From: an uncultured Lachnospiraceae bacterium
GTDB lineage: Bacteria; Bacillota; Clostridia; Lachnospirales; Lachnospiraceae
Assembly (NCBI GenBank): GCA_905236025.1
Contig: CAJOOB010000049.1
Coordinates: forward strand, 1-33,389
Direction: 5' to 3'
DNA: 33,389 nucleotides
A model generated the notes under the pieces. It searched no databases. It saw only the letters and a list, made by a program, of their open reading frames with translations, and was not told the DNA's origin. Shown here in pieces: positions 1-33,389 of the stretch. Each line of letters begins with the position of its first letter. The first letter of the stretch is position 1. Both the position numbers and the translations under genes were made by a program.

Positions 1-218
1 AAGAGTGCATCTTCACCAAACATAAGGCCAAAGCCTAAAATAATAAACATTACGGTGCCGATACAAAAATCCATAAGGTTTTTCATTATGATGTTGCCGG
101 TATTTTTAGCACGGGTAAAACCCGCCTCAACCATTGCAAAACCTGCCTGCATCCAGAATACAAGCGCTGCTCCGATAAGGAACCAGACTCCAAATATCAT
201 GCCGGAATAATCTTCCAT
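1..218 (-). CDS. amt: Ammonium transporter (Amt family), N-terminal fragment
   Basis: Integral membrane channel that brings ammonium/ammonia into the cell for assimilation by glutamine synthetase. Only the first 72 codons are present; the rest lies beyond the left edge. Read on the minus strand, the protein starts MEDYSGMIFGVWFLIGAALV and continues with MQAGFAMVEAGFTRAKN and then NIIMKNLMDF, the conserved first and second helices of Amt/Rh proteins. The start at 218 follows a strong AAGGAGG site with good spacing. A sigma-A promoter and a terminator-bearing leader lie upstream. In many bacteria amt is followed by a PII gene (glnK); that cannot be checked here. The family call is firm; substrate regulation is inferred. 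Confidence 0.93.
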   Translation of the reverse strand, partial: MEDYSGMIFGVWFLIGAALVFWMQAGFAMVEAGFTRAKNTGNIIMKNLMDFCIGTVMFIILGFGLMFGEDAL

Positions 219-243
219 ATTCCAACCTCCTTTTCCTGACAAT

Positions 244-280
244 AAAAAAGGCGCACATCTTTCAAACGAAAGACGTACGC
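244..280 (-). terminator. Rho-independent terminator inside the amt leader (attenuator)
   Basis: On the minus strand a 13-base-pair stem (arms 268-280 and 251-263, four-base loop at 264-267, two G-T pairs) is followed by six T residues. It lies between the amt promoter and the amt ribosome binding site, so it would stop transcription before the gene unless it is prevented from forming. This is the layout of a transcription attenuator. Confidence 0.8.
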
Positions 281-339
281 ATTTGTACATGTCATACTTA
301 TTTTTTTACAAATTACAGAATCCGCTGTCAAAAGCAGAT
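273..339 (-). promoter_or_regulatory. amt leader: two stem-loops with six-base loops, the second competing with the terminator
   Basis: Hairpin 1 (320-339, minus strand) pairs ATCTGC with GCGGAT; one extra T-A pair leaves a six-base loop TTTGAC. Hairpin 2 (273-290) pairs ATGTAC with GTACGT around a six-base loop AAATGC. Its 3' arm uses bases of the terminator 5' arm, so hairpin 2 and the terminator exclude each other. Tandem hexaloop hairpins of this layout are known targets of ANTAR-domain antiterminators such as EutV and NasR. The loops fit the A1/G4 loop rule only in part (hairpin 1 has G4, hairpin 2 has A1), so the regulator class is a hypothesis. Confidence 0.4.
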
Positions 340-367
340 GCATCATGATGAAATATCTGTGGCTCGT

Positions 368-397
368 ATTATAAAACCCTCGCGAGAAAATTGTCAA
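368..397 (-). promoter_or_regulatory. Sigma-A promoter of amt
   Basis: Minus strand: TTGACA at 392-397 and TATAAT at 368-373 with an 18-base spacer, both perfect consensus. An eight-base palindrome CTCGCGAG lies in the spacer and could be a repressor site. Predicted transcription start is near 361, giving a leader of about 140 bases. Confidence 0.8.
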
Positions 398-418
398 TAT
401 ATTTTTTTAAAAAAGTTT

Positions 419-522
419 TTGACGATAGCCATGATACTCAGTAAATATAAGTGTTTTGGCAATCGAAAAATTTTAAGATTCATAAAATATACATAGAATT
501 TCAAGATTGTATAGTATATAAT
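419..522 (+). promoter_or_regulatory. Probable promoter region of the 580-4787 operon
   Basis: Two candidates are visible. One is TTGACG at 419-424 with TAAATA at 442-447 (17-base spacer). The other is a perfect TATAAT at 517-522 with only a poor -35 (TAGAAT at 494-499). The AT-rich region diverges from the amt promoter. I cannot decide which is used. Confidence 0.35.
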
Positions 523-579
523 GTTTGAGTACAAATTTTAGGGGTAAAACTGCCAGACAGAAATAAAACGGAGAGAAAC

Positions 580-1293
580 ATGTCAAAAACAATAGATATA
601 AAAGATATTGAATTTTACCCGGTTTCAGAAGAAGATACAAAGGTAATAAAGAAATCAACCACAAAGGATTTCCTTGCCGGATTTTTTAAAAAAGCCGTGA
701 TAGCAATAATTATATATGCGGTGATTTTAGTTGCTGAAATAATTGGCAGAAACAACAGAAATATACCATATACCATCCCATATATGGTGGCGTTTTGTAC
801 AACGGCCTTAGTATTTATTCTTGTTGTAATGGTTGTATCGGGAATCTTCAAAATAAAATTCACGCAATATACGGACCGTGTGTTTTACGTTGATGCAACC
901 GTGACAAAACTCCTTGGGAAAAAGCAGATTCTTATGGAATCCAAAGAAACATATAATGAACATTTAAAGATATACAAAGAAACAAAAGAAAAAGTTAAAA
1001 ACGAGTATTTGCAGGCCGTAGAGGAATATAAAGCGAGTGGAAGAAACGGTAAAAAGCCGGTGCTTGAAAAAAGTAAAATTCCACCAAGACCAAAGTATCA
1101 TTTTTTTGGCAGTTACAGAACAAACGCAAATCACCCGAATTACGTATTCTTTAAGACAGATCAGGGAGAATGCAGCACGGCAGTGGTTTGTAAAAACGTG
1201 TTTTTATTTAACAGATTAAGTGTTGATAAAAAGATAAAGCTTTTAAAACACAAGGAAATAAACGGGGATATGCTAGAAATAGCCGCCGATTAA
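580..1293 (+). CDS. Two-TM membrane protein of unknown function
   Basis: A 237-residue protein with no family I recognise. A cytoplasmic-looking N-terminus (about 38 residues) is followed by two hydrophobic segments at roughly 37-56 and 69-90. A basic, lysine-rich, partly helical stretch follows (about 115-165, including EYLQAVEEYKASGR), then a C-terminal globular part with alternating aromatic residues (YVFFKTDQGEC). It has two cysteines near residues 200-207. It is the first gene of an envelope operon and lies 33 bases before the GT2-GtrA glycosyltransferase. The start follows GGAGAG. A role in the same surface pathway is inferred only from position. Confidence 0.75.
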   Translation: MSKTIDIKDIEFYPVSEEDTKVIKKSTTKDFLAGFFKKAVIAIIIYAVILVAEIIGRNNRNIPYTIPYMVAFCTTALVFILVVMVVSGIFKIKFTQYTDRVFYVDATVTKLLGKKQILMESKETYNEHLKIYKETKEKVKNEYLQAVEEYKASGRNGKKPVLEKSKIPPRPKYHFFGSYRTNANHPNYVFFKTDQGECSTAVVCKNVFLFNRLSVDKKIKLLKHKEINGDMLEIAAD

Positions 1294-1326
1294 TTAATAA
1301 AATGGTTTTATACAGAGGAAAGAAAA

Positions 1327-2469
1327 ATGGAAAGTATTGAAAATGTAGCCATCATCATCCCTTCACTAAATCCGGATGAAAAGCTTATGAAAGTTGTAAG
1401 CGGGTTGATTGAAGCGGGATATAAAAAGATAGTGCTTGTAAATGACGGCAGCAACAGTGAACATGTAACTCCGTTTGAAGAAGCAAAAAAGCATGAAGAA
1501 TGCGTGGTTTTAAAACATGAGGTAAACCGCGGTAAAGGAGCGGGGCTTAAAACCGCGTTTAAATATGTAACAGAAACCTGGCCCGATTTATGCGGTGTTG
1601 TAACCGTGGATGGGGATAATCAGCATACGGTTAAAGACATAACCGCATGCAAAGACGAAATGGTAAAATTAAAAGATACAATAGTAATTGGTTGCAGAGC
1701 GTTTGATTCGGAAAATGTTCCTGCAAGAAGCGCTTTTGGAAATAATGTAACAAGAAAAGCGTTCAGGCTGTTTTGCGGAATGGATATTACAGATACGCAA
1801 ACCGGACTTCGAGCAATTCCTTTGCAGTATTTGCAGACATTAATTGAACTTAAAGGCGACCGCTTTGAATATGAAACAAGAATGTTACTCATCATGAAAG
1901 AGCAGGAAATGCCTTGGGTTGAAGTACCAATAGAAACCGTATATATTGAGGAAAACCAGACAAGTCACTTTAATCCGGTAAAAGATTCCGTAAAGATATA
2001 CGCATCAATCTTTAAATATAGTCCGATAGTGCGAAAACTTGTTAAATTCGCAGTGAGTTCGGGCGTTTCGTTTTTGGTTGAGTACATAATCTTTTGGATA
2101 ATGTTAAAACTTTTAAAGGGAAGAATTACAGAAACCGAAGTTGCAATCTTTACGGCAACCGTTGCGGTTACAACGGCAACGTATGCAAATGTGATTGCAA
2201 GAATATGTTCATCTGTGGTAAATTACAGTATAAATCACAAGGTGGTTTTTAAATCGGCCGCCTCACACAGACAGACAGTGGTCAGATATTACATTCTCTG
2301 CGTTTGTCAGTTGATAGTGGGAACAGCGTTACTTACGCTTATTGTGAGTCTTTTTAAGGTGGATACGGATTTTGTGAAAACGCTTTGTAAATTCGTTGTA
2401 GATGTAACCTTATTCCTGTTAAGCTTTAATATCCAGAGAAAATGGGTGTTTGCAGGAAAACAAAGATAG
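1327..2469 (+). CDS. GT2 (DPM1-like) glycosyltransferase fused to a GtrA-like membrane domain
   Basis: Residues 1 to about 220 form a family 2 glycosyltransferase of the dolichol/undecaprenyl-phosphate sugar synthase type. Visible motifs are IIIPSLNPDE at the nucleotide-binding start, VNDGS at 38-42, and the metal-binding DGDNQH at 95-100 followed by TDTQTGLRA. Residues from about 235 to 378 are a GtrA-like domain of about four membrane helices with the typical NYSINHKVVFK and NIQRKWVF ends. GT2 enzymes of this type load a sugar onto polyprenyl phosphate; GtrA proteins are thought to move or handle the lipid-linked sugar. The fusion would couple both steps at the membrane. The next gene starts 16 bases downstream. 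Family call is strong; sugar and acceptor are unknown. Confidence 0.9.
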   Translation: MESIENVAIIIPSLNPDEKLMKVVSGLIEAGYKKIVLVNDGSNSEHVTPFEEAKKHEECVVLKHEVNRGKGAGLKTAFKYVTETWPDLCGVVTVDGDNQHTVKDITACKDEMVKLKDTIVIGCRAFDSENVPARSAFGNNVTRKAFRLFCGMDITDTQTGLRAIPLQYLQTLIELKGDRFEYETRMLLIMKEQEMPWVEVPIETVYIEENQTSHFNPVKDSVKIYASIFKYSPIVRKLVKFAVSSGVSFLVEYIIFWIMLKLLKGRITETEVAIFTATVAVTTATYANVIARICSSVVNYSINHKVVFKSAASHRQTVVRYYILCVCQLIVGTALLTLIVSLFKVDTDFVKTLCKFVVDVTLFLLSFNIQRKWVFAGKQR

Positions 2470-2485
2470 AAAAACGAGGGTCATT

Positions 2486-3514
2486 ATGGGAAAAAAAGTT
2501 GGAAAAATTGTTTTAAAAGTTCTTGCCATACTTGGAGTAACAGTTGCACTCCTTTTGTGTCTTGTGCTTGGAATATGTTATGTGCTTATACATGGGCCGT
2601 CAGAAGCTGCGAAGAACCAGTTTGTTTGTGCTCTTAACGAGTCATCGGCCATGGGCTTTGTTGCAAGAATTTATCTTTCGGAAGCAGAAGTAAATGCAAT
2701 CCTTAACAACACCGGAATAATCGAGGTTGAGGACGGAACGGTATCCGATCCGGATCTTATAAATATTGGAGATACAGAAGACGAAAACGGTGAAACAGAA
2801 GAAACAGAAGATATTGAACTTGTTGAAATCACCGGAACCACATACCGCGGATATATGTTAATAATAAAAGATCCGACAAGAGTATATCTTGGTACGGTTC
2901 CAACATTTTACGAAGGCAGCGGAATGACAGTTCAGGAAATGGCTGAAGCTGACGGAGCAATTGCGGGAATAAACGGCGGAGAATTTTTTGATGCCGGTTC
3001 ATATTCATACAGTGCGTTACCGGAAGGAATTGTAATAAAAGACGGAGAGTTGATATTTGGCTCGGCCGGTACAACATGTAACGTAACGGGACTTACTGAA
3101 GACGGAGTATTGGTGATTGGAAAAATGACTGGGCAGGAAGCACTTGATATGGGCTTAAAATACGCTCTTCATACCAAATACACAACGGGACCGTTCCTTA
3201 TAATTGATAATGAAGTGCAGGTGGTTCCTGATACTTCGGTATATGGAGGCGGAAAGAACCCAAGAACTGCCATTGGTCAAAGAGCGGACGGAGCAATACT
3301 TTTGCTTGTTGTCGATGGCCGTCAGGCTAACAGTATTGGGGCTACCTTCGAAGAACTTGCATACATCATGAAAGAGTACGGCGCTGTAAATGCATCGGCA
3401 ATGGACGGAGGTACTTCGACACAGATGTATTATGAAGGTGCGGTTGTAAACAGCCCGTATTCACCAACGGGACCAAGACGTTGTCCGACATGCTGGTTAG
3501 TAAGTGCTGAATAA
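2486..3514 (+). CDS. Phosphodiester glycosidase (NAGPA domain) membrane-anchored protein, copy 1
   Basis: A 342-residue protein with an N-terminal hydrophobic anchor (about residues 9-34), an acidic linker rich in glutamate and threonine (about 90-115), and an extracytoplasmic NAGPA-type domain to the end. Motifs are INGGEFF at 162-168, NPRTAIG at 258-264, DGR soon after, and MDGGTSTQM from 306. The family includes the enzyme that removes GlcNAc from mannose-6-phosphodiesters and many bacterial exopolysaccharide-associated proteins. ATG at 2486 is preferred because GAGGG sits five bases upstream; an in-frame TTG at 2450 lacks such a site and would overlap the previous gene. MDGGTST deviates from the common DGGGSST. 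The substrate is probably a surface polymer, which is inferred. Confidence 0.85.
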   Translation: MGKKVGKIVLKVLAILGVTVALLLCLVLGICYVLIHGPSEAAKNQFVCALNESSAMGFVARIYLSEAEVNAILNNTGIIEVEDGTVSDPDLINIGDTEDENGETEETEDIELVEITGTTYRGYMLIIKDPTRVYLGTVPTFYEGSGMTVQEMAEADGAIAGINGGEFFDAGSYSYSALPEGIVIKDGELIFGSAGTTCNVTGLTEDGVLVIGKMTGQEALDMGLKYALHTKYTTGPFLIIDNEVQVVPDTSVYGGGKNPRTAIGQRADGAILLLVVDGRQANSIGATFEELAYIMKEYGAVNASAMDGGTSTQMYYEGAVVNSPYSPTGPRRCPTCWLVSAE

Positions 3515-3527
3515 AGGAATAATGAAA

Positions 3528-4787
3528 ATGGGAAGTCATACAGAAAATTTATTTGAAGTTTTTGGCGAAGTTGAAGCAGAATTAAACAAAGAAAAATCTG
3601 AAGCCGAAGAAACTTTTAATGTTACAAAAAAGAGCGAGAAACAAACAAAAGAAAAGCAAAAAAAGATAAAAGAATATAAAAAAACAAAGAACCCTGAAGA
3701 AAAGAAAAAAGGATTCACATTTGGCAGGGGCCTTTTGGTTTACGCCGCAGTGGGCCTTGTTCTTGTTGTGATTATACTTTTTGTCTTTTGGGATTTCATT
3801 GGAGATTATGAAAAGAGTATGCCGGTTTACGGAATGGATTCAGTAATTTCCGTATTCGAAACCGGAGATGTTTCAAGTATAGTGACGGAAGAAACAGTGA
3901 CAAAAATTGGTGCATATGAAGATGAGTCAGATTTTATCGAAAAATATAATGAATATATTTCGGGAAAAGAGATTACATTTTTAAAGAGTCCGGAGTTTAC
4001 GGATAAGAATCCTGTATATATTGTATATGCAGACGGAGAGGCGTGCGCTGAAGCGTATTTAAAGAAATATGAGATATCCGGTTCTAACTTTAAAAACTGG
4101 ACATTAAAAACGCTTTCACTGGATAATTACACATCACTAATATATGACTCGGTAAATGTAACCATTTCCGTACCAGCGGGAGCGGTTGTAACGGTTAACG
4201 GGGTGGAGATATTAAGTGATGATCTTCAAAGCACGGCGTTGCCTGAAAGTCTTTCGGTTCTTTCTGATTATCTTTCGGATGATGTTTTGTTAGATAATTA
4301 TGAAATCTCAGATTTAATGGAAACACCTGAAATTACGGCAACACTTGACGGAACGGATTTAACATTCAGTGTGTCAGATAATTCGTATATTGCAGGATGG
4401 CCGGTTTCAGAAACATTTGTTGCTGAAATGACAGAATATGTAACACCAATCGCAAAACAGAATGCATATGCATTCATAAATAAAGCAGGAAGAATACTTT
4501 CGTATGTAATGCCTGATTCAGAATTATATGAGTCGCTGCAACTTACAACGACATACTGGTATCCTGCAACGAGTATTGAATCATATAATCTGACAGAACT
4601 TACCATTGATAATTTCAAAATGTACGGAGAAAAGTGCTTTTCTTGTGATATAAAGTATAATCTTTATGTGGATTTTATATCCGGATATTATGTTGCCGAT
4701 ACAACGGAAGAAGGAGAATTCACTTGGTATTTTGTTTACAGTGAAACAGATTCAAAATGGTATCTTACTGTTCAGGTATATAAATAA
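3528..4787 (+). CDS. Single-pass surface-exposed protein, possibly TcaA/NTF2-like
   Basis: A 419-residue protein. The first 70 residues are highly charged and probably cytoplasmic (many Lys and Glu, likely coiled coil). One membrane helix follows at about 73-93 (GLLVYAAVGLVLVVIILFVF), then a long acidic, Ser/Thr/Tyr-rich outer domain. Within it VTISVPAGAVVTVNGVEI resembles the VNG-type domain of TcaA-like proteins, and the C-terminus, ending WYLTVQVYK, looks like an NTF2-like fold. These resemblances are weak. ATG at 3528 is chosen because AAAGGA at 3513-3518 is nine bases upstream; ATG 3522 is only three bases away. It ends the operon; no clear terminator follows. Confidence 0.75.
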   Translation: MGSHTENLFEVFGEVEAELNKEKSEAEETFNVTKKSEKQTKEKQKKIKEYKKTKNPEEKKKGFTFGRGLLVYAAVGLVLVVIILFVFWDFIGDYEKSMPVYGMDSVISVFETGDVSSIVTEETVTKIGAYEDESDFIEKYNEYISGKEITFLKSPEFTDKNPVYIVYADGEACAEAYLKKYEISGSNFKNWTLKTLSLDNYTSLIYDSVNVTISVPAGAVVTVNGVEILSDDLQSTALPESLSVLSDYLSDDVLLDNYEISDLMETPEITATLDGTDLTFSVSDNSYIAGWPVSETFVAEMTEYVTPIAKQNAYAFINKAGRILSYVMPDSELYESLQLTTTYWYPATSIESYNLTELTIDNFKMYGEKCFSCDIKYNLYVDFISGYYVADTTEEGEFTWYFVYSETDSKWYLTVQVYK

Positions 4788-4812
4788 TTGAACAGATAAG
4801 TATATAAAAAAA

Positions 4813-4841
4813 TTGACATGGTATTAACGTTTTGATAAAAT
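4813..4841 (+). promoter_or_regulatory. Sigma-A promoter of fba
   Basis: TTGACA at 4813-4818 (perfect), 17-base spacer, TAAAAT at 4836-4841. The predicted start near 4848 puts a six-pair hairpin (AGTAAA, loop TTTG, TTTACT, 4851-4866) at the very 5' end of the message, just before the TAGGAGG site. Strong promoter and strong ribosome binding site fit a highly expressed glycolytic gene. Confidence 0.75.
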
Positions 4842-4881
4842 AATCGCGTTAGTAAATTTGTTTACTTAGGAGGTATTTTAC

Positions 4882-5748
4882 ATGTTGGTTTCAGCAACTG
4901 AAATGTTACAAAAAGCGGCTGCAGGTAAGTACGCTGTTGGCCAGTTTAACATTAATAATTTGGAGTGGACAAAGTCTGTGCTTCTTACAGCACAGGAGCT
5001 TAATTCACCGGTTATCCTTGGTGTGTCAGAAGGCGCAGGCAAGTATATGACAGGCTTTAAGACTGTTGCGGCAATGGTAAAGGCAATGATCGAAGAACTT
5101 AATATTACAGTTCCTGTTGCATTACACCTTGATCATGGTACATACGAAGGAAGTAAGAAGTGTATAGAAGCAGGTTTTTCATCAATCATGTTTGACGGTT
5201 CACATCTTCCTTTCGACGAAAATGTTGAAAAGTCAAAAGAACTCATTGCTCTTGCTCACAGCAAAGGAATCTCAATTGAGTGTGAAGTCGGTGCTATTGG
5301 CGGTGAAGAAGATGGCGTTGTTGGAAAGGGCGAATGCGCTGATCCAAACGAGTGCAAAAAAATTGCCGATCTTGGCGTAGATATGCTTGCCGCAGGAATT
5401 GGAAACATTCACGGTAAGTATCCTGCAAACTGGGAAGGTCTTAGCTTTGAAACTCTTGCAGCAATCAAAGAACTTACAAAAGAAATGCCACTTGTTTTAC
5501 ATGGTGGTACAGGTATTCCTGCAGATCAGATCAAAAAGGCAATTTCACTTGGCGTTGCAAAGATTAACGTAAACACAGAATGCCAGCTTTCATTTGCGGA
5601 AGCAACAAGAAAGTATATTGAAGCAGGTAAGGATCTTGAAGGTAAGGGATTTGACCCAAGAAAACTTCTTGCTCCGGGAGCAGAAGCAATTAAAGCAACA
5701 GTAAAAGAAAAGATGGAACTCTTTGGTTCTGTTGGAAAAGCTAACTAA
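4882..5748 (+). CDS. fba: Class II fructose-1,6-bisphosphate aldolase
   Basis: Cytoplasmic zinc enzyme of glycolysis and gluconeogenesis that splits fructose-1,6-bisphosphate into DHAP and glyceraldehyde-3-phosphate. At 288 residues it is the usual length of the short class II type. Visible motifs are the LHLDHGTYEG active-site segment with D84 and zinc ligand H85, the GSHLPFDENV loop (106-115), the ECEVGAIGG segment (133-141), zinc ligands H177 (NIHGKY) and H207 (LHGGTG), and the phosphate-binding KINVNTE around 227-233. The start at 4882 is fixed by TAGGAGG at 4867-4873. It is a single-gene transcript with its own promoter and terminator. Related tagatose or ketose bisphosphate aldolases are similar, but the housekeeping role is more likely given the expression signals. 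Confidence 0.94.
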   Translation: MLVSATEMLQKAAAGKYAVGQFNINNLEWTKSVLLTAQELNSPVILGVSEGAGKYMTGFKTVAAMVKAMIEELNITVPVALHLDHGTYEGSKKCIEAGFSSIMFDGSHLPFDENVEKSKELIALAHSKGISIECEVGAIGGEEDGVVGKGECADPNECKKIADLGVDMLAAGIGNIHGKYPANWEGLSFETLAAIKELTKEMPLVLHGGTGIPADQIKKAISLGVAKINVNTECQLSFAEATRKYIEAGKDLEGKGFDPRKLLAPGAEAIKATVKEKMELFGSVGKAN

Positions 5749-5768
5749 AAAGCAAAAAATGGATATAG

Positions 5769-5813
5769 GCCCGGTGAGTCAGCTTTTATGAGGATTTACC
5801 GGGCTTGTTTTTG
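5769..5813 (+). terminator. Rho-independent terminator after fba
   Basis: Arms GCCCGGT (5769-5775) and ACCGGGC (5798-5804) enclose a 22-base loop and are followed by TTGTTTTTT-like sequence, 20 bases after the fba stop codon. Confidence 0.8.
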
Positions 5814-5847
5814 TGGGAAAATAATCATTTAAAAAAAATAATAAAGA

Positions 5848-5856
5848 TGGTATAAT
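5848..5856 (+). promoter_or_regulatory. Extended -10 promoter of the sortase gene
   Basis: TGGTATAAT gives a perfect -10 (5851-5856) with an upstream TG, in an A-rich context without a clear -35. It lies 28 bases before the sortase start, so the leader is short. Confidence 0.6.
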
Positions 5857-5884
5857 AACAGCAGTTCAAACGTAGGGAGATCTT

Positions 5885-6811
5885 ATGGAAGAGAAGAAGA
5901 AAAAAACACCACGCCCAATGAATAAAAAAACTGCTAAGTTAATACGTTACGGAGTTATTATTGCAGCGCTTTTTGTGTTTGGATACTCAACGTATCAATT
6001 GGTGGATACTTATCTTGGATACAAAGAAGGAACGGATGCATACGAAGATATACAGAATGAATTTTTTGGAAATCTCGTAGTTGTGGATGATGATAATTCA
6101 AATGCGTCGGATGATTCTTCGGATGACGAAACTGGTGAGAGTGAAACAAACTCCGGCTCCGGCTCGATAGATATTACTAACAATACGTCCGGAGATACGC
6201 TTTCAGCACTTGATTTTGCAGGTCTTGTTGCTTCTAACAGTGATTCGGTCGGATGGATAAAACAGGTTAATAATAATTATATAAATTATCCAATTGTTCA
6301 GACTACAAATAATGATTATTATGTGCACAGACTTTTTGATCTGACATATAACCTTTCCGGTTCAATCTTTGTAGACTGTCGTTGCTCTGAGGCGTTAGAA
6401 AGTAAAAATGTACTGATTTATGGGCATAATATGTACAACAAAAGTATGTTCGGAACGCTTAAATATTATTACGAAAAAGATGGCTGGTATGATGACCACA
6501 AATATTTTGATATCTGGAGCGGATATACTCATTACAGATATGAGGTTTTTTGCCTGATTGAGACAAATGTTAATTCTACAGATTTTTATGACAAGATTAC
6601 ATTTTCAACTGATGAGGATTTTATGGAGTGGATTACAAAACGTAGAGAAGAGGCCACTTTTGATACTGATGTTGAAGTGACAGAGGATGATTATGTAGTC
6701 TCTTTATCGACCTGCCTTGGTAATGGCCGTGACGGAAGAAGATTTATTGTAATGCTTGTAAGAACAGCAACCATCAACGATGAGGACAATTCAGTAATTG
6801 AAACCTGGTAA
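5885..6811 (+). CDS. srtB: Class B sortase
   Basis: Membrane-anchored cysteine transpeptidase that joins proteins with a C-terminal sorting signal to the peptidoglycan bridge. The 308-residue protein has a basic N-terminus, one membrane helix (about 22-42), an acidic Ser/Asp/Glu/Asn linker (about 65-108) and the sortase domain (about 112-300). Catalytic residues are visible: H181 in IYGHNMYNKSMFG, C277 in SLSTCLGNGRDGRRF and Arg at 285/286. The SLSTC site, the long insert before it and the N-terminal anchor are typical of class B rather than class A. The start at 5885 follows TAGGGAGA. No protein with an obvious sorting motif lies next to it, so it probably serves targets elsewhere. Confidence 0.92.
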   Translation: MEEKKKKTPRPMNKKTAKLIRYGVIIAALFVFGYSTYQLVDTYLGYKEGTDAYEDIQNEFFGNLVVVDDDNSNASDDSSDDETGESETNSGSGSIDITNNTSGDTLSALDFAGLVASNSDSVGWIKQVNNNYINYPIVQTTNNDYYVHRLFDLTYNLSGSIFVDCRCSEALESKNVLIYGHNMYNKSMFGTLKYYYEKDGWYDDHKYFDIWSGYTHYRYEVFCLIETNVNSTDFYDKITFSTDEDFMEWITKRREEATFDTDVEVTEDDYVVSLSTCLGNGRDGRRFIVMLVRTATINDEDNSVIETW

Positions 6812-6828
6812 AAAATTTTAAAAAATAC

Positions 6829-6857
6829 TTGATTTTTTTAAAGATAGGGTTTAAGAT
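6829..6857 (+). promoter_or_regulatory. Candidate promoter of the glutamine synthetase leader
   Basis: TTGATT at 6829-6834, 17-base spacer, TAAGAT at 6852-6857. Each element has four of six consensus bases. If used, it starts transcription near 6864, upstream of the terminator at 6888, and makes a leader of about 225 bases. A second weak candidate after the terminator is TTGATA with TAATCT, near 6980-7010. Confidence 0.4.
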
Positions 6858-6887
6858 TTTTTCAACAAAAGAATAAGCGAGAGAACA

Positions 6888-6927
6888 AAGGCGTTCCTGT
6901 CGATTAATCGGTGGGAATGTCTTTTTT
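6888..6927 (+). terminator. Strong terminator between sortase and glutamine synthetase, possibly a leader attenuator
   Basis: A 16-pair stem (6888-6903 with 6908-6923, loop TTAA, several G-T pairs) is followed by a T run to 6927. It ends the sortase transcript. Because a candidate promoter lies before it, it may also be a leader terminator for the glutamine synthetase gene. A small hairpin with a six-base loop AAAGGC (GAAC/GTTC stem, 6883-6896) overlaps its 5' arm and would compete with it. Confidence 0.8.
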
Positions 6928-7088
6928 GTTTTATGACAGGGATTATGAATTCCGTATAGAATTTAGGGAAATATCCGCTTGATAAAATTGCTTCTCCGTG
7001 TTAATCTTGTATCGATTATATTAGTATTTTGTACAAGATGGTTCTTTTGACGATATTAATAAAGTTTTTCAGAAAGGAATCGATAAGC

Positions 7089-9200
7089 ATGAGTGAAAAT
7101 GTACATGTAGATGAAATGTTCGGAAAGAACGTTTTTACAGTAGGAAAAATGAAAGAACGTATACCTAAGAAGGTCTTTCAGGAAGTTCTTAGGGTAATGG
7201 AAACAGGTGGGGAGTTGTCACTTGCAACCGCTGATGTTGTTGCAAATGCCATGAAAGAGTGGGCAATTGAAAACGGAGCAACACATTATACACACTGGTT
7301 CCAACCGCTTACGGGTATCACCGCTGAAAAACATGACGCGTTTGTTACAAACCCTGATGATGAAGGACATATGATTCTTGAATTCAGAGGTAAGGAACTT
7401 ATAAAAGGAGAGCCGGATGCATCTTCATTCCCTTCAGGCGGACTCAGATCCACATTTGAAGCAAGAGGATATACGGCTTGGGATTGCACTTCTCCTGCAT
7501 TCTTAAAAGAAAGTGCGGCAGGAACAATTCTTTGTATTCCAACAGCATTCTGTTCATACAAGGGAGAAGCTTTGGATAAGAAAACTCCGCTTCTTCGCTC
7601 GATGGAAGCAGTAAGTGAACAGGCATTAAGAATAGTAAGAATTTTCGGCAATACAGAAGCAACAAAGGTTGCAGCATCTGTTGGTCCTGAACAGGAGTAT
7701 TTCCTTGTTGACCGTTCAAATTATTTAAAGAGAGAAGATCTTAAGGTTGCCGGACGTACGCTTTTTGGTTCAGCCGCTCCTAAGGGACAGGAAATGGAAG
7801 ATCATTATTTTGGCGTTATCAGAGAACGTGTTGGCGCTTTTATGAAGGATCTTAACGAAGAACTCTGGAAACTCGGAGTTACGGCTAAGACTCAGCATAA
7901 TGAAGTTGCTCCTGCACAGCATGAGCTTGCTCCGATTTTTGATTATGCAAATATTGCTGTTGACAGAAATCAGATTGTAATGGAAACAATGAAGAGAGTT
8001 GCTGAAAAACATGATCTTGCATGCCTCCTTCATGAAAAGCCATACGCGGGTGTTAACGGTTCAGGTAAGCATAATAACTGGTCACTCAGTACAGATAATG
8101 GTGTAAACCTCCTTGATCCGGGTGATACACCAAACGAAAATATTCAGTTCCTTTTGGTTCTTGCATGTATTGTCAAGGCTGTAGATACACATGCTGATTT
8201 ACTTCGTCAGTCAGCTTCTGATGTTGGAAATGATCACAGACTTGGTGCGAACGAGGCTCCTCCTGCAATTATTTCAATCTTCCTTGGCGAACAGCTTGAA
8301 GATGTAGTTGAACAGCTTATTGCAACAGGTGAAGCAACATCCTCGATTGCGGGAAAGAAACTTAAGACCGGCGTTTCGACGTTGCCTGATTTTGTTAAGG
8401 ATGCCACTGACAGAAACAGAACATCACCATTTGCATTCACGGGTAACAAGTTTGAATTCCGTATGGTTGGCTCTGCTGATTCAATTGCAAGTCCAAATAC
8501 TACTCTTAATACAATCGTTGCAGAAGCATTTTGTGAAGCTGCAGACAGAATTGAAAAGGCGGCTGATAAGCAGCTTGAGATTCATGATGTAATTAAGGAA
8601 TTCTTAACAGATCACCAGAGAGTAATCTTTAACGGCGACGGATATTCGGATGAATGGGTAGCTGAAGCTGAAAGAAGAGGTCTTCCAAATATCAAGTCAA
8701 TGGTTGAAGCAACTGAAACGCTTACTACAGATAAGGCTGTTAAGCTCTTTGAGAAGTTTAAGGTATTTACAAAGGCTGAACTTGAATCTCGTGAAGATAT
8801 TCTTTACGAAACATATTCAAAGACAATCAATATTGAAGCTCTTACCATGATTGATATGGCTGCTAAGCAGATTGTTCCTGCAGTTTCAAAATACACAAAG
8901 ACTCTTGCGGATACGGTTATTGCCGTTAAGAATGCAGGTGCAAATCCTGAAGCTACAGAGTCGGTACTTAATGAAACCGTTGCATATCTTAATGATGTTA
9001 AGAGGGCTTTGGATAACCTTGTAAAGGTTCAGGCAGAGGCTCATGCAATTGAAGATCATAAGAAACAGGCATACTTCTATAAAGATGAAGTGAAGGATGC
9101 CATGGATGCTCTTCGTGCTCCTGCAGATAAACTTGAAATGCTTGTCGATAAGGAAATGTGGCCTTTCCCAACATATGGCGATTTAATGTTTGAAGTTTAA
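7089..9200 (+). CDS. glnN: Glutamine synthetase type III
   Basis: Cytoplasmic enzyme that makes glutamine from glutamate, ammonia and ATP, the entry step of ammonium assimilation. The 703-residue length is typical of type III, much longer than type I. Motifs are SSFPSGGLR (112-120), GPEQEYFLVDRS (199-210), KTQHNEVAPAQHEL (267-280) and GVNGSGKHNNWS (321-332). ATG at 7089 is preferred: it is preceded by AAAGGAA and starts MSENVHVDEMFG as in relatives, whereas an in-frame TTG at 7029 adds 20 untypical residues. It is a single-gene unit with a terminator on each side. Function fits the amt gene at the left edge, and both leaders carry terminators. Confidence 0.95.
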   Translation: MSENVHVDEMFGKNVFTVGKMKERIPKKVFQEVLRVMETGGELSLATADVVANAMKEWAIENGATHYTHWFQPLTGITAEKHDAFVTNPDDEGHMILEFRGKELIKGEPDASSFPSGGLRSTFEARGYTAWDCTSPAFLKESAAGTILCIPTAFCSYKGEALDKKTPLLRSMEAVSEQALRIVRIFGNTEATKVAASVGPEQEYFLVDRSNYLKREDLKVAGRTLFGSAAPKGQEMEDHYFGVIRERVGAFMKDLNEELWKLGVTAKTQHNEVAPAQHELAPIFDYANIAVDRNQIVMETMKRVAEKHDLACLLHEKPYAGVNGSGKHNNWSLSTDNGVNLLDPGDTPNENIQFLLVLACIVKAVDTHADLLRQSASDVGNDHRLGANEAPPAIISIFLGEQLEDVVEQLIATGEATSSIAGKKLKTGVSTLPDFVKDATDRNRTSPFAFTGNKFEFRMVGSADSIASPNTTLNTIVAEAFCEAADRIEKAADKQLEIHDVIKEFLTDHQRVIFNGDGYSDEWVAEAERRGLPNIKSMVEATETLTTDKAVKLFEKFKVFTKAELESREDILYETYSKTINIEALTMIDMAAKQIVPAVSKYTKTLADTVIAVKNAGANPEATESVLNETVAYLNDVKRALDNLVKVQAEAHAIEDHKKQAYFYKDEVKDAMDALRAPADKLEMLVDKEMWPFPTYGDLMFEV

Positions 9201-9220
9201 TGGTAAAAACAAATAATAAT

Positions 9221-9260
9221 GCGGATGTTTTGAAATATCGAAACATCCGCGTTTATTTTT
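9221..9260 (+). terminator. Rho-independent terminator after glutamine synthetase
   Basis: Arms GCGGATGTTT (9221-9230) and AAACATCCGC (9241-9250) with a ten-base loop, followed by GTTTATTTTT. Confidence 0.85.
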
Positions 9261-9278
9261 ATATAAGAAAAAACAAAG

Positions 9279-9307
9279 TTCACAATATATTATGTGTATG
9301 CTATAAT
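9279..9307 (+). promoter_or_regulatory. Promoter of the HAD-GNAT gene
   Basis: TTCACA at 9279-9284, 17-base spacer, perfect TATAAT at 9302-9307 with an upstream TG (TGCTATAAT). Confidence 0.7.
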
Positions 9308-9347
9308 GTGAAGCATAAATGTCGGAAGGTAATAAACGGTAAAATAT

Positions 9348-10481
9348 ATGTTAAAAGCTGTAATTTTTGATATGGACGGAGTCCTTATAAACAGTGAAGC
9401 GCTCTATTATGAGGCGAATCGAAGACTCTTGCTTGAATACGGACACACATATACAAAGGAATATAACGAGCAATTTATCGGATCGACATGTGAATATATG
9501 TGGACTCAGATTGCAAAGGATTTTAATCTTTCTGTATCTCCTGAAGAGTTAAATAATAAGGGAAGAGAATACAAACATATCGTGGTAAGAGAACACGGAG
9601 GTCAGGATCCGGTTCCTTATGCTGCTGATTGTGTAAGACGTCTTAAAGAAGCGGGGTATTTACTTGCTGTTGCGTCATCTTCTCCAATGGATTCAATTGA
9701 AAGAAACATGAAAGAACAGGGTATTTATGAAATGTTTGATTACCTTGTAAGCGGAGCAACGCTTAATGCACCAAAACCAAGGCCTGATATATTTTTGCAT
9801 GCCGCAAAAAATTTAGGAGTTATGCCGGGTGAATGTCTTGTGGTTGAGGATTCGTGTAACGGTGTAATGGCGGCTGTGAATGCCGGTATGGTATGTGTGG
9901 GTTATATTAATCCGGACTCCGGCAATCAGGATCTTAGTGCCGCGGATTACCTTTTGGAAAGCTTTGAAAACGCGGATCCGGGATTTTTTGAACTCGCATA
10001 TTGTCACACGGTCGGTGTTCCGCTTCACGTTTTTGATACAAAACGACTTTCTGCGTATGAAATGGACGAAAGTGATTTAGAGGTTTTAAAGAAGCTCATG
10101 GTGTCTGAAAAAGATATTTTTGATATGGAAACAAAAAACCGCGAAATGTTCGATAAGCAGTATATGGAAAACTACAGGGAATATATGTATAAATTCTTTG
10201 AATATGGACTTTGGGCATTTAAGTCAAAGGATACGGGCGATACCGTTTGCTTCGCAGGGTTTGATACGGATGATCATTTGGGATATATTGTAAAGCCAAA
10301 ATACAGAGGACTCGGGTATGCGTTTGAGGCTGCTATGGGTTCCATTGTATATGTAAAGGACATTGGCTTAAGGGAAGTTTTTCTTAATGTTGCCGACGAA
10401 AATACAGCGTCAAGAAGACTCGCAGCAAAGCTTGGTTTTAAGAATATTGGTGGAGATGAATACAGACTTGAAATTTGTTAA
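9348..10481 (+). CDS. HAD-family phosphatase/phosphoglucomutase fused to a GNAT acetyltransferase
   Basis: A 377-residue two-domain protein. Residues 1 to about 215 are a HAD hydrolase of the beta-phosphoglucomutase/sugar-phosphatase group: FDMDGVLINSE with nucleophile D8 and acid D10, then ASSSPMDS as motif II, the lysine of NAPKPRPDIF as motif III, and VVEDSCNGVMAA as motif IV. Residues from about 235 to the end form a GNAT N-acetyltransferase, with the acetyl-CoA loop KPKYRGLGYAFEA (from 316) and ENTASRRLAAKLGFKNIG near the end. No stop or frameshift separates them, so it is one polypeptide. ATG 9348 is the only possible start in frame after a TAA at 9333; GGAAGG lies rather far upstream. 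Substrates of both domains are unknown. Confidence 0.85.
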   Translation: MLKAVIFDMDGVLINSEALYYEANRRLLLEYGHTYTKEYNEQFIGSTCEYMWTQIAKDFNLSVSPEELNNKGREYKHIVVREHGGQDPVPYAADCVRRLKEAGYLLAVASSSPMDSIERNMKEQGIYEMFDYLVSGATLNAPKPRPDIFLHAAKNLGVMPGECLVVEDSCNGVMAAVNAGMVCVGYINPDSGNQDLSAADYLLESFENADPGFFELAYCHTVGVPLHVFDTKRLSAYEMDESDLEVLKKLMVSEKDIFDMETKNREMFDKQYMENYREYMYKFFEYGLWAFKSKDTGDTVCFAGFDTDDHLGYIVKPKYRGLGYAFEAAMGSIVYVKDIGLREVFLNVADENTASRRLAAKLGFKNIGGDEYRLEIC

Positions 10482-10557
10482 ATGGCAAAAAGTCTCAAAA
10501 AATACGAAAATTTTTCACGCTTTCGAAATAATGACAACAGAAAATTATCACAAAACA

Positions 10558-10598
10558 GATGTACTATTCACAATGCAGAGGTGAAAGTACATCTTTTT
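10558..10598 (+). terminator. Rho-independent terminator after the HAD-GNAT gene
   Basis: Outer stem GATGTACT/AGTACATC plus inner TTCAC/GTGAA, with a single bulged A, is followed by TTTTT. It separates the HAD-GNAT gene from the NAGPA gene, for which no clear promoter is visible. Confidence 0.75.
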
Positions 10599-10634
10599 AT
10601 TAAGGACTTTTAAATAAATTTACAGGAGAAATAT

Positions 10635-11606
10635 ATGAAACGATTATTTGGAAAATTGAATAACTTTTTCAGAAAGCCGTTTGTATACGCTGTTATTTTC
10701 TCTCTTATATTAACCGGATGTGTAGGATATTCATTACTGGCTGTGTTTGTGATACCAAGTTATGAAACTGCCGTAACATATGCAAAAACCAATTCATATC
10801 TGGTTACTGAGGATACGGAAGAATCTGAAACAGAAGATGTTGAAACGACAGAAGAAATCAAAGCAGAGACCATTATAACAGACAGTACATACTCTGATGA
10901 AAATATCACCATAACCATTACAACCAAGGTTGTAAATGATACAACGGTTTATATATGTGATATTTACTGCTCAATTCAGTATTTACAGACGGCTCTTGCA
11001 AACAGTACTTACGGAACAAATGTAACGGAAAAGACATCTGAAATTGCAGATTCCGTTGGTGCGATACTTGCAATAAACGGCGATTTTTACGGAGCAAATA
11101 AAAAAGGTTACGTAATTAAAAACGGCGTTTTATACAGAGATACGGTAAGAAACGACTCAGAATACGGTGACCTTGTCGTTTATTCGGACGGTTCCTGGGA
11201 CATCATATACGAAGACGAAATAAGTGCGGAAGAACTCATGGAAGATGGTGTGGTGCAACTTTTTGCCTTTGGTCCGACCCTGGTTTACGACGGCGAAATT
11301 GTTGTGTCTGAAGATGATGAAGTTGACCGGTCCATGACAAATAATCCTCGTACGGCTATTGGCATTGTTGAAGACGGTCACTACGTCTTTGTGGTATCAG
11401 ACGGACGTACGGATGAAAGTGAAGGCTTAAGCCTTTATGAACTTGCACAGGTTTTGGAAGATTGCGGATGTACGCTTGCATACAACCTTGACGGCGGTGG
11501 TTCTTCAACCCTTGTGTTTATGGGCGAAGTAATAAACAAACCGACAACCTTGGGAAACGGTATTAAGGAAAGAGAGGTAAGTGATATTGTTTACATCGGA
11601 TACTAA
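10635..11606 (+). CDS. Phosphodiester glycosidase (NAGPA domain) membrane-anchored protein, copy 2
   Basis: A 323-residue protein with one N-terminal membrane anchor (about 16-40), an acidic Glu/Thr linker (about 58-78) and an outer NAGPA domain. Motifs are INGDFYGAN from 147, NPRTAIG from 237, SDGRTDES and the canonical DGGGSST from 286. The fold matches the gene at 2486-3514, but the two differ widely in sequence; this copy keeps the standard DGGGSST. It may remove or transfer phosphodiester-linked sugars on a surface polymer, which is inferred from the family. ATG 10635 follows AGGAGA. LTGC in the anchor looks like a lipobox, but it is followed by a hydrophobic run, so a plain anchor is more likely. 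A four-TM gene follows at once. Confidence 0.87.
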   Translation: MKRLFGKLNNFFRKPFVYAVIFSLILTGCVGYSLLAVFVIPSYETAVTYAKTNSYLVTEDTEESETEDVETTEEIKAETIITDSTYSDENITITITTKVVNDTTVYICDIYCSIQYLQTALANSTYGTNVTEKTSEIADSVGAILAINGDFYGANKKGYVIKNGVLYRDTVRNDSEYGDLVVYSDGSWDIIYEDEISAEELMEDGVVQLFAFGPTLVYDGEIVVSEDDEVDRSMTNNPRTAIGIVEDGHYVFVVSDGRTDESEGLSLYELAQVLEDCGCTLAYNLDGGGSSTLVFMGEVINKPTTLGNGIKEREVSDIVYIGY

Positions 11607-11613
11607 AACTAAA

Positions 11614-12000
11614 ATGACACACTCGTTAGTGGGATATTTTGGAACAACCGTGTTTTTATTTGTATTTTACCTTGTATATAAAAACTTCGCTTTTGGAGAA
11701 GATTCGGAGTATATGAGGTGTGCGTTCATGGCGCCGCTATTTGGAGGTCTAATCATAATGACCTTCATGGCTCTTACCAGCAAAGGAATGCGAAAATACA
11801 GGCTTTTTTACAATCTTTGGAACTCAGGGATTGCGCTTGTTGTTGCAGGGTGCCTGACTAAAGGTGTGGTGGAAATGAGTGGCAGAGATGCCGATTGCCA
11901 CATCCCGTACTTTATTGCGGCAGGTGTGATGTTCCTAGCTTCTGTTGCGGTGTTTTTTGGGCGGCTTTCTTACCGTCAAAAGAAAATAGAGCAAATTTAA
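11614..12000 (+). CDS. Small four-TM membrane protein of unknown function
   Basis: A hydrophobic protein of about 128 residues with four predicted membrane helices (about 5-25, 35-55, 65-85 and 97-116) and a basic C-terminus (SYRQKKIEQI). I recognise no family. ATG 11614 lies eight bases after the stop of the NAGPA gene, which fits translational coupling. An in-frame GTG at 11581 would add 11 residues and overlap that gene; GAGAGG is only three bases from it, so I prefer the ATG without being certain. It may work with the phosphodiester glycosidase, judged only by its position. Confidence 0.7.
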   Translation: MTHSLVGYFGTTVFLFVFYLVYKNFAFGEDSEYMRCAFMAPLFGGLIIMTFMALTSKGMRKYRLFYNLWNSGIALVVAGCLTKGVVEMSGRDADCHIPYFIAAGVMFLASVAVFFGRLSYRQKKIEQI

Positions 12001-12033
12001 AAGTAAATTATTAAAAACTACCCAAAAAAGGGT

Positions 12034-12060
12034 TAAGTAAATAGTACTTCCGTCCGATAT
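12034..12060 (+). promoter_or_regulatory. Candidate sigma-D (sigma-28, flagellar) promoter
   Basis: TAAG at 12034-12037, 15-base spacer, TCCGATAT at 12053-12060. The sigma-28 consensus is TAAA, 15 bases, GCCGATAA; nine of twelve positions match and the spacing is exact. It lies about 100 bases before the gene at 12160 and no sigma-A promoter is obvious there. This would place the following genes in the motility regulon. Confidence 0.5.
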
Positions 12061-12159
12061 ATGTATCATACAGGCAATGAAAATGTTCAATGTTGAAAAA
12101 TAATAATCTGTGTGATATATTTATCTGTGGTTAACGGATTATGGACAGGAAGTGTTATT

Positions 12160-12546
12160 ATGGTAATCTCAGGAATTGGTAGTCAATTTGATTACAGTAT
12201 TTTAAGTACATACAGAAGAGACATTCCAACAGTTACTGAAGAAACGGCTGCGTCAGAAGCGGTTGCAACGTCTGTTGTTACCGACGCTGAAGAACAAAAT
12301 GTAACTGCCGTAAATGAGGAAGAGGAAACTTTGGTTGCTCCAAGACTTGGTGCTGCTGATGCGGCTATGCGCGCGTACAGCTCCGATCTTAAGATTGACA
12401 GAAGTCTTGTTTCTCCAACCGTTGATATTGAAAAGAGTATCACTCAAAGCGCAAAAGACACGGCTTTAAGTGATTATACATATTTTGTGGGCAACATGAA
12501 TATTGTTACTGAAGACGGTTCTGTAACAAGAAGGGTAGCTAACTAA
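12160..12546 (+). CDS. Unknown 128-residue protein downstream of a candidate sigma-D promoter
   Basis: A soluble, acidic, alanine/threonine/glutamate-rich protein starting MVISGIGSQFDYSILSTYRR. The centre (about 20-60) is low complexity and probably disordered; the C-terminal part holds DYTYFVGNMNIVTEDGSV. There is no signal peptide or membrane helix and no family I recognise. ATG 12160 is chosen because AGGAAG lies seven bases upstream; an in-frame GTG at 12112 has no such site. The candidate sigma-D promoter suggests a link to motility. The sugar kinase starts five bases after its stop. Confidence 0.65.
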   Translation: MVISGIGSQFDYSILSTYRRDIPTVTEETAASEAVATSVVTDAEEQNVTAVNEEEETLVAPRLGAADAAMRAYSSDLKIDRSLVSPTVDIEKSITQSAKDTALSDYTYFVGNMNIVTEDGSVTRRVAN

Positions 12547-12551
12547 AGAAA

Positions 12552-13553
12552 ATGGGACATATTGTCACAACCGGAGAAGTTCTTATGCGACTCTCCACAA
12601 TAACGGGTGAGAGATTAATCTCAGCAAATACTTTTGAAATTAATTACGGCGGCAGTGAAGCTAATGTGGCGGCTTCACTGGCGTCTTTTGGATTACACTC
12701 AAGACTTGTTACAAAGGTCCCTGATAATGAAGTGGGACTTGCCGCGATTTCAATTTTCAGAAAATACGGCGTTGACACGTCATGCATAATTACGGGCAAC
12801 GGCAGACTTGGCGTTTATTTTTTGGAAACCGGAACATCAATAAGAGCATCAAAGGTTGTGTATGATAGAAAAGATTCTCTTATTTCAAAGATTTCCTGTG
12901 ACGAATTTGATTATGATAAGATTTTTGAAGACGCGGATGCTCTTTTTATATCGGGAATAACGGCCGCAATTTCAGAAAACGGAAGAAACTACGCGAAACG
13001 CATTGTTTCCGAAGCTAAAAAAAGAAGCGTAAGAGTTTATGCGGATATTAATTACAGAAGCAAGCTTTGGAGCGTAAAAGAAGCGGCGGAGGTAATGCCG
13101 GAAATAATAAAGGATGCAGACGTACTGTTTGCAAGCGCATGGGATTTGATAAACATTCTTGGAATAAAGGATGAAACGGATGTTAAAGCCTTATATTTTA
13201 ATGCTGCAAAAACATACGGCGCGGATTATATAATAACCTCTAAGAGAGGTAATATGAGCGCCTCACACAACACATATGCGGTTAATGTGTATAAGGCAAA
13301 GGAAAATGAGTTTTATTCATCAAAAGAATATGATATTGATCATATAACGGACAGAGTGGGCGGCGGAGACGCGATGGCTGCGGGAATTATATATTCGCTG
13401 CAAAAAGATTATGCAGACGCGCAAACAGCGGCGGAATTTGCGGCAGCAGCATCTGCAATCAAACATACAATCAAAGGTGATTTTAATACGGCAACTGTCT
13501 CTGAAGTCAGTGAACTTGCGACTTCAGATGGTGGTGGAAATATTAAAAGGTAA
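12552..13553 (+). CDS. kdgK: PfkB-family sugar kinase, probably 2-dehydro-3-deoxygluconokinase
   Basis: A 333-residue ribokinase/PfkB-fold enzyme. Typical signatures are TTGEVLMRLS at the start, NYGGSEANVAASLASFG (31-47), and the C-terminal DRVGGGDAMAAGII with the catalytic base D273. In KDG kinases the opening GEVLMR and GGSEANVA segments are standard; the enzyme phosphorylates 2-keto-3-deoxygluconate in pectin and uronate breakdown. Substrate assignment from motifs alone is moderate, and fructokinase is the main alternative. ATG 12552 is only five bases after the upstream gene, so the two are co-transcribed and probably coupled; its own ribosome binding site is weak. It ends just before the tRNA promoter. 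Confidence 0.82.
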   Translation: MGHIVTTGEVLMRLSTITGERLISANTFEINYGGSEANVAASLASFGLHSRLVTKVPDNEVGLAAISIFRKYGVDTSCIITGNGRLGVYFLETGTSIRASKVVYDRKDSLISKISCDEFDYDKIFEDADALFISGITAAISENGRNYAKRIVSEAKKRSVRVYADINYRSKLWSVKEAAEVMPEIIKDADVLFASAWDLINILGIKDETDVKALYFNAAKTYGADYIITSKRGNMSASHNTYAVNVYKAKENEFYSSKEYDIDHITDRVGGGDAMAAGIIYSLQKDYADAQTAAEFAAAASAIKHTIKGDFNTATVSEVSELATSDGGGNIKR

Positions 13554-13568
13554 AAATTAAAAAAATAC

Positions 13569-13597
13569 TTGCGTATTTTAAAACGGTATTGTATAAT
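13569..13597 (+). promoter_or_regulatory. Promoter of the tRNA-Gln gene
   Basis: TTGCGT at 13569-13574, 17-base spacer, perfect TATAAT at 13592-13597, about 19 bases before the mature tRNA. Confidence 0.75.
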
Positions 13598-13615
13598 ACC
13601 ACTTGCGTCGTACGA

Positions 13616-13688
13616 TGGCCCATCGCCAAACGGTAAGGCAACGGACTCTGACTCCGTCATTTTCAAGGTTCGAATCCTTGTGGGCCAG
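13616..13688 (+). tRNA. tRNA-Gln (anticodon CTG)
   Basis: The cloverleaf can be drawn fully: acceptor arms TGGCCCA and TGGGCCA with discriminator G, a D arm with AACGGTAA in the loop, an anticodon stem ACGGA/TCCGT with loop CTCTGAC (anticodon CTG, reading CAG), and a T arm with GGTTCGAATCC. CCA is not encoded and must be added after transcription. It stands alone between its own promoter and terminator. Confidence 0.95.
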
Positions 13689-13691
13689 CTC

Positions 13692-13722
13692 AAGCTGTTG
13701 CAGATTATGCAACAGCTTTTTT
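13692..13722 (+). terminator. Rho-independent terminator of tRNA-Gln
   Basis: An 11-pair perfect stem (13692-13702 with 13708-13718, loop GATTA) runs into a T tract, three bases after the tRNA end. Confidence 0.9.
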
Positions 13723-13786
13723 AGTTTAGTTATACGGAGAGTTTTTTGTTTAACTCGAAAACAACACTTTTGAACGGAGAAGAAAT

Positions 13787-14623
13787 ATGCTGATTGAATT
13801 AGGAAAAGTATTGAAACTTAAGGTGGTTAAGAAGACGGATTTTGGTATCTATCTTGGCGGTTCGGCAAGAGAAGACCGTGTTCTGTTACCAAAGAAGCAG
13901 GTTCCTGCGGGAACAAATGTGGGAGATGAGCTTGAAGTTTTTATTTATAAGGACTCAAGTGACAGACTCATTTCAACCATTAAAATTCCTTATTTGGGAC
14001 TTGGAGAGGTTGAAAGATTAAGGATAAAAGAAATAACAAAGATAGGCGCATTTGCAGAGTGGGGACTTGAAAAAGATTTGTTTATTCCTTTCCGTGAACA
14101 GACTTGCCAGGTTGTACCGGGTGAATCTTATCTTGTTGCGTTATATATTGATAAAAGTGAAAGACTTGCCGGTACAATGAGAGTTTATAACTACATGCAG
14201 ACAACCGACTTGTACAAAGAAGGCGACGAAGTTGCCGGAACAATATATGAAATAAAAGAACTTGGCGCATTTGTTGCCGTTGATAATAAGTATTTCGGGC
14301 TCATTCCCGCAAAGGAAGTGCATTCAAATCTTAAGGTTGGCAATGTTATTAAATCAAGAGTCACAAAGGTAAGAGAAGACGGAAAGTTAGATCTTAGTGC
14401 CGTTAAACCTGCATATTTACAGATGGGTGATGACGTGGTTAAGATTCTTGAGATTTTGAAAAACCTTCCGGATCAGAGACTTCCGTATAATGACAAGGCC
14501 CCTGCCGAAGTTATTGACAGAGACTTTGGGATGAGCAAGAGTGCCTTTAAACGTGCAATCGGCAGACTTTACAAAGAGCGTAAAGTTGACATTTTGGAAG
14601 ATTCAATTATACTTTTAAAATAA
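13787..14623 (+). CDS. cvfB: CvfB-type S1 RNA-binding protein
   Basis: A 278-residue cytoplasmic protein with several S1-like beta-barrel domains and a C-terminal winged helix, the layout of the CvfB/YitL family. Visible features are the opening LGKVLKLKVVKKTDFGIYL, a second S1-like unit around VERLRIKEITKIGAFAEWGL, a third S1 repeat at about 145-210 (GDEVAGTIYEIKELGAFVAV), and the winged helix with DFGMSKSAFKRAIGRLYKER near 245-264. Family members bind RNA and affect gene expression and virulence in some Firmicutes. The start follows CGGAGAAG. No clear promoter is visible after the tRNA terminator. ridA starts 57 bases downstream. Confidence 0.9.
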   Translation: MLIELGKVLKLKVVKKTDFGIYLGGSAREDRVLLPKKQVPAGTNVGDELEVFIYKDSSDRLISTIKIPYLGLGEVERLRIKEITKIGAFAEWGLEKDLFIPFREQTCQVVPGESYLVALYIDKSERLAGTMRVYNYMQTTDLYKEGDEVAGTIYEIKELGAFVAVDNKYFGLIPAKEVHSNLKVGNVIKSRVTKVREDGKLDLSAVKPAYLQMGDDVVKILEILKNLPDQRLPYNDKAPAEVIDRDFGMSKSAFKRAIGRLYKERKVDILEDSIILLK

Positions 14624-14680
14624 CAGTTTTGTTATGTAAATACATAACTGCAATAAATATAATAAAGATAGGAGACTAAT

Positions 14681-15058
14681 ATGGAAAAGAAGATTATCAG
14701 TACAGATAAGGCCCCTGCTGCTATTGGACCGTATTCTCAGGCAATTGAAGTTAATGGAATGGTATTTACATCAGGTGTTATTCCTGTTGTTCCATCAACC
14801 GGAGAAATTCCTGAAGGAATTGAAGCTCAGGCAAAACAGGCAATTGGCAACCTTGTAGCATTACTTGGTGAAGCCGGTGTTAAGCCTGAAAATGTGATTA
14901 AGACAGTTGTATTCATCAAAAATATGGATGATTTCTCAAAGATCAATGCAATTTATTCAGAATTCTTTAAGACGGATTGTCCTGCACGTTCATGTGTAGA
15001 AGTTGCAAGACTTCCAAAGGATGTTCTTATCGAAATTGAAGCAATTGGTATTAAATAG
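14681..15058 (+). CDS. ridA: RidA family reactive imine/enamine deaminase
   Basis: A 125-residue trimeric cytoplasmic enzyme that hydrolyses reactive 2-aminoacrylate-type imines left by PLP enzymes. The sequence is typical throughout: TDKAPAAIGPYSQAIEVNG (8-26), FTSGVIPVVP (29-38), the substrate-binding R103 in CPARSCVEV, and the C-terminal LPKDVLIEIEAIGI with the conserved glutamate. Length matches the family exactly. The start follows TAGGAGAC. A GTTATGT/ACATAAC hairpin upstream has no T run, so it is not a clear terminator and transcription may continue from cvfB. The CPBP gene begins 27 bases later. Confidence 0.95.
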   Translation: MEKKIISTDKAPAAIGPYSQAIEVNGMVFTSGVIPVVPSTGEIPEGIEAQAKQAIGNLVALLGEAGVKPENVIKTVVFIKNMDDFSKINAIYSEFFKTDCPARSCVEVARLPKDVLIEIEAIGIK

Positions 15059-15085
15059 TAACAGAAAAAATAAAGGGAAGAAAAC

Positions 15086-16018
15086 ATGAATATTGTAAAG
15101 AAGACCAGCGCGCTTTTTTTGGCAACGGTTGCGGTTTACCTGTTAGTTATTTTGTCGATAAGCCTGCTTGGCGTATCTTTAAATGACACGGTGAGTTACG
15201 TTTTACCAGAATTTCTTATTATGCTTCCTTCTCTCTTTTTTGTATTAAAAGAGCCGGAAGTTGCAGGTGAAGTGCATTTTAAGTTTTTGAATCTTAAAAC
15301 TTTTTTGTGCTGCCTGGTTATGCCGTTAGTCATTTACCCAATTGTAACGCTTTTAAGCTACATTACTTCGTTTAGCGGTAATGTTGTTGAAGAAAGCGTT
15401 GAAAATGCCACATCCATTTCACTTCCTTTAGCTTTGCTTTATGTGGCCATTATACCGGCAATCTGTGAAGAGTACGTATTCAGAGGCCTTATATATCACG
15501 GTCTCAGAAGAAGAAGTATTTTCTGGGCAATATTTGCGAGTGCATTATTGTTTGGACTTATGCATTTAAATCTTAATCAGTTTGCGTATGCCTTCGTTAT
15601 TGGGATTGCCTTGGCAATACTTGTGGAAATAACGGATTCGCTTCTGGCATCGATGATTGTGCACGGACTTTTTAATTCCATATCTGTGTTTATGTCATAT
15701 GCGTCAAATTATATTAACGCTAAAGAAGCAGAGAATACGTTTGGAGAAATGAGTTCGGTTTCAAGTACTTTGCTTACGATATATACCGTCTGCTTTTATT
15801 TTTCGGCTGTTGTGGGTTCGGTGCTTGTGCTTATATGTATGTTAAGATACATTGCAAGAAAGAACGGCACATTTATAAAATTAAAAGCGGTATTCAGTAA
15901 AATCGGAAGAACAAAGTTCTGGCCGGAAAACAGAATTATCAACGGATATTACATTACAGGCGTTTTAATCTGTACATTCTGGATAGTTCAAAGGCTTGTG
16001 ATTAACGCATTATATTAA
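15086..16018 (+). CDS. CPBP family intramembrane metalloprotease (Abi/CAAX-type)
   Basis: A 310-residue polytopic membrane protein. The catalytic motifs of the CPBP/Rce1 family are all present: EEYVFR with E128, E129 and R133, the H160 of FGLMH, and H193 plus N197 in VHGLFN. About eight membrane helices can be drawn, from residue 10 to 305. Bacterial members act in protein processing, bacteriocin immunity or signalling; the target is unknown here and there is no bacteriocin gene nearby. The start follows GGGAAG. It is probably the last gene of the cvfB-ridA unit, as a new promoter follows. Confidence 0.9.
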   Translation: MNIVKKTSALFLATVAVYLLVILSISLLGVSLNDTVSYVLPEFLIMLPSLFFVLKEPEVAGEVHFKFLNLKTFLCCLVMPLVIYPIVTLLSYITSFSGNVVEESVENATSISLPLALLYVAIIPAICEEYVFRGLIYHGLRRRSIFWAIFASALLFGLMHLNLNQFAYAFVIGIALAILVEITDSLLASMIVHGLFNSISVFMSYASNYINAKEAENTFGEMSSVSSTLLTIYTVCFYFSAVVGSVLVLICMLRYIARKNGTFIKLKAVFSKIGRTKFWPENRIINGYYITGVLICTFWIVQRLVINALY

Positions 16019-16052
16019 TAGGGACGTTAACATAATTGTTACATTTGGATGC

Positions 16053-16081
16053 TTGAAAACAGAGGCAATCGGGTGTAAAAT
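16053..16081 (+). promoter_or_regulatory. Sigma-A promoter of the YjfB-like gene
   Basis: TTGAAA at 16053-16058, 17-base spacer, TAAAAT at 16076-16081; each element has one mismatch. It lies about 35 bases before the start codon. Confidence 0.7.
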
Positions 16082-16116
16082 GTGTGTAACATAAGATGTG
16101 AAAGGAGGGTCAGGAT

Positions 16117-16293
16117 ATGGATATAGCTGCATTATCACGCGCAATGAGCGCTGCTGATCTCACTAATAAAGCGGGAGCTTTGATGATGAAAAAATCTATG
16201 GAAACTGTTGAACAGGTTGGTGACGGAATCGTTAAAATGATGGAGGCATCAGTTGTACCAAACCTTGGCCAAAACATAGACGTATCAGTATAA
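16117..16293 (+). CDS. YjfB-family putative motility protein
   Basis: A 58-residue protein starting MDIAALSRAMSAADLTNKAG and continuing with LMMKKSMETVEQVGDGIVKM, matching the small YjfB family of putative motility proteins (MDIAALS start, then helices with a paired Met-Lys stretch). Function in that family is not established; the name comes from its association with flagellated Firmicutes. The start is fixed by AAAGGAGGG with a seven-base spacer. The gene stands alone between a sigma-A promoter and a terminator, so it is a genuine small gene rather than a chance reading frame. No signal peptide or membrane helix. Confidence 0.85.
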   Translation: MDIAALSRAMSAADLTNKAGALMMKKSMETVEQVGDGIVKMMEASVVPNLGQNIDVSV

Positions 16294-16310
16294 TTTAATA
16301 ACGTATTAGG

Positions 16311-16341
16311 GTGCGTTGCAAAAGCGGCGCGCTCTTTTTTT
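16311..16341 (+). terminator. Rho-independent terminator after the YjfB-like gene
   Basis: A nine-pair stem (16311-16319 with 16324-16332, loop AAAA, with G-T pairs) is followed by TCTTTTTTT. Confidence 0.8.
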
Positions 16342-16390
16342 GTACAATTTAACCATAAACGTCGGTAGCATTTTGTACAAATTAACCATA
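16339..16390 (+). repeat. Two 19-base direct repeats containing the palindrome TTGTACAA
   Basis: TTTGTACAATTTAACCATA at 16339-16357 and TTTGTACAAATTAACCATA at 16372-16390 differ at one base. Their starts are 33 bases apart, about three helical turns, so a protein could bind both on one face. The first abuts the YjfB terminator. They lie about 150-200 bases before the ABC ATPase gene and look like operator sites. Confidence 0.6.
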
Positions 16391-16473
16391 TAGGGGGGAT
16401 AAAAATTAATAAAAAATTAAAAAAAAATTTCAAATCGTCATTTTCACCAAAAAGGAAGATGAGATTTTGGCTA

Positions 16474-16510
16474 TTTGTACAATGGTAATTTTTTAAAATT
16501 CTGTTAAAAT
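16474..16510 (+). promoter_or_regulatory. Promoter region of the sugar-ABC ATPase with a third TTTGTACAA site
   Basis: A third TTTGTACAA (16474-16482) is followed by TGGTAA. A -10-like TAAAAT lies at 16505-16510, with no good -35 at the right distance, so the site falls just at or above the -35 position. This fits an activator-dependent or repressed promoter. The start codon is 28 bases further on, after CTAGGAGG. Confidence 0.45.
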
Positions 16511-16538
16511 ACGAGTTAGCAAAAAACTAGGAGGCATT

Positions 16539-17651
16539 ATGGCAAGTTTATCATTAAAAAACATCAGTAAAGTATATCCTAACGGTTTCGTAGCTGTTAA
16601 GGATTTTAACCTTGAAATCGAAGACAAGGAATTCATCATTTTCGTTGGACCATCAGGTTGTGGTAAGTCAACAACACTTCGTATGATTGCAGGTCTTGAA
16701 GAAATCAGCTCAGGCGAACTTTATATCGGCGACAAGCTCGTAAACGACGTTGAGCCGAAGGACAGAGATATTGCGATGGTTTTCCAGAACTACGCTCTTT
16801 ATCCTCATATGTCAGTATTTGACAACATGGCATTCGGCCTTAAGTTAAGAAAGATTCCAAAGGAACAGATTAAGAGACAGGTAGATGAGGCTGCAAGAAT
16901 CCTTGACCTTGAAAATCTTCTTGATCGTAAGCCAAAGGCTCTTTCAGGTGGTCAGAGACAGAGAGTTGCGATGGGTCGTGCCATCGTTCGTAATCCTAAG
17001 GTATTCCTTATGGATGAACCTCTTTCAAACCTTGATGCAAAGCTTAGAGTACAGATGCGTGTTGAGATTTCAAGACTTCATAAGAAACTCGAATCTACAA
17101 TCATTTACGTAACACATGACCAGACAGAAGCCATGACTCTTGGTACAAGAATCGTAGTTATGAGAGACGGTCTTATTCAGCAGGTTGATTCACCAATCAA
17201 CTTATACAACTACCCAACAAATCTCTTCGTAGCAGGTTTCATGGGTTCACCTGCAATGAACTTCGTTGATGCGGAAGCTGTACAGGAAGGTGATTCAGTA
17301 AGCCTTAAGTTTGGTAAGGTTTCAATCAAGCTTCCTGAAAAGAAGGCAAAAGCCCTTATTGACGGCGGATATATCGGTAAGAAGGTTGTTATGGGTATCC
17401 GTCCTGAAGATATTCATGATGAAGAAGTTATGCTTGCAAACAACCCTGAAACAACAGTTGAAGTTACAATCAGACTTTACGAATTACTTGGTGCTGAAGT
17501 ATTCTTGTATTTCGATCTTGAAGGAACAAGTTTCACAGCAAGAGTTAATCCTCGTACAACAGCTAAGATTGATGATACAATCAAGCTTGCTCTTGATCCA
17601 AACAAGATTCATGTTTTCGACAAGGAAACAGAAATGACAATCACAAACTAG
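16539..17651 (+). CDS. MsmK/UgpC-type ABC transporter ATP-binding protein (multi-sugar import)
   Basis: A 370-residue cytoplasmic ATPase of the CUT1 carbohydrate import family. Walker A GPSGCGKST at 37-45, Q-loop Q83, signature LSGGQ at 135-139, Walker B VFLMDE at 155-160 and switch H193 are all intact. The part after about 240 is the regulatory TOBE/MOP-like domain of MalK/UgpC proteins. No permease or sugar-binding protein genes lie nearby, as is common in Firmicutes where one ATPase serves several importers. The start follows CTAGGAGG and codon use suggests high expression. Three TTTGTACAA sites upstream suggest regulation. A terminator follows. Confidence 0.93.
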   Translation: MASLSLKNISKVYPNGFVAVKDFNLEIEDKEFIIFVGPSGCGKSTTLRMIAGLEEISSGELYIGDKLVNDVEPKDRDIAMVFQNYALYPHMSVFDNMAFGLKLRKIPKEQIKRQVDEAARILDLENLLDRKPKALSGGQRQRVAMGRAIVRNPKVFLMDEPLSNLDAKLRVQMRVEISRLHKKLESTIIYVTHDQTEAMTLGTRIVVMRDGLIQQVDSPINLYNYPTNLFVAGFMGSPAMNFVDAEAVQEGDSVSLKFGKVSIKLPEKKAKALIDGGYIGKKVVMGIRPEDIHDEEVMLANNPETTVEVTIRLYELLGAEVFLYFDLEGTSFTARVNPRTTAKIDDTIKLALDPNKIHVFDKETEMTITN

Positions 17652-17689
17652 TTTGTGTAATCACTGAATACAAATGCTATTGTATTTTG

Positions 17690-17719
17690 AGGCGGACCAA
17701 ATACGGTCCGCCTTTCTTT
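17690..17719 (+). terminator. Rho-independent terminator after the sugar-ABC ATPase
   Basis: Perfect nine-pair stem AGGCGGACC/GGTCCGCCT (17690-17698 and 17705-17713) with a six-base loop, followed by TTCTTT. Confidence 0.85.
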
Positions 17720-17812
17720 ATGTTATTGGCATAGTAAATAGGGGTTTTATTTTACTCAAAAATGTTATAAAATAAGGATGATATGTGGATTTACAAAAAA
17801 TAGGAGGACGAC

Positions 17813-18901
17813 ATGATTTCAAATCCAATACTGCAAAAAACTCTTGACGGCATAACGGAAATATCGCGAGTTGAGCTCTGCGCTTTCGAAACGGATGGAA
17901 AAATTGCAGCGTCAAATTTTGAAGATGCCAAAAATTATGAAGACGCAGTCGTGGATTTTGCGGATTCAGCGGCAGAAAATCAAGAGTCTAAAGGGTGTTA
18001 TTTCTTTAAAGTTTCAGACGAAGGAAGTTTAGAATACATTATACTTGCAAAAGGCGGAAGCGGTGATGCCTACATGGTTGGTAAAATGGCGGCATTCCAG
18101 GTTCAAAACCTCCTTTCTGCATATAAAGACCGTTTTGATAAGGACAATTTTGTTAAGAGCCTTCTTCTTGACAACATGCTTCTTGTAGATATTTACAACA
18201 GGGCAAAGAAACTTCACATTGAAACGGAGGTTTCACGTATTGTCATTATTATTGAAACGCAGCATGAAAAAGATTCAAATGCGCTTGAAATAGTGCGTAA
18301 CCTTAATAGTTCAAGAACAAGGGATTTCATTACGGCGGTTGACGAAAAGAACATCATTATTGTACGTGAGGTAAAGGCAGACGAAACATATGATGATATC
18401 ATTAAATCGTGTTACACGCTTTTGGATATGTTAAACATGGAGGCAATGTCTCAGGCATACATTGCTCTTGGCACCGTGGTTGGTGAAATAAGAGAAGTTT
18501 CCAAATCATACAAGGAAGCAAAGATGGCCCTTAATGTAGGTAAGATTTTTTACGATGGTCAAAAAGTCATTGCATATTCCAAGCTTGGAATCGGCAGAAT
18601 TATTTATCAGCTCCCAATGCCTGTTTGTGCAACCTTCATTAAAGAGATATTTGGAGAACATACTCCGGATTCGCTTGATGCTGAAACAATTGAGACCGTT
18701 ACAAAATTCTTTGAAAATGATTTTAACGTTTCGGAAACGGCAAGAAAACTCTACATTCACCGAAATACCCTTGTGTACAGGTTAGACAAGATTCAAAAAA
18801 TAACGGGTCTTGATGTTCGTAACTTTAATGATGCGGTTACATTAACCATTTCATTAATGGTAACCAAGTATATGAAATACATGGAAACAACCAACTTCTA
18901 G
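17813..18901 (+). CDS. PucR/CdaR-family transcriptional regulator
   Basis: A 362-residue regulator. The C-terminus holds the PucR-type helix-turn-helix: NVSETARKLYIHRNTLVYRL at 305-324, followed by DKIQKITGLDVRNFNDAVTL. The middle (about 140-290) has the degenerate GGDEF-like domain typical of CdaR, including the YKEAKMALNVG segment. The N-terminal 120 residues look like a small sensor domain. CdaR relatives respond to sugar diacids. Being next to a shared sugar-ABC ATPase fits control of carbohydrate uptake, perhaps through the TTTGTACAA sites, but this is inferred. The start follows AGGAGG. ftsE starts 44 bases downstream. Confidence 0.87.
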   Translation: MISNPILQKTLDGITEISRVELCAFETDGKIAASNFEDAKNYEDAVVDFADSAAENQESKGCYFFKVSDEGSLEYIILAKGGSGDAYMVGKMAAFQVQNLLSAYKDRFDKDNFVKSLLLDNMLLVDIYNRAKKLHIETEVSRIVIIIETQHEKDSNALEIVRNLNSSRTRDFITAVDEKNIIIVREVKADETYDDIIKSCYTLLDMLNMEAMSQAYIALGTVVGEIREVSKSYKEAKMALNVGKIFYDGQKVIAYSKLGIGRIIYQLPMPVCATFIKEIFGEHTPDSLDAETIETVTKFFENDFNVSETARKLYIHRNTLVYRLDKIQKITGLDVRNFNDAVTLTISLMVTKYMKYMETTNF

Positions 18902-18945
18902 TTGGTTTGCATATAAAAACGGAGAAATGAAAAGGATTATAGAAA

Positions 18946-19641
18946 ATGAGCGACAGCATGATAGTTTTTGACAATGTCAGTAAATCTTATCAGGACGGGA
19001 TTGACGCCATATCTGAGGTTAATATAAGAATCGACAGGGGCGAATTTGTATTCATCATTGGTAACAGTGGTGCCGGTAAGTCAACATTGATAAAGCTTAT
19101 TTTAAAAGAACTTGACCCTACAACGGGGAAAATATATGTAAACGGAAGATTTTTAAACAGACTTCGTCATTCAAAAACTCCTCTTTTAAGAAGAGATATT
19201 GGCGTTGTTTTTCAGGACTTCCGTTTGCTTAACGATAGAAGCGTATATGATAATGTTGCTTTTGCACAGAAAGTTATCGAAGCACCGACAAGTAAAATCA
19301 AAAGAAGAGTAACTGCAATGCTTGCTTTGGTGGGCCTTGCGGAAAGATACAAATCATATCCGGGTGAACTTTCAGGTGGAGAAAAGCAAAGAGTGGCAAT
19401 CGCCAGAGCTTTGGTTAACAATCCGCCAATTTTGCTTGCAGACGAGCCAACAGGTAATCTTGATGCGGGTAATTCATGGGAAATCATGAAGTTGCTTGAA
19501 GAGATTAATAAGCGTGGGACAACGGTTATTGTCGTAACCCATGACAGAGAAATTGTTAATGCCATGAAAAAAAGAGTCATCACAATCCACAACGGCAAGG
19601 TTGTAAGTGATGAAGAAGGTGGTTACGAATATGAAAATTAG
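18946..19641 (+). CDS. ftsE: Cell division ATP-binding protein FtsE
   Basis: A 231-residue ABC ATPase that pairs with FtsX in the inner membrane and drives peptidoglycan hydrolase activation during division or elongation. Walker A GNSGAGKST at 39-47, VFQDFRLL Q-loop around 88-95 (typical of FtsE), signature LSGGE at 142-146 and Walker B with ADEPTGNLD. The usual FtsE length is 220-230. It overlaps ftsX by 11 bases, implying translational coupling. The start follows AAAGGAT. It may be read from the cdaR-like promoter or from an unseen one in the 44-base gap. Confidence 0.96.
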   Translation: MSDSMIVFDNVSKSYQDGIDAISEVNIRIDRGEFVFIIGNSGAGKSTLIKLILKELDPTTGKIYVNGRFLNRLRHSKTPLLRRDIGVVFQDFRLLNDRSVYDNVAFAQKVIEAPTSKIKRRVTAMLALVGLAERYKSYPGELSGGEKQRVAIARALVNNPPILLADEPTGNLDAGNSWEIMKLLEEINKRGTTVIVVTHDREIVNAMKKRVITIHNGKVVSDEEGGYEYEN

Positions 19642-20542
19642 TAGTTTTTTATATTGCTTGAAACAGGGGTTTAAGAGCCTTCACAAACATAAACTGTTTA
19701 CTCTTGCATCGGTTGGCACAATTGCTGCATGTATTTTCTTAATAAGCATGTTTTACGCGCTTATGTCTAATTTCCAATACATTGTAAAACAGTTTGAAGA
19801 TCAGTTCTGTATCCAGGTTTACTTTGATGAAGGTATTTCAGATGCGGAAATTGAGGCAATCAAAGAAAAGATAGGCGCAAGGGCAGAGGTTTCGGATATT
19901 ATTTACACATCTGCGGAAGAAGCGTGGGAAACATTTAAAGAGCAGTATTTTACGGAAGACAACATGGATTTGGCGGAAGGCTTTGATGATGATAATCCGC
20001 TTGCAAATTCTGCTTCGTTTTCTATATATCTTAATGATATAAATATGCAGGATGCAATGGTTGAGTATCTTGAGGATATTGACGGTGTAAGAAGCGTTAA
20101 AGCTGCACAGACTGCGGCAACAACTATGAGCGATTTTGCAAAGCTTATCGGGTATATTTCAGGTGTGATCATTATTGTACTTTATGCCGTAAGTATATTC
20201 CTTATCAGCAACACCATTACCATTGCAATTTCCGTTCGTTCGGAAGAAATTGGTATTATGAAGCTTATAGGTGCATCTGATGCATTTGTAAGAACTCCTT
20301 TTGTTGTGGAAGGTGTTGTGATTGGTCTTGTGGGAGCAGCAATCCCGTTAATTGGAATTTATTACATATACAGTAAAGTTATTACTTATATGCTTTCGGA
20401 ATATCAGGCATTGTCCACCAATATTCAGTTCTATTCCGTAGGAGAAGTCTTTAAGACTCTTATCCCACTTGGACTGCTTGTCGGCGTCGGTATTGGTTTT
20501 ATAGGAAGCCGTATCACGTTAAGGAGACACTTGCGCGTCTGA
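19631..20542 (+). CDS. ftsX: Cell division membrane protein FtsX
   Basis: A 303-residue permease-like partner of FtsE with four membrane helices: one near 23-45, an outer domain at about 46-165, then helices near 171-198, 218-245 and 265-290. The N-terminus FLYCLKQGFKSLHKHKLFT is characteristic. It signals from FtsE to periplasmic or wall hydrolases through its outer domain. ATG 19631 is preferred because GAAGGTGG sits eight bases upstream inside the end of ftsE; earlier GTG and ATG codons at 19607 and 19610 lack such spacing. The M23 gene follows after 38 bases and is its probable hydrolase partner. Confidence 0.95.
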   Translation: MKISSFLYCLKQGFKSLHKHKLFTLASVGTIAACIFLISMFYALMSNFQYIVKQFEDQFCIQVYFDEGISDAEIEAIKEKIGARAEVSDIIYTSAEEAWETFKEQYFTEDNMDLAEGFDDDNPLANSASFSIYLNDINMQDAMVEYLEDIDGVRSVKAAQTAATTMSDFAKLIGYISGVIIIVLYAVSIFLISNTITIAISVRSEEIGIMKLIGASDAFVRTPFVVEGVVIGLVGAAIPLIGIYYIYSKVITYMLSEYQALSTNIQFYSVGEVFKTLIPLGLLVGVGIGFIGSRITLRRHLRV

Positions 20543-20580
20543 CAATTAAACGGTTATGATTGAAAGGGAAAGGTGATAAG

Positions 20581-21792
20581 GTGAGAAATGTAAAATTTGC
20601 AAAGGCCGTAGCTCTTATGATGGCTTTGACCTTCATGATCAGTCCTTTTGTAACTAAAAAGGTTGGAACATTCGTTGTTGCAACTGCATCCACTGATGTG
20701 GATGATGCAAAGGCGAGGCAGGAGGAACTTGAGGAAGAACTTAAGAACACTGAGGCTTTGCTTGATCAGATAAACAATAATATTACAACGGCATCTGAGG
20801 CAATTACACTTTTGGATGCAAGAATCACAGCTTTAAATGCAAATATTAAAACACTTGAAGCCGAGATTGCAGAAAAACAGGCAGAAATTGAGGAAGCAAA
20901 GGAACAGCTTGCGGAAACGGAAGAAGAAATACAAAAGCAGTATGCTTCCATGAAACTCAGAATACAGTATTTGTATGAATCAAGAATTCCGGAGCTTGTT
21001 GAGATTTTACTCAGCGCCGGAAGTATTTCTGATTTCCTTAATGAATCTGAATATTACAATCAGCTTACAACATACGACAGACAGATGCTTCAGAAAATGG
21101 AAGAAACAAAGGCGGATATTGAAGCGTTAGAGGCGCAGCTTGAAGCTGAACTTGCAGAGATTGAGGCAAAACTTGCGGAAGTTGAAGCAGAAAAAGCGAC
21201 GGTTGATTCCTTATATTCAACAAAGACTTCTTATCTTGCAAACCAGATTTCACAGCAGTCGAGCACTGAAAGTGAAATCTTAGAGATTCAAGCGGATATT
21301 GAGGAACAGAAGAAGGAAGTTGCAAGACTTGAAGAATTGGAAAAACAGCGTCTTGCGGCACAGACAAATCTTACATATGACGGCGGTACACTTATTTGGC
21401 CGCTTCCGGGATATACAAGACTTACGGATGGTTATATTTTGAATCGTAAGATTTATGTAAGCGGTTACGGATGGCTTATTGGTAACCATTACGGTCAGGA
21501 TATTCCTGCACCTACGGGAACTGCGGTATTGTGCTGTTACAACGGACAGGTTGCGGATATTTATTATAATTCCACATCCGGTAACGTACTTGTTATTGAC
21601 CATGGTGACGGACTGTACACAATCTACAAGCACCTTAGCGGATATAACTGTGCAGTTGGGGATTACGTACTTACGGGTGAAGTGATTGCGTATGTTGGTG
21701 CAACGGGTGCCGCAACGGGAGCTCATCTTCACGTTGAGGTGCGTTTAAACGGTGTTTACCAGGATCCTTTGGACTGGCTTACTCCTTCTTGA
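20581..21792 (+). CDS. Secreted coiled-coil M23 peptidase / murein hydrolase activator (EnvC-like)
   Basis: A 403-residue secreted protein: signal peptide (about 1-30, MRNVKFAKAVALMMALTF), a long coiled coil rich in Glu, Ala, Leu and Gln (about 38-265) and a C-terminal M23/LytM domain (about 275-403). Zinc ligands are present: H303 and D307 in HYGQD, and H384 in HLH (382-384), plus H351 in YKHLSG. In EnvC-type activators some of these are lost, so this protein could itself cut peptidoglycan. The coiled coil is the part that binds FtsX in relatives. GTG 20581 is chosen because AAAGG precedes it by seven bases; an in-frame TTG at 20560 has no such site. Confidence 0.9.
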   Translation: MRNVKFAKAVALMMALTFMISPFVTKKVGTFVVATASTDVDDAKARQEELEEELKNTEALLDQINNNITTASEAITLLDARITALNANIKTLEAEIAEKQAEIEEAKEQLAETEEEIQKQYASMKLRIQYLYESRIPELVEILLSAGSISDFLNESEYYNQLTTYDRQMLQKMEETKADIEALEAQLEAELAEIEAKLAEVEAEKATVDSLYSTKTSYLANQISQQSSTESEILEIQADIEEQKKEVARLEELEKQRLAAQTNLTYDGGTLIWPLPGYTRLTDGYILNRKIYVSGYGWLIGNHYGQDIPAPTGTAVLCCYNGQVADIYYNSTSGNVLVIDHGDGLYTIYKHLSGYNCAVGDYVLTGEVIAYVGATGAATGAHLHVEVRLNGVYQDPLDWLTPS

Positions 21793-21820
21793 TGAAATAA
21801 ATTTAGTAATTTGGTGAAAT

Positions 21821-23179
21821 ATGGATAACAATTTTAATAACGAAAACATAACGGAAGTAAAAGAAGAAAATAAGGAAATACATGAGCAGAAACCAAATAA
21901 GGAATCAGGCGGCTCACTCCGGTTTTTGACAGGCCTTCTTACAGGCCTTTTGATTGCTGTGGCTGCACTTGTTTTTATATACTTTGTGGCTGTATATCAG
22001 TCCATACATAAATCAGCCGCTGCAACATCGGATTCATCAAGTAATTCTCAAAATGCTACTCAGACAGCAGATGGAGAAACAGATGTTGAAACTCTTGACG
22101 AGGATGCAATCACGGCCCTTGAATCAAAGATTGATACGTTATTAAGAGGACTTTACTCTGATTATTATTATTCAATTGACGCCGACGCAATGGATGAAGC
22201 AGTCTGTGATGCAATCATTGAAGCGTTGGGTGATAAATATGCGGCATATTACACGGCTGAAGAATATGCGGAATTACTTGAAAACTACAGCGGTACTTTT
22301 TCGGGAATAAATGCAACCGTGGTTGAAGGTGAAACAGGTGCCGTTATTACAAGCGTTACTGAAGGCGGCGCAGCTGAAAAGGCGGGAATCCTTGTTGGTG
22401 ATATTATTATTTCTGTTGACGGAGTGGACGTTACAAAATACTCCTTAGAAGAACTTGTTGCCGTTGTTAGGGGCGATGAAGGCTCTGAGGTTGTTATTAC
22501 CGTTTTAAGAGATGATGAAGAAATTGAATTTACAATCGTTCGTGAAACGGTTGATGTAGCTTCTGTTTATTACGGTATTTATGATGATAATGTTTTGTAT
22601 ATTCAAATTACGGGATTTGAATCAAATACACCGGAACAGTTTGAAGAAGCGCTTAATTACGGTATTGAAAATAATGTATCCGGTATTGTTTTTGATGTTA
22701 GAAATAACGGAGGCGGCTTACTTACTTCAATTAACTCTGTTTTGGATATGTTGCTTGATGACGGCATGATTGTTTATATGGAAGATAACGAGGGTGTTAT
22801 TGCAACGTATGAAGCAACTGAAGGAACCATCGTTTCAGGCATTCCAATGGTTGTTTTGGTTAATGAATATACGGCATCCGCTGCGGAACTTTTTGCAAGC
22901 TGTTTAAGAGACAGACTGGACGTTACGCTTGTTGGTAGTACAACATACGGTAAGGGTGTTGCTCAGACAGCATATATGCTCAGTGACGGCTCTGCGTATA
23001 AATACACATATGCACAGTATTTCAGTGCGAGCGGATATGATATTAACGGAAACGGACTTGTACCTGATGTAGAGGTTTCGATTGATGAATCAAAGGCGGT
23101 GGACGGCATTATTTATCTTGAAGATGATACGCAGTATGCAGCTGCGCTTGAAAAGATAAAAGAATTAATTGCAGAATAA
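21821..23179 (+). CDS. ctpA: C-terminal processing serine protease, S41 family (CtpA-like)
   Basis: A 452-residue membrane-anchored protease: cytoplasmic N-terminus (1-33), one membrane helix (about 36-60), a Ser/Thr linker, a helical part, a PDZ domain (about 160-240, with [18 protein letters not shown]) and the S41 catalytic core. Motifs are [12 protein letters not shown] (288-299), the catalytic S353 in [10 protein letters not shown] and K378 in TTYGKGVAQ. The family removes C-terminal segments from envelope proteins and often controls peptidoglycan hydrolases. It follows the M23 gene after 28 bases, so ftsE-ftsX-M23-ctpA probably form one cell-wall remodelling operon. The ribosome binding site GGTGA is modest. 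Confidence 0.94.
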
Positions 23180-23220
23180 TCTGCACACAATGGCGGTTTT
23201 TACTGCACGGAGGACAGAGT

Positions 23221-24003
23221 ATGGTAGATTACACAGAAGGAAAAGGGTATGAATATCATATTCATTTAACAAAAGACCTTGTTGGAAAATATGTGATTGT
23301 AACGGGTGATCCGGGAAGGTGTGAAACAATCGCACAGTATTTTGATGACGCAAAATTGGTGGCTCAAAACAGAGAATACACCACTTATACAGGCTTTCTT
23401 TGCGGTGAAAAGGTAAGTGTTGTTTCAACGGGGATTGGCGGGCCGTCTTCGGTCATAGCCTTTGAAGAACTGTGTAAATGCGGTGTTCATACGTTTATAA
23501 GAGTGGGAACATGCGGCGCCATTCAGTTAGATATTCTTGGCGGTGACATTATTATTGCAACGGGTGCAATAAGGATGGAGGGAACCACTAAGGAGTATGT
23601 TCCTGTTGAATTTCCGGCGGTTGCAGATTTTAATGTGGTTTCGGCGCTTGTGGATGCCGCAAAAGAAAAGAAGCAGACGTACCATCTTGGCGTTGTGGAG
23701 TGTAAGGATTCTTTCTACGGAGAGATGAATCCTTCTGAGTTTCCTGTGGGTAAGGAACTTTCATATAAGTGGGAAGCGTGGAAGAAATGCGGGGCTTTGG
23801 CAAGTGAGATGGAATCTGCCGCACTGTTTATTTTTGGTTCGTTCAGACGTTGCAGGACGGGCTCTGTTTTGCTAGCACTTGATAATCAGGAAAGAGAAAA
23901 AGCGGGGCTTTCAAACGAGCAAAATCATGATGTTCACAGGGCTATTGGGGTTGCGATTTCGGCGCTTGAAAAACTTATTAAACAGGATAAGGAAAACGCG
24001 TAA
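23221..24003 (+). CDS. udp: Uridine phosphorylase-like nucleoside phosphorylase
   Basis: A 260-residue cytoplasmic enzyme of the PNP/UDP family, which splits nucleosides with phosphate into base and ribose-1-phosphate. Motifs are GDPGR at 29-33 (phosphate binding), [25 protein letters not shown] and [11 protein letters not shown] from 196, which binds the ribose. [10 protein letters not shown] near the start resembles uridine phosphorylase more than purine enzymes; the base specificity is probable, not proven. The start follows CGGAGGAC. It lies 41 bases after ctpA and 32 bases before uvrB, without a visible terminator or promoter between, so read-through is likely. Confidence 0.88.
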
Positions 24004-24035
24004 GCTTTTAACCCTGTATAAAAGGATTTATATAA

Positions 24036-26072
24036 ATGGATTTTATATTACATTCGGATTATAAACCGACCGGCGATCAGCCACAGGCAATTAAGGAATT
24101 AGTGGAAGGCTTTAAGGAGGGTATGCAGTTTCAGACTCTTCTTGGTGCAACAGGTTCCGGTAAAACTTTTACAATGGCTAACGTCATTAAAGAGATTAAA
24201 AAGCCAACGCTTGTAATGGCGCACAATAAGACGCTTGCGGCGCAGCTTTACTCTGAATTTAAGGAGTTTTTTCCGGAAAATGCCGTTGAATATTTTGTAT
24301 CTTATTATGATTATTATCAGCCTGAGGCGTACGTTCCTCAGACTGATACTTATATTGAAAAAGATTCGGCTATTAACGATGAAATAGACCGACTCAGGCA
24401 TTCAGCCACTGCGGCGCTTTCCGAAAGAAGAGATGTTGTTATTATATCTTCTGTGTCTTGTATTTATGGACTTGGTTCACCGATTGATTACCAAAACATG
24501 GTTGTTTCCTTGCGCCCGGGGATGGAGAGAGACAGGGACGATATCATTAAAAAGCTCGTTGAGATGCAGTATATCCGCTCTGACGTTGAATTTAAGCGTG
24601 GTATGTTCAGGGCCCATGGCGATGTTTTGGATATTTTTCCGACTGACAGTGATAAAAACTTTATAAGAGTGGACTTTTTCGGTGATGAAATTGACAGAAT
24701 TTGTTTAATGGATCCCGTTACAAGAAATATAAAGGGAACGCTTGAACATGCTGTGGTTTTCCCGGCTTCTCACTACGTTGTTCCAAGAGACAAAATGCTT
24801 CTTGCGACAGAAAACATTGAAGCTGAATTAAAGGAAAGAGTCTCGTTTTTTAAGCAAAATGACAAGCTTTTAGAGGCGCAGAGAATTTCCGAAAGAACAA
24901 ATTATGATATTGAAATGCTTAGAGAGGCAGGCTTTTGCTCAGGTATTGAAAACTATTCAAGACACCTTACCGGCTTAAAACCGGGGCAGCCGCCGCATAC
25001 ACTTCTTGATTATTTCCCTGATGATTTTCTTATTATCGTGGACGAGTCGCACATGACGATTCCTCAGGTACGCGGCATGTATTTCGGAGACCGCTCAAGG
25101 AAGACAACACTTGTGGATTACGGGTTCAGGCTGCCATCGGCATTAGACAACAGACCGCTTAATTTTGAGGAGTTTGAAGGACACATTGACCAGATGCTCT
25201 TTGTTTCCGCAACACCCGGCGAATACGAGGCGGAGCATGAACTCCACAGGGCAGAGCAGATTATAAGACCAACCGGGCTTTTAGACCCCAATATTGACGT
25301 GCGTCCGGTGCACGGCCAGGTTGACGACCTCATTTCAGAGGTAAGAAAAACCACGGCAAACGGAGGAAAAATCCTTGTTACAACGCTTACCAAAAAGATG
25401 GCGGAGGATTTGACTGCGTATATGGAAGAGGTCGGAATACGTGTAAGATATTTGCATTCTGATATTCATACGCTTGAAAGAACTGAGATTATAAGGGATA
25501 TGCGACTTGATGTTTTTGACGTGCTTGTTGGAATTAACCTTTTAAGAGAGGGCCTTGATATCCCTGAAATTGAGCTTGTTGCAATACTTGATGCGGACAA
25601 GGAAGGCTTCCTTCGTTCGGAAACCTCGTTAATTCAGACCATTGGTCGAGCAGCCCGTAATGCCGATGGCCACGTGATTATGTATGCGGACACGATTACG
25701 GATTCGATGGAAAAAGCAATTAAAGAAACGAAGCGTAGACGAAAAATCCAGGAAGCGTATAATAAAGAGCATAATATGACTCCTACCACGATTAAAAAAC
25801 AGGTAAGAGATTTAATCAGTATCACGAAGAAGGCTGAAAAGGCCGGGGCTTTGCTTGAAAAAGATCCGGAATCTATGGATATTAATGAGCTTACAAAGCT
25901 TATTGAAAAGGTTGAAAAAGCAATGCGTAAAGCGGCTGCAGACCTTGATTTTGAAAGTGCTGCAGAACTCAGAGACAAGATGAAAGAGCTTAAGGAAAAC
26001 CTTGAAGAAGTAAAGAAGGTAACAAAAAATGGCAAAAAAAGAAATAAAAATACGTCCAAAAGCGGTCTATGA
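24036..26072 (+). CDS. uvrB: UvrABC excinuclease subunit B
   Basis: A 678-residue damage-verification helicase of nucleotide excision repair. Walker A GATGSGKT at 37-44, the beta-hairpin [16 protein letters not shown] from 336 (motif II), late helicase motifs such as [13 protein letters not shown] and QTIGRAARN, and the C-terminal UVR motif that binds UvrC (about 625-660, [17 protein letters not shown]). Length is standard. The start follows AAAGGA with nine bases of spacing. Its last 44 bases overlap the start of uvrA in another frame, so the two subunits are translationally coupled. Confidence 0.97.
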
Positions 26073-28926
26073 CGACCCGGATTTAAAGAATTATATAAGA
26101 ATCAGGGGCGCAAATGAAAATAATTTAAAGAATGCGGATTTGGATATTCCAAGAGATAAATTCATTGTGTTTACGGGACTTTCGGGCTCAGGCAAGACGT
26201 CCCTTGCTTTTGATACCATATTTGCGGAAGGCCAGAGAAGGTATATGGAGTCACTTTCGTCTTATGCAAGACAGTTCCTCGGACAGATGGAAAAACCGCT
26301 TGTTGAAAGTGTGGAGGGCTTACCTCCAGCAATTTCGATTGACCAGAAGACAACTAACCACAACCCTCGTTCAACCGTGGGTACCGTTACTGAAATATAT
26401 GATTATTTCAGACTTTTGTATGCGCGTATCGGCGTTGTTCACTGTCCAAACTGTGGAAGAGTAATATCAAAGCAGAGTGTTGACCAGATGATTGATAAGA
26501 TCATGGAATACCCGGAAAAATCACGTCTTCAGATACTTGCACCCGTTGTAAAAAACAGAAGAGGCGAGCATACAAAGGTGATTGAATCCGCTGCAAAGGG
26601 CGGTTTTGCCCGTGTCCTTGTTGACGGAGAGATGTTTGACTTAAGCGAAGACATTAAGATTGATAAAAACAAAAAGCACAATATTGATATTGTTGTGGAC
26701 AGAATTGCAATAAAAGAGGGAATTGAGCAAAGACTTACTGAGTCGGCAGAAATTGCAATGAAGCTTGGCGAAGGCATTATGAAAGTGCAGTTTGTGGGCG
26801 GAGAAAATGATGGTGAAGAATTACTTTTCAGTCAAAACTTTGCCTGCCCTGATTGCGGTATAAACATTGAAGAACTTGAACCAAGAAGCTTTTCGTTTAA
26901 CAACCCGTTTGGTGCCTGCCCGGACTGTCTGGGACTTGGATATCATCAGGAATTTGACCCAAGACTTATAATACCTGATACATCATTATCCATAAACGCA
27001 GGAGCAATTCAGATAATGGGATGGCAGTCCTGCAATAAACCGGGCTCATTTACAAACGCTGCATTAACGGCGCTTGCAAAGGCTTATAACATTGATCTTG
27101 ATACACCTTTTAATAAATACACAAAGAAGATTCAAAACCTCATTCTTTACGGAGAAGGCGGTAAAGAGCTTAAAGTTCATTACAAGGGACAGCGTGGAGA
27201 AGGTGTATATAACGTATACTGGGACGGTGTGATTGAAGACTGTAAGAGAAAATACAGGGAATTCAGTTCCGATGCCGTAAAAGAAGAATATCAGCAGTAC
27301 ATGAGCATTACCCCTTGTGATTCGTGTAAAGGGCAAAGACTTAAACCGTCTGCTCTTGCGGTAACCGTGGGTACAAAGAACATCTACGAGCTTACAAAAA
27401 TGCCTTTAAGGAAGGTGTTAAAGTACCTTGATTCGCTGAGGTTAAATAAGACACAGGCGGCTATCGGCGCGCAGATACTGAAAGAAATTGATGCAAGAAT
27501 TAATTTCCTTATTGATGTGGGACTTGATTATCTGACGCTTTCGCGTGCGGCAAGTTCGCTTTCGGGTGGCGAGTCGCAAAGAATAAGGCTTGCGACGCAG
27601 ATTGGCTCAGGCCTTGTGGGTGTTGCGTATATTTTGGACGAACCAAGTATCGGCCTTCATCAAAGAGATAACGATAAGCTTATTGCTACACTCAAACATT
27701 TGAGGGATATGGGCAATACGCTTATTGTGGTGGAACATGATGAAGATACAATGTTCGAGGCAGATTACATTGTGGATGTGGGACCAAAGGCCGGCGAGCT
27801 TGGTGGCGAGATTGTGGCTGTGGGAACCGCGGAAGATATAATGGCAAATCCTGCATCAATCACAGGAAAATATTTAAGCGGCGAGCTTTCAATTCCTGTA
27901 CCTAAAAATCGCAAGAAGCCTGCGGACTTCATTACAATTAAGGGGGCAAGGGAAAATAACTTAAAAAATATTGATGTGGATATACCGCTTGGAATATTTA
28001 CCTGTATTACAGGCGTTTCCGGTTCGGGAAAGAGTTCGCTTATCAATGAAATTCTTTATAAGAGCCTTGCCGCAACACTTAACCGTGCAAGGATAATTCC
28101 CGGAAAACACGACAAAATTGTGGGAACTGAGAAGCTTGATAAAGTAATTGATATTGACCAGACGCCAATTGGCCGTACGCCTAGATCAAACCCTGCCACA
28201 TATACAGGCGTGTTTGATTTGATAAGAGATTTGTTTGCAACAACTTCAGAGGCGAAGGCAAGGGGTTACAAAAAGGGCAGATTCAGCTTTAACGTAAAAG
28301 GAGGAAGGTGCGAGGCCTGCTCCGGAGACGGTATCAAGAAAATTGAAATGAGATTTTTGGCTGATGTTTACGTGCCTTGTGAAGTCTGCCACGGCAAGCG
28401 TTACAACAGAGAAACCTTAGAGGTAAAATATAAGGGCAAGAGCATATCCGATGTCTTAAACATGACGGTTGATGAGGCCTGCGTTTTCTTTGAAAATGTG
28501 CCTTCAATCTATAAAAAAATTGTCACGTTAAAAGAAGTGGGACTTGGGTATATAAGGCTTGGACAGCCATCGACAGAGCTTTCCGGCGGCGAGGCGCAAA
28601 GAGTGAAACTTGCCACCGAACTTAGCAGAAGAGGGACGGGAAAAACCATCTACATCCTGGACGAACCAACCACCGGCCTTCATTTTGACGATGTTTACAA
28701 GCTCATACAGATACTCAAAAAGTTCTCCGAAAACGGCGATACCGTTGTCGTGATTGAACATAACTTAGACGTTATAAAATGCGCGGATTATATAATTGAT
28801 TTGGGGCCTGAAGGTGGCGATGGCGGCGGAACCGTTATTGCATACGGTACCCCTGAAGAGGTTGCAAAAAACTCCGCAAGTTACACGGGAAAATACGTAA
28901 AGAAGAAGTTGGAAAAGGATAGGTAA
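26029..28926 (+). CDS. uvrA: UvrABC excinuclease subunit A
   Basis: A 965-residue DNA-damage sensor with two ABC ATPase modules. Walker A sites are GLSGSGKT at 50-57 and GVSGSGKSS from 662; both signature motifs ([12 protein letters not shown] and [12 protein letters not shown]) and Walker B segments ([20 protein letters not shown]) are present. Zinc-binding cysteines occur in HCPNCG, in [14 protein letters not shown] with CPDCLG, and in CEACSGDG with CEVCHGKR. The start ATG lies inside uvrB and follows AAGAAGGT. The downstream membrane gene begins two bases after its stop codon. Confidence 0.97.
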
Positions 28927-28927
28927 A

Positions 28928-29758
28928 ATGCAAAAATTCTTATTACTGGTATTTTTATACTGCTTTGGCTGCGTGATGGGTTGGGTTCTTGAACTTTTTT
29001 ACAGACGATTTGCGCCAAACAATAAAGAAAGAAAATGGTACAATCCGGGCTTCCTTGTGGGGCCGTATTTGCCGCTTTACGGCTTTGGTCTTACTTTGTT
29101 GTATTTAATATCATTAACTGATAAGTACATAGAAATAAAAAATATATATATTGATAAAGCTCTTATTGTCGTGGCGATTGCCGTTGCAATGACCTTGATT
29201 GAACTCATTGCCGGTAAGATTTTTATTGTGGGAATGAACGTTAAACTTTGGGATTATTCAAATGAATGGGGAAATTACCAAGGTATAATCTGCCCTAAAT
29301 TTTCTTTTTACTGGACATTGATTGGCGCTTTATACTACTTTGTTTTGCATGCCAGGGTTGTTGCCGCAGTTGAATGGTTTTATCGTAACATTACGTTTTC
29401 GTTTGTTCTTGGAATGTTTTTTGGTATTCAGCTTGTGGATGTGGTTTATTCAGCGAATCTTCTTGCCAAGGTTAAGTCTTTTGCGAAGAGTCACAATATT
29501 ATTGTCCGTTATGAGGAACTCAGAAGGGGTATTGGAGCGTATAATGTTGCAGCCAAGCAGAAGGTTCACTGGCTCTGCAGTTTTGTATCTGATGTCCCGC
29601 TTACGGAGCATCTTGCAAGATATGCGGAGGCGCAGGTTAATCATGTAAAGAAGTTTGCGGATTTGCAGATTGCGTTCGCCCTTAACGGCGCCCAAAATAT
29701 TACCAGGAAGGTCGCCGAGGTTGTTAGCGGAAATGCGGAGGAGAAGTCTGAGGAGTAG
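28928..29758 (+). CDS. CmpB-type putative ABC-transporter membrane protein
   Basis: A 276-residue polytopic membrane protein of the 'putative ABC-transporter type IV' (CmpB) family: FLYCFGCVMGWVLELFYRRF at the N-terminus, WYNPGFLVGPYLPLYGFG, the ELIAGKIF segment, WDYSNEWGNYQGIICPKFS and FFGIQLVDVVYS. About five to six membrane helices. The C-terminal 85 residues are soluble. Function is unknown. It starts two bases after uvrA with AAGGATAGG upstream, so it is co-expressed with DNA repair genes. The last 17 or so codons lie inside a large inverted repeat and are echoed, on the other strand, downstream. Confidence 0.83.
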   Translation: MQKFLLLVFLYCFGCVMGWVLELFYRRFAPNNKERKWYNPGFLVGPYLPLYGFGLTLLYLISLTDKYIEIKNIYIDKALIVVAIAVAMTLIELIAGKIFIVGMNVKLWDYSNEWGNYQGIICPKFSFYWTLIGALYYFVLHARVVAAVEWFYRNITFSFVLGMFFGIQLVDVVYSANLLAKVKSFAKSHNIIVRYEELRRGIGAYNVAAKQKVHWLCSFVSDVPLTEHLARYAEAQVNHVKKFADLQIAFALNGAQNITRKVAEVVSGNAEEKSEE

Positions 29759-30015
29759 CCTCGGATTTTGGGACCGCGGTTTTAAGATGTATTTAGAGAT
29801 ATTTCGCATAACATATTTTTGATGACCGTTCGCACTTACAGCACCACGCAGCGGTACTAAGATTTGCATATAAATATGCAAATCAAGTACCGGCGGGCGC
29901 TGATGTCACCAAAAATTTATTATGCAAATATCTCTATTTTATTCTTTGAGGCGGTCCTAAAATCCGCTTCTACTTTTTCAGCTCCGCATTTCCGGTTACT
30001 GCCCCGGCGACCTTC
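29707..30015. repeat. Large imperfect inverted repeat (about 310 bases) overlapping the end of the CmpB-type gene
   Basis: The arms meet at 29872/29873 in a near-perfect core (GATTTGCATAT, AA, ATATGCAAATC, 29861-29884). Matching blocks go outward: CGGTACT (29852-29858 with 29886-29892), TAGAGATATTT (29794-29804 with 29926-29936), CGGATTTTGGGACCGC (29762-29777 with 29951-29966, one mismatch), CGGAAATGCGGAG (29728-29740 with 29982-29994) and GAAGGTCGCCG (29707-29717 with 30005-30015). The left arm is about 20 bases longer. The outer part of the left arm is coding sequence. No transposase or clear target duplication is visible. It could be a MITE-like element or an old inverted duplication of the gene tail. 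Confidence 0.75.
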
Positions 30016-30071
30016 TTTTTCCTTTGGGGTTGTTGGCGGGCTTTTTTGATCCGATGGATATTTTTCTTGAC
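29970..30071 (-). pseudogene. Inverted remnant of the 3' end of a CmpB-type gene
   Basis: On the minus strand this stretch reads in one frame to a TAG stop at 29970-29972. It ends KKVAGAVTGNAELKK, against RKVAEVVSGNAEEKSEE of the intact gene. Length differences near the stop are multiples of three, and several mismatches change single codons (GAG GTT GTT AGC against GGG GCA GTA ACC). VKK further upstream also lines up. Beyond 30071 no similarity is visible and there is no start codon context, so it is a fragment. It is either a decayed, inverted duplicate of the gene end or part of a repeat element that supplied this tail. Confidence 0.5.
30001..30047 (+). terminator. Probable rho-independent terminator of the uvrB-uvrA-CmpB unit
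   Basis: CCGGCGACC (30004-30012) pairs with GGTTGTTGG (30028-30036), with G-T pairs; flanking GCC/GGC pairing is possible, and CTTTTTT follows. The 5' arm lies in the right arm of the inverted repeat. Confidence 0.45.
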
Positions 30072-30095
30072 TGCTGATGGGGTTTTTATTATGAT
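30067..30095 (+). promoter_or_regulatory. Promoter of the zinc-ribbon/DUF2085 pair
   Basis: TTGACT at 30067-30072, 17-base spacer, TATGAT at 30090-30095; one mismatch in each element. The leader would be about 55 bases. Confidence 0.65.
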
Positions 30096-30156
30096 TTATG
30101 TATAGATTCTTTTGGCTTTTTACTTGTTTTTTATGTATGAATAGGGAGGATTTTTT

Positions 30157-30366
30157 ATGGTTTGTCCAAGATGCGGTAATCAGAATTGTACAGTGATCAC
30201 TGAAACTACTTCAACAGGAAAGGATTTCAGTGCAGGTAAGGGATGTCTTGGAGCGCTTATATTTGGACCGCTTGGGGTTTTGTGCGGAGCTTGTGGAAAA
30301 GGTAGGCAGATGCACAGCGTGAGTTTTTGGGTTTGCAACAATTGCGGTTATAAGTGGAAAGTATAA
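30157..30366 (+). CDS. Small zinc-ribbon membrane-associated protein
   Basis: A 69-residue protein with a CPRCGN pair at the N-terminus (C3, C6) and CNNCGYKW at the C-terminus, which together form a four-cysteine zinc ribbon. Between them is a Gly/Leu-rich hydrophobic stretch (KGCLGALIFGPLGVLCGACGKG) that may sit in or on the membrane. Proteins of this layout are common and uncharacterised in Firmicutes. The start follows GGGAGGA. Its stop codon TAA shares one base with the ATG of the next gene, a coupled arrangement. Confidence 0.82.
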   Translation: MVCPRCGNQNCTVITETTSTGKDFSAGKGCLGALIFGPLGVLCGACGKGRQMHSVSFWVCNNCGYKWKV

Positions 30367-30725
30367 TGAATAAGAAAGATAAAATATGGCTGAATTTGAT
30401 GAAATTTGGCCATTTTTTAGGTTGCCACCAAATGGAATGCAGAAGCTTTTCAGTGGGTGGATATCAGTTTCCGTTGTGCGCTAGGTGCACAGGTGTTTTT
30501 GTGGGAGAAATTGTGGGTATTATCATGCTTATCTGTGGCTTTAGATTAGAGTGGTACATTATTGTGCCATTTATTCTTTTGATGGGCGCAGATTGGTTTG
30601 TTCAACGTATTAATCTTTGGGAATCTACAAATGTGCGCCGTTTCGTAACCGGTACCCTTTGTGGGATTGCGCTTGTTTATTGCTATTTTTATGCAATTGT
30701 TTTTATTATCGGTTTGTTTGGGTAA
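30366..30725 (+). CDS. DUF2085 family membrane protein
   Basis: A 119-residue membrane protein with the DUF2085 signature: CHQMECRSFSVGGYQFPLCA (C20, H21, C25, C38) followed by RCTGVFVGE with C41. These conserved Cys/His residues could bind a metal. Three hydrophobic helices follow (about 45-62, 66-84 and 95-117). Function of the family is unknown. The ATG overlaps the stop of the zinc-ribbon gene by one base (TAATG). A GTG twelve bases earlier is in frame, but GGAAAG is better spaced to the ATG. Both proteins of the pair carry cysteine clusters, so a joint role is plausible but inferred. Confidence 0.85.
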   Translation: MNKKDKIWLNLMKFGHFLGCHQMECRSFSVGGYQFPLCARCTGVFVGEIVGIIMLICGFRLEWYIIVPFILLMGADWFVQRINLWESTNVRRFVTGTLCGIALVYCYFYAIVFIIGLFG

Positions 30726-30798
30726 TTGCATTATCATTGTTTTATTAGGTCATAAAAAAATAATCAAACTCCGTAAGCACACAAAATATACTATTTCC

Positions 30799-30827
30799 TT
30801 TACTTTATTGAAATTTAAGCATATAAT
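30799..30827 (+). promoter_or_regulatory. Candidate promoter of the helicase gene
   Basis: TTTACT at 30799-30804, 17-base spacer, perfect TATAAT at 30822-30827, in AT-rich DNA. A second TATAAT follows about a dozen bases later. No terminator was found for the preceding DUF2085 gene. Confidence 0.5.
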
Positions 30828-30890
30828 CTTATGTATAATTTATTTGTTTTGTGAGCTTTTTAATTATAACTTTTCTTTATGGAGTAATTT

Positions 30891-33389
30891 ATGATTTCTG
30901 TATGTAGAGATATTTTTAAGGCTATTCATGAGGGAAAATGGCTGAAAATTGAATACAGCAATAAAGCCGGCGCAATAACCAGATATTGGATTGCGGTGGT
31001 TGATATTGATGTCAGAAACCGTAGACTGTCTGTTTATGGTATGCATTTAGGTTCTTATGAAATACAAAATCTTAATATATATCTTGATTCTATTCTTTCT
31101 TCAATTGTTGTTGATGGTACATATTATCCTGTAAATAAAAAGTTATTAGAAGATATTGCGTCTAATCCTGATAAATATCGTTCTCTTTTTGATAATGTTG
31201 CTAATTTGAAAATTCTTAATTATTTGGAACGATGCAATAAACTCGATAACACTCCATATTACTCAGAGTTTGAACTTATTAAATATATAGACAGAGATGC
31301 GCTTGTTGGTGATAAATACAGATTATCGGACGAGCAGTTTAAGCAAATTATAAAACATTTTTCGATAAACGCAGATAAGTCTAAAAATTCTAATAAAACC
31401 GGTAATATAAAGATTAAGCAACTGGCAATTAATGTGTTAAGTATCCATACACCGAAGGGGTTATATACTTTAGCATACAGAAAACTGAATTTGGATGTAA
31501 GGGGAAGGTGTATGGTTCCTGAGGATGATATTACCATTTGTACTGAATTCCAGATTGACGGAACTACAAAGGAAAATATAAGGAAGTATCTTGATGCCGA
31601 TGATTACAGTCTTTTAGTTAATTTTGATGAAAATCAGGAATTAATAAAAAATGCAATAACAAAATATAATGATGGCAGGGTTAGCGTGGATGACATGCCT
31701 TATTTAATTGTCATTGGAATGGATATTATTGTTGATTTACACAATGAATATCAAGCGATTGTAAATATGTATGCCGAAGGAAAAACGACATTCCCAATAA
31801 AGGCTTTTTTTGGAGACTTATTAGAAAAACCGAGACGGATTAAAAGTTATCCGATTGCGTTAATTGATAACAGAATTAATCTTGATCAGCTTCTTGCAAT
31901 TAATAAAGCAATGCAGTATCCGACTGCTTACATTCAGGGACCTCCGGGCACCGGAAAAACCAACACCATAATTAACACCATTGTAACCGCTTATTTTAAT
32001 GATAGAACGGTGTTGTTTGCGTCTAATAATAATCATCCAATTGATTCCGTTTTTAATAAGATGTGTAAGATGGAATATAAAGGGAAAATTATACCATTTC
32101 CGATTTTAAGATTGGGAAACAGGGAAAAGGTAGAGGAAACCTTAGAGCATATTCAATTATTGTATCAAATGGTTCAGGATATAAATATTTTTGATGCTAC
32201 GCTTGATAAAAGAAAGGGAGATAGAACCGAGAGAGCAAAGCAATTAACTGAACTTTTGAAAGCTTATGAGGAATATCTTGACCTTGAAGAACGAAAAGAA
32301 ACTTTGCAAAGGATGCTGGATTATCAAAAAAAGGAGACGGTATCTTCTGTTCTTATGCCGTTTGAGTTAGACTTGCAAGGTCGTCAGATGGAACTATTAA
32401 AAAATCAAATCAAAGAGATGCCAAAAGTTACAGAAGAAAAAGCACTCGAACTTTTGGATAGAAATGAAGATGAATTTCTTCAGTACTTGTATTATACTTC
32501 GGCGAAACATATAAAAAGATTAAAAGAAGAAAAGTATTCAGATTTAAGGGAAATATTAACTACAACAGATAAAAAAGAAGCAGTAGATAGCCTTAATAAG
32601 TATCTTTCAGATAGCAGTAATATTAAAAAATTGCAAAAGGTATTTCCAATAATTGTTACAACATGTATGTCGGCCCATAAGCTGGGCAAACCGGAGCCAT
32701 TATTTGATATGACGATCATTGATGAAGCGAGTCAGTGTAATACTGCAATGTCTCTGGTTCCCATAATACGAGGCGAAAACCTGATGTTAGTTGGTGACCC
32801 GCAACAGCTTAACCCGGTTATTCTTTTAGATAATATTTCCAATCAAAAATTGATGAAGGAATACAATATCTCGGAGGAATATAATTACTGTAAAAATTCT
32901 ATTTATAAGGCATTTTTAGCAAGTGATTCTGTGAGTGATGAGATATTATTGCATAATCACTATAGATGTAATCCAAAAATTATTGGATTTAATAATAAAA
33001 AATATTATAATTCGTTGCTTAATATTAAATCAAACGATACGGAAAGAGAACCGTTGTTATTTGTGGATGTAGAGAGTGAAACCGGATCCATAAAAAACAC
33101 ATCAATGCAGGAAGCCAGACGTATAGTAAGTTATGTAAAGGCTAATAAAGATAAAAACATTGGAATTATAACTCCGTTTACAAATCAGAAAGAATTGATA
33201 AATCAGGTTTTAAATGAGGAAGGAATAAAAGGAGTGGCGTGTGGAACTGTACATTCTTTTCAAGGAGATGAAAAAGATGTTGTACTTTTTTCATCGGCAA
33301 TAGGCGAGACGACTCAGACAGGTACATATGAGTGGATTAAGAAAAATCGAGAGCTTATAAATGTCGCAACATCGCGTGCTAAGGATAAA
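30891..33389 (+). CDS. SF1 (Upf1-like) helicase with WYL-like N-terminal domain, 3' end missing
   Basis: 833 codons are open to the window edge. Residues 1 to about 85 look WYL-like (FKAIHEGKWLKIEYSNKAG, then YGMHLGSYEIQNLNIYLDSI). Residues 90-330 are unassigned. The helicase core has Walker A GPPGTGKT at 350-357, a predicted helical insertion (about 400-580), DEASQ at 611-615 with GDPQQL from 635, HNHYRCNPKIIGFNN, GTVHSFQGDEKDVV and VATSRAKD at 825-832, which ends next to the window edge. These are motifs I, II, III, IV, V and VI of superfamily 1B-type enzymes. The start follows GGAG. The gene is clearly more AT-rich, with more AAT, ATT and TAT codons, than uvrA next door, suggesting transfer. 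Relatives with this core occur in defence and repair; the role here is unknown. Confidence 0.85.
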   Translation, partial: MISVCRDIFKAIHEGKWLKIEYSNKAGAITRYWIAVVDIDVRNRRLSVYGMHLGSYEIQNLNIYLDSILSSIVVDGTYYPVNKKLLEDIASNPDKYRSLFDNVANLKILNYLERCNKLDNTPYYSEFELIKYIDRDALVGDKYRLSDEQFKQIIKHFSINADKSKNSNKTGNIKIKQLAINVLSIHTPKGLYTLAYRKLNLDVRGRCMVPEDDITICTEFQIDGTTKENIRKYLDADDYSLLVNFDENQELIKNAITKYNDGRVSVDDMPYLIVIGMDIIVDLHNEYQAIVNMYAEGKTTFPIKAFFGDLLEKPRRIKSYPIALIDNRINLDQLLAINKAMQYPTAYIQGPPGTGKTNTIINTIVTAYFNDRTVLFASNNNHPIDSVFNKMCKMEYKGKIIPFPILRLGNREKVEETLEHIQLLYQMVQDINIFDATLDKRKGDRTERAKQLTELLKAYEEYLDLEERKETLQRMLDYQKKETVSSVLMPFELDLQGRQMELLKNQIKEMPKVTEEKALELLDRNEDEFLQYLYYTSAKHIKRLKEEKYSDLREILTTTDKKEAVDSLNKYLSDSSNIKKLQKVFPIIVTTCMSAHKLGKPEPLFDMTIIDEASQCNTAMSLVPIIRGENLMLVGDPQQLNPVILLDNISNQKLMKEYNISEEYNYCKNSIYKAFLASDSVSDEILLHNHYRCNPKIIGFNNKKYYNSLLNIKSNDTEREPLLFVDVESETGSIKNTSMQEARRIVSYVKANKDKNIGIITPFTNQKELINQVLNEEGIKGVACGTVHSFQGDEKDVVLFSSAIGETTQTGTYEWIKKNRELINVATSRAKDK

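What the first reader, a model, noticed from the sequence alone, without database searches (positions are those of the whole stretch)
30891..33389. WYL-like domain joined to an SF1 helicase in AT-rich DNA
The N-terminus resembles WYL ligand-sensing domains, usually found in regulators of defence and DNA-damage systems, while the core is a complete Upf1-like SF1 helicase. Fusion of the two, the unassigned 240-residue region between them, and base composition unlike the neighbours point to an accessory gene, possibly a defence or stress enzyme whose activity is gated by a ligand. The missing 3' part may carry a nuclease domain.
Basis: partly seen in the sequence, partly recalled or inferred. Interest (0 to 1): 0.7.

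Follow-up and report, generated by a model that had tools for sequence, protein, structure and literature searches.

The report
Mobile WYL-like helicase-nuclease of gut Clostridia
The gene at the contig end belongs to an undescribed family of mobile bacterial DNA-processing proteins, joining a possible sensor barrel, a Upf1-type helicase motor and (in complete relatives) a DNA-cutting domain; it is probably an accessory defence or DNA-damage enzyme, though no activity has been shown.

Summary
The ORF at 30891-33389 is real and is cut only by the contig end. Complete relatives are ~1,011 aa. Residues 1-75 fold as a helix plus five strands, and the best solved matches are WYL regulators (BrxR, PafBC, CapW, DriD). 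The match is one of fold: the WYL sequence profile is not hit, and the WYL residues and the basic ssDNA-binding triad are absent. All SF1 helicase motifs are present and near-invariant. The "unassigned" 240 residues are probably the stalk/1B region of Upf1-like helicases. The family is accessory: 37 of 396 genomes of the host family, neighbourhoods unlike except between close relatives, present/absent between sister genomes with 95-98% identical flank, and once carried in a phage structural cluster. A RecQ gene lies beside it far more often than chance. Low GC is modest and not a family trait. Best reading: a single-protein, Hhe/Dna2-like helicase-nuclease for defence or DNA-end processing, with the barrel as possible gate. 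WYL+SF1 fusions were listed in 2014 and WYL-Pif1 is characterised, so this is a new variant, not a new kind.

The parts
30891..33389 (+). partial gene, 833 codons, 3' end beyond the contig; relatives have about 180 more codons
   Evidence: open ORF; 80 relatives at 53-70% identity, most over residues 1-833, full length about 1,011 aa
30881..30884 (+). ribosome-binding-site-like GGAG, 6 nt before the ATG
   Evidence: sequence
30799..30827 (+). sigma-70-like TTTACT-17-TATAAT, possible promoter
   Evidence: number of such sites is at chance level (4 found, 4.1 expected)
30891..31115 (+). residues 1-75: WYL-like Sm/SH3 barrel
   Evidence: AF2, Foldseek, weak hhalign P=8e-4; canonical residues absent
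31188..31850 (+). residues 100-320: probable stalk helices plus beta-rich 1B-like domain
   Evidence: AF2 secondary structure; phmmer match to IGHMBP2 begins at residue 274; position in Upf1-like helicases (established knowledge); inferred
31938..31961 (+). motif I / Walker A GPPGTGKT (350-357)
   Evidence: 96-100% conserved per residue
32163..32645 (+). residues 425-585: long helical, coiled-coil-like insertion in RecA1
   Evidence: AF2 helices 442-481, 486-509, 526-545
32721..32735 (+). motif II DEASQ (611-615)
32793..32810 (+). motif III GDPQQL (635-640)
33252..33278 (+). motif V HSFQGDEKD (788-796)
33363..33380 (+). motif VI VATSRA (825-830); the contig ends 9 nt later

Best explanation
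An accessory, horizontally moving single-protein helicase-nuclease. Inferred mechanism: the Upf1-like SF1B motor loads on a single-stranded DNA end or gap made by an invading element or by damage and moves 5'->3'. The C-terminal DUF2726 (PD-(D/E)xK) domain cuts DNA once the motor is engaged. The N-terminal WYL-like barrel, beside the stalk/1B region, holds the enzyme inactive or helps it grip its substrate until it sees the right structure or partner. The likely role is defence against phages and plasmids by destroying DNA in an aberrant state (compare Hhe, Hachiman). Shown here: domain order, motif integrity, predicted fold of the barrel, accessory distribution, RecQ adjacency. Inferred: substrate, polarity, gating and biological role.
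For: SF1 motifs near-invariant; Foldseek full model: Senataxin, Upf1, IGHMBP2, Dna2. DUF2726 at the C-terminus, best E=1e-10, with D940 and ELDGKEH at 90-100%. PADLOC similarity to MkoA/MkoC, PDC-S37 and Hhe; the PDC-S37 match runs into the nuclease (577-989). Patchy: 37 of 396 family genomes in 36 genera. Neighbour clusters shared by 92% of pairs over 90% identical but 1-2% of pairs under 70%. Sister genomes G741/G012 with 95-98% identical flank, one without the gene, beside a Wadjet jetA/jetB pair. Carried in a phage structural cluster: portal, major head, sheath, baseplate (L093). Restriction genes near several copies.
Against: No experiment. Immediate neighbours match PADLOC models only somewhat more often than genes further off in the same loci (165 vs 106 models), so a defence-island signal is not established. 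Many neighbours are ordinary genes (cyclophilin, BlaI/BlaR1, response regulators). RecQ and SbcCD neighbours also fit DNA repair. The nuclease was not found in the window's own genome, which is 85% complete. The basic triad of ssDNA-binding WYL domains is missing.
Confidence: 0.55

Rival explanations
1. An accessory DNA-repair enzyme: a bacterial counterpart of Dna2 that works with RecQ, and in some genomes SbcCD (Mre11-Rad50 relatives), to unwind and trim broken ends or stalled forks.
For: RecQ directly adjacent on the same strand at 30-380 bp in several separate lineages. In an unbiased sample 4 of 37 copies lie within 2 kb of RecQ against 0.02 expected. SbcD-SbcC directly upstream (0-60 bp) in one clade of three. 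Dna2 among structural and sequence matches.
Against: Present in only 9% of family genomes and in unrelated neighbourhoods; most copies have no RecQ or SbcCD nearby; phage carriage. RecQ helicases also occur in defence systems (DpdF, PsyrT). Genome-level co-occurrence with RecQ is not significant (19/37 vs 127/359, P=0.07).
Confidence: 0.27
2. An RNA-directed enzyme: the Upf1-like motor moves on RNA or R-loops, with the Sm-like barrel binding RNA.
For: Top structural matches include RNA-bound Senataxin, Upf1 and IGHMBP2; Sm proteins are secondary matches for the barrel; CoCoNuT UPF1-like helicases are predicted to target RNA (PMC11090510).
Against: The C-terminal nuclease is a restriction-endonuclease-like fold called a REase-fold DNase (PMC3710099); recurrent neighbours are DNA-processing genes.
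Confidence: 0.1
3. On the barrel alone (compatible with any of the readings above): the N-terminal barrel is only a structural extension of the Upf1-like fold, with no sensing role and no true relation to WYL.
For: No significant sequence match to WYL; WYL tripeptide, conserved proline and basic triad absent; Sm proteins match nearly as well.
Against: Best 16 PDB matches are all WYL proteins; motif register agrees (AI...I.FxY with AIHEGKWLKIEY, vDRM with IDSI); strong own conservation (H13, W17, Y22, N24, W33, H52) suggests a function.
Confidence: 0.3

Closest known systems
Other SF1-DUF2726 proteins (e.g. WP_237922969.1, Bacteroides finegoldii plasmid; L086, L087)
   Same: AAA_11/AAA_12 helicase core followed by DUF2726 at the C-terminus
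   Different: Only 25-34% identical; helicase begins at residue 98-207 instead of 329, so this N-terminal region is absent or different
Hhe and PADLOC candidate PDC-S37
   Same: single large SF1 helicase; PDC-S37 profile aligns through helicase and nuclease
   Different: 1,550-1,911-position models with a long other N-terminus; DUF4011/DUF3320 not found here
Mokosh MkoA/MkoC
   Same: best PADLOC scores, helicase region only
   Different: kinase and phospholipase-D domains (established knowledge) not found in this family
Dna2
   Same: Upf1-like SF1B helicase plus PD-(D/E)xK nuclease in one chain
   Different: nuclease N-terminal in Dna2 (established knowledge), C-terminal and DUF2726 here; WYL-like barrel is extra
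WYL-Pif1 helicases of thermophiles (Thermotoga elfii; PMC9964779)
   Same: SF1 helicase fused to a WYL domain; [quoted passage not shown]
   Different: Pif1-type, WYL at the C-terminus, basic residues present, no nuclease domain described
WYL fusions listed by Makarova et al. 2014 (PMC4012209)
   Same: WYL + Superfamily-I helicase named among WYL fusions
   Different: family, order and nuclease not described in the passages read; supplement not readable here
CoCoNuT CnuH
   Same: UPF1-like helicase with a helical/coiled-coil insertion after Walker A and an N-terminal barrel
   Different: works beside McrB/McrC-type and CnuE genes; no such recurrent partner recognised here

Membership tests
WYL domain | Sm/SH3-like barrel with N-terminal helix | tested here: met
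   AF2; Foldseek top matches BrxR, PafBC, CapW, DriD at E 1e-3 to 1e-2
WYL domain | match to the Pfam WYL profile | tested here: not met
   no match at E<=1 in the window protein or L003; home-made profile hhalign P=8e-4, probability 24% only
WYL domain | WYL residues and basic triad (R/K 87-100% in nearby WYL proteins) | tested here: not met
   R/K at the corresponding positions 37%, 11%, 5%
WYL domain | binds ssDNA or a nucleotide ligand | not testable with these tools
   needs binding assay
Upf1-like SF1B helicase | motifs I, II, III, IV, V, VI | tested here: met
Upf1-like SF1B helicase | stalk and 1B domain before motif I | tested here: inconclusive
   secondary structure fits; N-terminal model alone does not return Upf1 1B among the top 50
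DUF2726 nuclease | Pfam DUF2726 with D...ExDG..H motif | tested here: met
   27 of 28 aligned proteins, motif 90-100%; not observable in the truncated window gene, and not found elsewhere in its genome
TIGR00376 (IGHMBP2 family) | curated score 348.9 | tested here: not met
   121.8 bits, truncated protein
Mokosh | kinase and/or PLD domain with the helicase | tested here: not met
   no such Pfam match in L003 or among the families found in most members
Hhe | curated score 2000; DUF4011 | tested here: not met
   65.7 bits, no DUF4011 in L003
Dna2 | N-terminal RecB-type nuclease | tested here: not met
   nuclease is C-terminal DUF2726
CoCoNuT | CnuB/McrB, CnuC and CnuE partner genes | tested here: inconclusive
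   no recurrent neighbour of that kind recognised in 116 loci, but not every neighbour was named
anti-phage defence system | protects against phage | not testable with these tools
   needs plaque assay

The most novel reading that the evidence does not exclude
The WYL-like helicase-nuclease and the neighbouring RecQ form a bacterial end-resection pair resembling eukaryotic Sgs1/BLM-Dna2 (with SbcCD standing in for Mre11-Rad50), spread as a mobile immune module in gut Clostridia, whose barrel has lost the usual ssDNA-binding residues and gates the nuclease through a different pocket (H13, W17, W33, H52).
Probability: 0.2. Interest if true: 0.65.

Novelty: new variant of a known kind. Interest (0 to 1): 0.42.

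Why it matters
It defines a family of at least 90 distinct members of a helicase-nuclease with a built-in sensor-like barrel in abundant gut bacteria, and gives a clean test of whether WYL-type barrels, known mainly from transcription factors, directly control a DNA-destroying enzyme. The RecQ link offers a testable parallel to eukaryotic end resection.

Tried and rejected
Pfam WYL match: absent. Home-made WYL profile against the N-terminus: a first run was spoiled by minus-strand loci and redone; the score stayed weak. Defence enrichment by PADLOC: near and far genes differ little, so not used as proof. Atypical base composition as sign of transfer: rejected as general evidence. Same-place test with the upstream transporter-like gene: too few genomes hold it. 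Same-genus comparison G743/G014: synteny not clear. 3' end of the window's own gene elsewhere in the genome: not found. Phage and plasmid collections: only distant helicase matches. Viral structure library: short phage proteins, a few named WYL, none below E=1e-3.

Full report
Observation. The window is one whole contig of a 1.84 Mb, 176-contig assembly. ORF 30891-33389 runs off its right end after motif VI of an SF1 helicase. Of 80 relatives kept from one genome collection, nearly all from Lachnospiraceae and other Clostridia, most match over the whole 833 residues at 53-70% identity, and full-length members are about 1,011 aa. The ORF is therefore an ordinary coding gene cut by the assembly, not a pseudogene or artefact.

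Anatomy. Residues 1-75 are predicted with good confidence as a helix and five strands. The best solved matches are WYL regulators, ahead of Sm proteins. The sequence relation is weak: no Pfam WYL match, and profile-profile P=8e-4 with 24% probability. The tyrosine, proline and three basic positions nearly invariant in WYL proteins of the same bacteria are not kept. Those basic residues bind ssDNA in PafBC and are assigned the same role in Pif1-WYL (PMC11804915, PMC9964779). The family has its own invariant set instead: H13, W17, Y22, N24, W33, H52. "WYL-like barrel" is justified by fold; "ssDNA or ligand sensor" is a hypothesis that the residue test does not support.

Residues 100-320 contain a long helix, a beta-rich stretch and another long helix before motif I. 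This is the place of the stalk and 1B domain in Upf1-like helicases; the full model matches Senataxin, Upf1, IGHMBP2 and Dna2, so the 240 "unassigned" residues most likely belong to the helicase (inferred). A long helical insertion (about 425-585) follows motif I, recalling CnuH of CoCoNuTs. The helicase motifs are 90-100% conserved at nearly all positions.

The missing 3' part. In 27 of 28 aligned proteins, the exception presumably being the cut window protein, the C-terminus matches DUF2726 (best E=1e-10), a REase-fold DNase domain, with FDFV and ELDGKEH at 90-100%. The window's own copy of this part was not found in its 85%-complete genome.

Distribution and mobility. The N-terminal module occurs in 37 of 396 genomes of the host family, in 36 genera, and in few genomes beyond it. 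Gene neighbourhoods are shared by very close relatives only. G741 has the gene and G012 of the same genus does not, although the flank beside it is 95-98% identical; a Wadjet jetA/jetB pair lies 1.5 kb downstream in G741. This region of G012 also differs otherwise (a different set of genes, including one resembling a transposase by eye), so it is presence/absence, not a clean empty site. One copy on a viral contig follows portal, head, sheath and baseplate genes. G793 carries a decayed copy.

Neighbours. A RecQ gene with RQC and HRDC domains is the commonest immediate neighbour: same strand, 30-380 bp away in seven distinct loci, downstream in most and upstream in L004. On the tree the RecQ-adjacent copies need at least three changes, so they are not one clade. 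In the unbiased 396-genome sample, RecQ of this type is in 146 genomes, and 4 of 37 helicase copies lie within 2 kb of one, against 0.02 expected. Genome-level co-occurrence is not significant (P=0.07). SbcD-SbcC sits directly upstream in one clade of three. Type IV and type I restriction genes occur near some copies, but a near/far comparison of PADLOC matches (165 vs 106 models) does not show a clear local defence enrichment.

Interpretation. An accessory, mobile helicase-nuclease is well supported. Defence is the most likely use given mobility, phage carriage and similarity to Hhe, PDC-S37 and Mokosh helicases. A Dna2-like repair role with RecQ is the main rival. Both can be true if it destroys or resects aberrant DNA, as Hachiman destroys it (PMC12278908).

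Novelty. WYL fused to a Superfamily-I helicase was listed in 2014 (PMC4012209) and WYL-Pif1 has been studied. SF1-DUF2726 proteins without this N-terminus exist in other bacteria. The combination and order here, the altered barrel, and the RecQ association were not found described in the papers searched. Hence a new variant of a known kind, of moderate interest.

Noticed in passing
L034:13090-15036 and other loci (L004, L038, L045, L047, L050, L189): RecQ gene on the same strand 30-380 bp from the helicase-nuclease in several lineages; RecQ lengths vary (637-869 aa), suggesting extra C-terminal parts.
   Followed up: partly
L093:3-13015: The helicase-nuclease gene directly follows contractile-tail phage structural genes at the end of a 16 kb viral contig; possible tail-region cargo site.
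   Followed up: partly
L145:1060-7998: Helicase-nuclease next to a small kinase-like gene and Wadjet jetA/jetB in G741; the sister genome has other genes upstream of the same flank.
   Followed up: partly
L071:13010-13567; L035:4047-4634; L069; L072: A 185-195 aa protein without Pfam match (L071 copy tested) starts within about 12 bp after the helicase-nuclease stop in four loci.
   Followed up: no
window 30157-30366 and 30354-30725: A 69-aa ORF with Zn-ribbon-like CxxC pairs overlapping a DUF2085 membrane protein ORF, between the transporter-like gene and the helicase.
   Followed up: no
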